A stretch of DNA of 64,000 nt from Desulfoglaeba alkanexedens ALDC. Lineage in GTDB: Bacteria > Desulfobacterota > Syntrophobacteria > Syntrophobacterales > DSM-9756. The stretch lies in contig NZ_CP040098.1 of the NCBI RefSeq assembly GCF_005377625.1, positions 2,779,279-2,843,278 on the forward strand. The letters are read 5' to 3'. Every line of letters begins with the position of its first letter. The stretch's first letter is position 1. The translations under genes and the position numbers were made by a program. Below, in pieces: positions 1-64,000 of this stretch. The notes under the pieces were generated by a model, which was given only the letters and a program-made list of their open reading frames with translations, made no database searches and was not told the DNA's origin.

Positions 1-636
1 GATCAGCGGGAGCAGGGCGCGGATGTCTTCCAGCGTCGCCACGCCCCCGGAAGCGATGACCGGAAGGCCCGTGCTTTCGAGCAGCCGCCTGGTCTGTACG
101 ATGTTGACGCCCGTTTGCATGCCGTCACGCTGAATGTCCGTGTAAATGACGGCAGCGAGCGCCAGGTGTTCGAACCGCCGGGCCAGTTCCACGGCCTCGG
201 TCGCCGTCGTTTCCTTCCATCCTTCGATGGCGACCTTGCCGCCTCGTGCGTCGATCCCGAGCGCGATGCGCCGGGGAAAGCGATCGCAGGCGCTTTCCAG
301 GAGCTGAGGCTGCCGGAGGGCCGCGGTGCCCAGGATCACCCGCGCAACGCCCGTTTCCAGGTACCATTCGACGGTCTCCAGGTTTCGAATGCCGCCGCCT
401 ACCTGTACCGGAATGCGGACGGCCGCCACCATGCGCTGGATGGCGTCACGGTTTTGGGGCCTCCGGCTGAAAGCGCCGTCCAGGTCCACCACGTGGAGCC
501 ACGCGGCGCCTTCCGATTCGAAGTGCTTGGCCATGGCCACAGGGTCTTTTCCGTAGACGGTCATCCGATCGGGGTCGCCTTGCATGAGGCGCACGCAGTG
601 TCCGTCCTTGAGGTCGATGGCGGGAAAAACGATCAT
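1..636 (-). CDS. hisA: HisA, histidine biosynthesis isomerase (3' end outside window)
   Basis: Phosphoribosylformimino-5-aminoimidazole carboxamide ribotide isomerase, a TIM-barrel enzyme of histidine biosynthesis. The reverse strand opens at an ATG at 636 and reads MIVFPAIDLKDG followed by CVRLMQGD, the hallmark HisA start with the first catalytic Asp of PAIDLK. Further on come VQVGGGIR, VILGTAA, the second catalytic region IYTDIQRDG, and VIASGGVATLEDIRAL just before the window edge. About 212 of the usual 240 residues are visible; the C-terminus lies beyond base 1. No frame disruption is seen. Family identity is very secure from these motifs. Confidence 0.93.
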   Translation of the reverse strand, partial: MIVFPAIDLKDGHCVRLMQGDPDRMTVYGKDPVAMAKHFESEGAAWLHVVDLDGAFSRRPQNRDAIQRMVAAVRIPVQVGGGIRNLETVEWYLETGVARVILGTAALRQPQLLESACDRFPRRIALGIDARGGKVAIEGWKETTATEAVELARRFEHLALAAVIYTDIQRDGMQTGVNIVQTRRLLESTGLPVIASGGVATLEDIRALLPLI

Positions 637-710
637 ATCTGGAAGCCTCGCAGAAAGAAACAGGGCCTGTGGGCGGGAAACCGAGCGCCGGTACGGGGGG
701 TTTCGGCCGG

Positions 711-1115
711 TCAACAGCCGTTCGTGAAGCTCCGGAGGATGTCCCGGAGGAAGTCGGGGGGCTTGAGCACCTTTCGGTCGCCGTCCACGCACACGTGAAC
801 GGTGTGGCCGTCGGCCAACGGTTCCTCGCCGCGCAGGATCACGTAATCGAAGCGCAGACGGGCGGGCCCGCTGAACTGGAACGCGGTCTGAACGGTCAGG
901 ACATCGTCGTAAAAGGCCGGCTTCCGGTAGTTGCAGTGGGCTTCGATCACCGGAAGAAAGACGCCCCGTGCCTCCAGTTCCCGATAGACGGTACCGGAAC
1001 TCCGGAACCACTCGTTCCGGCCCGCTTCAAACCACCTCATGTAATTGCCGTAATAGGCCACACCCATGGCATCGGTGTCGCCGTAGAGCACCCGAATGAT
1101 GGCTTGAGCCGCCAC
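711..1115 (-). CDS. YbgC-type 4HBT acyl-CoA thioesterase
   Basis: A 134-residue single-hotdog protein of the 4-hydroxybenzoyl-CoA thioesterase family (YbgC/FadM group), expected to hydrolyse short acyl-CoA thioesters in the cytoplasm. The family signature GDTDAMGVAYYGNYMRWFE sits near the N-terminus and contains the catalytic Asp; the rest matches the usual one-domain length. It lies 16 bp after apgM and upstream of hisA in the same direction, so it is probably the tail of the alaC-hom-apgM transcription unit. The true substrate cannot be read from sequence. Confidence 0.85.
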   Translation of the reverse strand: MAAQAIIRVLYGDTDAMGVAYYGNYMRWFEAGRNEWFRSSGTVYRELEARGVFLPVIEAHCNYRKPAFYDDVLTVQTAFQFSGPARLRFDYVILRGEEPLADGHTVHVCVDGDRKVLKPPDFLRDILRSFTNGC

Positions 1116-1131
1116 TGGGGGGGTTCCTCCT

Positions 1132-2349
1132 TTACCTGCCGATAAATTTCCTGAAGAGCGCTTCCCCGGAAGGCAGCTTGAGGCCTTCGGTTTCCGCCGT
1201 TTTCTCGCAGAAAGTCCGCCCGCTCGGGTTCGCTCCGGCCCGAAGGGGAAGGGAAGCCAGGAGAAAAATCGTGGGATCCGAAACGTGGGTGCGGACCGAA
1301 ACCGGGGTGAGGTGATCGGAAACCACCAGGATGCGCACGTCGGGAAATCTCGCGGCCCCTGCGATCAGAGGCCCGACCACTTTGGCGTCCAGGTCTTCGA
1401 TGGCCTGGATCTTCTTTTCCAGACTGCCTTCGTGGCCCGCTTCGTCGGGCGCTTCCACGTGCAGATAGACGAAATCCCCGGCTTCCAGGGCGCCCAGGGC
1501 CGCCTCCACTTTCCCCCGGTAGTTGGTGTCCAGGTAACCCGTGGCGCCGGGAACCGCGATGGGATCCAGACCCGCGTAGACGCCCAGTCCCTTGAGCAGA
1601 TCCACGGCGGAAATCATGGCACCTCGGAGCCCGTACAGGGTTTCCAGCGTGGGCAGGGAAGGGGCCTTCCCCTGCCCCCACAGCCAGACCCCGTTGGCCG
1701 GCCGCTTTCCCTCCGCTTGCCGCCTCCGGTTTACGGGGTGTTCGGCCAGTACTGCCGAGGCCCGCTCCACGAAGGCCTGAAGCGGCGGCTCCTCCCGGTA
1801 TACTCGGCGGTGAGGTTCCACGGGTTCCCCGGTGATGTCGTGAGGCGGCGTGGTCCGCAGGTCGTCCCGGCCCGCCCGCCAGACCAGCAGGTGCCGGTAG
1901 CTTACTCCGGCGTACAGCCGGAGCGGCTCTTCCACCGTGCGCTCCTGAAGTGTCGCGATCACTTCCCTGGCTTCTTCCGTGGAGATATGGCCGGCCGCAT
2001 AGTCGGCCATGCGCAGCACGCCTTGGTCGTCTTCGAGCAGCGTCACCAGGTTGCAGCGGAAGGCCACGTCCTGCGGATCGAGCCGCACTCCCAGGCTGGC
2101 GGCTTCCAGGGGCGCCCGCCCGGTGTGGTAGCGCCTGGGATCGTAGCCGAGCAGGCTCATGTTGGCGATATCGCTTCCGGGTTCCATCCCTTCGGGGATG
2201 GTGCGAACGAGGCCCGTTTGGCCGGCGGCGGCGAGTCGGTCCAGGTGAGGGGTGCGGGCCGCTTCCAGTGGAGTCCGCCCGTCGAGGGCGTCGATGCGGT
2301 AATCCGCCATGCCGTCACCGACCAAGACGATGAACTTGGGTGCTTTCAC
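1132..2349 (-). CDS. apgM: 2,3-bisphosphoglycerate-independent phosphoglycerate mutase, archaeal type
   Basis: Interconverts 3- and 2-phosphoglycerate without a bisphosphoglycerate cofactor. The 405-residue length fits the short ApgM class rather than the roughly 510-residue GpmI. The N-terminus FIVLVGDGMADY carries the metal-binding Asp of the alkaline-phosphatase superfamily, followed by LEAARTPHLDRLA; the C-terminal part has VVSDHLTPVSVRTH, with metal ligands. It follows hom by 18 bp on the same strand. ApgM next to homoserine dehydrogenase is a familiar order in delta- and other anaerobic proteobacteria and related bacteria, where such proteins are sometimes suspected of a homoserine-kinase-like role; here that remains only an alternative. 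Confidence 0.88.
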   Translation of the reverse strand: MKAPKFIVLVGDGMADYRIDALDGRTPLEAARTPHLDRLAAAGQTGLVRTIPEGMEPGSDIANMSLLGYDPRRYHTGRAPLEAASLGVRLDPQDVAFRCNLVTLLEDDQGVLRMADYAAGHISTEEAREVIATLQERTVEEPLRLYAGVSYRHLLVWRAGRDDLRTTPPHDITGEPVEPHRRVYREEPPLQAFVERASAVLAEHPVNRRRQAEGKRPANGVWLWGQGKAPSLPTLETLYGLRGAMISAVDLLKGLGVYAGLDPIAVPGATGYLDTNYRGKVEAALGALEAGDFVYLHVEAPDEAGHEGSLEKKIQAIEDLDAKVVGPLIAGAARFPDVRILVVSDHLTPVSVRTHVSDPTIFLLASLPLRAGANPSGRTFCEKTAETEGLKLPSGEALFRKFIGR

Positions 2350-2367
2350 GGGAACCTCGGGTTCGAT

Positions 2368-3687
2368 TCAGATTTCCGCGCTCTCGTGGTCTTCGATCCG
2401 AATGAGCCGTGTGGGTTCTTTCACCACATCCAGACGATCGATTTCCGCCAGGGACCGTTTCACATCCCGTTCCCGGGCTTCGTGGGTGAGCATCACGATG
2501 GGGACGGCGCCCTCCACTTCACGCCCCTTCTGGATGACCGCTGCAATGCTGATGGCATTATTCCCGAGAATGCCGGAAATCTTCGACAGGACTCCCGGAC
2601 GGTCCATTGCCGAAAAGCGGAAATAATAGCGCGTGACGATGTCTTCCATGGGTTTTACGGGCACCCATTCCAATCGTTCCGGTAGAAAGCCAAGGGGCGG
2701 GACCCTGTGGGGTGCCCGGCAGAACATGTCCCGGGCGAGATCGATGAGGTCGCTCACGACGGCGCTTCCCGTCGGCATCATGCCGGCGCCGAGCCCGTAC
2801 AGCATGATGCTTCCCGCGGCGTTTCCGCGGATGTGAACCGCGTTGTAGGCGCCGCGGACGCTGGCCAGCACGTGGGTGGACGGGATCAGGGTCGGATGGA
2901 CCCTCATTTCCAGCCGCCCTTGCTCCTGGCGGCCGATGGCCAGCAGTTTCAAATGGTAGCCGAATTCTTCGGCGAAACGCACGTCGAGCGGGTCGATCCG
3001 GCTGATGCCCTCTGTGTAGACCTTGTCCAACTGAATGCGGCTTCCGAAACCCATGGCGCACGCGATGGCCAACTTGTGAGCGGTGTCGATGCCTTCGATA
3101 TCCAGGGTCGGGTCCGCTTCAGCGAAACCGTGTTGCTGAGCTTCGCGGAGCGCGTCGCTGAAGGGCAGCGCCGCCAGCGTCATCCGGGTGAGGATGTAAT
3201 TGGACGTGCCGTTCAGGATGCCGAAGATGGTGTCGATGCGGTTTCCGGCGAGTCCTTCCCGCAGGGATTTGATGAGCGGGATGCCGCCCGCGACGGCCGC
3301 TTCGAAGGCGACGGTGCGTTCGAACCGGCGCGCGGCTTCGAACAGTTCGTTGCCGCTTTGGGCCAACAGGGCCTTGTTGGCGGTGACCACGTGTTTGCCG
3401 CTTTCCAGAGCTTCCAGGATGAAGCTTCGAGCCGGTTCCAATCCGCCGATCAGTTCCACCACGATGTCGATTTTCGGATCCCGGAGCACGGCTTCGGCGT
3501 CGGTGGTCAATATTTCCCGCGGGACGGCCACGGGCCGCGGCGTTTCGATGTCCAGGTCCGCCACCCGCCGAATCACCAGCGGCATGCCCAGGCGGTTGGA
3601 AATAATCGATTCATTTTCCTGAAGCACGCGGACGACGCCGCAGCCCACCGTCCCCCAGCCGATGAGTCCTATCCCGATCGAATCCAT
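2368..3687 (-). CDS. hom: Homoserine dehydrogenase
   Basis: Reduces aspartate semialdehyde to homoserine, the branch point to threonine and methionine. The N-terminus GLIGWGTVGCGVV is the dinucleotide-binding loop; VTANKALLAQ and GILNGTSNYILTRM are the conserved substrate-binding regions; the C-terminus DRPGVLSKISGILGN starts an ACT domain, suggesting allosteric feedback. The ATG at 3687 is preferred to an in-frame TTG at 3708, because homology starts right after it and a GAGGAG lies upstream, overlapping the alaC stop. About 439 residues, normal for an ACT-bearing Hom. It is translationally close to the aminotransferase upstream. Confidence 0.94.
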   Translation of the reverse strand: MDSIGIGLIGWGTVGCGVVRVLQENESIISNRLGMPLVIRRVADLDIETPRPVAVPREILTTDAEAVLRDPKIDIVVELIGGLEPARSFILEALESGKHVVTANKALLAQSGNELFEAARRFERTVAFEAAVAGGIPLIKSLREGLAGNRIDTIFGILNGTSNYILTRMTLAALPFSDALREAQQHGFAEADPTLDIEGIDTAHKLAIACAMGFGSRIQLDKVYTEGISRIDPLDVRFAEEFGYHLKLLAIGRQEQGRLEMRVHPTLIPSTHVLASVRGAYNAVHIRGNAAGSIMLYGLGAGMMPTGSAVVSDLIDLARDMFCRAPHRVPPLGFLPERLEWVPVKPMEDIVTRYYFRFSAMDRPGVLSKISGILGNNAISIAAVIQKGREVEGAVPIVMLTHEARERDVKRSLAEIDRLDVVKEPTRLIRIEDHESAEI

Positions 3688-3704
3688 GAACGCTCGATCA
3701 CTCC

Positions 3705-4925
3705 TCAAGAACCTACCGCCCGAACAGCCGGTTTCACCACGCGGTTCTGCAGCGCCTTCTTGATGCCGCGCAGCGCCTGCCGAGTGCGCATCTCGTTTTC
3801 AACCAACGCAAACCGCACGTATTCGTCTCCATATTCACCGAACCCCAGCCCCGGAGACACCGCCGTCTTACCTTCCTCGATGAGGAACTTGGAGAACTCC
3901 ACGGAGCCCATAGATCGGAAGGGTTCAGGAATTTTCGCCCATACGAACATGGTGCCTTTGGGCTTTTGCACGGGCCAGCCCATGCGGTTCAGGCCGTCCA
4001 CCAGGACGTCACGGCGCGACCTGTAGATGGAGACGATCTCGTCCACGCACGACTGGTCGCTGTTCAGGGCGATGATGGCCGCAATCTGGATGGGCTGGAA
4101 GATGCCGTAGTCCAGGTAACTCTTGAGCCGCGTCAGCGCGCCCACCATCTCCGGGTTTCCGACGCAGAATCCCACGCGCCATCCCGCCATGCTGTAGCTT
4201 TTGGACAGGGAAAAGAACTCGACGGCGATCTCTTTGGCTTCCGGCACCTGGAGGATACTGGGCGCCTGGTAGCCGTCGAAGGCGAGGTCCGCGTAGGCTA
4301 GGTCGTGGATCACCATCATCTGGTGTTCCCGGGCGAAATGGACCACCTTCTTGAAGAAGTCCAGGTCCACCACCGCGGTCGTCGGGTTGTGCGGATAGGA
4401 AATGATGAGCATCTTCGGGCGAGGCCATGTCTGCTTGGTGGCGATCTGGAGGTCTTCCAGAAAGTCCCGGTCCGGCCCGATGGGAATGGAACGCAGGTCG
4501 CCTCCCGCGATGATCACCGAGTAGGGATGAATGGGGTAGGTGGGATTGGGCGCAAACACCACGTCCCCCGGGCTGATGAGGGCCAGCACCAGGTGTGACA
4601 GGCCTTCCTTGGCTCCGATGGTGACCACGGCTTCCGTTTCCGGGTCGACGGTCACGCCGTAGCGGCGCGCGTACCAGTCGGCGATGGCGTGGCGCAGCTT
4701 GGTGATCCCCTTGGATGCCGAATAACGGTGGTTGGGCGACTTCTGGGCCGCCTCGATGAGCTTGTCCACGATGTGAGGCGGTGTGGGGATATCGGGATTG
4801 CCCATCCCGAGGTCGATGATGTCTTCGCCGGCCCGGCGCTTTTCCATCTTGAGGGCGTTCACTTGGGCGAAGACATACGGCGGCAGCCGCCGCATCCTGG
4901 AAAATTGCGAAATGTTAAGTGTCAT
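3705..4925 (-). CDS. alaC: Class I/II aminotransferase, AlaC-like
   Basis: A 406-residue PLP-dependent fold-type I aminotransferase. The PLP lysine lies in [29 protein letters not shown] at the N-terminus and [10 protein letters not shown] are typical of the alanine-synthesising AlaC/YfdZ group and related LL-diaminopimelate aminotransferases. An AGGAGG sits 8 bases before the ATG. It is the first gene of the leftward alaC-hom-apgM group, a common arrangement that links it to aspartate-family amino acid metabolism. The general class is certain; the amino-donor specificity (alanine versus aspartate or diaminopimelate) is inferred. Confidence 0.85.
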
Positions 4926-4981
4926 GATGCGATCCTCCTATCAGTAAGTAAAGAACGTTATCTCAGCGCTTGGAAGATGTC

Positions 4982-5032
4982 AAAAAGAAACCCCGCCCGT
5001 CTCGAATGGCAACGGAAGGGAACTCGGGCGGG
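4982..5032 (-). terminator. Rho-independent terminator after nagZ
   Basis: On the minus strand an 8-bp GC stem (CCCGCCCG / CGGGCGGG) with a loop of about 25 bases is followed directly by GTTTCTTTTT. It lies 34 bp beyond the nagZ stop and upstream of the aminotransferase gene, where a leftward terminator is expected. The long loop is the only weak point. Confidence 0.6.
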
Positions 5033-5065
5033 AGTGCGATCCCGACCCGTTTGCGCTGCGTCCTT

Positions 5066-6052
5066 TCAGAAATGAAAGGAGAGCAGGCGTTGCAAACGTT
5101 TCATGGAGGCTTCGTGAAGGTCGCGGGCGGAACCGCCCGCTCGAATGGCGTCGTAGAGGGCCGCGTAAAGCGGTTCCACGTTCTCCGGTCGCTGGCAGAC
5201 GAGAAATCCGTCCACGGTGGCTTCCAGCCCCCAATGCGCCACATCCCGTAGGGGAATGCGACCGCTCACGGCCTTCATGTCCAGGTCGTCGCTGAACAGA
5301 ACGCCTTGGAACCCCAGGCGGTCTCTCAGGATTCCGCGGTTGACGGCCGCCGAGAGGGTACCGGGGCGTTCGGGGTCCCACGCCGGGTAGAGCGCGTGCG
5401 AGGTCATGACGGCGTGCACGCCGGCTGCGACAGCGTGCCGGAAGGGAAGGAGCTGGTCTTCAAGGCGCGCGGGGTCTTCGGTTTCGACCACCGGAAGGCG
5501 GTGGTGCGGGTCCAGGGCGGCCTTTCCCAGTCCCGGGAAATGCTTGGCCGTAGCTGAAACGCCCAGGCTCTGAAACGTCTCGATCCACAAGCGCCCCAGC
5601 CGGGCCACCCGTTCGGGGACGGCTCCAGGCGATCGTGAACCAAGGAAATGCCCTTCCGGATCGTCCACCACGTCCAGAACCGGGGCGAAGTTGATCTGAA
5701 TGCCCAGCGCCTTCAGTCGCTTCGCGACCGTCCTCGCCGAGTGGATCACGGCGTCCGAGCCGGAACGGGCCGTTTCCAGGGCGGAAGGAAGCCAAGGAAG
5801 CGCCGGGTGCAGGCGCTGGACGGCGCCGCCTTCTTCGTCTACGGCTATGAGCGTGCCGCGGCCCAGGGTTTCCCGGGAGTAGAGTTGAACGTCTTTCAGA
5901 AGTTCCCGAAGCTGCCCGGCGCTCGAAATGTTCCGGCGAAAGAGTACCAGGCCCCCGATCCGGAATTCCCGGATCACGGCCATGAGGTCCCGGCCGAACT
6001 CAGTTCCGTTGAATCCCACGAAGAGGTGGGCGCCGGCCGTTGATTTCACCAT
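5066..6052 (-). CDS. nagZ: Beta-N-acetylglucosaminidase, NagZ family (GH3)
   Basis: Cytosolic glycoside hydrolase family 3 enzyme that removes GlcNAc from muropeptides during peptidoglycan recycling. Of 328 residues, the recognisable parts are the N-terminal IAVDEEGGAVQRL, NFAPVLDV, the KHFPGLG loop (usually KHFPGHG) and LFSDDLDMKAV, which holds the nucleophile Asp. No signal peptide is seen, fitting the short cytosolic bacterial form. It faces away from a MurU-like and an AmgK-like gene, which act further down the same salvage route. The Leu in place of the second His of the active loop is the one notable deviation. Confidence 0.88.
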   Translation of the reverse strand: MVKSTAGAHLFVGFNGTEFGRDLMAVIREFRIGGLVLFRRNISSAGQLRELLKDVQLYSRETLGRGTLIAVDEEGGAVQRLHPALPWLPSALETARSGSDAVIHSARTVAKRLKALGIQINFAPVLDVVDDPEGHFLGSRSPGAVPERVARLGRLWIETFQSLGVSATAKHFPGLGKAALDPHHRLPVVETEDPARLEDQLLPFRHAVAAGVHAVMTSHALYPAWDPERPGTLSAAVNRGILRDRLGFQGVLFSDDLDMKAVSGRIPLRDVAHWGLEATVDGFLVCQRPENVEPLYAALYDAIRAGGSARDLHEASMKRLQRLLSFHF

Positions 6053-6258
6053 CGGGCTTTCGACCGTCCGTCTCGTGTTCTTCTTTCGAAGCCTTTTCTT
6101 TTCATTCGAACTTCTCAGATACCTTGCTGAAAAGCCGAAATCATGTCAAATGTCAATGGTCGAAACGATGCCTTCGACGAGAGGGATGCCGGTTTTCTGT
6201 TCGCCCCGGGTGCCGTGTCGAATCCGGATGCAGGAACCGTTGGAAGAAGAAGGCCCCC

Positions 6259-7254
6259 ATGCGCGCCATGATTCTCGCAGCCGGGCTCGGTACGCGGCTC
6301 CGGCCGCTCACCTGGGTCCGCCCCAAAGTGCTTCAGCCCCTCATGGGCATGACGCTCCTCGAATACTGGGCGGAGCGGCTCGCTTCGGCGGGCTTTGAGG
6401 CGGCCGTGGTGAACGCCCACCACCTGGCGGACCGCCTGGAAGCGTTCGTCCATGAACGTTCCTGGCCGCTTCCCCTTCATGTCATCCGGGAGCCGGTTCT
6501 GCTGGGGACGGGAGGCGGGCTCCGGAACGCCGTTTCGCTTTTGGGCGACGGGCCGGTACTCGCCGTAAACGGGGACACGGCCTGTGACGCGGCTCTTGCG
6601 CACCTTCGGCAAGTCCACGAAACGTCCGGCGCCAAGGCCACACTCCTTGTCCACGACTGTCCGCCGTTCAACAACGTGGCGGTGGATGCGGCCGGACGGG
6701 TGCGCGGGTTCGGCGAACGAGGGGAAGAGCTGTGTCGGAGGGATTCGGCGGTCCGCCTGCTGGCCTTCACCGGGATCCATGTGGTGGATTCGAAGGCGCT
6801 GGATTACTTCCCCCGAGGAAAGCCCGCAAGCATTCTGGAATTGTACAAGGATCTCATCGCTCGGGGAGACCCGCCGCGGGCCGTTTTTCGCAGTACTCTG
6901 ACGTGGCGGGAAACGGGGACGGTGGCCGCCTATTGGAGCCTCCATCGACATCTGGCGGCGGTAGACGACGGCGGCTTGGCGCCCCTTCCGAGCGGATCGC
7001 CCGTCCGAGTTCACCACAGTGCGGTCCTGGAAGGCGATGTCAGGCTGGAAGGCATGGTGGTTCTCGACCGCGCATGCCGCCTTCGCGGGCCCGTCCGGTT
7101 GAAGGACGTGATCGCCTGGAACGGCGTAGCGTTCGCTCCGGGAACGGATTTGGAAACCTGTATCGTGACCGATGGAGCAGCGGTTGCGGGGAGTCACCGG
7201 CATTGCATCCTGACGAAGGAAAAGGGGACCTTCCCGTTTCATCCCAACGACTGA
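6259..7254 (+). CDS. Nucleotidyltransferase, MurU-like NDP-sugar synthase
   Basis: A sugar-1-phosphate nucleotidyltransferase of about 331 residues. The start MRAMILAAGLGTRLRPLTW is the Rossmann-like nucleotide-binding signature; VLAVNGDTACD holds the metal-binding Asp. After the catalytic domain (about residues 1-230) there is a short run resembling a left-handed beta-helix (hexad-like VHHSAVLEGDVRLEG). The ATG at 6259 is chosen because homology begins exactly there and GAAGAAGG precedes it; a longer frame upstream lacks family similarity. It is translationally coupled to a kinase gene of the AmgK family, and nagZ is divergent. By analogy with Pseudomonas AmgK-MurU it may make UDP-MurNAc; GDP-mannose-type chemistry is the alternative. 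Confidence 0.75.
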   Translation: MRAMILAAGLGTRLRPLTWVRPKVLQPLMGMTLLEYWAERLASAGFEAAVVNAHHLADRLEAFVHERSWPLPLHVIREPVLLGTGGGLRNAVSLLGDGPVLAVNGDTACDAALAHLRQVHETSGAKATLLVHDCPPFNNVAVDAAGRVRGFGERGEELCRRDSAVRLLAFTGIHVVDSKALDYFPRGKPASILELYKDLIARGDPPRAVFRSTLTWRETGTVAAYWSLHRHLAAVDDGGLAPLPSGSPVRVHHSAVLEGDVRLEGMVVLDRACRLRGPVRLKDVIAWNGVAFAPGTDLETCIVTDGAAVAGSHRHCILTKEKGTFPFHPND

Positions 7255-8351
7255 AGGCGCTTCTTTCAACCCTTCGCCTCGAAGGGGCCGGATCGGCAAG
7301 CGCAGGGAGCGGCTGGTCGGTGGAACCGCTTCACGGCGACGGTTCGGACCGTGCCTTTTTCAGGCTCCGGGACGGCTTCCGGCGGGCGGTTCTGGTTGTG
7401 TCTCCACGCCGCAGCACGGACGAGATGGACGAATGCGACGCCTACGATCGGATCGGCCGGCACCTGGCGGCGAAAGGCCTGCCGGTTCCCCGGTTTTTCT
7501 GGTCCGATCCTCGCCGGGGCGTATTTGTCCTGCAAGACCTCGGAAACATCCACCTGCAGGACTTCGTCAACCGGTCGCGGACGCCGCGGCGCCTGGCCCG
7601 GGCGTACACGGATGCGGTCCGGCTGCTGCTTCGCCTGCACCGGCGGGGAGCGGAAGGCTTCCAAAGCGCCTTCTGCTTCGACACGGACCGCTACGATGCT
7701 CGTTTCATTTACCATCGTGAACTGGAATACTTCCGCCGAGCATTCCTGAACGAGACGCTGGGGTGCGCGGTGGTCGAAGAGGACCTGGGAGAAGATTTCC
7801 TGAAACTGGCGGCCCTGGCCGAGGCGCCCGGGCGCCGGTGGGTGATGCATCGGGATTTTCAGAGCCGGAACATCATGGTACACGGCGGAGCACTCTGGAT
7901 TATCGATTTTCAAGGCATGCGCTTCGGCCCGCCGGCTTACGACCTGGCAAGCCTCCTCATCGACCCCTACACGGCCGTTCCCGAAACGCTCCAGGAGATC
8001 CTCGTCCAACGCTATTGGAACGCCGCCCGGGGGTTCCTCGATGTACCGCGGAATGATTTCCTGCGGAGCTACCAAATGGTCCGCCTGTGCCGTAACCTGC
8101 AGATGCTCGGAGCCTTCGGGTTCTTGGGGACGACGAAAGGAAAGAGCGGGTTCCTTAATTATGTCCCGAGAGCCTGGAGGACACTTCGAAAGACCATTGA
8201 AGGCCCGTGCGGTGCCCTGTTTCCGAGCCTCAGGCGTTGGGTGCGCCTGGCGGACGAACGCATCGGGTCCGGCGCGTACCGGCAGAGGATCGAACCGGCG
8301 GGTTCCGTGACACGTGCGTCGGCGGGCGAGACTTCTGCAGCGGCCTCGTGA
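7203..8351 (+). CDS. Aminoglycoside-phosphotransferase-fold sugar kinase, AmgK-like
   Basis: APH-fold kinase of about 380 residues. It has the expected loops HRDFQSRNIMV (catalytic Asp) and IIDFQGMRFGPPAYDLASLL (metal Asp, with the typical APH continuation). No ATG fits the start of homology. A TTG at 7203 with GGGGAG nine bases upstream would overlap the preceding gene by about 50 bp and is the best guess, so the start is uncertain. Together with the upstream nucleotidyltransferase it matches the AmgK/MurU pair that phosphorylates and then activates MurNAc in cell-wall recycling. The basic C-terminal tail of about 60 residues has no clear similarity. Confidence 0.75.
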   Translation: MHPDEGKGDLPVSSQRLKALLSTLRLEGAGSASAGSGWSVEPLHGDGSDRAFFRLRDGFRRAVLVVSPRRSTDEMDECDAYDRIGRHLAAKGLPVPRFFWSDPRRGVFVLQDLGNIHLQDFVNRSRTPRRLARAYTDAVRLLLRLHRRGAEGFQSAFCFDTDRYDARFIYHRELEYFRRAFLNETLGCAVVEEDLGEDFLKLAALAEAPGRRWVMHRDFQSRNIMVHGGALWIIDFQGMRFGPPAYDLASLLIDPYTAVPETLQEILVQRYWNAARGFLDVPRNDFLRSYQMVRLCRNLQMLGAFGFLGTTKGKSGFLNYVPRAWRTLRKTIEGPCGALFPSLRRWVRLADERIGSGAYRQRIEPAGSVTRASAGETSAAAS

Positions 8352-8406
8352 GGGGTTCCCGAGTCCGGCCAGCGGCATGTTTTTCAATAGAAAGGAGAAT
8401 GGATGG

Positions 8407-8772
8407 ATGGCGACCGAAATCGGTGACCTGGTTCTGGTCCATATCGAAAACCAGCCGGCTTTTTTTGCGCGGATCGAAGACATCACGGCGGATCCCAAGC
8501 CCGATTGGTGGCAGGTGAAACTCCTGGTGCTCCAAGTGCCCTTGGTGGTGGTGACGTGGATCCTTCGTGAAGCCTACATCAACGGTGAACCGTTCACCAT
8601 GGGAGGCCACCCCATGCAGATGGTGAAAGTGGAGGCGCCGCAGGAGGGTCCGGAAAAGCAGAAGGAGGAACAGCCGGCCGGGGAGGGGGTCCAATCCCAC
8701 GGTTCCGGGGACCGAGAGGCCGCGAAGGCCGGCAAGGTGGTGTCGTTTGCGGATCGACTGAAGAAGAGATGA
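8407..8772 (+). CDS. Small uncharacterised soluble protein
   Basis: Encodes 121 residues starting MATEIGDLVLVHIENQPAFF. An AGGAG nine bases ahead of the ATG supports this start over a longer frame. The first 75 residues look like a compact beta-rich domain (alternating hydrophobics, paired Trp in PDWWQVKLLVL); residues 80-105 are a charged, Glu/Gly-rich linker; and the end is basic (FADRLKKR). No signal peptide or membrane segment. I do not recognise the family and assign no function. It follows the AmgK-like gene by 55 bp on the same strand, so co-transcription is plausible. Confidence 0.7.
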   Translation: MATEIGDLVLVHIENQPAFFARIEDITADPKPDWWQVKLLVLQVPLVVVTWILREAYINGEPFTMGGHPMQMVKVEAPQEGPEKQKEEQPAGEGVQSHGSGDREAAKAGKVVSFADRLKKR

Positions 8773-8778
8773 GGGGGG

Positions 8779-9393
8779 TTACGCCCACCAGTGGTCGTTT
8801 CCGTCGAACCACCAGCCGGCCGAATCGGTCACGAGGATTTCATCGGCGAGGCGGTGTCCCAGCGGGGTCTTCAAGCGCTTCAGAGCGAAGTGGATCCACC
8901 GCTCGGCGTAAGCGTTTCCCAGGTCCTTCTGATGTTTCAGTTCGAGAATCAGGTCCAACTGATCCGCCTCATGGGCCAGGACGGCCGCTTCCGTGCGGCA
9001 CGCCCGGTATTCTTCGATGAACTCCAGAAAAGCGTCCCCGAACGGCAGGGTTTCCGCCAGGTCCCTCACGGCTTTCGCTTCGTCGACTGTCACGTACTGC
9101 TTGTTCACGTAGTTCATGTCCCCGGTGCGGGCTTCCGGCACGTCGTGAAAGAGGCACAGGCAGACCACGCGGAAGGGATCCGAGTGGTCGGACAGCCGGG
9201 CCAGCGTGTAGCCGATGACAGCCGTTCGAAAGGAATGCTCGGCCACGGATTCCCTGCCCGTCCCCAGAAACTGAAACCCCGAACGCGGGGTTCGCTTGAG
9301 CATCCCCAGTTCGAAGAAAAAGTTCGCGAGGGCTCGCCGTTCTTTCCTTTCGGGGGTCGGTTCTTCCTTTACGAGTTCGATGTTTCGATCCAT
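8779..9393 (-). CDS. HD-domain phosphohydrolase (YfbR/COG1896-like)
   Basis: About 204 residues. The metal-binding HD set is visible: AEHSFRTAVIGY (His), CLFHDVPEARTGD (His-Asp), and a later HEADQLDLILE (Asp). This spacing is typical of the YfbR-like 5'-deoxynucleotidase group that hydrolyses nucleoside monophosphates. The ATG at 9393 is preferred because family similarity begins at LANFFFELGMLKR soon after. The start lies inside the 3' end of the SlyD-like gene (25-bp overlap), so the two are translationally coupled. Substrate is not deducible. Confidence 0.8.
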   Translation of the reverse strand: MDRNIELVKEEPTPERKERRALANFFFELGMLKRTPRSGFQFLGTGRESVAEHSFRTAVIGYTLARLSDHSDPFRVVCLCLFHDVPEARTGDMNYVNKQYVTVDEAKAVRDLAETLPFGDAFLEFIEEYRACRTEAAVLAHEADQLDLILELKHQKDLGNAYAERWIHFALKRLKTPLGHRLADEILVTDSAGWWFDGNDHWWA

Positions 9394-9899
9394 GAAGCCT
9401 TGTCCCTCGACGCTGCATCGTGGCAGTGAGCGTCTCTCAGCCTGGCCTGCTTGATTTCTTCCAGGGCGGCCCACCGCACCGATTCCATAGTGACCCGGAG
9501 GCGGAGGCGTCGTCCGGCCAGGGGGTGGTTGAAGTCTGCGAGCACCGTGTTCGGGCCGAGGGCGCGGACGCGGAAGGGCCGGAGCCGCCGCTTTTCATCC
9601 ATGAGGTGGCAGACCGCGCCCACCTGGAGTCGGTCGCCTTCTTCCACCACGTCCGAGCGGGGTACTTCGGTCACGGCGTCGTCTCTAAGGGGGCCGAACA
9701 TGGCGCCGGGCTCAAGCGTCACGTCGGTGCGCTCACCGGCCTCCATTCCCAACAGAAGCTGTTCCAGGGATGGGGGCAGTCGGCCTTCCCCCAGAAGGGC
9801 TTCCATGCGGTAAGGGCCGCGCGGATACGGGAAAGGTTCCGGATCCACCGGTTCTATCCAGTACTGGAAGGTGACGACACAGTGCCTTTGGGCTCGCAT
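9369..9899 (-). CDS. SlyD-like FKBP-type peptidyl-prolyl isomerase
   Basis: About 176 residues starting MRAQRHCVVTFQYWIEP. It has the SlyD layout: an FKBP half (residues 1-75 and 125-150) interrupted by an IF-like insertion, with LPPSLEQLLLGMEAGER, PGAMFGP and DFNHPLAGRRLRLRV as recognisable stretches. Such proteins act as folding chaperones and prolyl isomerases. The C-terminal tail carries only a few His/Cys (DAHCHDAA), far less metal-binding than E. coli SlyD. It precedes and overlaps the HD hydrolase gene. Confidence 0.82.
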   Translation of the reverse strand: MRAQRHCVVTFQYWIEPVDPEPFPYPRGPYRMEALLGEGRLPPSLEQLLLGMEAGERTDVTLEPGAMFGPLRDDAVTEVPRSDVVEEGDRLQVGAVCHLMDEKRRLRPFRVRALGPNTVLADFNHPLAGRRLRLRVTMESVRWAALEEIKQARLRDAHCHDAASRDKASWIETSNS

Positions 9900-10142
9900 G
9901 GCCAGGTCTCTTTCATAAGGTTCGCAGTCGCTTCGGCGGCAGGCAGGCCCCGCGGCCGGCTCCAAGGTGCGTCGCCTGGATCCAACGTGCGCGGATTGTA
10001 GCAGAGGCCGCCTGATTGTCAACGAAATGCTCCGATACGGGCGGGAAGAGGGGAGTGGTGCCGCGGGCGTTTTCATGGTATGCATACCTTCAAGCCCTAT
10101 GAATGGATGCAGGCTGGAACCTTAACCGGAGGAGACGACAAG

Positions 10143-11027
10143 GTGAAAACGCTTCTAGGGATTGTGGCTTCGCCCCGAAAATACGGAAATTGCGAACTTT
10201 TCCTCAAGGAACTTTATTTGAACCTCCCACAGGATGCTTGGAGCTTGAGGCTCATCCGACTTTCTGAACTGAACATCCAGCCCTGCCTTGGCTGCTACCA
10301 GTGCCTCTTCGGCGAAATGAAATGCGTGCAGCGAGATGACCTGCAGCTTTTTCTGGATGCCCTGGTTTCAGCCGATGCGGTGGCGGTGGCCGTCCCCACC
10401 TACTTTCTGGGCGCCAATGCCAGCCTCAAACGCCTTCTGGACCGGGGGTTGAGCTTCTACGCCCACCTGAACACGCTCTGGGGAAAGCCCGCGGTGGGCG
10501 CCGCCATCGCCGGCGTGCCGGGCCTTGAAGGCTACACCAAGCTCATAGTGGATAGCTTCCTCAAACTCACCCTGACCGACCATCGGGGTTCGGAAGTCGT
10601 CTACGGCGCTCTTCCCGGAGAAATTTTTCTGGACGGAGTCGCGAAAGCGGCCGCCGCACGGCTGGCTGAGGCGCTTTGCGGCGGCGGAAGCGAAGAGGCC
10701 GGGAGCGCGCCTCGGTGCCCTGTGTGCGGCGGCGATACCTTCAGGTTTCTTCCGGAAACCAGCCCGCGGCCGGACGGAGCCGTCGCCGTCCGGTGCATGC
10801 TCTGCAGCAGCGCCGGCACCTTGAAGGCCGCTGACGGCCGTATCCAGATCTCAACGCGCCCCAGCGAGCACCCGCTCTTTCTCACCCGCGAAGACGCCGA
10901 GCGCCACCTGGAATGGCTCCGCGGCATGAAAGAGGCCTTCTTCGTCCGCCATAAAGAACTCAAGGCCGTAGTGCAGGCGTACACGGCTATCGGCGAATGG
11001 ATCCGGCCCGAAAATCGTACCCGATAG
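10143..11027 (+). CDS. NADPH-dependent FMN reductase-like flavoprotein with Cys4 motif
   Basis: A GTG start at 10143 is supported by a strong GGAGGAG eight bases upstream; homology starts with LLGIVASPRKYGNCELFLKE, the FMN-binding loop of the NADPH-dependent FMN reductase/iron-sulfur flavoprotein family. PCLGCYQCLF follows near residue 50 with the CxxC seen in that family. Around residues 195-230 there are two CxxC pairs (CPVCGG and CMLCSS) that look like a zinc ribbon, unusual for short flavodoxin-like reductases. The C-terminal 60 residues are helical and charged. Total 294 residues. The electron partner is unknown. Confidence 0.78.
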   Translation: MKTLLGIVASPRKYGNCELFLKELYLNLPQDAWSLRLIRLSELNIQPCLGCYQCLFGEMKCVQRDDLQLFLDALVSADAVAVAVPTYFLGANASLKRLLDRGLSFYAHLNTLWGKPAVGAAIAGVPGLEGYTKLIVDSFLKLTLTDHRGSEVVYGALPGEIFLDGVAKAAAARLAEALCGGGSEEAGSAPRCPVCGGDTFRFLPETSPRPDGAVAVRCMLCSSAGTLKAADGRIQISTRPSEHPLFLTREDAERHLEWLRGMKEAFFVRHKELKAVVQAYTAIGEWIRPENRTR

Positions 11028-11195
11028 CGTGGTTTTTCACCAGACGAGTCTTCGGATGAGAACCTCCCGCGCGGGGCGCCTGCGGGGCGGCGTTGGATTC
11101 CGGTCGTTCCGCTTGCGAGGCGTCTGATCACACCTGTCTGAAGCGGCTGCGCTGAGACGGCCGGACGGGAACGCCGTGGGTTTTGCGTTTAGGTT

Positions 11196-12590
11196 TTAAG
11201 TGTTCGATTCTTCTTGGTATTTTTTGAGCTTGAGTTTCAACGTGCGGCGGGTGATGCCGAGGCGGCGGGCGGCTTCGCTCTTGTTGCCCCCGGTTTCTTC
11301 GAGCGTTTGAAAGATGGCGCGTCGTTCCATCTCCGCCAGGGTGAGGTCGGTGAGGTCCCGTTGGGGGGAGCTGTCTGCGGCGGTTTCGGGCGGCGGTTGA
11401 GGCGCCAGCTTCTGGAGGGCGAGCGGCAGTTCCTTTTCGGAGATGTAATCGCCTTGAAGGAGGATCACGCCGCGTTCCATCACGTTTTCCAGTTCGCGGA
11501 CGTTTCCGGGCCACGGGTGTTTGAGCAGCAGATCCATGGCTCCAGGGGTGATGCCTTTCACGCGCTTTCGGTTCTTTTCGGCGAACCGGGCCAGAAAGTG
11601 TTCGGCAAGGACCGGGATGTCTTCGACGCGGTCCCGTAGCGGGGGCACTTCGAGGGTCACCACGTTCAAGCGGTAGAAGAGGTCTTCTCGGAAGGTTTCC
11701 TGGGCCACCATGTTCTGGAGGTCCCGGTTGGTGGCGGCGATCACGCGCACGTCGACGCGGACCGGGGCGTCGCTTCCCACGCGCTGGATGTCGCCTTCTT
11801 GAAGAACGCGAAGGAGTTTGGCCTGCATGGGAGGCGACAGTTCGCCCACTTCGTCCAGGAAGATGGTCCCGCCGTCCGCCTGTGAAAAGCGCCCGCGGCG
11901 CGCCTTGTCCGCTCCGGTGAAGGCGCCTTTTTCGTGGCCGAAGAGTTCCGATTCCATGAGCGATTCCGGGATGGCGGCGCAATTGACTTCCACCAGCGGC
12001 CGGCTGCTCCGGGGGCTGTTGGCGTGGATGGCTCGGGCGACCAGGCTCTTTCCCGTGCCGCTTTCCCCGGTGAGGAGCACCGTCGCTTCCGAAGGGGCCA
12101 CCAGGGCGATCATTTCGGCCATCTGTTGCATGGCGGGACTTCGCCCCACCATTTCCGGCAGCTGCAGGCGCGCCAGCTGACCTCGCAGCTCTTCGTTTTC
12201 CCGGCGAAGATGCGTGTGTTCCAGGGCCCGTTCGATGGTGAGCCTCAGCGCGTCGAAGTCCAGGGGCTTGGTGAGGTAGTCGTAGGCGCCGGCTTTCAGA
12301 GCTTCCACGGCCGACGGGATGGACGAATAGGCCGTCATGATCAGTACGGGGACGGCGGGGTTGTAGCTTAGGATGGCCTGGGTCGCCTCGATCCCGTTCA
12401 TCCGCGGCATGCGGACATCCATGAGAACGAGATCCGCCGGGCCCCGCTGGATGAAGGCCACCGCGTCGTCGCCGTCTTCCGCTTCTTCGATGCGGTAGCC
12501 CCAGTCTTCGAGCAGGTTCTTCAGCATGAGCCGGTGGGCGGGATCGTCGTCTACCACCAGGATCAGAGAGCGGGAGTCGGAGCGGGTCAT
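11196..12590 (-). CDS. Sigma-54-dependent response regulator (NtrC/ZraR family)
   Basis: A 464-residue activator with three domains: receiver (about 10-122, acidic pocket VVDDDPAH, phospho-Asp in LVLMDVRMPRMNG), AAA+ domain (about 145-385, Walker A GESGTGKS and the sigma-54 contact loop ELFGHEKGAFTGA), and a C-terminal Fis-type helix-turn-helix (GGNKSEAARRLGITRRTLK). It would activate RNA polymerase-sigma-54 at -24/-12 promoters when phosphorylated. Its start overlaps the sensor kinase stop by 4 bp (ATGA), so the two form one operon. A candidate sigma-54 promoter lies upstream of the pair. Confidence 0.93.
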   Translation of the reverse strand: MTRSDSRSLILVVDDDPAHRLMLKNLLEDWGYRIEEAEDGDDAVAFIQRGPADLVLMDVRMPRMNGIEATQAILSYNPAVPVLIMTAYSSIPSAVEALKAGAYDYLTKPLDFDALRLTIERALEHTHLRRENEELRGQLARLQLPEMVGRSPAMQQMAEMIALVAPSEATVLLTGESGTGKSLVARAIHANSPRSSRPLVEVNCAAIPESLMESELFGHEKGAFTGADKARRGRFSQADGGTIFLDEVGELSPPMQAKLLRVLQEGDIQRVGSDAPVRVDVRVIAATNRDLQNMVAQETFREDLFYRLNVVTLEVPPLRDRVEDIPVLAEHFLARFAEKNRKRVKGITPGAMDLLLKHPWPGNVRELENVMERGVILLQGDYISEKELPLALQKLAPQPPPETAADSSPQRDLTDLTLAEMERRAIFQTLEETGGNKSEAARRLGITRRTLKLKLKKYQEESNT

Positions 12591-14368
12591 GAGGACTCCT
12601 CACTTGCCGTCAAGGTCGCCTGGGTTTTCCCGGACGATGGGGCGGCGCGGCGTTCCTCCGGGGACGGGCATGCCGCCGCGCCGCCCAGGGGAAGCCGGAT
12701 GATGAAGCGGGTGCCTTGGCCGGGGGAGCTTTCCACGTCGATTTCGCCGTTGTGGGCTTCGACGATCTTGTGGACTACGGCGAGTCCGAGCCCTACGCCG
12801 CGCGGTTTCGTGGTGAAATAGGGGTCGAAGATGTGAGGCAGCTCCGCCGGTTCGATGCCGCAGCCCGTGTCCTCCACCTGCAGCACCCATTCGTCTTCGT
12901 GACGTTCGGCTTCCACGGAAAGCCTGCCGCCGCGGTCCATGGCCTGGATGGCGTTCAGGTAGAGGTTCAGGAGGACTTGGGAGAAGCGGTCCGGGTCGAA
13001 TTCGGCTCGAAGCTCCTGCGGCCGGACGTCCACCGAAAGGCGGATACCGGCGGCCTGAGCGTCGCTTTCCACGAGGCGCAGGGAGTGCTCGATCACCTCT
13101 TTGACCGCGGTGCGGCGCTTCTGCAATTCGGTGGGGCGGGCGAATTCCAGGAGCTCGGTCACCACGCGGTTGAGGCGGTTCACCTCGTCTTCCATGACCT
13201 TGGAAAGAGCGCGGGCATTTTCGTCGCCCTGGACCTTTTTCGCCAGGATAGCGGCGAATCCCTTGATGGAGCTCAACGGATTTCGGATTTCGTGAGCGAT
13301 TCCCGCAGAAAGCCGGCCCAGCGCCGCCAGGCGTTCACTCCTTCGAAGCTGTTCTTCCAGTTGCTTGATGCCGGTCATGTCTGTAAAAAGGAAAACGTAG
13401 CCCGCTTTTCGGCCTTCGCCGTCGTGGATGACCGAGGCGTTGACCAACAGGGGAATGACGGTGTCGCCGCCGGCGCAGCAGGTGACCTCTTCTTCCAGGA
13501 CGGCGGCGCCACGTTCCAGCTGCCGCCGGACGGCCGCGAAGCAGGCCAGTTCGTCCAGTCGCCCGGGGATTCCCCCTGGAAGCTTGAGGATGTCCCGGGC
13601 GGCCGTGTTGGTCTGCCGGACCGTGCCGCGAAGGTCCGTGGTGATGAGCCCCGCGGGCATCTGATTGAAGACGGTGGCGCTCAGCCGTTCCATGTCGAGG
13701 AGCGACCGGCGGGCGGACCGGTAATGCTGGGCCCAGAAAAGAGAAACGAACCCTGCGGCGCCCGCCAGGAACATGACGCCGAAAAGCAGGATCGTCTGGT
13801 GCCGGTCCTGACGCATGGCGGCTTCGAAGGGCGACGGGTCCATGCCCACGATGAGCAAGAGGTTGTCTCCGAGGGCGGCGGTCCGTTCCATGCAAATGTT
13901 CCGGTGGCGCGGATTGCAGCCGGACCACGGCCGGAACGCCCGGATCACTTCGAATGCCTGCTGCGGAGTGTCGATGAATCGGTGGAGCGATCCGTCCGCG
14001 GCGACGTGGGGCAGGCGGTGGGTCCCACCGATGCGTTGGGGGTCGCTTGAGGCCACGATCCGGCCGTCACCGTCCACCAGCGTGATGTAAAGGACTTCCG
14101 GCTGCTGGGCGGTTTCCTCCATGAGGGTCTGGATGTGCCGCCGCCCGCCGCCGCCGGGCCCGCGCATTCCCGTTCGGGATCCAGCCTCCAGGAATTCCAT
14201 GAGGATGTCGGCCTGGTAGCGCAGGGCGCGTTCCATGAAATCCTGTTCCCGGCGGATGTTTTTGACCGCGAGCACCGCCAGGACCGCCGCGAGGATACAC
14301 ACGGACCCGATGATCACCCAGGGGGAAAACCAGGTCCAGCGGTCCGGTCCGGAGATTTTCGTTTTCAT
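12587..14368 (-). CDS. Membrane sensor histidine kinase with PAS domain (ZraS-like)
   Basis: 593 residues. One transmembrane helix near residues 18-40 and a second near 190-215 bracket a roughly 150-residue periplasmic sensor region containing CNPRHRNICMERT, a possible metal- or redox-responsive Cys/His cluster. A PAS domain (about 225-335) is followed by HisKA (GRLSAGIAHEIRNPLSSIKGF, phospho-His) and HATPase (DTGCGIEPAEL, GVGLGLAVVHKI). It is the kinase partner of the overlapping regulator downstream. The tail after the ATPase domain is low complexity. The signal is unknown; ZraS-like zinc or envelope sensing is one guess from the architecture. Confidence 0.9.
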   Translation of the reverse strand: MKTKISGPDRWTWFSPWVIIGSVCILAAVLAVLAVKNIRREQDFMERALRYQADILMEFLEAGSRTGMRGPGGGGRRHIQTLMEETAQQPEVLYITLVDGDGRIVASSDPQRIGGTHRLPHVAADGSLHRFIDTPQQAFEVIRAFRPWSGCNPRHRNICMERTAALGDNLLLIVGMDPSPFEAAMRQDRHQTILLFGVMFLAGAAGFVSLFWAQHYRSARRSLLDMERLSATVFNQMPAGLITTDLRGTVRQTNTAARDILKLPGGIPGRLDELACFAAVRRQLERGAAVLEEEVTCCAGGDTVIPLLVNASVIHDGEGRKAGYVFLFTDMTGIKQLEEQLRRSERLAALGRLSAGIAHEIRNPLSSIKGFAAILAKKVQGDENARALSKVMEDEVNRLNRVVTELLEFARPTELQKRRTAVKEVIEHSLRLVESDAQAAGIRLSVDVRPQELRAEFDPDRFSQVLLNLYLNAIQAMDRGGRLSVEAERHEDEWVLQVEDTGCGIEPAELPHIFDPYFTTKPRGVGLGLAVVHKIVEAHNGEIDVESSPGQGTRFIIRLPLGGAAACPSPEERRAAPSSGKTQATLTASEESS

Positions 14369-14496
14369 GTGATGCCATTCCGCCGGGAGGTTTCCGGCCG
14401 GTCATGATTTTGTCCCATCGGCAGGCGGCTTCAAAATCGCCGCGCTCCGAGGAGAACCCCATGCCAAGCTATGCAAGCCCGCGTCGGACAATTTCG

Positions 14497-14513
14497 GGCA
14501 AATGCCATGCCGG
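14497..14513 (-). promoter_or_regulatory. Candidate sigma-54 (-24/-12) promoter for the sensor/regulator pair
   Basis: The minus strand reads CCGGCATGGCATTTGCC. The invariant GG and GC are separated by 10 bases and the -12 half is TTTGC, close to the TGGCAC-N5-TTGCW consensus. It lies about 130 bp ahead of the sensor kinase ATG, and the operon itself encodes a sigma-54 activator, so autoregulation as in ZraSR is plausible. The surrounding 352 bp (14369-14720) holds no gene; a 9-bp-stem hairpin (14546-14567) is the only other structure seen there. Confidence 0.45.
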
Positions 14514-14750
14514 ATGCGGACCGATTCGCAAAAAAATCCATTTCCCCGCTGGAAACCCTTCCAGCGGAAGGGCGCCGCTCCTTTTCCTCAGAGGACGTCC
14601 GTCGCAACCCGATGTCCGCCGACCGGATTCATTTAACCCACTCTGTCGAACAATTGAAGATCTGACGGGGTCGTTTTTATCCATTCTCGCAGACTCGTTT
14701 CAACGGGTCCCGGAAACCGTTTGAGTAAACCGGAGGTTCTGACGATAGGT

Positions 14751-17700
14751 ATGGGTGAAACAACTAATGACGGCGGACGGGTCGTGCCCTTAACCGAAGA
14801 GATTTTTATGGACGCATCGGATTTGCCTCCGACTCCCCCCAACGGCCCCAACGGTAACCCGCTGACCCGGGAAGAAATCAAGCGGGTCGTGCGGAGGCTG
14901 GAAACGCTCCCGGCGCTTCCCGCGGTGGCCGCGCGGCTGTTGAACCTTCTTACCGCTGAAGACGCCGACCCGGAAGAGGTGGTGGAGCTTCTGGAAACGG
15001 ACCAGGCCATCGTCATGAGGCTCCTGAAGCTCGTGAATTCGTCCCACCACGGGCTCCGAAGCCGAGTGACGACGCTTTCACGCGCCGTGATGCTTCTGGG
15101 ACTGCCGCAGCTTCGATGCGCTCTGCTGAGCGTCACCATTTCGGAATCCCTCATCAAGGAACTGCGGAAACGAAGCACCGAAGATCAGCTGGCGCTCTGG
15201 AAACACGCGCTCACCTGCGCCGTCTGTGCGGAACTGGCGGCGGAAAAGGTTCGACCCGAACTCAAAGGCGAAGCCTTCGTGGCCGGGCTGCTCCATGACG
15301 TGGGGAAACTCATCCTCAAGGAGTGTCTCCCGGACGATTACCGTAGAGCGGAAAAGACTGCGTCGGAGCGCGGCATTCCGATGGTGACGGCCGAACAGGA
15401 ACTGCTGGGGCTGGATCACCCGACCGTGGGCAAGTGGCTGGCGGAACGGTGGCATCTCCCGGCGAAGCTGGTGCAGCCCATCTGGTTGCATCATCACAGC
15501 CTGGACGTCCTCAATGTCCTGGAATTCGACGAACCCGTTCACCGGACCCTGGCGCTTTTGATCCGCCTGGCCGACCACCTGGCCCACGAAATCGCCGTGG
15601 ATTATGGAAGACCAAGCCAACTGGGAACCCTGGACCCCGGGCTTCCGGAGGCGCTGAACCTGGAAACCGGCCAATTGGATGCCATCCGGGCCGAGGTGGG
15701 TAAGCGCTACAGCCAGCGCACGGCGCTTCTCGACTTGGAAGAAGACGAAGTATCGTTTTATTTCAGCGCCTTGCAGCGAGCCAACCGGACGCTGGCCGAC
15801 ATCGCCTGGCAGACTTGCCGGCTGGAGGAGCTGGATCGGAGCTTTCGGGACGTCCTGAAGCTGAACGAACTCCAGATCAGCCTGGCCCGGCTTGAAGACC
15901 AGGAAGACGTGCTGGAAACCGTCGTGCGCGAGCTGTTGCTGGAACAAGGGGGACCGGAAGGCATCCTCACCTTAGTTTCGGAACGGGGCGATCACCTTGT
16001 GGGGCGCTACTGGGCCGCGCCCCGTCTCCAGAAGACATTCCTCATGCGCCTTTGGGACGGAAAGCGGCCCGACACCCGGGCGCTTGGCAAGCTGAACCCC
16101 GAATTGGCGGAGTTCCTGGAAAGGCTTCCTGATCGGTTTCCCCGTCCTGCGGATTTGAACCCTCTCGAGACGCTCGTCCAATATCGCAAGCCCTACCTCG
16201 TCCTGCCGCTTGTCGTGGAAGGCGCCTTCGCCGGGGAAATCGTTCTGAAGGAAGGCGGTTCGCTCACCGCGGCTGCTGGCGATGCGGAGCGGTCCATTCT
16301 GCGTTATCTGGCGTCGATCCTTTCCGCCGCGGTTTCCCGGTGCCGGCTCCTTGAAGGACAGAGGCGGGACGGCGAGCGCCTCGGGCTCGCTCTTTCCAGG
16401 GCCGGCCGGACCATGAAGGAACTCGCCGAAACCAAGCGGCTCTTGGATACCCTCTTCGAACATTGCAACGACGCCGTAGTGCTTCACGACCTGAAGGGGC
16501 GCATCCTCAGGGCGAACGCCCGTGCCGCCGCGCTGACCGGACTGGAAGGCGAAATGCTGGTGGGTGCGAAGGTGTACGATCTGCTTGAAGGGGACTCCGC
16601 CGAACTGAAGGCGGAACTGGAGGGGTATGCGGAAGCTGAAGGCGAGATGCGGCGTGAGGCGAGACTGCTCACCGGGGGAGGCGAGAGCATCGAAGTGGAA
16701 GTGTGTTCGCGTTTTGTGGACCGGAAACGGGAACTGGTCCTGACGCTCCTTCGCGATCTGCGACCCAGCAAGAGCACGGCGAAGGCTCTGCTCGAGGAGC
16801 GAGACCGCCTGTCGGTGATGCTCCGGAGCATTGCGGAAGGAGTCATCGCCACCGACCGGGAAGGCAACGTCCTGCTGGTGAACTCCGAGGCGGAGCGACT
16901 CACGGGATGGCGTGAGCGGGACATCCTGGGGAAACCCGCCCGGGTGGCCCTCAACCTGGTGGATGCGAACACGCGGCGCCCCGTGGAAAGTCCTCTGGTC
17001 CGCGTGATCGAAAACGGCTGCGCCTTGGAATGGCCGACGGATCTCCTGCTTCTGGACAAGGAGGGGGGCATGCGCCCGGTGGCCCTGAGCGCGGCACCCA
17101 TCCGCGACCAGGAAGGACGGACCACGGGAGTGATCGTTGCACTCCGGGATCTGAGTCTTTTGAGGCGGATGGAGCAGGAGATCCTCAAGAGCCAGAAGCT
17201 GGAGTCCGTGGGGGTGCTTGCGGGCGGAATCGCTCACGATTTCAACAACATCCTCATGAGCATCCTGGGAAACGTGAATCTGGCCAAGATGTACGCGGAC
17301 CGTCCCGACAAGCTCCACGAACGGTTGGACGAAGCTGAACTGGCGGTCCACCGGGCGAAGGACCTCACCCGCCAGCTTTTCACGGTCTCCAAGGGCGGGG
17401 CTCCCATCAAGCAGACTGCGGCTATTGCGGAAATCGTCCAGGAGTCGTGCGGTCTTGCCCTCCGGGGGTCCAACGTGGTCTGCGAATTCGACTTCCCTGA
17501 AGACCTCTGGGCGGTGGACGTGGATCCGGGGCAGATGAACCAGGTGATCTGCAACCTGATCATCAACGCCAAGCAGGCCATGCCCCAAGGCGGGACCGTG
17601 CGGATCCGGGGGGAGAACGTGTTTGTCTCCAGCAAAGACGGATTGCCGCTTGCGGCGGGCAAGTACCTGCACCTTTCGGTTTCGGACGAAGGGGTGGGGA

Positions 17701-18641
17701 TTCCGGACCATATACTCCCGAAGATCTTCGATCCATATTTCACCACCAAGGAAAGAGGCGCCGAGAAGGGCACCGGGCTTGGCCTGGCCATCGTGGATTC
17801 CATCATTCGGAGCCACGGCGGTCACATCACGGTGGAGTCTTCGCTCGGCGCCGGCACCACCTTTCACATTTACCTGCCCGGTTCGGAACGGAAACCGCCT
17901 CGGACTGTGAAAGAAAAGGAGTGCGGTGAGGTGATGCGCGGCAGGGGCCGGATCCTGGTGATGGACGATGAGGAACCGGTGCGGACCATCACCCGGGACA
18001 TGCTGAGCACTCTGGGCTACGACGTGGCGGCGGCGGCGAGCGGCGAAGAAGCCATCGAGATGTACCGAGCCGCCATGGAATCGGGTGAACCCTTTGCCGC
18101 CGTCCTGCTGGATCTCACCGTGCGGGGCGGACTGGGGGCCAAGGGAACCATCAAGCGCTTGCGCGAACTGGATCCGGAAGTTCTGGCCATCGTCTCGAGC
18201 GGTTACGCGACCGACGAGATCATCCGTCACTACCGGGATCACGGTTTTTCGGCAATGATCACCAAGCCCTACACCATCCGGAAATTGAGCGAGACGCTCC
18301 GCCTGGTGCTGGCCGGTTCGGAAAGGCGGACGGCCCAGCGGAAAGACGTTCGTTGTTCCGTGACGATCGGCGGCCGGGATCGTTCGGTTCCGGGAGAAGT
18401 GCGGAACGTGAGCGCCAAGGGGGCCATGGTCGTGGCCGCGGAAGGCATGGATCCCGAGGAAGACGTGCGGATGACCATCGAATCGGAAGAGAGCCCGGCT
18501 GTTTCCGTTTCGGGCAAGGTGGTCTGGAGCCGGAAGAATGCAGAAGACACATCGAACGGCCCGCATTGCGTGGGCGTCCGCTTCGAAAATCTTTCCGAAG
18601 AAGCCCGGGACATGCTCCTGCGGCTCGTCAGCCGTCACTGA
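14751..18641 (+). CDS. HDOD-GAF-PAS-PAS hybrid histidine kinase with receiver and PilZ domains
   Basis: About 1,296 residues. In order: HDOD domain (45-250, with an [11 protein letters not shown] motif), a GAF-like region (about 370-520), two PAS domains (about 555-660 and 675-795), HisKA with [14 protein letters not shown], HATPase ending [12 protein letters not shown] (to about 1043), a receiver (about 1065-1186, [12 protein letters not shown]) and a C-terminal PilZ domain with RKDVRC and NVSAKG, which fit the RxxxR and D/NxSxxG c-di-GMP-binding motifs. The receiver's usual acceptor position reads [14 protein letters not shown] at 14721 would extend the protein by 10 residues; the ATG at 14751 is preferred, though the nearest GGAGG is 14 bases away. 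No membrane segment is evident, so it is probably cytosolic. Confidence 0.88.
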
Positions 18642-18686
18642 TCCAGCCTCGCCTTTCCGCCGCGGCGCGGTCCACTCCGGGCCGCG

Positions 18687-18965
18687 GCGGATCTCGCCAC
18701 GCACACCGCCGCCTGGACCGGGATCTTCTACATGGGCTTTTTCGGTTCCGCCCTGGCCTTCAACTGGTATGATGAAGGCATCAAGGCCATCGGCCCCCTG
18801 CAAGGGCCGGCGTCTTCATCAACCTGGTGCCCGTGAGCGCCATCACACCGGCGTTTTTGCTTTTGAACGAAACCATGAATTTTCGCCGGCTTCCGGCGCG
18901 GTCCTGGTTTCGACCGGAATCTACCACACCAACCGGCCCCTGGCGCGCTGCCCCGGCAGGTGAGC
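18687..18965 (+). pseudogene. Remnant of an EamA/DMT-family transporter gene
   Basis: Translated pieces in successive frames spell an EamA C-terminus: WTGIFYMGFFGSALAFNWYD with EGIKAIGP after it, then, shifted by one frame, GVFINLVPVSAITPAFLLL, then shifted again SGAVLVSTGIYHTNRP. These are the last helices of a ten-helix drug/metabolite transporter. The N-terminal two thirds are absent and at least two frameshifts exist, so it is dead. Nothing coding is seen between it and the next promoter. Confidence 0.75.
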
Positions 18966-19096
18966 GCCGGCGGCCAGGCCCGCCCGCGCCTATCGCTCCT
19001 CCCCAGCGATTCTATATGTATTCCGTCAGGTGGTAAGTTGAGAGATCAGCTGGGTAATCTATACAGACGGATCATGGTTTCTGCGGCAAATTACGG

Positions 19097-19125
19097 TTGA
19101 GAATCGGAAAGAATCGGCGTATAAT
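19097..19125 (+). promoter_or_regulatory. Sigma-70-type promoter with repeated AATCGG motif
   Basis: TTGAGA (19097-19102), a 17-bp spacer, then a perfect TATAAT (19120-19125), about 100 bp before the HTH gene. AATCGG occurs three times around it, at 19102, 19112 and 19130; the first two are one helical turn apart and lie in the spacer. This is a plausible operator, perhaps for the HTH protein itself. Confidence 0.6.
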
Positions 19126-19222
19126 TTTTAATCGGAAAATAGGAGAGGTGTGTTCCTCCCTCTTTGAACGGCCGAGACGAGTGGTGGGTTGCGAATCGTA
19201 ACATTGAGCGGGAGCAGGAGAA

Positions 19223-19444
19223 ATGACACAAATCGAAGACCGATGGCTCTCGGTGGAAGAGATATCCAAATACCTCGGTATCAGCAACGACACGGTGTAT
19301 CGATGGATCCACAAACACCGGATGCCCTCGCACCGGATGGGTCGGCTGTGGAAATTCCGCAAGGAAGAAGTGGATGAATGGGTGAAGACAGGCGGGGCCG
19401 GAGACAACGAGCAGGGCCGGACACCTGACGGCAGGAAGAGATAA
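19223..19444 (+). CDS. Excisionase/MerR-like helix-turn-helix DNA-binding protein
   Basis: A 73-residue protein with the DNA-binding excisionase-family fold: LSVEEISKYLGISNDTVYRW then HRMPSHRMGRLWKFRKEEVDEWV. A GCAGGAG precedes the ATG. Such small HTH proteins often head mobile or defence gene clusters, where they serve as a regulator. Here it is followed by an ATPase fragment and further on by a DNA-methylase remnant, so it probably once controlled a defence-type operon. The reading frame is intact and the promoter upstream is good, so it may still be expressed. Confidence 0.85.
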   Translation: MTQIEDRWLSVEEISKYLGISNDTVYRWIHKHRMPSHRMGRLWKFRKEEVDEWVKTGGAGDNEQGRTPDGRKR

Positions 19445-19463
19445 CCCGGCGCGGAGGCTGATG

Positions 19464-19919
19464 ATGCTGAACCTAAAGTTACGAGACGAATTCCTCGGTT
19501 CGCAGATGCAGGGCACAGCCATTGCCCTGCGCAGGAAGGACAACACCGGAGCCGCTCAGAGAACACCGGATTTCATCCTTTCAATTACATATCCAGCAGC
19601 GGACGTTCAGACGGCTTTGCGCGCGGTCAGCACGGATCGCTCGAAGCGCCCCATAGTCCTGATGGGAGACCGGGGTCGTGGTAAATCCCACATCATGGCC
19701 GTGATGCACCACGCAGTCGAATCGTCCACTCAGGTTCAGAAGCGGGCCAACGAATGGGGAAACAGACTTGGCGCGCAGCCCTTGAGTGGGCTTGTTCTCG
19801 ATGGCGGGTTCTTCGCCATTTCGGAACCGGTCCAGGGCGGCTTCCCCCATGTGTGCCATGGGGGCTTAAGCCTTCTGGAGGTCGCTGTGCCCTTTATCGA
19901 ATTGCCGCCGTCGTTATGA
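19464..19919 (+). pseudogene. N-terminal fragment of a large P-loop ATPase
   Basis: The first 105 residues are convincing: an N-terminal block (LRDEFLGSQMQGTAIALRR), a lead-in (DRSKRPIVLM) and a Walker A in GDRGRGKSHIMAVMHH, resembling the start of the very large BREX/DUF499-type defence ATPases. After about residue 105 the sequence loses any family look and stops at residue 151, with no Walker B or further domain. The start at 19464 (GGAGG upstream) is preferred to the adjacent ATG at 19461. A hairpin with CCCCCATG/CATGGGGG arms (about 19843-19867) lies in the unrelated tail, perhaps a scar. Interpreted as a truncated gene. Confidence 0.55.
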
Positions 19920-19938
19920 ATTGAAAAGGAGGCGGATC

Positions 19939-20229
19939 ATGGTGAAAAGCGATGAGATTCTGGATTTTCTAAAACAACACAAGAAGGACCTCGAAATACG
20001 GTTTTCTGTAAGACGCATCGGCTTGTTCGGTTCTGTTCTTCGCGGTTCGGCACGCGACAAAAGCGACGTGGACATACTCGTAGAGCTGGCGCATCCCACC
20101 TTCGATCAATATATGGACCTGAAGTTTTTTCTCGAAGATCATCTTGGACGGACCGTAGACCTCGTGCTGGCCGATTCCGTAAAACCCCGCCTCAAACCTA
20201 TCATCAACCGTGAGGTGGCGTATGCGTGA
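19939..20229 (+). CDS. MNT-type nucleotidyltransferase antitoxin (MntA-like)
   Basis: A 96-residue minimal nucleotidyltransferase. RIGLFGSVLRGSARDKSDVD carries the GSxxRG...SDxD signature with the two catalytic Asp. AAGGAGG lies seven bases before the ATG. In HEPN/MNT pairs this type of protein AMPylates and silences a HEPN ribonuclease; the pair overlaps here by 8 bp, as usual. The partner gene downstream is broken, so this antitoxin is now orphaned. Confidence 0.88.
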   Translation: MVKSDEILDFLKQHKKDLEIRFSVRRIGLFGSVLRGSARDKSDVDILVELAHPTFDQYMDLKFFLEDHLGRTVDLVLADSVKPRLKPIINREVAYA

Positions 20230-20336
20230 TTTCCGGATTTATCTGGACGACATTCTTGATGCCATTTCCCAAATCCGCTTGTAGCTTTCCGGCATGAATC
20301 AGGAGGAGTTCGCCGGAGATAGGAAAACTCAAGAGG
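20222..20336 (+). pseudogene. Disrupted HEPN (DUF86) toxin gene
   Basis: The frame opens MRDFRIYLDDILDAISQIR, the standard start of DUF86 HEPN toxins, then meets an in-frame TAG at 20282. Past the stop the same frame continues SGMNQEEFAGDRKTQ, still HEPN-like, up to the terminal inverted repeat of a short element at 20335. The catalytic RxxxxH region is missing altogether. So the toxin has both a stop codon and an element boundary inside it. Confidence 0.75.
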
Positions 20337-20465
20337 GTGCAGATCTTTTAGAACGACATCCAGGGTGATCCTCCAAGGTACATCCAGATGGCCTTGAAGC
20401 AGCGGGCGGATCAGCTCCGTTTCCTGCTGACTCCTTCACACTTTCGTTTCAAAAGATCTGCACCG
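20335..20465 (+). mobile_element. Short TIR-flanked element (copy 1), in the HEPN remnant
   Basis: Left end GGGTGCAGATCTTTT at 20335-20349 and inverted right end AAAAGATCTGCACCG at 20451-20465 (14 of 15 positions pair). About 131 bp, no coding capacity. The left 85 bp match the corresponding ends of the copies at 35.6 kb and 40.1 kb. No target duplication is visible at this copy. Confidence 0.7.
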
Positions 20466-20531
20466 AACGCCTTTTTTGTACTTGAGAAACAACCGCTTTT
20501 CGGAGTTATGTTTTTGCTCAACCCTAAATCA

Positions 20532-20856
20532 CCCCCACCCTAGCCCTCCCCCATCAAGGGGGAGGGGAAAATTTATAAGCCCTGCCCCATCAAGGGGGAG
20601 GGGAAAATTCCCCTCGTTCCCAAGCTCCAGCTTGGGAACGCCCTGCCCGGGAAGCTCCAGCTTCCCTCCTGCTACAGTTGAAACGCGCTGTCTTTCCCCT
20701 CGTTCCCAAGCTCCAGCTTGGGAACGCCCTGCCCGGTATGACGCAATCAAACAGGCGGCGTCAAGCTGCCGCCGTTCCCAAGCTCCAGCTTGGGAACGCC
20801 CTGCCCGGGAAGCTCCAGCTTCCCTCCTGCTACAGCTGAAACGCGCTGTCTTTAAC
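20532..20856. repeat. Cluster of G-rich and palindromic repeat modules
   Basis: Two copies of a CCCCCATCAAGGGGGAGGGG-type module (20548-20610) are followed by three consecutive copies of a unit of about 60-90 bp that starts with a near-perfect palindrome (GTTCCCAAGCT..AGCTTGGGAAC), at about 20616, 20703 and 20775. The full unit continues with CCCTGCCCGGGAAGC and ends CGCGCTGTCTTT. Open frames here are an effect of the repeats, not genes. The same unit recurs inverted near 30.84-30.93 kb and direct at 33.5 kb. Confidence 0.75.
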
Positions 20857-21126
20857 CACCAGAAAGCCGGCCATTTTCGCAAGCTTCGGGTGCTCGACAT
20901 CTTCATGGGCGGCGGGACCACTCTGGTCGAAGGCGCGCGGCTTGGCTTCCAGATGACGGGCGTCGATCTCAATCCCGTGGCCTGGTTTGTGACGAAGAAC
21001 GAGCCTGCCTGCAGCGATCCAGCGCAAGTCAAAGCGGTCTTCGAAGATATCGAGGCCAAGGTCAAGCCCCTCGTTCAGCCTTTCTACACCACGACCTGTC
21101 CGCGGGGCCACACGGGCCGCTGCGTG
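20853..21126 (+). pseudogene. Fragment of a DUF1156-type DNA methylase
   Basis: In one frame the sequence reads KLRVLDIFMGGGTTLVEGA, then TGVDLNPVAWFVTKNE and KVKPLVQPFYTTTCP. This is the SAM-binding region and following segment of COG1743/DUF1156 adenine methylases, usually over 800 residues long. It begins abruptly after a repeat unit and loses similarity after about 21125; both ends are missing. Together with the ATPase fragment and the HTH gene it points to a collapsed defence or modification locus. Confidence 0.65.
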
Positions 21127-21324
21127 GACCGGGAGCGCCGGCCGCCCAGCCCCTGTCGCCCCTTTCCGGCGGTTCCATTTTAGGGTTTGCATTTCGGATC
21201 CAGCGGTTAAAATGAATGAAGTGCCATCCACCATGGTCGTCGCGAAGACGATCTTCCAATTCGGCTTTGTTCGTTTCCAGCCGTCCCCTTGGAACGCTTT
21301 GACGGGAATTTCGGGAGGCGGCGC

Positions 21325-22845
21325 ATGTCCGGAGGCTCCGTGATAGGAAAAGATGTGACCGCTTCGGAAAGGGTGCTCGTCGTCGACGACGATGTTTCGC
21401 TCTGTCGGTTGGTGTGCGAGGCGCTCAAACAGGAAGGTTGTGATCCGCTCTGCTGCACCTCTTCGGAGGATGTCCTTGAAATATCCCGGAGGAACCCCTT
21501 CGACCTGGCCTTCGTGGATGTTCAGATTTTCGGCATTTCGGGCCTTCAGCTGGCCGAGGCGTTGAAGCGGCAGAATCCATGGCGGGAAATCGTCGTAATG
21601 GCGGATCACGGGACGCTCGATAACGCCGTTCAGGCCGTCAAGCTGGGCGGTTCGGATTTCCTGAAGAAGCCGTTTTCTCTGGACGAGTTTCTTTTTTGCC
21701 TGAGCCGCCACAGGGAACGCATGGCTTTCAGGGAGAAACTGCGGCGGGCTGAGCAGCGCTACACGGACCTGGTTCAGAACATCCCGATGATGATCTTCGT
21801 GCTGCTGGAGGACCATCGGCTGGAGTTCGTGAACCGCATGAGCCGGACGATTCTGGGCTACGCTCCGGATGAAATCGTCGGGGTGCCCGATTGGCTGCTC
21901 CAGCGGGCCTATGCCGAGGATCGCGATCTGCTGGCGGAACGGCTGCGGCAGGCCTTCAGTGCAGGGGGCCGGCCCCTCTTCCTGGAATGCCGTTTCCTTC
22001 ATCGGGAAGGTCACCTGGTGTATTTGCTGTTGAAGTCCATACCGCAGTCTCCCGGTTCGCAGGCGCCGCGTCCACCCCGTTTGATGGGGATCGCGGCGGA
22101 CATCACGGATCGCATCTTCTTGGAGCGTGCCCTGGTGCAACGGGAGAAGGTGAAGACCCTGGGGAACATCGCGGCGGAAGTCGCTCACGAAATCCGAAAT
22201 CCCCTGGTGTCCATCGGCGGGTTTGCGCGGCGGCTTCAGAAGCAATTTCCCGATACCCCGGAAGCGGGCATCGTCCTGAAAGAATGCCGCCGCCTGGAAA
22301 AGATCCTGGACCGCATCCGAAATTACCTGAGGCCCGTGGAATTGAGGTTCCAGGACTATTCGGTGGAGCATGTGTTGAGTCACTGCGAGAGCCTGCTTTC
22401 GCCGGAAATCGAGCGCAAGCAGGTGGAGTGTCGGAGAGAGGTCGACCCGAGCCTGCCCGATCTTTACGTGGATCCGGACCTGCTGCTCCAGGTCTTCATC
22501 AACCTCACCCGAAACGCCTTGGAAGCCATGGGGAAAGGCGATGTTCTCCATGTGCGGGCCTACAGCAGCGACCGGCAGATCCATGTTCAATTCCGCAATC
22601 CGTGCCGAAAAGGGCGGTCCATCAACTCGGAAAAGCTTTTCCTGCCCTTCGACGAAGGCGGGCAAAGCATCGGCCTCCCGCTGTGCTACCGGCTGGTGAA
22701 GAGTATGGGCGGAATTCTATCGTTCGCACAGGAAGGGGAACAGGCTCTTTTCACGGTGTCTCTTCCCACCGAGGTGGACGAGGAGCGGGAGGTCCGGGGC
22801 CTCAGGAGAATGCCCCTGGCGGAGACGGTTTCGGGGGACCACTGA
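21325..22845 (+). CDS. Receiver-PAS-histidine kinase with unusual ATPase domain
   Basis: About 506 residues: an N-terminal receiver (about 13-130, VLVVDDDVSL, acceptor Asp in LAFVDVQIFG, Lys in DFLKKPF), a PAS domain (about 145-265), HisKA with AAEVAHEIRNPLVSIGGF and a HATPase domain with the N box INLTRNALEAMG. The G1 box, normally DxGxG, is replaced by NPCRKGRS and the G2 box is GQSIGLPLCY, so ATP binding may be altered. The ATG at 21325 has GGGAGG six bases upstream; an in-frame TTG at 21289 adds nothing recognisable. Neighbouring genes give no partner regulator. Confidence 0.85.
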   Translation: MSGGSVIGKDVTASERVLVVDDDVSLCRLVCEALKQEGCDPLCCTSSEDVLEISRRNPFDLAFVDVQIFGISGLQLAEALKRQNPWREIVVMADHGTLDNAVQAVKLGGSDFLKKPFSLDEFLFCLSRHRERMAFREKLRRAEQRYTDLVQNIPMMIFVLLEDHRLEFVNRMSRTILGYAPDEIVGVPDWLLQRAYAEDRDLLAERLRQAFSAGGRPLFLECRFLHREGHLVYLLLKSIPQSPGSQAPRPPRLMGIAADITDRIFLERALVQREKVKTLGNIAAEVAHEIRNPLVSIGGFARRLQKQFPDTPEAGIVLKECRRLEKILDRIRNYLRPVELRFQDYSVEHVLSHCESLLSPEIERKQVECRREVDPSLPDLYVDPDLLLQVFINLTRNALEAMGKGDVLHVRAYSSDRQIHVQFRNPCRKGRSINSEKLFLPFDEGGQSIGLPLCYRLVKSMGGILSFAQEGEQALFTVSLPTEVDEEREVRGLRRMPLAETVSGDH

Positions 22846-22849
22846 AGTC

Positions 22850-23169
22850 TGATCGTAGTCGATGGCGCTGATCTGGATCAGCATATCGAAGGAGTGGTGC
22901 GCCTCGATGTAGCGGATCGTTCCGGTTTTTCCGCGTATGACCACCGAATGGGTGAGAGCGCCTCTGCCGGTGAAGCGCACGCCCCACAGGAAGGTCCCGC
23001 GCCATATCCCCGTGGCCGCAAAGAAAATGTCGTCGCCGGCGACGAGGTCTGCGGTGGTAAGGACGCGGTTCAGATCATAGCCGGTGTTCAAGAGAGCCCG
23101 CCGTTCGTTGTCCGACTGCTGATTCATCCGCCTGAAGAGTTCACCGCCTACGATTCTGACGGCGGCGGC
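22850..23169 (-). pseudogene. 3' remnant of glpX (class II fructose-1,6-bisphosphatase)
   Basis: On the reverse strand AAAVRIVGGELFRR, then DLNRVLTTADLVAGDDIFFA and FTGRGALTHSVVIRGKTGTI reproduce the last hundred residues of GlpX. The first two thirds of the enzyme, with the active site, are absent: the similarity begins inside the overlap with the NuoG-like gene's 3' end. The 3' end runs into the convergent kinase gene. No start codon or ribosome site is associated. This is a truncated gene remnant. Confidence 0.72.
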
Positions 23170-23795
23170 TTGGGGATCAGGGCTCCCGTCGGGCACACCG
23201 CGACACAGGCTCCACAATCGTCACAGGGAAGATTTGAGGCGCCGCTTCCGAAGAAGGTGACCACCGTGTCGAACCCGCGCTTCGCGAAGGTGAGCGGGTT
23301 CCGTTCGTTTCGGTCCCGGCAGACGTCCACGCACTTTCCGCACATCACGCAGCGGAACGGGTAATAGGTGAAAAAGGTGAGGTCGACTTCTTCCTGGACA
23401 TCGCGTTCCAGCGTTTCCAGAGGGCGCGGGTTCAGGCCGACCTGGATGTGCCGGGCGATACGCATGAGCTGACAAGGCTTTGCGACGGGGCAGGTTTTGG
23501 GCGTGCAATGGTGAGCGGACATGATGAGTTTGAATGCGGTCCGCTGGAGGCGCCGCACGGCTTCCGTATTGGTGCGGACATCCAGGCCGTCGCGGACCGT
23601 TTCCGTACAGGCGGTGACCGGCCGCTCGGCATCGGAAGTCTCGACGAAACAAAGCCGGCACGAAGCCCGGGGCTGTTCGCGCGTTTCCAGAAAGCAGAGA
23701 TTGGGAATGTAGATCCCGTTTTCCAAGCAGGCCTGAAGAATGGTCTTACCTTGTTCCGTCTGGATCTCTTTTCCATCCACCGTAATTCGAATCAT
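23148..23795 (-). CDS. NuoG/HoxU-like iron-sulfur subunit
   Basis: A 215-residue electron-transfer subunit. In order: a plant-type [2Fe-2S] domain (about 1-80, IYIPNLCF, CRLCFVE, VTACTETV), a His-Cys cluster region (SAHHCTPKTCPVAKPCQ, residues 105-120) and two ferredoxin motifs near the C-terminus (CVMCGKCVDVC and CDDCGACVAVCPTG). This is the short HoxU/NuoG N-module form, without the molybdopterin domain. It follows the NuoF-like gene by about 60 bp; with NuoE it would pass electrons between NAD(P)H and a partner enzyme not present in this window. Confidence 0.88.
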   Translation of the reverse strand: MIRITVDGKEIQTEQGKTILQACLENGIYIPNLCFLETREQPRASCRLCFVETSDAERPVTACTETVRDGLDVRTNTEAVRRLQRTAFKLIMSAHHCTPKTCPVAKPCQLMRIARHIQVGLNPRPLETLERDVQEEVDLTFFTYYPFRCVMCGKCVDVCRDRNERNPLTFAKRGFDTVVTFFGSGASNLPCDDCGACVAVCPTGALIPKPPPSES

Positions 23796-23856
23796 GGCTT
23801 TTCCATGGCGCCATTGGTTCCGACGCGCGGGATCTCCAAGGCAGCGGCGGGCCGCT

Positions 23857-25806
23857 TCACGGGTTTCCGGCCGGCGCCGGTCCGTTCTCCGGCGGTCGTT
23901 CGATGACCGGGGCCCGTTCCGGGGGCGACACCTTGAACACGGCGTTGTATTCCGGAGGACAGGCCACCATGCATTCCCCGCACTTGACGCACCGTTGCTG
24001 GTCGATGGCTTTCTTCCTCCCTTTGGTGGTGAAAATGGCTTCCACCGGACAGCAGCCGACACAGGCGTCGCAGCCCCGGGCGCATCGTTCCAGGTCGATG
24101 TAGAAGGCGACCAAGGCACGACATTTGAGGGCGGGGCACCGCCGCTCCCGGATGTGAGCCTCGTATTCCTCCCGGAAATAGCGAAGCGAGGTGATCACGG
24201 GGTTGGGGGCGGTCTTTCCGAGGCCGCAGAGGGAGCCCGCTTTGATGTCGTGGCTCAAGGTCTCCATGATCTCCAGGTCCTCCTCCCGGCCTTCGCCCTT
24301 CGTGATGCGATCCAGCATCACCAGAAGGTGACGGGTTCCGATGCGGCAGAAGGTGCATTTTCCGCACGATTCCTTCTGGGTGAAGTCCACGAAATAGCGG
24401 GCTACGTCCACCATGCAGCTGTCTTGGTCCATGACCACCATGCCGCCCGAACCCATCATGGCGCCGGCCTGGGCGAGGGAATCGAAGTCGATGGGCGTGT
24501 CGAGGAACCGCTCGGGGAGGCATCCTCCCGACGGGCCTCCGATCTGTACGGCTTTGAAGGCCTTCTTTCCGGGGATGCCGCCGCAGACGTCGAAGATGAG
24601 CTTTCGCAGGGAAGTCCCCATGGGCACTTCCACCAGGCCGGGGTGTTTCACGTTGCCGACCACCGAAAAGATGGCCGTCCCGGGGCTGTTTTCCGTCCCG
24701 ATGGTTCGGAACCAGTCCGCCCCCTTGGAGACGATGGGCGGGACCGAAGCCAGGGTCTTCACGTTGTTCACCACGGTGGGACGCCCCCAGAGGCCCTTTT
24801 CCACCGGGTAGGGAGGGCGGTGCCGGGGCATGCCCCGCCTTCCTTCCACGGATTGGATGAGCGCTGTTTCTTCACCGCAGACGAAAGCGCCTGAACCCTG
24901 GAAGACCGAAACCTTGAGATCGAAAGCGGTGCCGAGGACGCCTCGGCCCAGCAGCGAACAGGCTTCGGCGTCCCGGACGGCCTTCTGAACGGTCTTCACG
25001 GCAAGGGGATACTCCGCACGGACGTAAACCAAGGCCTCATCGGCTCCAACGGCGTAAGCGGCGATGGCGAGCCCTTCCAGGACCTGGTGCGGGTTGCTTT
25101 CGAGGATCGTGCGGTCCATGTAAGCCCCGGGGTCGCCTTCGTCGGCGTTGCAGATGACGACCTTCCGTTCCGAACGGGCGCTTCGCGCAAGGCGCCATTT
25201 CCGCCCCGTGGGAAAGCCGGCTCCTCCCCGCCCCCGAAGCCCCGAGCGCTCGATGGTGTCGATCACCGATTCCGGTTCCCCATCCAGAGCCCGGGCCAGG
25301 GCGGCGTAGCCGCCTCTTGCGATGTATTCCTGGATATCCCCCGGATCGATCCTCCCGCACAGCTCCATGACCACCCGTTCTTCCAGGTTGAAACGGGGGA
25401 ACTGGGTCACGGGAGGCACCAGATCGTTTTCTTCCAAAGCCCCCAGGACGTATTCAAAAGAAGGATCGCCGTCTTCGAAAAAGGACCGGATGACGACCCG
25501 GGCTATGCCCGCATCGATCCGATGGTAGCAAATGGGGGGAAATCCGGAAGCCGGATGGTCGATCACCACCAGCGGTTCGGCGTAGCAGTGGCCCATGCAG
25601 CCGACGGGGACGATCCGCGCGGGGACCTTGATCCGCTCCAGCGTTTCTTTGATGGCGTCCCGGGTTTCGGCGGCTCCCGAAGCCAGTGCGCACGTGGACA
25701 TGACAATGGAGATGGTCGGGACGCCCTCCCGCTGCCTTTCCTGGACCCGCCGCTCGGCTTCCCGGCGCAGGCCGCGGAACCGTGCCTCAAGCGTCTTGTT
25801 CGCCAC
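23857..25806 (-). CDS. NuoF/HndC-like NADH-binding flavoprotein
   Basis: 649 residues with three parts: an N-terminal thioredoxin-like [2Fe-2S] domain (about 30-120, MSTCALASGA and GCMGHCYAEP), the NuoF body (about 145-570; RGRGGAGFPTGRKW is the NADH/FMN site and ESCGKCTFCRIG binds a 4Fe-4S cluster) and two C-terminal ferredoxin motifs (CDACVGCCPVEAI and CVKCGECMVACPPE). This fused layout is that of HndC/HydB-type diaphorase subunits of NAD(P)-linked hydrogenases and formate dehydrogenases in anaerobes. Its start overlaps the NuoE-like gene end by 20 bp. The tail after the last cluster is Pro-rich. Confidence 0.92.
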   Translation of the reverse strand: MANKTLEARFRGLRREAERRVQERQREGVPTISIVMSTCALASGAAETRDAIKETLERIKVPARIVPVGCMGHCYAEPLVVIDHPASGFPPICYHRIDAGIARVVIRSFFEDGDPSFEYVLGALEENDLVPPVTQFPRFNLEERVVMELCGRIDPGDIQEYIARGGYAALARALDGEPESVIDTIERSGLRGRGGAGFPTGRKWRLARSARSERKVVICNADEGDPGAYMDRTILESNPHQVLEGLAIAAYAVGADEALVYVRAEYPLAVKTVQKAVRDAEACSLLGRGVLGTAFDLKVSVFQGSGAFVCGEETALIQSVEGRRGMPRHRPPYPVEKGLWGRPTVVNNVKTLASVPPIVSKGADWFRTIGTENSPGTAIFSVVGNVKHPGLVEVPMGTSLRKLIFDVCGGIPGKKAFKAVQIGGPSGGCLPERFLDTPIDFDSLAQAGAMMGSGGMVVMDQDSCMVDVARYFVDFTQKESCGKCTFCRIGTRHLLVMLDRITKGEGREEDLEIMETLSHDIKAGSLCGLGKTAPNPVITSLRYFREEYEAHIRERRCPALKCRALVAFYIDLERCARGCDACVGCCPVEAIFTTKGRKKAIDQQRCVKCGECMVACPPEYNAVFKVSPPERAPVIERPPENGPAPAGNP

Positions 25807-26341
25807 CGGGTTCCCTTTCCGCTTTCTCCCTTTCTTCCCGTTCCCGCTCGACCTGGAACTGCACGAAGAGGCCTTCCACTCTGCTGGGCTGCATGTGGCC
25901 GAGCACCGTGCCGTCCACGATGGCGACGGGGGCGAGGGCGCAGCAGCCGACGCAGGCCACCCGCTCCACGCTGTATTCCCGGTCGGGCGTCGTCTCCCCG
26001 GCCCTGATCCCCAGCTTGCGCTCGAAGTTCTCCAAGATGATGTCCCCGCCCGCCACGTGACAGGCGGTTCCGAGGCAGACCTTGATCTGATGGCGCCCCG
26101 GTGGATGGAAGCGGAACTGGTTGTAAAAGGTGGCCACGCCGTAGACTTCGCTGGGCGAAATCTCCAGATACTCGGCCACCCTTTCCATGGCGCCGCCGCT
26201 CAAATACCCGTGCTCTTGCTGAACGGCCTGCAGGATGGGGATGAGGGCGCTCCGGTGCTTTGCGAAACGGGGAAGCATCGCCTCGATGGCTTCGATCATT
26301 TCTCGTTCTTCGGTTTCAGTCTGTGTGGGGACGCTGTTCAT
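25787..26341 (-). CDS. NuoE/HndA-like [2Fe-2S] subunit
   Basis: A 184-residue thioredoxin-fold subunit. The cluster ligands are CLGTACHVAGGD and VACVGCCALAPVAIVDG. The ATG at 26341 is chosen; a GTG two codons earlier overlaps the AAGGTG that probably serves as its ribosome site. First gene of the leftward diaphorase trio. The charged C-terminal tail (VEREREEREKAER) is unusual but harmless in appearance. Confidence 0.9.
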   Translation of the reverse strand: MNSVPTQTETEEREMIEAIEAMLPRFAKHRSALIPILQAVQQEHGYLSGGAMERVAEYLEISPSEVYGVATFYNQFRFHPPGRHQIKVCLGTACHVAGGDIILENFERKLGIRAGETTPDREYSVERVACVGCCALAPVAIVDGTVLGHMQPSRVEGLFVQFQVEREREEREKAEREPGGEQDA

Positions 26342-26622
26342 GGGCACCTTGGTGAGGGAAAGGTCCTGTTCGGGTTCTGTTTGTTGGTTAGGATTTCGTG
26401 TTTATCATGTTCCCATCCGGCGATCAACGGCGGGGCGTCCGATGCGGTCCCTATGCTCCGTGTTCCATGCGAGCGCGGATGCACGTTGACATCGCGCCGC
26501 CCCGATTGCACCTTAGAATGGTTGCCGCTCGAACCGGCCGCGCCGCGGGGCGCCGCCATGGTTCCGGCGGACGGACACCGAATTTGGGTTTTCGCGATCC
26601 CGAGACCACCGGAGATTTCCTC

Positions 26623-27534
26623 ATGAAAATACCACCTCGGTTTCCAGAATTCAAAACCATCGAAACAGAGGATCGTCCGTGGATCCAGGAAGTTCTGGAC
26701 GCCTACCGCCCGGAGACTTCGGAATGGACCTTCACCAACCTGTTCATCTGGCGTTCTCATTACAACTTCCGTTGGAGCTGGATGGAAAACCTGCTGGTTG
26801 TCGTGGGCGATTCCGACGAGGGCGGCCGGTTCGCCCTTCAACCCATGGGACCCGGGCGGCGCGGCGACGCCACGGGCGAAATCCTGGACTGGATGGCGCG
26901 GGAATGGGGTGTTTCGGACCCGCGGATCCAACGAGCCGATCGGCGCCTGGCGGACGAATTGGAAGGTGACGGCCGGTTCATCGTCGAACCCACCCGGGAA
27001 CATTTCGATTACGTGTACCGGACGCGCGACCTGGTGGAACTGGCCGGCCGCAAGTATCATGGGAAGAGGAACCACGTCAACCGGTTCCGGAGCACCTATC
27101 GGTTCGAATACGCGCCCCTGGGGGAAGTGCACCGCCGAGCCTGCCTGGAACTCGCCGATAGCTGGTGCCGGTGGCGTCGGTGCGAAGAAGACTTGAACCT
27201 GCTCGGGGAACTCGAAGCGATCCGGGAGGTGCTGACGCACCTGGACCGGTTGCCCGTAGAAGGCGGGGTGATCCTGGTGGACGGGATGGTTGAGGCTTTC
27301 GCCCTGGGGGAACTCCTTAACGAGGAGACCGTGGTGGTCCACGTGGAGAAAGGAAATCCCGAGCTTCCCGGAATATATGCGGTGATCAACCAGCAGTTCT
27401 GCGAACACCGCTGGAGCGGCGTACCGTGGGTGAACCGGGAACAGGACCTGGGTGAACCGGGGCTCCGAAAGGCCAAACTCTCGTACCATCCGGATCACCT
27501 GGTCGAAAAGTATCAGATCCGGCGCGCCGATTGA
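26623..27534 (+). CDS. DUF2156-type GNAT-like protein
   Basis: 303 residues resembling the DUF2156 family, the tandem acetyltransferase-like fold also found at the C-terminus of MprF-type lysyltransferases. WTFTNLFIWR, a central KYHGKRNHVNRF and the end AKLSYHPDHLVEKY are characteristic. GGAG lies eight bases before the ATG. No membrane segments, so unlike MprF it is soluble. An aminoacyl- or acyl-transfer role is likely from the fold, but the substrate is unknown. A repeat begins four bases past the stop codon. Confidence 0.8.
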   Translation: MKIPPRFPEFKTIETEDRPWIQEVLDAYRPETSEWTFTNLFIWRSHYNFRWSWMENLLVVVGDSDEGGRFALQPMGPGRRGDATGEILDWMAREWGVSDPRIQRADRRLADELEGDGRFIVEPTREHFDYVYRTRDLVELAGRKYHGKRNHVNRFRSTYRFEYAPLGEVHRRACLELADSWCRWRRCEEDLNLLGELEAIREVLTHLDRLPVEGGVILVDGMVEAFALGELLNEETVVVHVEKGNPELPGIYAVINQQFCEHRWSGVPWVNREQDLGEPGLRKAKLSYHPDHLVEKYQIRRAD

Positions 27535-27537
27535 CGC

Positions 27538-27791
27538 TTGTCCAAAAACAAGTTCATGCTGTTCGGGCACTGAGGTACCTTGTTCCTGTAGGAGCGGCCT
27601 TGGCCGCGATGCAAATCATCTGTAGGAGCGGCGGCCTCGCCGTGATGAACCAATCCGAATGCACCGCCCCACCCATCGGCCCGATTTTCCGTTATTTGTA
27701 GGAGCGGGCTTGCCCGCGACCCGCAAAACCGGCGATCCCGCGTTGACCCGGGTCGCCGGCAAGTAGGGGCGCAGCGCCGCTCCGCCCCTAC
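27538..27791. repeat. REP-like cluster of GTAGGAGCGG hairpins
   Basis: Three copies of GTAGGAGCGG..CCGCGA-type stem-loops at 27588-27611, 27622-27647 and 27698-27720, plus a longer hairpin GTAGGGGCG...CGCCCCTAC at 27763-27791. They resemble Pseudomonas REP sequences. The first 73 bp (27538-27610) match 49567-49496 in the opposite orientation with only a few differences. No gene is present in this stretch. Confidence 0.8.
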
Positions 27792-27808
27792 AGGGCATGA
27801 GTCATTCC

Positions 27809-28573
27809 TCAAGTGCCGTTCGCGGTGCCGTCAAAGTAATGCCAGGCTAGGCGAGTGAGCCGGTCGAGCTCTTCTTGAAGGTGGGTGCGCAGGCGATCCA
27901 GGTCCCGGTCCCGGCGAGCCACATGGATGGGGGGGCCGAAGGCGAAGGCGATCCGGGAAAAGGGTTTGGCGATCACGGTTCGATCCCAGCTGTTCAACCG
28001 CCAGTACCGGTCGGCGGCCATACTGAAAGGGACGAGGGGGGCGCCGCTGCTTCGGGCGACCAGGAGGATTCCTTTCTGGGCCACCTGGGGCGGTCCCTGG
28101 GAGCCGTCGGCTATGAGTCCGGCGTCGTAGCCTTCTTCGACGGATTTGAGCATTTCCCGGAGTGCCCGGGATCCGCCGCGGTGGGACGATCCGCGGACGG
28201 TCTGGTACCCCAGGGCGTGGACAACCCTGGCGGCCCACTCCCCGTCTCGACTCCGGCTCACCATGAGCACCCCCTGCCGGTTTCGGAAGTAGTAGATCAC
28301 CGCCGGAAAGGCATAATGCCAGGTGGCGAACAGCATCGGTCGGTCGGAGGCCGAAGCCGTGCGCCAGGTGGTGTCGCCCAGGGTGATGAAACGGCAGGTG
28401 CGGTGGAGCAGTCGCAGCAGGCCGGCGGCAAGCGGTGGGATAACGGCCAGGAGGAGGGCGTCCGTGGGCGGTCGTTTTCGAAAAGTCATTCCGAGGTCTC
28501 GGGTCATGGCGGCTTGCGGCACGCCGTTTTCAGAGGTATGAAAGAGCGGTTTCGGTTCTCCGACGCTTGGCAT
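27809..28573 (-). CDS. Lysophospholipid acyltransferase-like protein (DUF374)
   Basis: 254 residues with DUF374 features: LFATWHYAFPAVIYYFRNRQ (HxxxxP in place of the usual acyltransferase HX4D), VSRSRDGEWAARVVHALGYQ, RGSSHRGGSRAL and ADGSQGPPQVAQKG. This group is related to the lipid A late acyltransferases. A hydrophobic segment lies near residues 30-50. The exact start is doubtful: ATG codons at 28573, 28507 and 28489 all lack a clear ribosome site and similarity begins after the last. It is convergent with DUF2156 and divergent from aroK. Confidence 0.82.
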   Translation of the reverse strand: MPSVGEPKPLFHTSENGVPQAAMTRDLGMTFRKRPPTDALLLAVIPPLAAGLLRLLHRTCRFITLGDTTWRTASASDRPMLFATWHYAFPAVIYYFRNRQGVLMVSRSRDGEWAARVVHALGYQTVRGSSHRGGSRALREMLKSVEEGYDAGLIADGSQGPPQVAQKGILLVARSSGAPLVPFSMAADRYWRLNSWDRTVIAKPFSRIAFAFGPPIHVARRDRDLDRLRTHLQEELDRLTRLAWHYFDGTANGT

Positions 28574-28664
28574 CTACCATTTGGAGGGCGTCGGGTCAAA
28601 CGGAAGGTGACCGCCTGCGCCCAAGGGGATCCGGGCGCGGGGGATTGAGGAGTCGGCGGAGAGG

Positions 28665-29309
28665 ATGGCGGGCATCGAAACGCTCCGGGATTCGGGAAAG
28701 GGTGGGCATCCACGGCCGCGTGTCGCGCTCATCGGTTTTCGTGCGACGGGCAAGAGCACGGTCGGCCGACTGGTGGCGGCTTCCCTTGGCCGGGTTTTCG
28801 TTGACATGGACGAGGAACTTGTGCGCCGGTTCGGTATGGACATCCGCCGGTGGGTGGACCGGCACGGCTGGCCGGCCTTCCGCGTGGAAGAGGCCGCGCT
28901 TCTGAGAAGTCTTTCCTGTGCCGTTCCTTCAGTGATCGCCACCGGAGGCGGTGTCGTGGTCGATCCCGGAAACCGATGGGTGCTCCGGCGGCGGTTTTTC
29001 ACGGTCTGGCTCAAAGCGAGTCCCCCGGTGGTCCTGATGCGACTTCACCAAGACCCCCGCACCGCGTCACTGCGACCCGCCCTGACCGATCACGGCTTCG
29101 AAGGCGAGGTCCGCTTGCTGCTCCGGGAACGGGAACCCTGGTACCGGGAAAGCTCCCATGCGGCCGTTGGCACCGACGGCGAAGCCCCGGAACGCATCGC
29201 GGGGAAGGTGCTGCAGGCGGTCGCGGGGCCGACCGGGAACCCGCTTTGCGGCATCCCGGGGCGCCCGCGGCTGCCCGACTTTTTTGACAGCGGGGTTCAA
29301 AGGTGGTAA
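28665..29309 (+). CDS. aroK: Shikimate kinase
   Basis: Phosphorylates shikimate in the chorismate pathway. Of 214 residues, the kinase begins about residue 18: VALIGFRATGKSTVGRLVA (Walker A), VDMDEELVRRFG (substrate Asp), SVIATGGGVVV (shikimate-binding Gly triad) and the adenine/lid region around RPALTDH. GGAGAGG is directly before the ATG. It carries N- and C-terminal extensions of about 17 and 25 residues relative to the usual 170-residue AroK; the Pro-rich C-terminal tail looks unconstrained. Confidence 0.88.
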   Translation: MAGIETLRDSGKGGHPRPRVALIGFRATGKSTVGRLVAASLGRVFVDMDEELVRRFGMDIRRWVDRHGWPAFRVEEAALLRSLSCAVPSVIATGGGVVVDPGNRWVLRRRFFTVWLKASPPVVLMRLHQDPRTASLRPALTDHGFEGEVRLLLREREPWYRESSHAAVGTDGEAPERIAGKVLQAVAGPTGNPLCGIPGRPRLPDFFDSGVQRW

Positions 29310-29357
29310 AAGGCGCGGCGTGTATTCGCAACTTCCCGAAAGTCAAAGGAAACCAGA

Positions 29358-30665
29358 ATGGCGGACCCCAACGTGAAAGCGGTTTCAACCGGTCCTCAGA
29401 ATCCCTTCCAGCCCGTGATGGACCTACTCCGGGGGGTGGACCGAAACGTCGTTTGTGGAAAATACGGCCTGAGCGCCGCACAACTGGAGAAGCTCTTCGC
29501 CGACTACCAGGCGTCGCGCCGGCAGGTGGCCCTGGCCGATCACTTGATCCTGGAACGGGTGGGCCGAAACGACCCCTGCCCGTGTGGATCGGGAAAGAAA
29601 TACAAGAAATGCTGCATGGCGATCCACGAAGAGGCGCGGAAGTCGCTCCCCAAGGACGAACTGCTGTCCATGGAGGAACGTGCCCGGCGCCGGGAAAAAC
29701 TTCAGAAGGACGTCCAGAAGGGGTTCGATCTCCTGGTGTCCCAGGAGTATTCGAAGGCCCTACGGCTGGCGGAGCGGTTCCTCGAGGAATTTCCCGAAGA
29801 CGACCGACTCCACGACATCGTCACAACGGTCCATCTGGCCACCGGCAATTACGACGAAGCTTTCCACCGCGCCCGCAAGCGGTGGCAGATCGCGCGGGAA
29901 GAAAAGGATTTCTTCCAGGAGCACGGGTATCACCAGCGGGAAGGGATCGATCGAAAGCAGATCGTTCACTTCTACTCGCCCGCCACGTGGCTCGAGAAGT
30001 TTTGGATCGCTCAGAGGGCTCGGGCCTACCGCGAACGCTACCCAAAGGGCGATGATCCCCGGCTGCGGGCTCTGGTGAACAAACTCAAGGTGGTGAACGA
30101 TCCCTCCCGGTTCCAGGCGCGCCAGGAAGAGGGGCTCGCCGTGCGCCGCGAAGCGGTGCGGCCCGTCCTGGAAGAACTGGAAGCTGCGGGCGAAGGCGCC
30201 ATTGCCTACCTGTTGCCTCTCACCTACACCTTCTCCTGGGCCTCGCTTTTCGTGCCGGATCTCCTGAAAAAGATCGCAACGGAAGACGCTGTGGGGCTGC
30301 TCGCCGAACTTTCCATGTTTCGGTTCCCCTATTTCGCCCAAAGGTGCCTGAGCCACCTGGAGGCCCTCGGGGAGAAAGCCTTTCCGCGGATCGCGGAAAC
30401 GATGCGGGATCATCGCGCCTTCGATGAACTGAAGGCGGGGCTCATCCTGGTCCTGGGGAAGATCCAGACACAGGAAAGCTTTCAGCTCCTGGCCGAACTC
30501 ACCGAACACGAAAGCCCGTACGTGGTCAACTGGGCGGCCCAGGCGCTGGCCGGCCACAAGAACCCCGAGGCGCTCCCCGTGCTCGAACGGGCCAGGGCAC
30601 GCCTTGGAGCGCTCAGCAAGATCGAAGGCGCCATCAAGGAACTGGCGGCCATGAAAGAAGCCTGA
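29358..30665 (+). CDS. SEC-C motif protein with HEAT-like repeats
   Basis: 435 residues. A zinc-binding SEC-C motif, RNDPCPCGSGKKYKKCC, lies near residues 73-90, the same element that ends SecA. The rest is helical: residues 105-190 contain TPR-like pairs (ALRLAERFLEEFPED) and residues 300-430 HEAT-like helices (LAELTEHESPYVVNWAAQAL). No signal peptide. Such proteins are widespread and mostly uncharacterised; a protein-interaction role is likely. It stands alone, followed at once by a repeat element. Confidence 0.8.
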   Translation: MADPNVKAVSTGPQNPFQPVMDLLRGVDRNVVCGKYGLSAAQLEKLFADYQASRRQVALADHLILERVGRNDPCPCGSGKKYKKCCMAIHEEARKSLPKDELLSMEERARRREKLQKDVQKGFDLLVSQEYSKALRLAERFLEEFPEDDRLHDIVTTVHLATGNYDEAFHRARKRWQIAREEKDFFQEHGYHQREGIDRKQIVHFYSPATWLEKFWIAQRARAYRERYPKGDDPRLRALVNKLKVVNDPSRFQARQEEGLAVRREAVRPVLEELEAAGEGAIAYLLPLTYTFSWASLFVPDLLKKIATEDAVGLLAELSMFRFPYFAQRCLSHLEALGEKAFPRIAETMRDHRAFDELKAGLILVLGKIQTQESFQLLAELTEHESPYVVNWAAQALAGHKNPEALPVLERARARLGALSKIEGAIKELAAMKEA

Positions 30666-30705
30666 GCTTCTTTTTACCTGTCCCGCAGCCTGAAAGTCAC
30701 CGTAA

Positions 30706-31013
30706 CTTTGCTTCTTGTTCCCAAGCTCCAGCTTGGGAACACAACTGTGCAGAAGCTCAAGCTTCGGTGATGCCGTTCCCAAGCGAGAGCTTGGGAACGA
30801 GGGGAAAGACCACTTCGAGATCCTGGTCAGCTCGCTAGAAAGACAGGGCGTTTCAGCTGTAGCAGGAGGGAAGCTGGAGCTTCCCGGGCAGGGCGTTCCC
30901 AAGCTGGAGCTTGGGAACGAGGGGAAACAGAGCTGATGCGCTTGCTGCTTCAAGACCATCTGGATCTACCTCAGAGGGTCCACGCTGGATGTCGTTCTAA
31001 AAGACCCGCACCC
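30706..31013. mobile_element. TIR-related element (copy 2), one end degraded
   Basis: Right end AAAAGACCCGCACCC (30999-31013) matches the inverted terminal repeat of the other copies, and the 85 bp inside it match their conserved end in reverse orientation (CTGCTTCAAG...GTCGTTCTAAAAG). The left end keeps only TTTGCTTCTTGTTCCC, the inner part of the other end. Between them are three palindromic GTTCCCAAG..CTTGGGAAC modules. No gene lies here; the right end abuts the khpA-like frame. Confidence 0.65.
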
Positions 31014-31246
31014 TTCCACGATGGCGAGGATGGCGCGCTTGCGGAGCTTGGTGGAAGCCGCGGTCAGGATGGTCCGGAGAGCCGCCGCCGTAGCGCCTCC
31101 CCTGCCGATGATCTTTCCCGGGTCGTTTTTCGCGACCTTGAGCTCCACAACGGTTGTTCGTTCACCTTCCAGCACCGAGACCTTCACGTTCTTGGGGTCG
31201 TCCACCAGGGGGCCTGTGCCATCTTGACGATGAGCTCTTGGAGCAT
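30966..31246 (-). pseudogene. KhpA-like KH-domain RNA-binding protein, frameshifted
   Basis: An AAGGAG precedes an ATG at 31246 that opens MLQELIVKMAQAP, the normal KhpA start. Right after, in a run of five G (plus strand 31208-31212), the frame shifts and the neighbouring frame continues LVDDPKNVKVSVLEGERTT, then KNDPGKIIGRGGATAAALRT (the GxxG loop of the KH domain) and STKLRKRAILAIVE. The last residues and stop are supplied by the repeat element at its 3' end. It is not in the usual rpsP-rimM-trmD context, so it may be an extra, decayed copy. Confidence 0.72.
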
Positions 31247-31300
31247 GAGGGTTTCTCCTTGGGCGGGGATGGGAGTCCAGCGGGGGTCGGCCCGGGTTTG

Positions 31301-31963
31301 TCAGAAAACCCGGGCTTCCTCGGACTCCGCCAGTTTTGCCAGCCACAGTTCCAGTGTGGTCTTTGGGGGCATTTCCAGCATGGAAGGCGGCAGGACAAGG
31401 TAAAAGGGGTTGTGCGCGATCCTTCCTTTGAACGCGATGTGCGGGTGGGCGGTGATCACGTAGAGGAGGAGCGCCGGAGGGAAACGGGTCAGTTCGTACT
31501 GGCAGAGGATGCGAAGACCCCTTGCCTGCAGCAGCTCCCCCAGGTGGATTTCGTATTCGATGAGGTGCTCCGAACCCGCAAACCCCTGGATCGCCCAGCT
31601 CATGTCGCAGATGATCCGCAGCCCGTTCCAGCCGCTTTCCAGGGCCTTCTTTCCTTCTTCGCGAATGAAAGCCATGACGGCCCTGGGCTGGAAACGCCCT
31701 TCGCGAAGGACGAACCCTTTCGGCGGAAGCACAACCAGCTGCCCTTCCCGGATCGGTGCGCCGAAGGCTTCCTGCACGGCTCCGGGCGATGACGGGTCCG
31801 GGATATCGGCGGTGACCCAGAGGATGCGTTCTTCGAGCGCCAGGCCCTCCCGGACGAAGGCTTTCGTGGACTCGATTCGATCCGCGGGGCGCCGGTACAG
31901 GAGGCAGGTGTGTTTCGGGAAGATCAGGTCCTTTCGACTTGAAGGCGTGAAGTGCATTGTCAT
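31301..31963 (-). CDS. MEDS-domain sensory protein
   Basis: 220 residues matching the MEDS (DcmR-like sensory) domain: HTCLLYRRPADRIESTKAFV, LEERILWVTAD, ICDMSWAIQGFAGSEHLIEYE and LRILCQYELTRFPPALLLYV. The domain is found in one-component and kinase signalling proteins and has a RecA/KaiC-like P-loop relative without the P-loop itself. No output domain is attached here. It follows a broken PAS-domain gene on the same strand, and the two may once have worked together. Confidence 0.75.
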   Translation of the reverse strand: MTMHFTPSSRKDLIFPKHTCLLYRRPADRIESTKAFVREGLALEERILWVTADIPDPSSPGAVQEAFGAPIREGQLVVLPPKGFVLREGRFQPRAVMAFIREEGKKALESGWNGLRIICDMSWAIQGFAGSEHLIEYEIHLGELLQARGLRILCQYELTRFPPALLLYVITAHPHIAFKGRIAHNPFYLVLPPSMLEMPPKTTLELWLAKLAESEEARVF

Positions 31964-31984
31964 GGCTGTTCTCCGTGGCGCAAT

Positions 31985-33039
31985 TCAGGTTCGATACTTG
32001 GGTGGGCTGATCTTCAGGCAGAGCAGGGCCGTCAGGGGGAGTCCGTGCGGTCGCAGCGGCCGCCCGGGCTTCCAAAGCACGGTTTCCGCCCTTCCGCACG
32101 CTGTGGAGGTTCCGCACCTGCTGAACGGTCGTTGTCGGAAACGCCCCATCAAGGGAACGCGCACGATCCATAGCGTCCTCCTTGCCGGCAGGGGCAGGGT
32201 TGAGGCGTCGGTTGGGCAGCCCCTGCACCGAGGCTTGCAGTCTGCTGAAAGCTGTGTTCGAGTATGAAGAGCACGGGAGGGGATGTCCATCATGTCCCTC
32301 ACGATAGAAAGGATCGTCGGTTTTCCGTCCCAGTAGAAGCGCTTCGCGTTGATTTCCACATCCATGAATTTTCCGTCCCGGGTCCGGTGCACCGCCTGGA
32401 TGAGGGCTTGGCCTTCTTCGAGGACGGTGCGGGGGCACGACGGCACCCTCTCTTCGGCGCCCGCGACGGCGAGATCGTCGGGGGTCATCCTCACCAGTTC
32501 GTCCCGGGTGTAACCGTAACGCCGGCGGGCCGCGTCATTGACTTCCACGAACAAAACGGTCCGGGGGTTCCGTCGTGCCCGGGCTGGTGGACGAAGGACG
32601 CGTCGTTCAGGCTGTTGAAAAAGAGTCGATACCGGGTCTCTTGAACCATCAGTGCGTCCTGGACCTGGACCAATGCCGTGATGTCCTTGCCGGTCGACAA
32701 GAAATGATGCGGATCGCCCGAGGGGCCGGGAAAGGGCTTGCGTTTCCAGGCGATCCACACCCTTGCTCCATCGGAACGCCGGTGTTCGCAGGCGAAGGAC
32801 CGCCACCGGACCCCGCGGGAAGCATTCCCGATTTCGGCACGGCCCTGGGGAGACCCGGCAAAGCAGGGTTTGCCGGGAAACAGTCGGCCTATTTCACGTC
32901 CCATGACGTGGTTCCGGTGCCGGCCGAAAAACTTCAGGGTAAAGGAACTCACAAACACCACCCGCCCCCCGGAATCCTCGCATAGGACGAGCGAATCCAG
33001 CTCCTCAAGTATTCTGAATCGTTCGAGAAGGTGCTCCAT
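31985..33039 (-). pseudogene. PAS-PAS protein with frameshift
   Basis: From the ATG at 33039 the frame reads MEHLLERFRILEELDSLVLC and a first PAS domain to about residue 125, then FFNSLNDASFVHQPGHDG, the start of a second PAS. At a run of five G (32563-32567) the frame breaks; the adjacent frame resumes with LFVEVNDAARRRYGYTRDEL, and AVHRTRDGKFMDVEINAKRF follows, completing that PAS. After about 32260 the frame reads Arg/Pro-rich sequence without similarity, so any kinase domain is gone. Either a real mutation or a base-calling error in the C run would explain the shift; the missing output domain suggests decay. Confidence 0.65.
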
Positions 33040-33285
33040 GGATCCCTCGAAGCGCTCGTCCCTGGGGACGGTGCTTCCTCTCAGCCAGATGGCTCTTTCG
33101 CCGGTAATGAACGGTCCGCAAATCTGCGCCGCGGGGAAGGGGCATTGGCAAAAAGATTTAAAAATATTCTACTCTTATTTTTTCTTTTAGCATCGTATCT
33201 TTTCAACAACCCCCATGACCCCGTGGGGTCACAACGAAGCATGAAAATATTGTGAATTGTGGGTTCGACCACGAATATAAAAAGT

Positions 33286-33590
33286 TTGGTAGCGTAAAAA
33301 ATAATAGACTTAATATTTGATGCCAAATTCTATTTCCCCTCCCCTTGTGGGAGGGGATTAAGGGGAGGGGAATGTAACTGATTGACATACATTAATTTTA
33401 TCACCCTCACCCCAACCCCTCCCCCTACTCCCCTCCCCTTGTGGGAGGGGATTAAGGGGAGGGGGGAGAGGGGGACTTTTTGACCTTCGTTATCCCTTCT
33501 CCTCGTTCCCAAGCTCCAGCTTGGGAACGCCCTGCCCGGGAAGTTCCAGCTTCCCTCCTGCTACAGCTGAAACTCGCTGTCTTCCCTCGT
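33286..33590. repeat. Composite repeat region
   Basis: Begins with TTGGTAGCGTA and an AT-rich 35-bp stretch shared with 48306-48350, then the CCCCTCCCC..GGGAGGGGATTAAGGGGAGGGG module twice (about 33342-33378 and 33430-33466), then one palindromic GTTCCCAAG..CTTGGGAAC unit with its CCCTGCCCGGGAAG continuation (33503-33585). From 33040 to 33285 nothing coding is seen, and 33600-33920 has only weak open frames without recognisable similarity. Confidence 0.7.
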
Positions 33591-33922
33591 TCCCACATAC
33601 ATTCCGCAGTCATGTCGGTGATGAATTGAGTCATTATGACTCAGCAATTCCCGGAGCGGAGGGTCAGGTCCGGGAAACCGGCCGGGCTGATGGTGGTATC
33701 CGTTTATCCCATCGGCGAAATGAGGTAAATCGAGCCGCCCAGCGACGGTAAAGGCTCCGACGCGCTGTGCGGCGTGCTCGATATCGATGGCGAAAGAGCG
33801 GCGGCTTGCTCGGTGCACCCGGACGAGATCGAATATCAGTCCAGATAAAAAATCTCTTGATTTTTGGGGAGGGGTGTCCGATATAAAATTCAAGCATTTA
33901 ATGGAATCTTAGAGGATCAAAA

Positions 33923-34708
33923 GGCTGGGCTGTGTTGGCAAAGTCGGTTGATCGTGATTGTAAACCCAATTGCGTAGTGAAGTGGAAGAGGAGCATCGCC
34001 GAACGGGTGGTGCGCATCGTTACTGAAGCGGGTTCATTACCTATGCCCTGTTGGGAGGTGAGTTCCCATGCAGACAAGACACGAATTGACCGACGGGCAA
34101 TGGGAAAGAATCAAGCCGCTTCTGCCGCCGTAAAAGCCGCGTACCGGAGGGCCCGCCATTGGACCATCGGCGAATCAACAACGGGATCCTGTGGATTGGG
34201 ATCTTCATCTGGTGGGCGGAACCATCTTTCGAGCCCATCGGCACCCAGCCGGGGCAAAAAGGGGGACCCAAAGACCGAGGCCCTCCGGCGTAGCCGACGG
34301 GGTTGAGCACGAAAGTGCGTTTGCGAATCGACGGCAACAGTAACGTGATGCCCATCATCCTCACGCCTCGAGAACAACATAAAAGCACCGTCTTCAAGGA
34401 CTTGATGGATCAAGGAGCCGTCAAACGCAACGGCAGGGGGCGTCCCAAGAAGCGGCCGTGCAAGAGCGGCGGCTTATGGCAGCGGCGAAATCGCCGCCTT
34501 TCTGCGCAAGCGACGGATACTCAGCATCATTGCCCGCAAGCTCGACGAAAGGCGAAGGGGTCCCTTTGACAAGCAAGCTTATCGCACGCGCAACAAGATC
34601 GAGCGCCTCATTGGACGTGTCAGGAAGTTCCGGCGGATTGCGACCCGTTACGACAAGCGTGCGGCGAACTATCTTGCTATGTGGTTCATAGGATTGATAC
34701 TCCTATGA
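33923..34708 (+). mobile_element. Decayed IS5-family insertion sequence
   Basis: A left end reading GGCTGGGCTGTGTTGGCAAAG resembles IS5-family termini. A transposase starts at ATG 34068 as MQTRHELTDGQWERIKPLLP, meets a stop at once, and continues in shifted frames. The C-terminus is recovered at 34565-34708 as DKQAYRTRNKIERLIGRVRK, then RIATRYDKRAANYLAMWFIG. Several stops and frameshifts and a shortened middle show it is dead. The right terminus is not recognisable. It sits immediately before the Tad pilus genes. Confidence 0.75.
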
Positions 34709-34775
34709 TTGTAAGTATAACTTGATTAGAGGAAAGAACATTGCGGACACAGCTAAGATAAGGAGGTGAAAGGGT

Positions 34776-34955
34776 ATGGAAAGGATTCTTCAGTTCATCC
34801 GGGATGAGGAAGGCGCGACCGCTGTTGAGTATGGGCTGATTGTCGGCCTGATCGCCGCCGCTATTATCACCGTCGTTGCAACTTTGGGTGACAACATTGC
34901 AGCTCTGTTTCAGACAATTGCAGACGAAGTAGGTGATGCAACTCCAGCAGAATAA
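34776..34955 (+). CDS. flp: Flp-type pilin
   Basis: A 59-residue type IVb prepilin, the structural subunit of Tad/Flp pili. After a short charged leader (FIRDEEGATAVEYGLIVGL) the mature pilin starts at the Gly/Ala boundary, with the conserved Glu-Tyr pair of Flp pilins, then a hydrophobic helix (LIAAAIITVVATLG). An excellent AAGGAGGTGA precedes the ATG. It opens the tad cluster; a strong hairpin follows it, consistent with higher pilin than apparatus expression. Confidence 0.93.
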   Translation: MERILQFIRDEEGATAVEYGLIVGLIAAAIITVVATLGDNIAALFQTIADEVGDATPAE

Positions 34956-34985
34956 CCTTACGCTTATCTCGGGCAACCGGGTCAT

Positions 34986-35026
34986 CCCCCCTCCCGAAAG
35001 AAGGTGCCTTCCTTTTGGGTGGGGGG
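34986..35026 (+). terminator. Hairpin between pilin and tad apparatus genes
   Basis: Imperfect 19-bp stem: CCCCCCTCCCGAAAGAAGG pairs with CCTTCCTTTTGGGTGGGGGG across a 3-base loop. There is no T run, so it is more likely an attenuator or mRNA-stabilising structure than a classic terminator. It lies 30 bp after the flp stop. Confidence 0.5.
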
Positions 35027-35087
35027 TGGCGGATAAAGATGGATCGCTCGAAGGATAATTCAAGGAGTCCTAAAGGGGATTTTTATT

Positions 35088-35594
35088 TTGGCATACCCTG
35101 TTGTTGTATGTGTGGCGATCCTTTGTATTGGTTCCTTGTATCCAGAGCTTAAGTATCATAGGATCCCGAATTATCTTACCTTTTCAGGTATGGCCGCCGG
35201 GATCTTCTATCAGTGCGCATTTGCAGAAGGTATTGTCTTTTCCGTGGCGGGGCTTTTGCTGGGATTAGGGGTTCTTCTTCCCTTCTATCTTTTAGGGGGA
35301 ATGGGGGCCGGGGATGCAAAGTTGATGGGGGCGGTCGGCGCCTTTTTGGGCCCCGCTGGAGTCTTTGAGGCGTTTTTGTTTTCTGCCTTGATAGGGGGGG
35401 TCTATGCCGTAGTTTTAATGACCATTCATGGATACCTCCGGCAGAACCTGAAAAGATACGGGCGGATTTTAAAGGGATTTTTTATAACGCAAGAATTTAT
35501 CTATGTTCCTCCTCCAAAAGAGATGAAAGATATAAAACTTTTTTATGGGGTTGCCATTTCGGTGGGGACCCTCTTTTCGGTGCTTTTTCCTTAG
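35088..35594 (+). CDS. tadV: Tad prepilin peptidase (TadV/CpaA)
   Basis: A 168-residue inner-membrane aspartyl protease that trims Flp pilin and pseudopilins. LKYHRIPNYLTF holds the cytoplasmic loop and GGMGAGDAKLMGAVGAF contains the GxGD catalytic Asp. About four to five hydrophobic helices; no N-methylase domain, as in TadV. The start is a TTG with AAAGGGG upstream. The stop codon's last base is the first base of the TIR element that follows, and the target duplication suggests the original 3' end may have read a few codons further. Confidence 0.88.
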   Translation: MAYPVVVCVAILCIGSLYPELKYHRIPNYLTFSGMAAGIFYQCAFAEGIVFSVAGLLLGLGVLLPFYLLGGMGAGDAKLMGAVGAFLGPAGVFEAFLFSALIGGVYAVVLMTIHGYLRQNLKRYGRILKGFFITQEFIYVPPPKEMKDIKLFYGVAISVGTLFSVLFP

Positions 35595-35975
35595 GGTGCA
35601 GATCTTTTAGAACGACACCCAGAGTGGACCCTCTGAGGTAGATCCAGATGGCCCTGAAGCAGCAAGCGGATCAGCTCTGTTTCCCCTCGTTCCCAAGCTC
35701 CAGCTTGGGAACAAGGTGGATGGTGGAGCTTGGGAACAAGGTCAAAAAATCCCCCTCTCCCTTGATGGGAGAGGGTTGGGGTGAGGGTGAGAAAATTAAC
35801 GTATGTCAATCAGTTACATTCCCCTCCCCTTAATCCCCTCCCAGAAGGGGAGGGGAAATAGAATTCCCCTCGTTCCCAAGCTCCAGCTTGGGAACGGCCT
35901 CACCGAAGCTGGAGCTTCTGCACAGTTGTGTTCCCAAGCTGGAGCTTGGGAACAAGAAGCAAAAGATCTGCACGC
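35594..35975. mobile_element. TIR-flanked element (copy 3), after tadV
   Basis: Left end GGGTGCAGATCTTTT (35594-35608), right end AAAAGATCTGCAC (35961-35973). Flanks are GCTTTTTCCTTA (35582-35593) and GCTTTTCCTTA (35974-35984), an 11/12-bp duplication differing by one T. Inside are four GTTCCCAAG..CTTGGGAAC-type modules and the CCCTCCCC/GGGAGGGG modules. No transposase. Confidence 0.75.
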
Positions 35976-36022
35976 TTTTCCTTATGAGCTTCCCCGATAG
36001 GAGAAAAGACAAAAAGAGGTAA

Positions 36023-36832
36023 ATGATGTCAAGATTTATGCCTTTTTTTATCCTAACCGCCGGGATAATCATGGCCTTGATCGCCGGTGTATTGACCTAT
36101 GAAAGGTTAAAAGAGACCCATCGGCGGAAGGAGGAGGTTATCCCGGCTACCAAAGTGGCGGTGGCAGCCAAAGACCTGTCCCGGGGAACCAAGCTTACCG
36201 GTGAGATGATAAAGACAGTTTCATGGCCCAAGGATACCCTTCCGTCAGGTTGTTTCACAGCCCCTGAGGACCTGACGGACAGGGTTTTGCTTTTTGCAGT
36301 CAGGGAAAACCAGCCGATCCTAGAAAACCTGCTTGCCCCAAAAGATGTAACCGTGGGAGGACTCTGCGCAATTTTAAACCCGCACAAGAGGGCGATGGCC
36401 GTCCGGGTGGATGATGTGATTGGAGTGGGTGGTCTTATCAATCCGCAAAGCAGGGTTGATGTCTTTGTTACCATGCACGAAGGGGCCTCGGGGGTCTCAA
36501 AGCCCTTAAGCAAGGTGGTGCTTCAGAATATTTTGGTGCTGGCGGTGGGGAACCAGATCGAACAAAAGGATCAGGAGGCAAAGGCCGGATCGGTAAAAGT
36601 GGTTACCTTGGAGGTAACCCCTGAGGAGGGCGAAAAGCTCGCCCTGGCAGTCAATAGCGGAAGAATTCAGCTTGCCCTGCGCAATCCCCTTAATACTGAG
36701 ACGATAGAAACAAAGGGAGCCACTATACCTGCCCTTCTGGCTTGTCCTCGGTCCAGCCCTCCGAAGGCAAGACCTGATTACTTTACGGTAAAGATTATGA
36801 AAGGTGGTACACTAACCGAGGAAAGGTTTTAA
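36023..36832 (+). CDS. cpaB: Flp pilus assembly protein CpaB/RcpC
   Basis: 269 residues. One N-terminal membrane anchor (FFILTAGIIMALIAGVLTY), then an SAF-like domain (VAVAAKDLSRGTKLTGEMI, about 45-110) and the RcpC/CpaB C-terminal domain (MAVRVDDVIGVGGLINPQSR then VDVFVT). The protein supports the outer-membrane secretin in the periplasm. RBS AAAGAGGT lies just before paired ATGs at 36023 and 36026. Followed at 8 bp by the secretin gene. Confidence 0.9.
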   Translation: MMSRFMPFFILTAGIIMALIAGVLTYERLKETHRRKEEVIPATKVAVAAKDLSRGTKLTGEMIKTVSWPKDTLPSGCFTAPEDLTDRVLLFAVRENQPILENLLAPKDVTVGGLCAILNPHKRAMAVRVDDVIGVGGLINPQSRVDVFVTMHEGASGVSKPLSKVVLQNILVLAVGNQIEQKDQEAKAGSVKVVTLEVTPEEGEKLALAVNSGRIQLALRNPLNTETIETKGATIPALLACPRSSPPKARPDYFTVKIMKGGTLTEERF

Positions 36833-36840
36833 AATTGGTT

Positions 36841-38280
36841 ATGTTAAAGCTATTTTTTCGTCTGATCCCAGCGGTTCTGGTTTTGGGTCTTATTACCTGT
36901 TTACAGGAGACATGGGCACAAGAGCCTCTGATCCTAGGAAAAGAGGCCTTTAGGGGGGATCTTCCTTTGAGGCTTCGGCTTGGAGTGGGAGAGTCCCTGA
37001 TGGTAAAAAGCCCTGAAATCAAGGTTAAGGATATTTCCCTGACTGAGCCGAAAACGGCTGATGTAGTGGTTGTTACTCCTTTTAAAATCAATATAGCGGG
37101 TAGAGCCCCGGGGATGACTCAGGTAGTGCTTCGGGGGGTAAACTCCACAGATTGTGCAGTATTCGATTTAGAGGTTTTTGCCAGTCTCTCCTCACTGAAA
37201 GAGGAACTCCACGAGCTTCTGCCTGGAGAGCATATCAAGGTCCAGGCGGTCAATGACTCGATCTTTCTCTCAGGTGAGGTCTCTTCAGCTGCTAATATGT
37301 CTGTAGCCGTTTCCGTGGCCGAACAGTTTGTTCCGAATAAGGAGAAACTGGTGAACCTACTTGAGGTTGGAGGGGTTCAACAGGTCATGCTCGAGGTCAG
37401 GGTGGCAGAGATGTCAAGAGCTCTGGGAAGGAGACTGGGTATCAACTTCGGCTATCAAAGGGGTAATGACTTTGCCTTGACCACCTTGGGCAGCCTGAGT
37501 GGTATCAATGAGTCGACCATACCAGTAACAGGTCTTTTTGATATGCAGATATCAGAGCGGATAAATGCCCTTTTTCGTTTCGGGCACCATTCAGCAACCT
37601 GGACAGGCCTTATTGATCTTCTTAAAGAACACGAACTGATCAAGATTTTGGCCGAGCCGACCCTTATTGCTACCAGCGGACAGGAGGCAAGTTTTCTGGC
37701 CGGGGGTGAGATACCGATCCCAAGCCCGGAAGAGTACGGGGATGTGGATATCGAATATAAACCCTATGGGGTGGGGCTTAGCTTCACACCAATCGTTTTA
37801 AGCAGTGAAAGAATCGGCTTAAAGGTAGCCCCCGAGGTCTCGGAGCCGGATTATACCCAGCTGGTTTATTATGCCGGATACGCAATGCCCGCCTTCACAA
37901 CCAGGAGAACGTCAACATCAATCGAGCTTGGCGACGGGCAGAGCTTTGCGATTGCAGGGCTGCTTAAAAATACGACCAGGCAGATGGTATCAAAGTATCC
38001 CCTGCTGGGCGATATTCCTGTTCTGGGAGCCCTTTTTAGAAGCTCGGAGTTTCAAAAGAATGAAACCGAGCTGGTGATTATCGTCACTCCTCATCTGGTA
38101 AAGCCTCTGGATATGGCCAGGCAAAGCCTTCCCAGCGATTACTATGTGGAACCGGACGATTTCGAATTCTATCTGTTTGGGGCCATGGAGGGAAAGGAGA
38201 GGCCGGGGATAAGCCCAAAGGCGGAAGGCATGGAAGGTGAGTTTGGTTATATAGCGCCGCTGGGGTTGAGTAACGACTAG
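36841..38280 (+). CDS. cpaC: Tad outer-membrane secretin CpaC/RcpA
   Basis: 479 residues forming the outer-membrane pore of the Flp pilus. A signal peptide ends near WAQEP (residue about 28), an N-terminal BON-like/pilus-specific domain follows (KVKDISLTEPKTADVVVVTP), and the secretin core has EVRVAEMSRALGRRLGINFG, AEPTLIATSGQEASFLAGGE and the C-terminal LLGDIPVLGALFRS. ATG 36841 is preferred to a TTG six bases earlier. The gene is in the middle of the tad cluster. Confidence 0.93.
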   Translation: MLKLFFRLIPAVLVLGLITCLQETWAQEPLILGKEAFRGDLPLRLRLGVGESLMVKSPEIKVKDISLTEPKTADVVVVTPFKINIAGRAPGMTQVVLRGVNSTDCAVFDLEVFASLSSLKEELHELLPGEHIKVQAVNDSIFLSGEVSSAANMSVAVSVAEQFVPNKEKLVNLLEVGGVQQVMLEVRVAEMSRALGRRLGINFGYQRGNDFALTTLGSLSGINESTIPVTGLFDMQISERINALFRFGHHSATWTGLIDLLKEHELIKILAEPTLIATSGQEASFLAGGEIPIPSPEEYGDVDIEYKPYGVGLSFTPIVLSSERIGLKVAPEVSEPDYTQLVYYAGYAMPAFTTRRTSTSIELGDGQSFAIAGLLKNTTRQMVSKYPLLGDIPVLGALFRSSEFQKNETELVIIVTPHLVKPLDMARQSLPSDYYVEPDDFEFYLFGAMEGKERPGISPKAEGMEGEFGYIAPLGLSND

Positions 38281-38293
38281 TGGGAGTAAAAAG

Positions 38294-38563
38294 ATGAGAC
38301 AAGGATTGATTCTTATATTGGGGCTTTTGATTCTGGCCGGGGGTTGCACTGCTTGTCCATCAAGGCTTGAGCTTGCCTCAGGAGCATCTTTTCAGTCCCA
38401 AAAATTCAATCAGATATTGGATCCTGAGGCAGGACGAAACCTTAAACCGGTAGAAAGCCTTGATTCCGAGGCAACGGAGATAGCGTTGGAAAAGTATCGG
38501 GAGAGCTTTAAAAAGCCTCGCGAGCCCGAAAAATTCCTTATGGAAATAGGAAGAGGCCGGTAG
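38294..38563 (+). CDS. Small pilus-associated lipoprotein
   Basis: 89 residues with a type II signal peptide: LILGLLILAGGC is the lipobox, placing the acylated Cys near residue 18. The mature part is short, charged and without known domain (ALEKYRESFKKPREP). It lies between the secretin and tadE genes, 13 bp and 2 bp from them, so it is likely a small secretin-associated lipoprotein of the Tad machine. No family is recognised with certainty. Confidence 0.7.
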   Translation: MRQGLILILGLLILAGGCTACPSRLELASGASFQSQKFNQILDPEAGRNLKPVESLDSEATEIALEKYRESFKKPREPEKFLMEIGRGR

Positions 38564-38565
38564 TC

Positions 38566-38976
38566 GTGATCAAAGGTACAAAAGTCGGCAATAAAGCTGA
38601 AAAGGGGGCGGCGGCCGTTGAATTTGCTATTATTCTGCCAATACTGATTATGCTGCTATTTGGAATATTCCAGTTTGGAATAGCGTTTAATAACTATATC
38701 GCTATCACTCATGCTGCAAGAGAAGGAGCCAGACTAGCCGCTGTAGATCCACTCAACCCTGATGATCTTAAAGAGATTATAATTCAAAGAGCATACCCAG
38801 TTCCTCTTAAAGAAGGCGATATTACTATTAGGACACCTGAGGGAACAGAAGTTGGTCAGCCTGTTGAAGTTGAAATTAGTTATGATATTACTATAGAAAT
38901 ACCTCTTGTTGGAAGTTGGAGTATACCACTTACAAATAAAGCAGTTATGCGTCTTGAAAATTCGGGACATGAATAA
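38566..38976 (+). CDS. tadE: TadE-like pseudopilin
   Basis: 136 residues from a GTG start. KGAAAVEFAIILPILIMLLF is the TadE signature: a prepilin-like cleavage region, Glu, and hydrophobic helix; HAAREGARLAAVD follows. This minor pilin is processed by TadV. Codon use is strongly AT-rich (many AGA, ATA, TTA codons), more so than the other tad genes. It overlaps the next gene by one base. Confidence 0.88.
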   Translation: MIKGTKVGNKAEKGAAAVEFAIILPILIMLLFGIFQFGIAFNNYIAITHAAREGARLAAVDPLNPDDLKEIIIQRAYPVPLKEGDITIRTPEGTEVGQPVEVEISYDITIEIPLVGSWSIPLTNKAVMRLENSGHE

Positions 38977-40046
38977 TGATAAGTAAAGAACCTAATAGAT
39001 GTAAAAGTGAAAGTGGTGCGGTTTTAGTCATAGTTAGTTTATGTATGTTAGCACTGATGATGATAACCGCCCTAGCTATAGATGTAGGTTCTATCTATAG
39101 GGAAAGAAGATTTCTACAAACGGTTGCTGATTCAGCAGCTCTGGCTGGTGCACAAGAACTTCCAGTGGATGTAGACGGGGCTAGAAGTAAAGCAGTTGAA
39201 TATGCCTCAAGATGTATTGCTGATATTGATGAGTATGATGTTTATGTAGAAGTCAGTTCCACACTAGCTCCGAATGATACAATTGAAGTGAAGGCAATAA
39301 ATCCTACTGCTGAGCTTTATTTTGCAAGAGTTATAGGGTTAAGTCACACAGAGGTGGCAGCTTCAGCAAGAGCTATGGTAGCTTCACCGATGAGTGTTTA
39401 TAATATAGTCCCGTGGGGTATATTCGTTTCCGACAACATTAGTTTGGAGGAATACTTACAACCTGGTGAACCTCAAACATTAAAGTTTGGTGCTGGTGAA
39501 GGCAATGGTGCTGGTCAAGGCAATGGTGCTGATGAAGGCGATGGTGCTGGTGAAGGCAATGGTGCTGGTGCTAGGTGGGGAGGCAACTTTGGTATTTTAG
39601 ATCTGGATGGAGGACCTGGTGGAGAGGCTGGCGACTATGAGAACTGGATAATTAATGGTTACCCTGGGCCGTTATCAGTTGGAGATACAATCTCAACGAA
39701 ACCTGGAAATATGGCAGGACCAACTCTGGCAATAGATAAAAGAGTTGAAGTATGGGATGATTTTGATGAGTTGGTTACTTATCAAGATGGTAATATTATA
39801 GAGCTTGCTAGAAGTGATGACCAGGTTGTAGTAGTGCCTCTTGTTCATCCAGTTGAGGATTTACATGGAAGAACAGAAGTTGAAATAGTAGCTTTTGCTC
39901 CATTTATATTAACAGAAGAACCCCAAGGACCTTCTGGACAACGAGACATTATTGGAAGATTCATCCATCATGCTTTAATTGTTAACGAAGGTGAGTATAA
40001 AGCAGTTGAAGATGTCGGTTTAAAGATCATAAGACTTATTGACTAG
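38976..40046 (+). CDS. tadG: TadG-like pilus assembly protein with Gly-rich repeat
   Basis: 356 residues. N-terminal ESGAVLVIVSLCMLALMMIT then ALAIDVGSIY is the TadG-type (Flp pilus-assembly TadG-like) start; FLQTVADSAALAGAQELPVD follows it, the family hallmark. From about residue 169 there is a four-fold 18-base repeat encoding GAGEGN, GAGQGN, GADEGD, GAGEGN. The C-terminal half has no recognised von Willebrand domain. Very AT-rich; with tadE it looks like a separately acquired pair. Confidence 0.82.
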   Translation: MISKEPNRCKSESGAVLVIVSLCMLALMMITALAIDVGSIYRERRFLQTVADSAALAGAQELPVDVDGARSKAVEYASRCIADIDEYDVYVEVSSTLAPNDTIEVKAINPTAELYFARVIGLSHTEVAASARAMVASPMSVYNIVPWGIFVSDNISLEEYLQPGEPQTLKFGAGEGNGAGQGNGADEGDGAGEGNGAGARWGGNFGILDLDGGPGGEAGDYENWIINGYPGPLSVGDTISTKPGNMAGPTLAIDKRVEVWDDFDELVTYQDGNIIELARSDDQVVVVPLVHPVEDLHGRTEVEIVAFAPFILTEEPQGPSGQRDIIGRFIHHALIVNEGEYKAVEDVGLKIIRLID

Positions 40047-40092
40047 TAAGCTTTTGTCATGGGAAACGTTGGATAAATGTACTGTTCATAAA

Positions 40093-40224
40093 GGTGCGGA
40101 TCTTTTAGAACGACATCCACCTCTAAGGTAGATGCAGATGGCCTTGAAGCAGCAAGCGCATCAGGTCCGTTTCCCGTCGTTCCCAAGCTTGAGCTTGGGA
40201 ACAAGAAGCAAAAGATCTGCACCC
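40093..40224. mobile_element. Shortest TIR-flanked element (copy 4), after tadG
   Basis: Ends GGTGCGGATCTTTT (40093-40106) and AAAAGATCTGCACCC (40210-40224), about 132 bp, containing one GTTCCCAAG..CTTGGGAAC module. It keeps the 85-bp conserved end and the opposite end with almost nothing between, so it may be near the minimal form. Flanking 12-mers match at only about 7 of 12 positions, so no clear target duplication. Confidence 0.7.
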
Positions 40225-40247
40225 TTTAAATAAGGTAACCATGCGAG

Positions 40248-41411
40248 ATGGATAAGCAAATTATTAAAGTAACGCTGAAGACTGACAACCCTCAGGTTAA
40301 AAGTGAATTTAAGGATATCATAGACAAGCTGGATTTTACTGAATTGATACAACCCGACGGCGCCGGCTTTGCTGATGTCCTGGTGATGGAACTTACCGAC
40401 GATCTAAAAAAAGACCTTGAATTTATCAAGTCCGTCTTAGATTCCAAAAAGAGCAAAGTTTTTCTTACCTCTTCTCAGAGCAGACCTGAGATTATCCTTC
40501 AGACGATGAGAATGGGGATAAGTGATTTTTTTCCGCAGCCTCTCAAAAAAGAGGAGATTGAAAGGGCTTTTGAAAGGATTAAAGAGGAGGCTCATGAGGG
40601 AAAAAAGACCAGGCAGGGCAAGGTTATAAGTGTTCTTGGCGCCAAAGGGGGAAGCGGTGTTACCACTGTGGCCACAAATCTTGCCACCTCGCTTTCCCGT
40701 TTGACCGAGGAGAATGGAGTTGGGATAATAGATTTAAATGTGCTTCTTGAGGATGTCTCTACTTTTTTGGATCTCTCCCCCCGTTACACAATTGCACAGG
40801 TCTCAGAAAGTATTGAACGATTGGACCTAACCCTCCTTACGGGATTTTTGACTCGACACCCATACGGGATATATCTCCTTTCCTTCCCTGATAATATAGA
40901 CGAGATAAGTGAGCTGCCTCCGGATGGGCTGAAAAAAATCGTGAATATTATGCGCACGGCCTTTGATTTCACCATTGTCGACATCCCTCATTCCTTTGAT
41001 CCTCTGACCGTGCAAGCCTTCGAGTTGTCCAACTTCATTTTTGTGGTGATTACGCTCGATGTGCCGTCTTTGCGCAATGCAAGAAGGCTGTTGGATATGT
41101 TTTGTGCACTCGGCTATTCCGATGACAAAATAAAAATCGTTGTTAACCGTTATGCAAAAGGCTCGGAGATTTCTCTGAAGGATGTCGAGGCGGTGCTGAA
41201 ATGTCAGGTTTTCTGGATCATTCCCAATGACTATCCAGCGGTTATTTCTTCCATTAACCAGGGTAAACCCTTGAGTGAGACAGCGGCGAAGTCAGAAATA
41301 TGCAATAGTTTTGAGAAATTGGCCTTAATGCTTACTCAAGGCGCTGAGGCTCAAAAAAGAACAAAGAGGCCTAAATTCTTAGGGTATCTTCTGAGAAGAA
41401 AGGCAGATTGA
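40248..41411 (+). CDS. tadZ: TadZ/CpaE-like pilus localisation ATPase
   Basis: 387 residues: an atypical receiver-like N-terminal domain (about 1-115) followed by a MinD/ParA-type ATPase with the deviant Walker A in [19 protein letters not shown] (about 128-146). [23 protein letters not shown] is typical of CpaE. It is thought to position the Tad machine at the pole. It lies just past the minimal element and before tadA. Confidence 0.9.
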
Positions 41412-41413
41412 TT

Positions 41414-42781
41414 ATGCCGCCTTTTGACCATCAAAAAAGAATACAAGCGTTGAATTCGAATAAGCCATCTTCAGGTATAAGAAGATTAGAAAAATATTTA
41501 GACAGGAGCGAGTACCATGAACTTAAGACCCGCGTTCACCATAAGCTAGTAGAAACCTTGGATCTTTCTTTGATCAGCTCTGAGGATCGACCTGCTCTGC
41601 TGCGCGAGATCAACAGATTGACCGAGGAAATACTGGCTGAAGAAGGCCTGCCTTTGAGCTCTCGGGAAAGGGAGAGGTTTTTCAGAGAGATTCAAGATGA
41701 GGTCTTTGGCCTTGGGCCGCTGGAGCCTTTTCTTCAGGATCCTACTGTCTCCGATATCCTGGTTAATTCGCATAAACAGGTATATGTGGAGCGATTCGGA
41801 AGGCTTGAATTGACCGATGCTCGATTCAAAGATGATGCCCACCTGATGACAATCATCGAGAAGATCGTAGCAGACATTGGGCGAAGAGTTGATGAATCTT
41901 CCCCCATGGTGGATGCCCGGCTTCCTGACGGGTCACGGGTCAATGCCATTATACCCCCGCTGGCTTTAGACGGTCCCGTACTGTCTATCCGTCGCTTTGC
42001 GGTTGATCCTCTAAAAATGGATGATCTGATTGCTGTAAAAACATGCACCCCTGAGGTAGCAGAGCTTTTGGAGGCGATAGTGGCCGCGCGCCTCAATGTG
42101 GTGATATCAGGGGGAACGGGAACCGGTAAAACAACCTTATTGAATGTGCTTTCCAGATATATCTCAAACGAGGAGCGTATTATTACTATTGAAGATTCGG
42201 CTGAGCTTCAGCTTCAGCAGGATCATGTAGTACGGCTTGAAACGAGGCCCCCCAATCTTGAGGGAAGAGGGGAAATCACCCAGCGGCACCTGGTAAAGAA
42301 CAGCCTGAGAATGCGGCCGGACCGGATAATTATAGGGGAGGTTCGTGGGGATGAGGCATTAGATATGCTTCAAGCAATGAATACCGGGCATGACGGGTCT
42401 TTGACCACCATTCATGCCAATAGTCCCCGGGATGCCCTGACCAGGCTTGAGACTATGGTCTCCATGACCGGATATGACATTCCGGTGAAAGTTATGCGTC
42501 ATTATATCGCTTCTGCTCTCGATGTCCTGATTCAGTTAAGCAGGTTTAGTGATGGTTCACGCAAAGTGACAAGTATCCAGGAAATTACCGGCATAGAGGA
42601 AGAGCTCATCACCATGCAGGAGATTTTTTCTTTTAAGCAGCAAGGAATAACCGCAGATGGCAAGGTAAAAGGAGTTTTTAGGTTTACTGGAATAAGGCCC
42701 AATTTTATGGACAAAATTGCGATGCGAGGAATAGAACTGCCGTATAATTTCTTTGATCCAACAAAGATTTATGAAGTGTAG
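41414..42781 (+). CDS. tadA: Tad secretion ATPase TadA/CpaF
   Basis: 455 residues from the ATG at 41414. N-terminal helical region, then [19 protein letters not shown], the Walker [17 protein letters not shown], Asp box ([12 protein letters not shown]), Walker B region ([20 protein letters not shown]) and the His box [14 protein letters not shown]. This is the hexameric motor of Flp pilus extension. The gene starts 2 bp after tadZ and keeps a normal full-length frame. Confidence 0.95.
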
Positions 42782-42802
42782 GGTAAAGAGGAAAAGAACA
42801 AG

Positions 42803-43771
42803 ATGGATGTCCTGATCGGTACCCTCGTGTTTCTATCTATCACATTTTGTATCCAGGGACTCTATGGTATTGTTTTAAAGATGCGCACCAAAGAGCGGAA
42901 GGAAAAACAGATCAAGAGGGTGATCAGTGGGGATTCTTTGCGAGGGGAGGAAAGGAAGGCCCAGATAGTTAAAAGGAACATATTGAGTGAGATCCCGTGG
43001 CTGAACCGATGGCTTTCGTATTTTAGGGGAATCAGAAGGCTTGACCGGTTGCGCGAGCAGGCTGGTATTCGATACCCGGCCGGATTTTTTATACTGCTTT
43101 CGCTCTTTTTGGCTTTTCTAGGTTTATATCTGAGTGCAATTTTTCTGCATCGAATTGTTGTTGGTCTCTCCGCGGCACTGATCTTAGGGGCAAGCCCTTA
43201 TTTCTATCTCAACTACAAAAAACGAAAGAGAATGGAAAGATTCGAAAGGCAGCTTCCTGAGGCTCTGGAGTTCATGGCGCGATCGTTGAGAGCAGGGCAT
43301 GCGTTCATCGGGAGTCTCAGGATGGTGGCGGAGAACTTTTCTGACCCCCTGGGAACAGAGTTTGCGAAGACATTTGAGGAGATCAACTATGGGGTTGCCT
43401 TGCCGCAGGCCTTAAGGAATCTGACCGGGCGGATGGATGTGACTGATCTCAGATTTTTCGTGGTCGCAATTATAATTCAGCGAGAGACAGGTGGAAATTT
43501 AGCCCACATACTGGAAAACATTAGCTATACGATCCGGGAGCGCTTCAAGCTGGCCGGGCAGATAAAGGCACTTACTGCTGAAGGAAGGCTTTCCGCCATC
43601 ATTTTGTGCATTATGCCTTTTGGGATGGCTTTTCTTCTTTTTCTCATAAATCCTGACTATATAAAGACCTTCCTTGATGATCCGATCGGTCCCTTTTTCA
43701 TCGGTTTGGGCCTTTTTATGATGATTTTAGGCATTATCTCTATGAAAAGAATAGTAAGGGTAAGGGTATGA
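42803..43771 (+). CDS. tadB: Tad inner-membrane platform protein TadB
   Basis: 322 residues with N- and C-terminal membrane helices and a type II secretion F domain: RQLPEALEFMARSLRAGHAF, NYGVALPQALRNLTGRMDV and RETGGNLAHILENISYTIRE. TadB and TadC form the inner-membrane platform on which TadA acts. It overlaps tadC by 4 bp (ATGA). Confidence 0.93.
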   Translation: MDVLIGTLVFLSITFCIQGLYGIVLKMRTKERKEKQIKRVISGDSLRGEERKAQIVKRNILSEIPWLNRWLSYFRGIRRLDRLREQAGIRYPAGFFILLSLFLAFLGLYLSAIFLHRIVVGLSAALILGASPYFYLNYKKRKRMERFERQLPEALEFMARSLRAGHAFIGSLRMVAENFSDPLGTEFAKTFEEINYGVALPQALRNLTGRMDVTDLRFFVVAIIIQRETGGNLAHILENISYTIRERFKLAGQIKALTAEGRLSAIILCIMPFGMAFLLFLINPDYIKTFLDDPIGPFFIGLGLFMMILGIISMKRIVRVRV

Positions 43772-44697
43772 TTGCCATTGCTATCCTGGCCTTTACCAGT
43801 ATTGTGCTGGTGGCTGTGGGTCTTTTCTGTTATCTCCACTCTCAGCAGGCCCTAAGGGAACGTCAAAGAAGGATCGAGGGTAGAGAGCCAGGTACTTGGG
43901 AAAGCTCCCACAGCAGGGGGACACCTTTCTTAAATGTCTTTGAGTTTCTGGCTAAACTAACCACTCCTAAAAAGCCGGAAGAACTCTCCAGGACGCGCAA
44001 AATCCTTCTTAAGGCCGGCTATCGGACGCCCCACGTAACCGCTGTCTTTTATGGGGGGAAGGCGCTTGGGGCTATCGCTTTCTTTTTGTTTTTTACGTTC
44101 ATGCGTCTTACCTTCCTTAAAGAACTTTCCTATCTTCAGACAATGGTTTTTTCTATTTCAGCAAGCGTGATCGGGTTATTTGTTCCTGATCTTTGGATCT
44201 ACCGAAAGATTTCGAAGCGCAGGGAGAAAATCTTAGAGGGATTGCCAGATGTCCTTGATCTTCTGGTCATCTGTATGGAGGCGGGATTGGGATTGAATAT
44301 GGCGATAAAGCGGGTAGGCGAGGAGATTGAATTAGCCAATCCAGTACTAAGTGAGGAATTTAACCAGATCCACCTTGAGTTAATGGCAGGGAGCTCCCGT
44401 GAGGATGCCATGAAGGGTTTTGCCTCAAGAACGGAGCTTGAAGAGGTCTCAAGCCTGGTTACCCTTCTGATTCAAACCGAGCGGTTTGGCACGAGTATTG
44501 CGCAAGCGTTGAGGGTTCACGCTGACGCCCTGAGAACCCGCAGACGTCAGAAGGCCGAGGAGTTGGCAGCCAAGATGACGGTAAAGATGACCTTTCCTCT
44601 TATTTTATTCATCCTTCCCGCCCTGCTGCTTGTGGTTGTCGGACCTGGAATAATCAAGGTGTTTAGAGTCTTACTGCCAACGATGCGCGGGGGATGA
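43768..44697 (+). CDS. tadC: Tad inner-membrane platform protein TadC
   Basis: 309 residues, same F-domain family as TadB: LEGLPDVLDLLVICMEAGLG, LEEVSSLVTLLIQTERFGTS and a last hydrophobic helix (FPLILFILPALLLVVVGPGI). It is the partner of TadB in the Flp platform. Its stop is adjacent to the 12-bp target duplication of the element that separates it from tadD. Confidence 0.93.
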   Translation: MIAIAILAFTSIVLVAVGLFCYLHSQQALRERQRRIEGREPGTWESSHSRGTPFLNVFEFLAKLTTPKKPEELSRTRKILLKAGYRTPHVTAVFYGGKALGAIAFFLFFTFMRLTFLKELSYLQTMVFSISASVIGLFVPDLWIYRKISKRREKILEGLPDVLDLLVICMEAGLGLNMAIKRVGEEIELANPVLSEEFNQIHLELMAGSSREDAMKGFASRTELEEVSSLVTLLIQTERFGTSIAQALRVHADALRTRRRQKAEELAAKMTVKMTFPLILFILPALLLVVVGPGIIKVFRVLLPTMRGG

Positions 44698-44698
44698 G

Positions 44699-45100
44699 CC
44701 AAAGAGATGGGTGCAGATCTTTTGCTTCTTGTTCCCAAGCTCCAGCTTGGGAACACAACTGTGCAGAAGCTCCAGCTTCGGTGAGGCCGTTCCCAAGCCA
44801 GAGCTTGGGAACGAGGGGAATTGTATTTCCCCTCCCCTTGTGGGAGGGGATTAAGGGGAGGGGAATGTAACCGATTGACATACGTTAATTTCTTCACCCT
44901 CACCCCAACCCTCTCCCATCAAGGGAGAGGGGGATTTTTTGACCTTGTTCCCAAGCTGTACCTTCCACCTTGTTCCCAAGCTCCAGCTTGGGAACGAGGG
45001 GAAACGGAGCTGATGCGCTCGCTGCTTCAAGGCCATCTGGATCTACCTCAGAGGGTCACCCTGGATGTCGTTCTAAAAGATCCGCACCCCAAAGAGATGG
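44699..45100. mobile_element. TIR-flanked element (copy 5) with perfect 12-bp target duplication
   Basis: Direct repeat CCAAAGAGATGG at 44699-44710 and 45089-45100 brackets a 378-bp element (44711-45088) with ends GTGCAGATCTTTT and AAAAGATCCGCAC. Orientation is opposite to copies 3 and 4. Inside are four palindromic GTTCCCAAG..CTTGGGAAC-type modules (some degenerate) and the CCCTCCCC/GGGAGGGG modules. It encodes no transposase; open frames within it are by-products of the repeats. Confidence 0.85.
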
Positions 45101-45107
45101 AGTGATT

Positions 45108-46040
45108 ATGAAAGAGGCTTGTGTTATAATCATAGGAGTTTCTTTTCTTCTCCTAAGCGGATGTGCCTTCAAGGATCAAGCAGGAGGTCTTGCCGGAAGC
45201 GACGATATTAAAAGGCTTATGGCGCTGCAAAAAAGCCAGGTCGTATCCAAAGAGGAAAAGGCATTGGGGGAATTCCCTCCTATGACCGCATCGGAATACA
45301 CCAACATTGGGGATCAATATCTCCGGCGGGGGGATATTAGTCGCGCCTTCCTACAATATGATAAGGCCCTGCAACTGGATGAAAATCATCTTGGCAGCCG
45401 CTATAAATTAGCTATGATATTGCTGCAAAGGCGGCTGACCAATGAAGCTATCAGTGAATTTAAGAAAATAATAGCCATAGATGAAAATTATGTCCTGGCT
45501 TATGAAGGTCTGGGAATGGCGTCTATCCAGCAGAAAAAGTATGAAGATGCCGAAAACTTCTTTTTAAAGGCACTTAGCTTAAACCCTGATTCCTGGAGGA
45601 CTCACAATCTTCTGGGGTTGACTTACAGCAGCAAATTAAATTTTGACAGGGCTATCGCGCAATATGAAAAAGCCATTTCCATTAAACCGCAGCAAGGGCT
45701 TCTCTACAATAACCTTGGTTTATGCTACTATTTTAAAGGAGAATATGCAAAGGCAGTCCAGGCCCTTGAGGAGGCATTAAAAACAGGGACGTGCAGTTCC
45801 AAGGTCTATAATAACTTAGCCCTGGCCCTGGGTAGGCTGGGAAGATATGATGAGGCCTTTGATGCCTTTAAAAAAGGTAATTCTAGAGCCCAGGCTTACA
45901 ATAACATGGGATGTCTTTACTTGCAGGAGGGAAACGCAAGCGCGGCTATTGATGCTTTCAAACAGGCAATTGAAAGCAAACCTTCTTTTTATGCCAGGGC
46001 CAACGAAAACCTGAGAAGGGCCGAGAAAGAAAAAGAATAA
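45108..46040 (+). CDS. tadD: TadD-like TPR lipoprotein
   Basis: 310 residues. Lipobox LLLSGC places an acylated Cys near residue 18. From about residue 60 there are roughly seven TPR repeats (YTNIGDQYLRRGDISRAFLQ and VLAYEGLGMASIQQKKYEDA are two), the TadD layout; such proteins help assemble the secretin. GGAG within the 12-bp target duplication of the preceding element lies five bases before the ATG, so the insertion duplicated or supplied the ribosome site. Confidence 0.88.
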   Translation: MKEACVIIIGVSFLLLSGCAFKDQAGGLAGSDDIKRLMALQKSQVVSKEEKALGEFPPMTASEYTNIGDQYLRRGDISRAFLQYDKALQLDENHLGSRYKLAMILLQRRLTNEAISEFKKIIAIDENYVLAYEGLGMASIQQKKYEDAENFFLKALSLNPDSWRTHNLLGLTYSSKLNFDRAIAQYEKAISIKPQQGLLYNNLGLCYYFKGEYAKAVQALEEALKTGTCSSKVYNNLALALGRLGRYDEAFDAFKKGNSRAQAYNNMGCLYLQEGNASAAIDAFKQAIESKPSFYARANENLRRAEKEKE

Positions 46041-46130
46041 GAGAAGAAAACGGACAGTAGGAATATATGGTCACACTTTTCATCCTTCGTGAGCGACAGC
46101 CCCCTGTGTCAGGATACAGGTAGCCGATTG

Positions 46131-46157
46131 TGGGAGCGGCGCCCTTGCCGCGATGAA
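46131..46157. repeat. Solitary REP-like hairpin
   Basis: TGGGAGCGGCGCCCTTGCCG followed by CGATGAA, the same class as the 27.6-kb cluster; it lies ten bases past the 3' end of the asmA-like gene. Confidence 0.65.
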
Positions 46158-46166
46158 CCAACGATC

Positions 46167-48293
46167 CTAGAAAAACTTCTTGATATCGAGGCCCTTCGGC
46201 AGACGGTCCTGGAGCTTTTCTTTCAACGTATCGGTCTGTTCGTGCAGGCGTTGCTTTCCCAGCGCGCGCACGAGGGCCAGTATATCGATCTCATAGGAAG
46301 GCTTGTCCAGGTCTCCGAAAATCCGGACGGGAATGGGAACGCCTTTGAGTTCTTCGAGTTCCTTTCCGCCTTGGCCCTGCAAGGTCCCCACGATGGTGGT
46401 GGTGAGGAGGTAGTCCACCGATTCCTTCACCAGGTCCACCTTGCCGCTACCCTGGATGCGGAACAGCGGGCTCTTGGCCGAAAGATCGTCGTTTTGCACC
46501 ACGCCGCCCGACACCACGGCCGTGGCGGTGAGTTCTGTGAAATCCGTGGCCGGAGCGGCTTCTTCCGGGGGAAGGGATTCGCCTCGGATCGTCGCCCGCG
46601 CTTTCCGAATGAGCCGCGCCAGGTCCACGCCCTGGTAGCTTCCATCGGTCATGCGGAGCGCTGCTCGTCCCTCGAGGGTTTTGCGCACGGCTTCAGGGGT
46701 GGAGCCTTTGCCTGAAAGCGTTCCCTGGAGGTGGGTGGTCCCGGTGAATTTTGCATCGCCCTTCAGGTCCCGCAGCAGCGGTCCGATCTGAAGACCGTCC
46801 AGCAGGAATTCCGAGGCGAAGGAAGGCGCGGTTTCCCGCGCGTCGAGAACGGCGTTTCCGCGGTAGGTACCGCCGTAAAGGGCGGCCGTGACCGGTTGAA
46901 AGGTCAGGCGGCCTCCATCGGCTTTCACATTGAGGGAAAGGTCGGCGACCGTGAGTCCGCCCGCCTTGAGTTCGCCCACCGCCAGGCTTCCATCCAGTGA
47001 AAGATCTTTCAGGGGCTGAAGGGAAACGGATTTGGCTTCAGCCGGCGCCGTGGGCCCGCCGGAACCGACCTCTTCCCCGGAAGCGGCGTCTTGCCCGGCC
47101 GATGACGGAGGGGGAAGCAGGCGGTCCAAGTCGAGCCGGTTCAAGGTGAGGTCGAAGGTCATCTGATTCGTGTCGAAGTCGGTGACGGCGAAGTTTCCGG
47201 AAACCGTCATATCGTCTGCGGAGGCCGAAAGGTCTTTCAGGGCAAGGCTTCGGGGCGTCGCTGTGAAGTGAAAGGCCAGGGACCCACGGCCCAGGAGTTC
47301 GGGGGGCGCCTCTTTCGGGAGCGGCTTCCCGAGCCGGGCGAGCAGTTCTCTCGGGCTGAAGGATGCGGTCTGAAAGGTTCCCGAAAAGGCCGGTTCCGAA
47401 CGAATCTTTTCGCTCTGCAGGCTCCCTTCGATCATCACGTCGAAAACGGCCAGCTTGATCGGTGAAGCTCCGAAGGTCTGGTTTTTCAAATCCAGCGTAA
47501 GGGAAGACTGAAAGCGAAGTTCGGCCGGTTCCTCCAGAAAAGATGCCCTGGAGAGCTGAACCGAAAGGTCCAGGTCGTCCACCTCGTAGCGTTCTTCAGC
47601 CGGGTTCGCCAGGACGTGCCCGGAAAGGCCGCACCGGCCGGCGGCTTCCAGCGACGCGACGAAAAAGTCGAAGGTCAGCTGCAGTGGAAAGGCCGTGCCG
47701 AAGGCGACCGCCCCGGATTCCAGAGTCAGGCGGGTGACTTCCAGGCGTTCGCCGGTTCGAGCGTCTTCCCAGAGGAAGGTTCCGTTGCGGACGTCCATTC
47801 CGGCGAGCGTCAGCGCGGAGATCGCCTGTTCCCCTTCGGCCGGCTCCCGGGCCGGCGGCGTTCCCAACTTCCCTTCGGGGGGTTCGCGTAGAAGGTCCTC
47901 CCAGTTTCCCCGGCCTGCGGCGTTTCGGCTGAGTCGGACCGCCAGGCCGTCGAGGGTCACCTTGCCCACCTGGACTTCGCGCTTTAGAAGCGGGAGGAGC
48001 TTCACGCGAACCGCCATGGCATCGGCCTGTGCGAACGGAGCGTCTCCGAAGCCTTCCGCGTTTCCCAAAGTCACCTTCCCGGTTTTCACGCCGATCCAGG
48101 GAAACAGGGTGAGATCCAATCCGCCTTCCAGCTTGAAGCTTCGGCCGGTGGCTTCGCTGACACGCTGTTCGATCCGGGCCCTGTACCGGTCGGGATCGAT
48201 GAGAAAGGCTGCGGCGGCCACGAGCGCGATGAAAAGCAGCAGGATCACGGCGGCCGCGATGAGGATGCGTCGAAGGATGGGTTTTCGGGCCAT
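46167..48293 (-). CDS. AsmA-family protein
   Basis: 708 residues. An N-terminal membrane helix (AAAVILLLFIALVAAAAFLI) and the AsmA signature start (DPDRYRARIEQRVSEATGRS, FPWIGVKTGKVTLGNAEGFG); the AsmA C-terminal motif reads LEGRAALRMTDGSYQGVDLA. AsmA/YhdP-type proteins span the periplasm and help move phospholipids or assemble outer-membrane proteins. The middle is a long beta-rich region with a linker of Gly/Ala/Ser. Monocistronic, flanked by repeats on both sides. Confidence 0.87.
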   Translation of the reverse strand: MARKPILRRILIAAAVILLLFIALVAAAAFLIDPDRYRARIEQRVSEATGRSFKLEGGLDLTLFPWIGVKTGKVTLGNAEGFGDAPFAQADAMAVRVKLLPLLKREVQVGKVTLDGLAVRLSRNAAGRGNWEDLLREPPEGKLGTPPAREPAEGEQAISALTLAGMDVRNGTFLWEDARTGERLEVTRLTLESGAVAFGTAFPLQLTFDFFVASLEAAGRCGLSGHVLANPAEERYEVDDLDLSVQLSRASFLEEPAELRFQSSLTLDLKNQTFGASPIKLAVFDVMIEGSLQSEKIRSEPAFSGTFQTASFSPRELLARLGKPLPKEAPPELLGRGSLAFHFTATPRSLALKDLSASADDMTVSGNFAVTDFDTNQMTFDLTLNRLDLDRLLPPPSSAGQDAASGEEVGSGGPTAPAEAKSVSLQPLKDLSLDGSLAVGELKAGGLTVADLSLNVKADGGRLTFQPVTAALYGGTYRGNAVLDARETAPSFASEFLLDGLQIGPLLRDLKGDAKFTGTTHLQGTLSGKGSTPEAVRKTLEGRAALRMTDGSYQGVDLARLIRKARATIRGESLPPEEAAPATDFTELTATAVVSGGVVQNDDLSAKSPLFRIQGSGKVDLVKESVDYLLTTTIVGTLQGQGGKELEELKGVPIPVRIFGDLDKPSYEIDILALVRALGKQRLHEQTDTLKEKLQDRLPKGLDIKKFF

Positions 48294-48305
48294 GGCGACA
48301 AATCC

Positions 48306-48445
48306 TTGGTAGCGTAGAAAATAATAGACTTAATATTTGATGCCGAATTCTATTTCCCCTCCCCTCGTGGGAGGGGATTAAGGGGAGGGGGGAGAGGGGG
48401 ATTGTTTTGACCTTCGTTGACCTTTTTGCTTAAGGTCTCCACTTT
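48306..48445. repeat. Repeat shared with 33.3 kb
   Basis: TTGGTAGCGTAGAAAATAAT and the following AT-rich bases, then CCCCTCCCC..GGGAGGGGATTAAGGGGAGGGG. This matches 33286-33376 almost base for base, in the same orientation. It lies between the asmA-like start and the next gene's 3' end and contains no gene. Confidence 0.7.
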
Positions 48446-48474
48446 TTAGAACGCTAGCAAATCCTTGAAGGGTG

Positions 48475-49092
48475 TCACGACGTCCGCGGAATCAGAGTCA
48501 ATATCAGTTCCGCCGCCTTGGCGATGGGGATCAGGCCGGTATTCAGGGTCATGTGAAAGAGCAGCGGATCGTAGCCTTCTTTTCCCGTCACGGTCTTGAT
48601 GAACCAGGCGTGGTTCCTGTCCCGGCGCTTAACGTATTCTTCCGCGGTTTCCTGATCCATCTGGAGCCGGTTCACCGCGTATTCGACTCGAAACTTCATG
48701 GGCGCGATCAGCCGGAACCGGTAGCACTTTTCAAAGTCTTTCAGAAAATAATGCGCGGCCCGCCCGATGATCACCACGTTGTCCTGCCGGGCGATCTGCT
48801 GGATCAGGTTCTGCAGGCTCTTCCTGTAGTCTTCTTCTTCGACCACCGCCCGGTCTCTACGGGTGATCCGTTCGATGTAATCGGTGCTGAAGAGCTTGGC
48901 AAAGAGATTGGACATCCAGAATTCCCGGCTCTTTTCAAAGGACTTCACGTTGCTTTCCGTCACGTGAAGGTCTTCGGCGATCTTCTGCAAGAGTTCCTTG
49001 TCCACATACTGGTAGCCGAGCTTTTCGGCCAGCAGTCGGCCCAATTCCCGGCCGCCGGTTGCGAAGTCCCTCGTAATCGTGATCACGGCCAT
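48475..49092 (-). CDS. Cytidylate-kinase-like protein
   Basis: 205 residues of the cytidylate kinase-like family (Cmk-like P-loop proteins in anaerobes). The start MAVITITRDFATGGRELGRL shows a P-loop variant (FATGGREL) and KLGYQYVDKELLQKIAEDLH follows; NVVIIGRAAHYFL and RFRLIAPMKFRVEYAVNRL continue the fold. AGGAGA seven bases before the ATG at 49092 supports the start. Nucleotide phosphorylation is likely but the substrate is not certain, since canonical Cmk motifs are only partly kept. Confidence 0.8.
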   Translation of the reverse strand: MAVITITRDFATGGRELGRLLAEKLGYQYVDKELLQKIAEDLHVTESNVKSFEKSREFWMSNLFAKLFSTDYIERITRRDRAVVEEEDYRKSLQNLIQQIARQDNVVIIGRAAHYFLKDFEKCYRFRLIAPMKFRVEYAVNRLQMDQETAEEYVKRRDRNHAWFIKTVTGKEGYDPLLFHMTLNTGLIPIAKAAELILTLIPRTS

Positions 49093-49240
49093 GGATCGTC
49101 TCCTGTCGTCTTCGGTTGATTGAACCGTCGCCGTTACAGAGGCGGACGCGTTCGGGCTGAACGGGGCGCATCGGGGGATCCCCGGCACCATCCGAAGAAA
49201 ACCACCTCAAGGCTGCAGCGAGTCCATCCGCTCTCTTCTA

Positions 49241-49265
49241 GCGTGATGTAATTCACATGTCACGC
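49241..49265 (-). promoter_or_regulatory. CRP/FNR-like palindrome
   Basis: Minus strand GCGTGACATGTGAATTACAT followed by CACGC. It contains TGTGA-N6-TCAC, the CRP-type core, and longer arms GCGTGA/TCACGC. It lies about 150 bp ahead of the cytidylate-kinase-like gene. The rest of 49093-49531 holds only a palindromic module (about 49353-49382) and a REP copy. Confidence 0.35.
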
Positions 49266-49352
49266 AAAATCAGGACCTTGTCCTCAACCGGGCGCCCGGC
49301 CCGGCCCCACCCATCCATGGGGCACCTTGTCAACGAGGCATTGCCAGTTCCA

Positions 49353-49407
49353 GCTTGTTCCCAAGCTCCAGCTTGGGAACACAACTGTGCAGAAGCTCCA
49401 GCTTCGT
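49353..49407. repeat. Palindromic module
   Basis: One copy of the GTTCCCAAGCT..AGCTTGGGAAC palindrome with its AACTGTGCAGAAGCTCCAGC continuation, the same pair seen inside the 30.7-, 35.9- and 44.7-kb elements. No terminal inverted repeats nearby. Confidence 0.7.
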
Positions 49408-49495
49408 TTCCCATGAGGCCGTGACCAATGCGAACCCGCTACAAAATCGATAACAAAGGCGATCTGGGTCAACGAGGCTTTTCCGGTTTTACGGG

Positions 49496-49567
49496 TCGCG
49501 CCCAAGGCCGCTCCTACAGGAACAATGAACCTCAGGGCCCGACCGGCATGAAGTTGTTTTTGGACAA
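49496..49567 (-). repeat. REP-containing repeat overlapping a coding end
   Basis: On the minus strand this 72-bp stretch (starting TTGTCCAAAAACAACTTCAT) matches 27538-27610 with few differences and includes a GTAGGAGCGGCCTTGG REP arm. Its first 36 bases form the last eleven codons and stop of the WbqC-like gene. Confidence 0.75.
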
Positions 49568-50251
49568 CCTCTTACCGAAAAGGATCTTCCGCGCCTTGTC
49601 CGCTCCGCAATTGAAGATCAGGTCTAGCACCGAGAGGTTGGGGATGAACTCACCCCAGAGTTGAGGGTAGACGGGCGAGGGGTACTGAAAGAAGGAGAGT
49701 TCGATGCCCGCCGCTTCGAAGAGAGCCGGATTCAGAAACTTTCCGGCCGGAGCGTGCGCCAGAAAGCGGGAAGCACCCAGTTCCCGGGCGGCAGCCGGCA
49801 GAAGCGCCGGGCCTCGCGCCGTTACACCCAGTTCGGAGAGTCGAACGACCTGGGTTCGGATGGAGAGGCGGTCCATGATGTAGCGGAAGATCCGGAGGTT
49901 CAGGTCGATGAGTCGGTCCGCGTCGAAGAGGCCTTCCAGCAGTTCGTCGTGGTCTTCGAGGTACGGCGCGTGGCGGTAGGCGACCCTGAGGCTTTCCATG
50001 TGCTTGCGTTCCCATCGCCCGTCGTGGCAGATCCTTACCTGGTCTATTCGCTGAAGCCCCAGCCCTTTCTTTTGCACCGGGATGGTCATCCAGAGGGTGC
50101 CCTGGTCGTTTTTGAAGCGGTTGCGGCTGATCCACGTGGTTCCGCGAGGGAACTGGACCGCGTCCAGCAGGACGAAGACGTCCGAAAGGTGGGCCTTGTA
50201 AAAGTAGCCCGGAAACGGGGCGAAATAAGGCTGATGCGCTGATACGATCAT
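49532..50251 (-). CDS. WbqC-like family protein
   Basis: 239 residues with the WbqC family pattern: IVSAHQPYFAPFPGYFYKAH at the start, DAVQFPRGTTWISRNRFK, and SVLDLIFNCGADKARKIL near the end. Family members occur in O-antigen and other polysaccharide clusters and may act on nucleotide-linked sugars; the chemistry is unsettled. It overlaps DUF2905 by 4 bp. The last eleven residues come from a repeat. Confidence 0.85.
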   Translation of the reverse strand: MIVSAHQPYFAPFPGYFYKAHLSDVFVLLDAVQFPRGTTWISRNRFKNDQGTLWMTIPVQKKGLGLQRIDQVRICHDGRWERKHMESLRVAYRHAPYLEDHDELLEGLFDADRLIDLNLRIFRYIMDRLSIRTQVVRLSELGVTARGPALLPAAARELGASRFLAHAPAGKFLNPALFEAAGIELSFFQYPSPVYPQLWGEFIPNLSVLDLIFNCGADKARKILFGKRLSKNNFMPVGP

Positions 50252-50448
50252 CGGCGGAAAATCCATAGAATCAGGGAAATCAAAAGGCTTAGGACGATCA
50301 TCGTGGTGATGGGAAAGAAGACCTTCACGTTGGGCTTGTTGATCACGATGTCTCCCGGAAGGCGGCCGAGAGGGAGCTTGATGAGCCAGGGCCAGAGCGC
50401 TCCGATGACGATCAGCCCGATTCCGACGAGGATGAGCGTTTTCTGCAT
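50248..50448 (-). CDS. DUF2905 small membrane protein
   Basis: 66 residues, MQKTLILVGIGLIVIGALWP at the start, then KLPLGRLPGDI and a second hydrophobic helix (TTMIVLSLLISLILWIF). Two membrane helices joined by a GRLPGD loop define DUF2905. Function unknown. It sits 17 bp after malQ-treY and 4 bp into the WbqC-like gene, so the three are probably one transcript. Confidence 0.85.
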   Translation of the reverse strand: MQKTLILVGIGLIVIGALWPWLIKLPLGRLPGDIVINKPNVKVFFPITTMIVLSLLISLILWIFRR

Positions 50449-50465
50449 GGTGCGAAGTTTCCTTT

Positions 50466-53400
50466 TCAGATCGATTCGAGGACGGCCACGGGGAAATGTT
50501 CCAGGATTGTGGCAAGTGGCAGTCCAGGGCCGTCTGGATCGCCGGAGACCAGACGAGCGGTGAAGACGTTCCGGAACGATGCGCCGCGCAGGTCCTTCGG
50601 CCATTCCACCGAGGTGTTTTCCCAGATTCCCGCGTTCCAGGTTCGGGGATCGCGGTCGAAGCCCAGGAGTGTCGCGAAGAGCCGGGGGGCGACGACCACG
50701 AGGGTGCGGCGGCCTTTTCGGCGCGCGAAGGCGCAGGCGTGGTCCCTCCAGGGGCCTTTGACGGCCAGGGGTTCGTAGGAACCGGTTTGGAAGAGGTCCG
50801 GGTCCCGCCGGCGGAGCTGGAGCGTCTTCCAGGTGACATAGAGCTTGAGGCCGCCGTCGTCCATGTTGCGGACGAGATCGGCGGCGCGTTGCGCCCGGTC
50901 GGCTTCCGGTTCGCTGTTCAGTGCCTGCACCCGGTCCAGGAGGCTCCTCCGTAGATCGAAGTTCACGGGGCGCCGGTTGTCGGGATCCACCAGGCAATAG
51001 CGCCAGGTTTCGTTTCCCTGGTAAATGTCTGGAACGCCGGGGACGGTGAGCTTGAGGAGCGTCTGGGAGGCGCTGTTCAGCATGCCGAAGCGCGCGATAC
51101 GGTCGGCGAAAGGAAGAAAATCCTGCAGGAAGGGGTTTGCGTCGGCGTTTTGCAGGATGCCCTGCAGGAAACGCTTGACGGCGGCTTCGTATTCGGGATG
51201 AGGGTTGATCCAGCTGCTGTGGACCTTGGCTTCGCGGACGGCCTTGATGGAGGCGGCTTCGACCCGGGTCCGGTAGTTTTCCAGAACGGCGGGTTCGCGC
51301 GCATCGAGCGGCAGGCTTCCCACGAGCGTCTGGTACAGGGCGTACTCGTCGTTTCGATCCGGGGCCGTGATTCCTCCGATCCGTGTCCTCAAGGAGCGAT
51401 TCATGCGGCTCCAGGCTCGAAGTCCTTCCCGCCACCGGTCCGGGATTTCCGTGAGAACGTTGATCCGGGCGCGGACGTCTTCGCTGCGCTTGCTGTCGTG
51501 GGTGGAGGTGTTCAGCATGGCGTGGGGCCATTGCTCCAGCCGCTCCACGTTTTGTCGATGGAATTCCGCAACGGAACACCCGAATCGCTCCGGTTCGCCT
51601 CCCACTTCGTTCAGGGAAAGCAGCCGGTTGTAAATGTAAAAGCTGGTGTCCTCCATTCCCTTGGCCATAACCGGGGCCGTGTATTGCTGGAACTTCATGG
51701 TGAACCGGCGGGCCGCTTCCTTGAAGGTCGGCGCAGCGGTGGGTTTCGGTCCCGCTGTTCCCGTTTCGCGGTCCAGGCCGCCCGGATCCACGTGGGAGGG
51801 GTCTGCGCGGTCGTCGTCCCGGATTCCGGGTTCGGTGAATGCCTGGGTGAGCACGGCCTGCACGTAGTCGAACACACTCAGGTCTTCGGCTCGGCTCCGT
51901 CTTCGCGCTTCCGCTACGGCCCGCGCCACGGAGGCCCGGTCTTCGTCAGCCGCTCCGTCGCGCGTCACGTAGGTGCGGTAAATGGGAAAACAGGCGACAA
52001 CTTCCGTCAGCGCCTCACGCAGGTTGGTGAGGGTGAAGTCGCGGAAGTGACGGTTGGATTCGGAGATTTTGTCCAGCTCGTGGGCGAGGACGTTGAGTTC
52101 GCTTGCCAGGGCGGTTTTCATGATGAGTTTTTTGCAGTCGTAGAGGAGTTCACGGTAGTCGGTCCGCCGGGCCAGGAACCAGGTGTAGATGCGGTCCATC
52201 GCTCTACGGTTCCATGATGCTACGGAAAGACCGCTTGCGAGGTTCGAAAATTCGTAGCCCGTGGTCCCATGAACGGCCCAGGTGCGACGCAGCCGTTCTT
52301 CCCCCACCAGGATCTTTTCCGCCACCATGTAGATCGCCGGTTCTTCGACGGCCTCTGCTTCGCCTGCTTTTCCCCGGCGTGCGGCGAAGGACGGCCCGCC
52401 CGCGGCGTCCTGCAGGCGCCGGAAGTACTGTTCGGGATCATAAAGCCCGTCCGGATGGTCGATCCGCAGCCCGTGGATTTTTCCTTCCGCCACCAGGTCG
52501 AGCACCAGCTGATGGGTGTCTTCGAAGACCTGCGGGTCTTCCGTGCGGAGGCAAGCCAGATCGTTCACGTCGAAGAACCGCCGGTAGTTGATTTCGTCCG
52601 AAGCCACCCGCCAGTAGGCCAGCCGGAAAAACTGGGCTTCCAGCAAGCGGTGCAGCAGGTCGAAGCTCCCGGGGTTTCCGGTTTCGCCGTTCAGCACGAT
52701 GACGTTTTCCTGTACGTAGCGCCGGATTTCGGGGCTTTCGTTGCAGAGGCGGGCCAGCTGCCATTTCCCGTTTTCCTTGTCCCTGAGGCGGCTCCGGGAC
52801 GATTCCGGATCGTTGGGATCGAACCGCGGAAGGTTGCGGAATGTGTTGCACAAGGTCTGGAATTCCCGAAACCGCGGGTTGTCGGCCCCCATCCATGCCT
52901 CGAGCCGTCCCATGTCCCAGTCGAGGATGTCGCCGTAGCTTCCGGGGTCCAGGGGGAAGCTATGTTCGTGGTAGTGGAGGCGGAATTCGCCCTTGTGCGC
53001 ATCGAATACGACCTGGAGGAGTCCGCCTTCCAGAACGGCGCCGTAGCGGTCTTCCAGGATGGGCAGCAGCACCTTGCCGCGAAGCTTTTCCTTCAACGGC
53101 CGCCACGTGATGTCGAAAAAAGACCGGAAAGGCGACGCTTCGCCGTTTTCCAGGACGTCCATCCACCAGCGGTTGTCGGAGCCGATGCCCATGTGGTTGG
53201 GAACCAGGTCCAGGATCAGCCCCATGTCATGTTGGTGGAGTGTTTCGACGAAGCGGTCGAAGTCGGCGGCGGAGCCCAGTTCCGGGTTGATGCGGCCATG
53301 GTCGATGATGTCATAGCCGTGGCGGCTTCCGGGTCGAGCCATGAGGAAGGGGGACGCGTAGACGTGGCTGATCCCCAGATCCCGAAGATAGGGCACCAGT

Positions 53401-55751
53401 TCGGCCGCCCGGGCGAAGCCGAAATCCTTGTGGAACTGAAGCCGGTAGGTGGCGAGCGGGATGAGAGCCGGCGGCGGGGCGGTCGCGACGCCTTCTTCTT
53501 CTCCCGGGGCCCCCTTCCGGAAAAGCCGCGGTTTCCCCCGAGGCGGCCGCTCCTTTCGAAGCGCTGCGATGGTCTTCTTCACCGTGTCGTGATCGGCGAG
53601 GCTTTCCAGGTCCACCGGAAGCTTGCGCCTCCAGTTGGGGTACGTGTCCACGGTACCGGGTAGATTCACCTGGTCGAGCTGGCCCAGGAGGTCCTCCAAC
53701 TGGACCATGACGAGTTTCGACCGCGTGCGGGCGAGATAGTGATAGACGCTTTGGACCAGTTCCGGGGTCATTTCGGGGACGGAAACCGGTTGGACGCCGG
53801 TGCCCTCCGGGAGGAGTCCCTCGCGTTCCAGGGCGAGAAGCAGGCGCGCGCGATCTTGAGCGCGGCTCACGATTTGCTGTTCCCGCAGGGTGTCCGTGGG
53901 AAAGAGGCCCAGCTCGGTCCGGACGTCGATGTCCCGAGCCTGCCAGAAACCGGGAAGAGTCGGCAGATCGTGGGTAGTCACAGCCGCAAGGGCCTGAACG
54001 GGATAGTCTTCCGGGGACCTGAAGGTTCCGGAGTCGTCCTTTTCGAAATAGAACAGCTTGTAGGCGTAGACGCCGCGTTCCCGCAGAGCGGCCCGCACTT
54101 CGTCCGGGACGGTTCCCAGGTCTTCACCGATGACGAGACAGCGGTTCCGCCGGCTTTCCAGGGCAAGAATGCTCAGGAGGTCCTGGAACGGGTAGCGGAC
54201 GTAGGTTCCATCCACGGGCTTTTTCCCCGGGGGTACCCAGAAGAGCCGCATGAGTCCCATCACGTGGTCGATCCTGATTGCTCCGCTATAGCGCATGTTG
54301 GATCGGAGCACGGCGATGAAGGGTTCGTAGCGGGCGTTTTTCAGGCGATGAGGAATGTAGGGGGGGAGACCCCAATCCTGGCCCATGAGGTTGAAGTCGT
54401 CGGGGGGAGCGCCGGCCCGGGCTCCGAGAGCGTAGACTTCCGGATCGGCCCACGTGTCGAAACCCGCCGCATCGACGCCCACGGGGAGGTCCTGGTACAG
54501 CCCGACCGCAAGCCCGCATTCCATGGATCGGCGTCCCACGGCGGCCAGCTGTTCTTCGGCCTGCCAGACTACGTACTGGTGAAACGCCACCCGGTCGGAA
54601 CGGGATTCGGCAAAGGCCCGCACCGCCTCGCTGGAAGGATCCCTGTATGCGGCGGGCCAGACGGGCCAGCCCCAGATCGAAGGGTCTTGGGACCGGAAAT
54701 GTTCTTGGAGCGCTTCGAAGACGCCGTAGCGCCGGAGCGTCTCGCCTCGGTGCGACTGGAAGCCGCGGAACGCCCGTCCCCGATCTGTTTCCCTTTCCAG
54801 GTGGTTTACCCGAAAGGAGTGCCAGAGCAGTTCCAGCACCTGTTGCTTGATCCCAATGATTTCCTTGTAATTGACGAAATCTTCCATGCGCAGCTGAGAC
54901 AGCCGCGCCTGAAAAGAAGGCTCGAAGACCGCCGTTCTCGCTTCGCCGCATTCGGCGAAATCGGGGATCGCCTCGATGTCCAGGTACCACAGGTTGAGAA
55001 ACAGGCGACTCGACGGGCTGTAAGGGCTTACATGGTGAGGGTTCTGAGGAAATAGAACGTTCAGAGGATTGACGCCCAGGATGCCCGCTCCCGCCGCGGC
55101 GCAGAATTCCACTAGGCCGTTGAGGTCCGTGAAATCGCCGATGCCCCAGTTCCTGCGCGACCTCACGGCGTAGAGTTGCACCGCGGGACCCCAGGTCCGC
55201 CCATCACCTTCGAGCCGCGGCGGCGTGTAGCAGGTTTCGGGGGCTACGATGAGCCGGAGGGAAGCCGGGGGCGGTGCCTCTTCCGTTTCTGGCGCTACGA
55301 AGAGATCGTGGTAACCGGACGGAAGGGATACCGGCACTTCGAAACGGTAGCGGACGACGGTATCATCCTCCAGTGACCGGCGGTCCACCGCTTCCAGGTC
55401 CCGGGGAAGCAATGTGCCGTGATGCTCCGGGCCCGACTCTTCTCGCACGTTCCAACGCCATGTGGTGTCGGCGGCGCGTTGCGTAACATTGAGGGAAACT
55501 ACGGGCCGTGACCCTTCAACGACCACCTGCACCGGTTCCAGCACGCGCTTCCAGGCGGCCGTTTCGAGGGCGGCCAAGGCGGCTTCCGCTTCAGCATCGT
55601 CCGAAATATCGAGGCCCATGGCGGACAAAATGGCGAGCTGCGTTTCACGGGATACCTCGTGAGGGTGGCCCCAAATGTCGTGGTAGCGGCTTTCGATGCC
55701 GCAGGCTTCGGCCAGCAGATCCAATGGAGTCGGTGGTGTCATGGATGTCAT
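50466..55751 (-). CDS. Fusion of 4-alpha-glucanotransferase (MalQ) and maltooligosyl trehalose synthase (TreY)
   Basis: 1,761 residues with two complete enzymes. The first (about 1-720) is MalQ/GH77: YSPSSRLFLNLWYLDIEAIP, catalytic Asp region IRIDHVMGLMRLFW (near 496), acid/base Glu in LVIGEDLGTVPDEVR, and AVTTHDLPTLPGFW. After a Pro/Arg-rich linker, TreY/GH13 begins about 757: ATYRLQFHKDFGFARAAELV, HGYDIIDHGRINPELG, nucleophile in GLRIDHPDGLY, Glu in YMVAEKILVGEERL, and STHDSKRSEDVRAR. MalQ would redistribute glucan chains; TreY converts the reducing end to a trehalosyl unit that TreZ (next gene upstream in the transcript) releases. ATG 55751 or 55742 may be the start. Confidence 0.92.
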   Translation of the reverse strand: MTSMTPPTPLDLLAEACGIESRYHDIWGHPHEVSRETQLAILSAMGLDISDDAEAEAALAALETAAWKRVLEPVQVVVEGSRPVVSLNVTQRAADTTWRWNVREESGPEHHGTLLPRDLEAVDRRSLEDDTVVRYRFEVPVSLPSGYHDLFVAPETEEAPPPASLRLIVAPETCYTPPRLEGDGRTWGPAVQLYAVRSRRNWGIGDFTDLNGLVEFCAAAGAGILGVNPLNVLFPQNPHHVSPYSPSSRLFLNLWYLDIEAIPDFAECGEARTAVFEPSFQARLSQLRMEDFVNYKEIIGIKQQVLELLWHSFRVNHLERETDRGRAFRGFQSHRGETLRRYGVFEALQEHFRSQDPSIWGWPVWPAAYRDPSSEAVRAFAESRSDRVAFHQYVVWQAEEQLAAVGRRSMECGLAVGLYQDLPVGVDAAGFDTWADPEVYALGARAGAPPDDFNLMGQDWGLPPYIPHRLKNARYEPFIAVLRSNMRYSGAIRIDHVMGLMRLFWVPPGKKPVDGTYVRYPFQDLLSILALESRRNRCLVIGEDLGTVPDEVRAALRERGVYAYKLFYFEKDDSGTFRSPEDYPVQALAAVTTHDLPTLPGFWQARDIDVRTELGLFPTDTLREQQIVSRAQDRARLLLALEREGLLPEGTGVQPVSVPEMTPELVQSVYHYLARTRSKLVMVQLEDLLGQLDQVNLPGTVDTYPNWRRKLPVDLESLADHDTVKKTIAALRKERPPRGKPRLFRKGAPGEEEGVATAPPPALIPLATYRLQFHKDFGFARAAELVPYLRDLGISHVYASPFLMARPGSRHGYDIIDHGRINPELGSAADFDRFVETLHQHDMGLILDLVPNHMGIGSDNRWWMDVLENGEASPFRSFFDITWRPLKEKLRGKVLLPILEDRYGAVLEGGLLQVVFDAHKGEFRLHYHEHSFPLDPGSYGDILDWDMGRLEAWMGADNPRFREFQTLCNTFRNLPRFDPNDPESSRSRLRDKENGKWQLARLCNESPEIRRYVQENVIVLNGETGNPGSFDLLHRLLEAQFFRLAYWRVASDEINYRRFFDVNDLACLRTEDPQVFEDTHQLVLDLVAEGKIHGLRIDHPDGLYDPEQYFRRLQDAAGGPSFAARRGKAGEAEAVEEPAIYMVAEKILVGEERLRRTWAVHGTTGYEFSNLASGLSVASWNRRAMDRIYTWFLARRTDYRELLYDCKKLIMKTALASELNVLAHELDKISESNRHFRDFTLTNLREALTEVVACFPIYRTYVTRDGAADEDRASVARAVAEARRRSRAEDLSVFDYVQAVLTQAFTEPGIRDDDRADPSHVDPGGLDRETGTAGPKPTAAPTFKEAARRFTMKFQQYTAPVMAKGMEDTSFYIYNRLLSLNEVGGEPERFGCSVAEFHRQNVERLEQWPHAMLNTSTHDSKRSEDVRARINVLTEIPDRWREGLRAWSRMNRSLRTRIGGITAPDRNDEYALYQTLVGSLPLDAREPAVLENYRTRVEAASIKAVREAKVHSSWINPHPEYEAAVKRFLQGILQNADANPFLQDFLPFADRIARFGMLNSASQTLLKLTVPGVPDIYQGNETWRYCLVDPDNRRPVNFDLRRSLLDRVQALNSEPEADRAQRAADLVRNMDDGGLKLYVTWKTLQLRRRDPDLFQTGSYEPLAVKGPWRDHACAFARRKGRRTLVVVAPRLFATLLGFDRDPRTWNAGIWENTSVEWPKDLRGASFRNVFTARLVSGDPDGPGLPLATILEHFPVAVLESI

Positions 55752-55815
55752 CCCTGTTTCGGTGAGGATTGAGGATCCGTTTTCTCGCGTAGGGGCGGTT
55801 TGCGAACGGCATTAC

Positions 55816-56125
55816 CACCTTGTTCCCAAGCTCCGGGTTGGGAACACAACTGTGCAGAAGCTCCGGCTTCGATTCCCGCGAGGCCGTTCCCAAGCCAGAG
55901 ATTGGAAACGAGGGGAAAAATCCCCCCTCCCCTTAATCCCCTCCCACAAGGGGAGGGGAAATAGAATTTCCACCTTGTTCCCAAGCTCCGGGTTGGGAAC
56001 ACAACTGTGCAGAAGCTCCGGCTTCGATTCCCGCGAGGCCGTTCCCAAGCCAGAGCTTGGAAACGAGGGGAAAAATCCCCCCTCCCCTTAATCCCCTCCC
56101 ACAAGGGGAGGGGAAATAGAATTTC
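55816..56125. repeat. 155-bp tandem duplication of palindromic modules
   Basis: Two head-to-tail copies of a 155-bp unit (55816-55970 and 55971-56125), nearly identical. Each contains a GTTCCCAAG..TTGGGAAC module with CTGTGCAGAAGCTCCGGCTT and one CCCTCCCC/GGGAGGGG module. It separates treZ from malQ-treY inside an otherwise tight gene set. No coding sequence in 55752-56208. Confidence 0.8.
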
Positions 56126-56178
56126 CACCTTTAACGGAAAAACGGGGCTGGCCCGTGACGGAACGCCGGGCCGATCTC

Positions 56179-56205
56179 CTGTAGGAGCCGGCTTGCCGGC
56201 GATCA
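56179..56205. repeat. REP-like hairpin after treZ
   Basis: CTGTAGGAGCCGGCTTGCCG then GCGATCA, a REP-type stem-loop (GCCGGC/GCCGGC arms) four bases beyond the treZ stop. Confidence 0.65.
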
Positions 56206-56208
56206 GGG

Positions 56209-58086
56209 TCAACGGGGCGGTTTCTTCCACCATACCACCGACCAGGCGCCGAGGACCGTAGCCGACGGCGCTTCGGGATCCGGTTCCGGAAAAGTGAAGA
56301 GCGGGCGGCTGTCGGGATCGTCCGGAAACCGGGGTTCCGTCGCCTCAGGGGCGAGCGCCGGTGCGGGATCGGGTCCCAAGTTGGCGGCCAGTGCGAGGGT
56401 GGTGCCGTCGTCTCCCCGCCAGCGGACGGCCAGGGCGGTCTTCGAAACACCCACGATCGATCCCGATCGACCTCCGAGAAGCGACAGAAGGGGGACGATC
56501 TCGTCTCGCCGGAGAGCCAACAGGCGGCGGATCCAGTCGCGCCGGCTGCGCCCGCCTCCCGTCTCCGCTTCCGCCCAGTCCAGAACCGCGCTCGCAAACG
56601 TGGCCTCAGCGTTGGGGTCCGGAATCCCGGCGCGGGCGCCGGGGTCGCGGAACGCGGGAAACCTCTCGAATTCCTTTCGCCGCCCGCGGGTCACGCTTGC
56701 GGCCAGTTCCGGTCCGAAGTCGCAGAAAAACGGAAACGGCCGCCGGCACCCGAATTCTTCGCCCATGAAAAGGAGCGGTGGAGCAGGGGCCAGCAGGATC
56801 ACCGCCAGCGCCGCTCGGATGGCACGATCTTCCGCCAGAAGCTCGAGCCGGTCACCGAAGGCGCGGTTTCCCACCTGATCATGATTCTGAAGAAACGAAA
56901 CGAACGCCTCCGGCGGAAGATGTTCACTGGGTTCACCTCGTTTGCGTCCGCCGCGGTACGGGGAGGGTTCCCCCTGGTAGGCGAAGCCTTCGGCGAGGCA
57001 ACGAGCCAGGTGCCGCGTCGCCTCGTCGGCGTAGTCCGCGTAGTAGCCTTCCGTCTCCCCGGTCAGGAGTACGTGGCAGGCGTGGTGAATGTCGTCGTTC
57101 CATTGCGCGGTGTAGTGGACGGGCCGCCCCTCGGGGTCCCGTTGGAGGTACCGGGCCGCGTTGTCGTCGTTTTCCAGCACCAGGTGAATGCGGCGATGGC
57201 GCCCGGGGCCGTTTCTAACCGCCTGGGCCAGTTCTTCCAAGAAGTCCGGGCGAGAGCGGTCGCGGATGGCGTGGACGGCGTCCAACCTCAGGCCGTCGAA
57301 GCGGAATTCTTCCAGCCAGTACAGGGCGTTCTGGATGAAAAAGTCCCGTACGGTCCGACTCCCCGGCCCGTCGAAATTGACGGCCGCCCCCCACGGGGTC
57401 CGATACCGGGTGGTGAAGAAGGCGCTGCGGGCGTAGGTGTGAAGGTAGTTTCCTTCCGGGCCGAAGTGGTTGTAGACCACGTCGAGGAAAACCATGAGGC
57501 CCCGCCGGTGAGCTTCCTGTACCAGATGTTTCAGGTCCTCCGGGCGGCCGTAAGCGCGGGCGGGCGCGAAAGGAAGAACGCCGTCGTAGCCCCAATTCCT
57601 TCGACCGGGGAAATCCGCCACCGGCATGAGTTCCACGGCCGTCACGCCGAGTTCCGCCAGGTGATCCAGCCGGTGGCACGCGGACCGGAAGGTCCCTCCG
57701 GGCGTGAAGGTTCCCACGTGGAGTTCGTAGAAGACCGCTTCGTTCCAGGGTCTCCCGGTCCAGGCCGCGTCGTCCCATTCGAACGCTTCCGGATCGATCA
57801 CTTCGCTGGGGCCGTGCACCCCTTCCGGCTGATGGCGGGATGCAGGGTCGGGAACGAGGAGGTCGGCGTCGATCCGAAACCGGTAGCGGGTTCCGGGGCC
57901 GGCTTCCGCGAGAACCCGTTCGTACCATCCGTCACCTTGAGCGGTCATGGACAGGGGGGCCTTCACTTGCGGCGAGGCTTCGAGGCGGAGTTCCACGGAT
58001 CGAGCGTCGGGGGCCCACAGCCGGAACCGGACGCCTCCGCCTTCAAGCGCTTCCGCCCCGAAGGGCATGGAATGTCTATGTTTCAT
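56209..58086 (-). CDS. treZ: Malto-oligosyltrehalose trehalohydrolase
   Basis: Cleaves trehalose from the maltooligosyl-trehalose made by TreY. 625 residues: an N-terminal beta-sandwich (about 1-95, [16 protein letters not shown]), then a GH13 barrel with [34 protein letters not shown], nucleophile in [11 protein letters not shown] (near 270), acid/base Glu in [11 protein letters not shown], and [17 protein letters not shown]. The ATG at 58086 lies within the end of glgB (11-bp overlap). The normal partner TreY is fused to MalQ in the next gene. Confidence 0.93.
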
Positions 58087-59995
58087 CCCTTTCCCACTTG
58101 AAGACCACGGCTGCGAGCGGCGGCAACGTAATGTTGAGCGACTGGAATTCGCCGTGGGACGCCACCGGCGTGGTTTCGGCGCCGCCGAGGTTGCCCATGC
58201 CGCTTCCGCCGTAGATTTCCGCATCGCTGTTCAAGACTTCCTTCCAGTAGCCGCCTTTCGGAACGCCGACTCGATAATTGCAGCGCGGAACCGGGGTGAA
58301 GTTGAAAACGCACACCAGCGTGTCGTCCGGCTGCCGGCCGTGGCGGCGGTAGGCGAGGGTACTCTGTTCGCTGTCGTGACATTCCACCCAATGGAACCCC
58401 GACGGGTCGAAGTCCTTCTGGTGAAGGGCCGGTTCGCCTCGCATGAGCGTGTTGCAGTCCCGCACCCAGCGTTTCAGCCCCTGGTGCGGCACGTAGTCCA
58501 GCAGGTGCCATTCCAGGCTGGTGTCGTGGTTCCATTCGGACCACTGGCCCCATTCGCTTCCCATGAAAAGCAGCTTCTTTCCCGGGTGGGTGAACATGTA
58601 GCCGTAGAGCAGCCTCAGATTGGCGAACTTCTGCCAGTTGTCTCCGGGCATCTTTCCGAGCATGGATCCTTTACCGTGGACCACTTCGTCGTGGGAAAAG
58701 GGAAGCACGAAGTTTTCGTGAAAGGCGTAGAGCAGGCTGAAGGTGAGCGTGTTGTGGTGGTACTTGCGAAAGATCGGGTCCTTGGACATGTAGGTGAGCG
58801 TGTCGTGCATCCAGCCCATGTTCCACTTGAAGCCGAAGCCCAATCCGCCCAGGTGGACCGGCCGGGACACCATGGGCCAGGCGGTGGATTCTTCCGCGAT
58901 GGTCATGGCGTTCGGGTGTTCCTGGTAGACCAGCGTGTTGAAGCGCTTCAGAAAGTCGATGGCCTCCAGGTTTTCCCGCCCGCCGTACTTGTTGGGAATC
59001 CACTCCCCCTCTTTTCTCGAATAGTCCAGGTAGATCATGGAGGCCACCGCGTCCACGCGAAGGCCGTCGATATGGTAGCGTTCCAGCCAGAAGATGGCGT
59101 TCGAAAGGAGAAACATGGCCACTTCCCGCCGGCCGAAGTTGAAGATGAAGGTTCCCCAGTCTCGGTGAACGCCGAGGCGGGGGTCTGCGTGCTCGTAAAG
59201 GTGCGTTCCGTCGAAATAACCCAGCCCGTGTTCGTCCCGCGGAAAATGGGCCGGGACCCAGTCCAGGATCACTCCGATTCCGTTCTGGTGCAGGACGTCC
59301 ACGAAGTACATGAAGTCCTGGGGGGTGCCGTACCGGCTGGTGGGCGCGAAGTACCCCACAGTTTGGTAGCCCCACGAGCCGTCGAAGGGATGTTCGCTCA
59401 CGGGGAGCAGTTCCACGTGGGTGAAGCCCATCTCCTTGACGTATGCGGCGAGTTTCGGGGCCAGCTCCCGGTAGGTGAGCCAGCGGTGGCCTTCTTCCGG
59501 AACCCGCATCCAGGACCCCAGGTGCACTTCATAAATGGAAATAGGAGCGTCCAGGGCGTTTCGGCCGCCGCGTTCGGACATCCACAGGTCGTCGTTCCAG
59601 GTGTAGCCGCCGATGTCCCAGACCACCGAGGCGGTCTGGGGTCGGATTTCACAGGCGAACCCATATGGGTCGGCCTTCTGGACCCGGTAGCCGTTGTACC
59701 GGGAATGAATGGCGTACTTGTAAAGGGCCCCCTGGCCCACGCCTGCGATGAAACCTTCCCAAATGCCGGAATCGCCCCGGCATTCCAGAGGGTTGGCCGT
59801 TTCGTCCCATTGATTGAAGTCGCCCACCACCGAGACCCGTTCGGCGTTGGGGGCCCAGACGGCGAAATGGGTGCCGCGCACGCCGTCCAGTTCAGCCACA
59901 TGAGCCCCCATTTTTTCATACGCTCGATAATGAGTGCCTTCCATCCACAGGTGGAGGTCGTAGTCGGTCAGAAACACTTTTTCTTTCTCAGTCAT
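58076..59995 (-). CDS. glgB: 1,4-alpha-glucan branching enzyme
   Basis: 639 residues: CBM48 (about 20-125, [20 protein letters not shown]), GH13 barrel with [20 protein letters not shown], nucleophile in [17 protein letters not shown] (near 312), acid/base Glu in [10 protein letters not shown] and [15 protein letters not shown]. It makes alpha-1,6 branches in the glucan extended by GlgE. Its 5' end overlaps the treS-mak 3' end by 8 bp, and its 3' end overlaps treZ. Lacks the extra N-terminal domain of the 730-residue form. Confidence 0.95.
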
Positions 59996-62900
59996 GCCGG
60001 TTGTCGCCTCCTGTTTTGTTGCTCAGAAACGCCAGGATCCCCTGAAGGGGGATGCGGATCCATGCCGGGCGGTTGTTGAGTTCGTAGTCCAGCTCGTAGA
60101 AAGCTTTGTCCAGGATGAACGCTTCGAGGAGGATTTCCATGTCCCTGGTTTCCCGGGGAAGGAACGAGGCGCCGTGAACGCCTTTCAAGTAGCTGCCGAG
60201 AAACGCGGCGCTCACCCATTCCTCCCAGAACCGGCCCCACGGTTCCAGCCGCTGGAATGTGCCGTCGTTGCGCCCCTCGGTAAAGCTGAAGAGCGCACTG
60301 TAGACGGCGTAGCTGAACGACCGGAACATTCCGGCGACGTCTTTGAGCGGCGACTGCTTCACGCGGCGCTCCTGGAGGGGCCGCAGGGGTTCGCCTTCGA
60401 AGTCGATCAGGATGAAATCGTCGCCGGTTTTGAGGATTTGTCCCAAGTGGAAATCGCCGTGGCAGCGGATGCGGGTGGCGGCCGTTTTCAATTCGGCGAG
60501 GGATTCGAAGGTTCCCATGAGGACGGGGTAGGCTTCGAGCGCCCTGTTCGCTTCTTCCTGGGCGGGTTGGGGGAGGTCCTGGAGGCGGGCGTTAAGCCGT
60601 TCCAGGGATTTTCTGGCCTTGGTGGCGAGGGATTCGGAAAGCGTTTCCAGGAACTCGCCGTTCAAGGGCTCCGGCGCGAACTCCCGGTTCCGCCGATCGG
60701 AAGCCATGGCCAGATGAAACTCGGCCGTCCGCCGCCCCAGCGTGGCCATGCTTTCAAGCATGCCGCCGAAAAGCCTTGCGGCTTCTTCCGGCGCCTCGGT
60801 GAAAGCCCTTCCCGTAAAGCTTCCTTCGAAAGGCGGCGGGGGGTCCACGCCCTCCGGAATCTCGCTGACCGCCGTGAAGTAGTCTTTCAGGGACCGCTGC
60901 GCATGGGACCAGCCGTCGCCGTCGTTGGGGACGAACTTCTGCAGCACGGCAACGGTCGATTCGGTGCCTTCCGGGGGGCGATACACGACGGTGCCCGCCA
61001 CCAGGGCGAGGTTTCGAAACGAGGTGCGTTCGGTCAGAAAGAGTGCGATTTCCATGTCGGGGTTCAGGCCTTCTTCGACCCGGCGGTAGACCTTCAAGAT
61101 GAAGGATTCGTCCAAGACCACCGAGGTATTGCTCTGCTCGGCCGACATCCGCCGCAGATTCGAATAATCCAGTTCCCGCTCCGCCTCCTCGGTGAAGACC
61201 TCGGTGGCTCGGGCGGCGACGCGGCCCCCTGCCGCCGTCGGGTAGTAGCGCGAATCCCGGATGGCCATGAGGATGTCCTGGCACGCCGTCTTGTCCGTCA
61301 GAGCGTCGAAAACCACACCGTTTTCCTTGGCGGTCTTGACGAAGGCCAGGACGCTTTCCGGCACGTTTTCCATGATCCGTGCCGCTTCCCGGTCCGAAGC
61401 GACCTTGAGGGGCACCGAATACAGTTCATGGCCGCCGTCGGCATAGTGGACCCGCACCAGGGTCATGAAGAAGTTGCTCCCCATCTTGGTGGAATCCGCG
61501 ATGCGGCAGGACACCACTTCCCGGGCCTTGCCCCGGAAGTAGCGCTGCTTCGGCAGGTAGACAGGGAACACCGCGGTTTCCAGCCGGAACTGTTCCTCGG
61601 GTTCCATGACGCTTCCGGGATCCCGTTCCAGAAAAAGGGTCGGGATCGACGTGTCTTCCGCCTTGTAAGGGACGCCGACGACGATGGGTTCGGCCTGGGG
61701 TTCCAGGCGGAACCAATAAAAGGTGTGGGGACCCAAGGTGATGAAATAGGGGAGCTCCCCGATCCGTGGAAATTCCACGCGCCCCAGCATTTCCACCGGG
61801 TTCCAGCCGTTGAATTCGGAAAGATCCAGTTCCGCCGGTTGCACGAACCGGGACAGATTGGCGGTCACGAGAATCACTTCTTCCTTGTAGCGGCGAAGAT
61901 AGGCCAGGACCTTGCGGTTTTCGGGATGGAGGAAGTGAATGGCGCCGCGCCCGAAGGCCTTGTACTGCTTGCGAAGAGCGATCATGCGGCGGATAAAGTG
62001 GTAGAACGACGACGGGTTCCGCTGCTGCGCTTCCACGTTCACGCTCTGATACCCGTAAACCGGGTCCATGATGACCGGTAGATACAGTTCCGCCGGATCC
62101 GCCCTGGAAAAGCCGGCGTTCCGATCCGCGGACCACTGCATGGGGGTGCGCACGCCGTTTCGGTCGCCCAGGTGGATGTTGTCGCCCATGCCGATTTCGT
62201 CCCCGTAGTAGATGATGGGGGTTCCGGGAAGCGAAAAGAGCAGGCTGTGGAGCAGCTCGCGCCGGCGCAGGCTGTTGTCCACAAGCGGCGCCAGGCGCCT
62301 GCGGATGCCCAGATTGAGGCGCATGCGCGCGTCTCTCGCGTATTCCCGGTACATGTAGTCCCGTTCTTCGTCGGTGACCATCTCCAGCGTCAGCTCGTCG
62401 TGGTTTCTCAAAAACAGGCCCCATTGGCATTCTTTCGGGATGGCCGGCGTTCGGTTCAGGATTTCGATGATGGGCGTGCGGTCTTCCTGCCGTAGAGCCA
62501 TGAACATCCGAGGCATCAGCGGAAAGTGGAAGGCCATGTGGCATTCGTCGTTGTCGCCGAAGTATTCCACCACGTCTTCCGGCCACTGGTTGGCTTCGGC
62601 GAGCAGCATGCGGTCGTGGAAGTGGTCGTCTACGTATTTTCGGAACCGCTTGATGACCTGGTGGGTTTCCGGAAGGTTTTCATTGTTGGTGCCTTCCCGG
62701 ACGCACAGATAAGGGACGGCGTCGAGTCTGAGTCCGTCCACGCCCATTTTGAGCCAGAAATCGAGCACCTTGATCACCGCCTGCACCACTCTGGGGTTGT
62801 TCAGGTTCAGATCCGGCTGGTGGGAAAAGAACCGGTGCCAGTAATACGCGCCCGCCACCGGGTCCCAGGCCCAGTTGCTGGATTCCGTATCGGTGAAGAT

Positions 62901-63335
62901 GATCCGCGTTTCGGGATACTTGGTATCGGTGTCGCTCCACACATACATGTTGCGCCGGGCCGAACCGGGTTTCGCCCGCCGCGCGGCCTGGAACCAGGGA
63001 TGCTGGTCGCTGGTATGGTTCACCACCAGCTCCGTGATCACCCGTATGCCGCGCTTGTGGGCTTCCCGAACGAACAGCTTGAAATCCTTGAGAGTGCCGT
63101 AGTGGGGGTGGATGCCCCGGTAGTCCGCGATGTCGTAGCCGTCGTCCCTCAAAGGAGACGGATAGAAGGGAAGCAGCCAGACGGCGGTGATGCCCAGTTC
63201 TTCCAGGTAGTCGAGCTTTTCCAACAGGCCCCGGAAATCGCCTATACCGTCACGGTTGCTGTCGTAGAAGGCCTTGACGTGCAGTTCGTAAATGATGGCG
63301 TCCTTGTACCAGAGCGTCTTTTTCCTCGGAACCAT
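59988..63335 (-). CDS. treS: Trehalose synthase-maltokinase fusion (TreS-Mak)
   Basis: 1,115 residues with two enzymes. The first (about 1-545) is TreS/GH13: [32 protein letters not shown], nucleophile in [10 protein letters not shown], Glu in [24 protein letters not shown]. The second (about 560-1110) is maltokinase: [20 protein letters not shown] is the nucleotide-binding part, and [19 protein letters not shown], then LIDFEGEP (catalytic and metal Asp near 955-970). Together they turn trehalose into maltose and then maltose-1-phosphate, the GlgE donor. The start is 16 bp after glgE. Confidence 0.95.
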
Positions 63336-63350
63336 CTGCTTTGCAGCCTC

Positions 63351-64000
63351 TCACATGAAGTAGTCGAAATCGTGTTCGCGCTTCAGACGCCGCCGAATCC
63401 TGAAGATCTGCGCCGGGCTCTCCGCCGGGTTCAGCCGGACGAAGTTCCGCGACCCCTGCCAGAAATAGCGGCCTTCCCCGATCAGGTCGTGGACCTGGAA
63501 AACTTCGTCAGGCGCGATCCCCAGGTCTTTCAGGGGGACATGCACCCAGCCTTCGCGGGTTTGGAAAGGGTCCACGTTCACCACCACTAGGATGATGTTG
63601 GAAAGGTCTCGGGTCGTCTTGCCGAAAAAGATCAGGTGGTCGTTTTCGCTGTCGTAGAAGCGCAACCCTTCGTTCGAATGGAGCGCGGGGTTTTCACGCC
63701 GGATGGTGTTGATCCGGCGGATGAAGTCCCGGAGGTTTCCCGGCCGGTCCCAGTCCCAATGCCGGACCTGGTACTTCTCCGAATCCAGGTATTCTTCCGT
63801 GCCCGGAACGGCCCGGGCTTCACAGAGCTCAAAGCCGCAGTAGATCCCGTAGCTCGCCGACAGGGTCGCCGCCAGCACCAGGCGCACCATAAAAGCCGGC
63901 CGACCGCCGAATTGCAGGTATTCCGGAAGGATATCCGGCGTGTTGGTGAAAAAGTTCGGGCGGAAGTATTCCCGGAGTTCCGTTTGGGTGAGTTCGGTGA
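63351..64000 (-). CDS. glgE: GlgE, alpha-1,4-glucan:maltose-1-phosphate maltosyltransferase (5' end outside window)
   Basis: Only the C-terminal 216 residues are visible; the frame enters from the right edge. REYFRPNFFTNTPDILPEYL (the conserved FFxNTPDI segment), LRLVLAATLSASYGIYCG-like core, YDSENDHLIFFGK and a C-terminal beta-sandwich (IILVVVNVDPFQTREGWVHV) fit GlgE of GH13_3. It transfers maltose from maltose-1-phosphate to growing glucan. It heads the visible part of the glucan operon. Confidence 0.9.
   Translation of the reverse strand, partial: TELTQTELREYFRPNFFTNTPDILPEYLQFGGRPAFMVRLVLAATLSASYGIYCGFELCEARAVPGTEEYLDSEKYQVRHWDWDRPGNLRDFIRRINTIRRENPALHSNEGLRFYDSENDHLIFFGKTTRDLSNIILVVVNVDPFQTREGWVHVPLKDLGIAPDEVFQVHDLIGEGRYFWQGSRNFVRLNPAESPAQIFRIRRRLKREHDFDYFM

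Follow-up and report, generated by a model that had tools for sequence, protein, structure and literature searches.

What does a sugar-1-phosphate nucleotidyltransferase paired with a sugar kinase do beside a gene for a NagZ-type glycosidase, and where would it obtain its sugar? The question is raised by three genes in a window of 64,000 nucleotides, the whole stretch of DNA analyzed here, from the genome of Desulfoglaeba alkanexedens ALDC. The original prediction had placed at positions 5066 to 8351 a locus with nagZ divergent from a nucleotidyltransferase-kinase pair, and both the interval and the arrangement are borne out by gene ends and conservation. In our view the locus probably serves peptidoglycan-sugar recycling, converting MurNAc to UDP-MurNAc without a supply from AnmK and MupP, with a cytosolic NamZ as the likeliest supplier.

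All three are real coding genes. The gene of the NagZ-type GH3 beta-N-acetylglucosaminidase (5066 to 6052, 328 aa) occupies the minus strand and is separated by an intergenic region of 206 bp, as defined by the gene ends (6053 to 6258), from that of the MurU-like sugar-1-phosphate nucleotidyltransferase (6259 to 7254, plus strand, 331 aa). The latter starts with the ATG at 6259 and its stop codon ends at 7254; the list of open reading frames has it begin at 6040, but an alignment of relatives shows conservation only from 6259. For the AmgK-like APH-family sugar kinase (7203 to 8351, plus strand), the sequence leaves two possible starts, a TTG at 7203, which overlaps the nucleotidyltransferase gene, and a GTG at 7320.

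The NagZ-type protein is the sole GH3 match in its own genome. In profile searches it scores above the cut-off of PF00933 (202 bits) and below that of the NagZ equivalog NF003740 (193 bits, cut-off 207). Its D/H loop (LDPHHRLP) and SDDL motif, which we take to carry the catalytic residues, align with those of the solved NagZ-type enzymes 6k5j and 7vi6, and no signal peptide is evident by eye in the 328 residues.

The nucleotidyltransferase matches PF00483 (73 bits, profile search) and stays below both MurU models, NF045761 (110 bits, cut-off 250) and NF045697 (102 bits, cut-off 370), while the Man-1-P guanylyltransferase model scores marginally higher than MurU, at 113 bits (cut-off 440). Its structure was predicted at pLDDT 95.8. 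Among the matches listed, the catalytic domain shows the lowest rmsd and highest identity with the MurU structures 4y7t, 4y7u and 4y7v, which we take to be the Pseudomonas putida enzyme (29 to 31% identity, rmsd 1.7 to 2.6); 4y7v aligns with residues 1 to 235 only, at rmsd 1.7 over 215 residues and 31% identity. This fold match, a conserved signature and an NGD motif in the alignment together point to a MurU-type catalytic domain. Unlike the minimal MurU, however, with a model length of 226 and no C-terminal domain, the 331-aa protein adds a tail of about 80 residues (residues 249 to 331; 7003 to 7251, plus strand), predicted to form short strands, as in the full-length GDP-mannose pyrophosphorylase matches. 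Over its full length the fold is closest to GDP-mannose pyrophosphorylase among the matches listed, with 7x8j, 7d73 and 8x7s spanning residues 1 to 327 and beyond. On sequence and model, the protein is most likely a putative MurU-like enzyme that would use UTP and MurNAc-1-phosphate.

The kinase belongs to the APH family (PF01636, 90 bits, profile search) and lies far below the AmgK models NF045759 (86 bits, cut-off 550) and NF045698 (68 bits, cut-off 500), after which the next model scores 22 bits. Its likeness to the Silicibacter protein 3csv comes from both sequence profile and fold: 3csv is the only solved relative by profile at E 1e-5 (145 bits) and the best match in the fold comparison (E 5.8e-15; the runner-up has 2e-8). 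As expected of an AmgK, an APH fold with an HxDxxxxN loop adjoins a nucleotidyltransferase; the loop reads HRDFQSRN (7848 to 7871, plus strand), presumably the catalytic-loop motif, and nearly all of its positions are invariant in an alignment of 18 relatives. Taken together, the MurU match of the catalytic domain, best among those listed, and the clear lead of 3csv for the kinase are consistent with the predicted AmgK/MurU-like chemistry.

Since none of the three genes reaches its NCBIfam equivalog cut-off, be it for NagZ, MurU or AmgK, the gene names rest on context, and we rejected a score-based assignment of the pair to MurU and AmgK. Nor did we accept that falling short of the cut-offs speaks against function, because relatives from genomes with AnmK (L216, L217 and L218) miss them too: the nucleotidyltransferase L217 reaches 152 bits with the MurU model, also under the cut-off, and AmgK-model scores of relatives from such genomes range from 53 to 145 bits, again below it. 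Annotation by equivalog cut-off would overlook this version of the pathway.

The context is strong. The kinase is present in 52 of 55 class genomes and a NagZ-type GH3 protein in 48 of 54; of the 48 class genomes found to hold both, 16 have NagZ divergent from the kinase at a distance of no more than 3 kb, and such neighbors occur in families f1 and f5, whose common ground is the class only. At 74 of 80 named loci the nucleotidyltransferase and kinase genes are neighbors or share a frame, 27 of the 80 having them as a single open frame; at four of the six others the kinase lies 220 bp or less from the edge of a contig, which is not so for L193 and L198. The nucleotidyltransferase-kinase-nagZ arrangement is therefore more than chance. 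Other families have operons of NagZ, NamZ, nucleotidyltransferase and kinase (L202, L204, L205), or NamZ followed by a fused nucleotidyltransferase-kinase with an AmpG-type gene alongside (L203; by eye, similarly L206). One cluster, L208, combines an AmpD-NagZ fusion, whose amidase part scores above the AmpD (anhydro-MurNAc amidase) cut-off, with NamZ, Mpl, nucleotidyltransferase, kinase and an LdcA-like gene. NamZ lies within 15 kb of the kinase in 19 genomes from 16 families, among 113 genomes in which both were placed, and in all 19 it is upstream on the same strand. In D. alkanexedens itself, NamZ, AmpG and Mpl are all distant from the window genes. Inspection of AmpG neighborhoods by eye recognized no recycling gene. 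Because the pair's relatives are accompanied by NagZ, NamZ, AmpG, Mpl, LdcA and AmpD-NagZ, peptidoglycan recycling is much likelier than mannose or lipopolysaccharide metabolism, in agreement with the original prediction.

That the locus is the Pseudomonas pathway as known found no support: besides the missed MurU and AmgK cut-offs, a profile search for AnmK, which with MupP was one of the two genes to be sought according to the original prediction, found it in none of 54 class genomes, with control genomes positive. MurQ above its cut-off is likewise missing from all 54; weak matches in 47 of them (at most 40 bits, cut-off 302) resemble other sugar-isomerase domains and were rejected as MurQ. 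No canonical AmpD scored above cut-off in the 54 genomes, 36 of which gave weak, partial amidase matches. AmpG was found in 40 of the 54, with no match in the other 14; the D. alkanexedens copy scores 488 bits, above cut-off, and its Mpl-like ligase 375 bits (cut-off 388.7), the next Mur ligase reaching 184. NamZ, an exo-muramidase family, occurs in 52 of the 54 genomes, mostly without a visible signal peptide. The D. alkanexedens NamZ (GH171) is a 392-aa open reading frame, at L207:9065-10243 on the minus strand, with a NamZ_N domain of 262 bits at C1:458062-458664 and 217 bits to the solved 4k05.

In a phylum sample of 247 genomes, which like the class genomes were counted with no correction for shared ancestry, kinase and NamZ occur together in 125, the kinase only in 43, NamZ only in 12 and neither in 67. 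Strong kinase matches occur without AnmK in 134 genomes from 56 families, 49 of which have NamZ. AnmK occurs in 13 of 168 kinase-bearing and 12 of 79 kinase-less genomes, which is not a significant difference (p 0.11), and 37 of the 168 kinase-bearing genomes have neither a short NamZ nor AnmK. A tree of 29 kinases rejects an AnmK-linked clade apart from a NamZ-linked one: its four rows linked to AnmK occupy two separate positions (2 changes), and 3 changes are needed for those linked to NamZ. On this tree, the enzyme at the entry of the pathway may have been replaced at least twice.

From the observed presence, absence and linkage of genes, their domain content and predicted folds, we infer substrates, directions and cellular locations as follows, and propose an AnmK-independent MurU shunt fed by cytosolic NamZ. 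Wall fragments would enter via AmpG, and cytosolic NagZ would take off GlcNAc; the AmgK-like kinase would phosphorylate free MurNAc at C1, the MurU-like enzyme would join MurNAc-1-phosphate with UTP to give UDP-MurNAc, and Mpl would ligate recycled peptide onto it. According to the original prediction, UDP-MurNAc synthesis by this route would be insensitive to fosfomycin. The MurNAc source in the class would be cytosolic NamZ rather than AnmK plus MupP. A tentative extension, which we rate as possible and on balance doubtful, is that in much of the phylum cytosolic NamZ hydrolyzes the internal 1,6-anhydro bond of anhydro-MurNAc, yielding MurNAc in one step with no need for ATP, and thereby takes the place of AnmK and MupP upstream of the often-fused MurU-AmgK pair.

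A variant of the MurNAc shunt has a somewhat better, if still less than even, chance. Here the shunt would be fed by fragments from hydrolytic enzymes, GlcNAc-MurNAc through NagZ and MurNAc-GlcNAc through the published activity of NamZ, and anhydro-MurNAc would go unrecycled or be lost from the cell. NamZ would require no new chemistry, and the AmpG of Tannerella is reported to import GlcNAc-MurNAc besides the anhydro form (PMC7670621); yet the amidase-NagZ fusion clustered with NamZ at L208 and the common AmpG-type importers point to anhydro fragments.

Salvage of GlcNAc, with MurNAc not the main substrate, is unlikely. NagZ would release GlcNAc, the kinase would make GlcNAc-1-phosphate and the nucleotidyltransferase UDP-GlcNAc, for which speak the adjoining NagZ gene, the lack of AnmK, the longer, GDP-mannose-pyrophosphorylase-shaped nucleotidyltransferase and the description of AmgK as an anomeric kinase of both MurNAc and GlcNAc (PMC5371407). 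In other families, however, the linked genes include Mpl, whose substrate is UDP-MurNAc, and NamZ, of a muramidase family, and the nucleotidyltransferase catalytic domain is closest to MurU among the matches listed. A lipopolysaccharide or glycan sugar-nucleotide pathway (GDP-mannose, heptose) with NagZ as a chance neighbor is very improbable: the guanylyltransferase score and the full-length fold, closest to GDP-mannose pyrophosphorylase among the matches listed, would suit it, but NagZ adjacency in families sharing the class alone, operons with NamZ, AmpG, Mpl and LdcA, and an AmgK-type kinase as constant partner all argue against it.

The preferred MurNAc-to-UDP-MurNAc route has NagZ and AmpG in common with the AnmK-MupP-AmgK-MurU recycling of Pseudomonas, as well as a kinase and a nucleotidyltransferase that resemble AmgK and MurU. 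It differs in that AnmK is missing from the 54 class genomes and NamZ is the linked gene instead, and in that the nucleotidyltransferase gene comes first, is longer and in relatives is fused to the kinase. A second point of comparison is Tannerella forsythia, to whose MurNAc salvage NamZ1 and NamZ2 are reportedly assigned; in the phylum of D. alkanexedens, by comparison, several families have operons of NamZ with the pair. According to PMC7670621, T. forsythia has AmpG, AmgK and MurU and no predicted AnmK, as in the class studied here, and grows on GlcNAc-anhMurNAc; the same paper leaves to future work how the species deals with anhydro-MurNAc in the absence of AnmK. A probable difference is that T. 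forsythia relies on outside MurNAc and is without MurA/MurB. The AmgK and MurU of Tannerella are also reported to permit labeling of the wall with 2-alkyne MurNAc (PMC13041923). If NamZ does open anhydro-MurNAc, an enzyme of this kind could explain its use by Tannerella, and the NamZ operons offer a concrete one-enzyme test of it. A direct shunt from MurNAc to UDP-MurNAc, independent of AnmK and MupP, would, on the reading preferred here, be widespread in this sulfate-reducing and syntrophic phylum.

All three genes of the locus proved to be genuine coding genes, with the nagZ-like gene (5066-6052, minus strand) divergent from the nucleotidyltransferase (6259-7254, plus strand) and the kinase (plus strand, ending at 8351 and starting either at TTG 7203, which overlaps the upstream gene, or at GTG 7320), just as the original prediction of a cell-wall recycling locus had described. 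Behind nagZ lies a class I aminotransferase gene (window 3705-4925), which matches the alanine transaminase and LL-diaminopimelate aminotransferase models below cut-off and retains this position in five relatives (loci L033, L034, L051, L137 and L143).

Curated NCBIfam thresholds were not reached by the kinase (86 and 68 bits for the AmgK models, cut-offs 550 and 500) or the NagZ-like protein (193 bits, cut-off 207), and the nucleotidyltransferase scored similarly with, and far under the cut-offs of, the mannose-1-phosphate guanylyltransferase (113 bits) and MurU models (110 and 102 bits). The kinase strongly matched AmgK models only, the next model scoring 22 bits. Since relatives from genomes of the phylum that carry AnmK, the usual entry enzyme feeding MurNAc recycling, fail the same cut-offs (AmgK, 53 to 145 bits at L216, L217 and L218; MurU, 152 bits at L217), we do not consider them decisive for naming here. 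The confident structure model of the nucleotidyltransferase (pLDDT 95.8) resembles GDP-mannose pyrophosphorylases over its full length (Z 32.3, rmsd 3.4, 315 aligned); for the catalytic domain, MurU (4y7v; Z 25.6, rmsd 1.7, 215 aligned, 31% identity) gave the lowest rmsd and highest identity among the matches listed. For the kinase model (pLDDT 85), the clear best fold match was 3csv, also the only solved relative picked up by profile search.

Within the class Syntrophobacteria, the kinase is present in 52 of 55 genomes. AmpG was found in 40 of 54 (35 over cut-off), NagZ-type GH3 proteins in 48 and the exo-muramidase NamZ in 52, including a 392-aa ORF in the 3.37-Mb, single-contig genome of the window (217 bits to the solved 4k05). 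The search for AnmK that the original prediction had called for found the gene in none of the 54 class genomes. MurQ and AmpD likewise never passed their cut-offs in these 54 (weak matches in 47 and 36, respectively), and Mpl did so in 6, the best Mpl-like match of the window's genome scoring 375 bits versus a cut-off of 388.7. Thus, importer, NagZ, NamZ and the pair are present, and the known AnmK entry step and the MurQ drain are missing.

Among the named loci, the best 80 of at least 558 encoding a relative, the nucleotidyltransferase adjoins the kinase in 47 and shares one open frame with it in 27; it is absent beside the kinase in six, four of which have the kinase <220 bp from a contig end. 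According to positions and strands from the tables of matches per genome, NagZ is divergent from the kinase within 3 kb in 16 of the 48 class genomes with both genes: 7/8 in the window's own family, f1, and 9/10 in f5, the two exceptions having the genes on separate contigs. NagZ did not adjoin the kinase in 24 genomes of f2, five of f3 and one of f4. In Desulfobacterales loci such as L182 (9239-10936), the fused nucleotidyltransferase-kinase has an acyltransferase-like gene in front and is followed by a dapB-like gene, both named by eye. In two AnmK-bearing genomes (L215:3934-5106 in G092 and L216:6278-7447 in G127), the MurU-like domain stands behind an N-terminal domain, which in L216 matches the C-terminal part of the RNase adapter RapZ (96 bits, cut-off 244) in a protein encoded directly downstream of the kinase; this arrangement might couple the locus to amino-sugar supply at the regulatory level.

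Other families arrange these genes as operons. NagZ, NamZ, nucleotidyltransferase and kinase genes are consecutive on one strand at L202 and L205, and the same row occurs at L204, with NagZ close to the contig start. At L203, NamZ precedes a gene for a 686-aa protein in which nucleotidyltransferase and kinase are fused, and an AmpG-family gene (497 bits, cut-off 350) adjoins on the opposite strand; L206 looks the same by eye. The longest row, at L208, comprises an AmpD-NagZ protein passing both cut-offs (226 versus 143 and 210.6 versus 207), NamZ, a galactokinase-like GHMP protein (5319-6950; 97 bits, cut-off 227), Mpl (412 bits, cut-off 388.7), nucleotidyltransferase, kinase and an LdcA-like peptidase S66 (140 bits, cut-off 378). 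Because Mpl uses UDP-MurNAc, its presence in this row suggests that the product is UDP-MurNAc; the GHMP protein might phosphorylate GlcNAc freed by NagZ.

Across 247 genomes of the phylum Desulfobacterota, a kinase profile built from the class matched 168, NamZ 137 and AnmK, over cut-off, 25. Kinase and NamZ were associated (both 125, kinase only 43, NamZ only 12, neither 67; Fisher p 5e-19, on genome counts that ignore shared ancestry), and kinase and AnmK alone showed no significant association (p 0.11, 247 genomes). AnmK occurred in none of the 134 genomes with a kinase match of E ≤1e-55, which span 56 families, 49 of them with NamZ; strong-kinase genomes without NamZ cluster in families f40, f59, f13 and f36. 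The kinase matches were weaker in all 13 genomes with both kinase and AnmK, as is partly expected of a profile that came from the class. The 168 kinase genomes divide into 118 with short NamZ alone, 12 with AnmK alone, one with both and 37 with neither (p 1.3e-6). A long variant of NamZ, its frames spanning ∼770 to 870 aa, is seen in G092:C44, G110:C249, G199:C32, G224:C732 and others, several of these genomes also having AnmK. In the 113 genomes where kinase and NamZ were both placed, 19, from 16 families, had NamZ within 15 kb, in every case upstream on the same strand; in the class tables, seven f2 genomes (G024, G027, G031, G032, G033, G036 and G049) have it 5 to 12.4 kb downstream, same strand.

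Most of 51 NamZ loci show no hydrophobic leader by hydropathy inspection (rather than a signal-peptide predictor), the conserved domain mostly starting about 20 to 24 residues past a possible start; longer possible leaders occur, e.g., in L063 (long variant), L077, L092, L123, L130, L160 and L187. The published activity of NamZ is to free MurNAc from MurNAc-GlcNAc, and the cautious reading is that it keeps this role. A bolder one would have NamZ open anhydro-MurNAc, because both AmpG and the fusion of AmpD with NagZ hint at anhydro fragments reaching a cytosol that has no AnmK to process them. Tannerella forsythia, which has no predicted AnmK, nevertheless grows on GlcNAc-anhMurNAc and, poorly, on anhMurNAc, by a route left open in that study (PMC7670621).

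Among titles and abstract openings of the open-licence literature, we found none describing a fusion of MurU with AmgK or operons that combine NamZ with the pair. In their survey of the pathway across 1,773 taxa, Fumeaux and Bernhardt applied a BLAST E-value limit of 1e-26, which may have missed divergent forms such as these (PMC5371409).

The peptidoglycan role originally proposed is supported by the recurrent partners of the pair, NagZ and NamZ. AnmK is an occasional alternative, and the pair, in its peptidoglycan recycling context, behaves as a putative AmgK and MurU.
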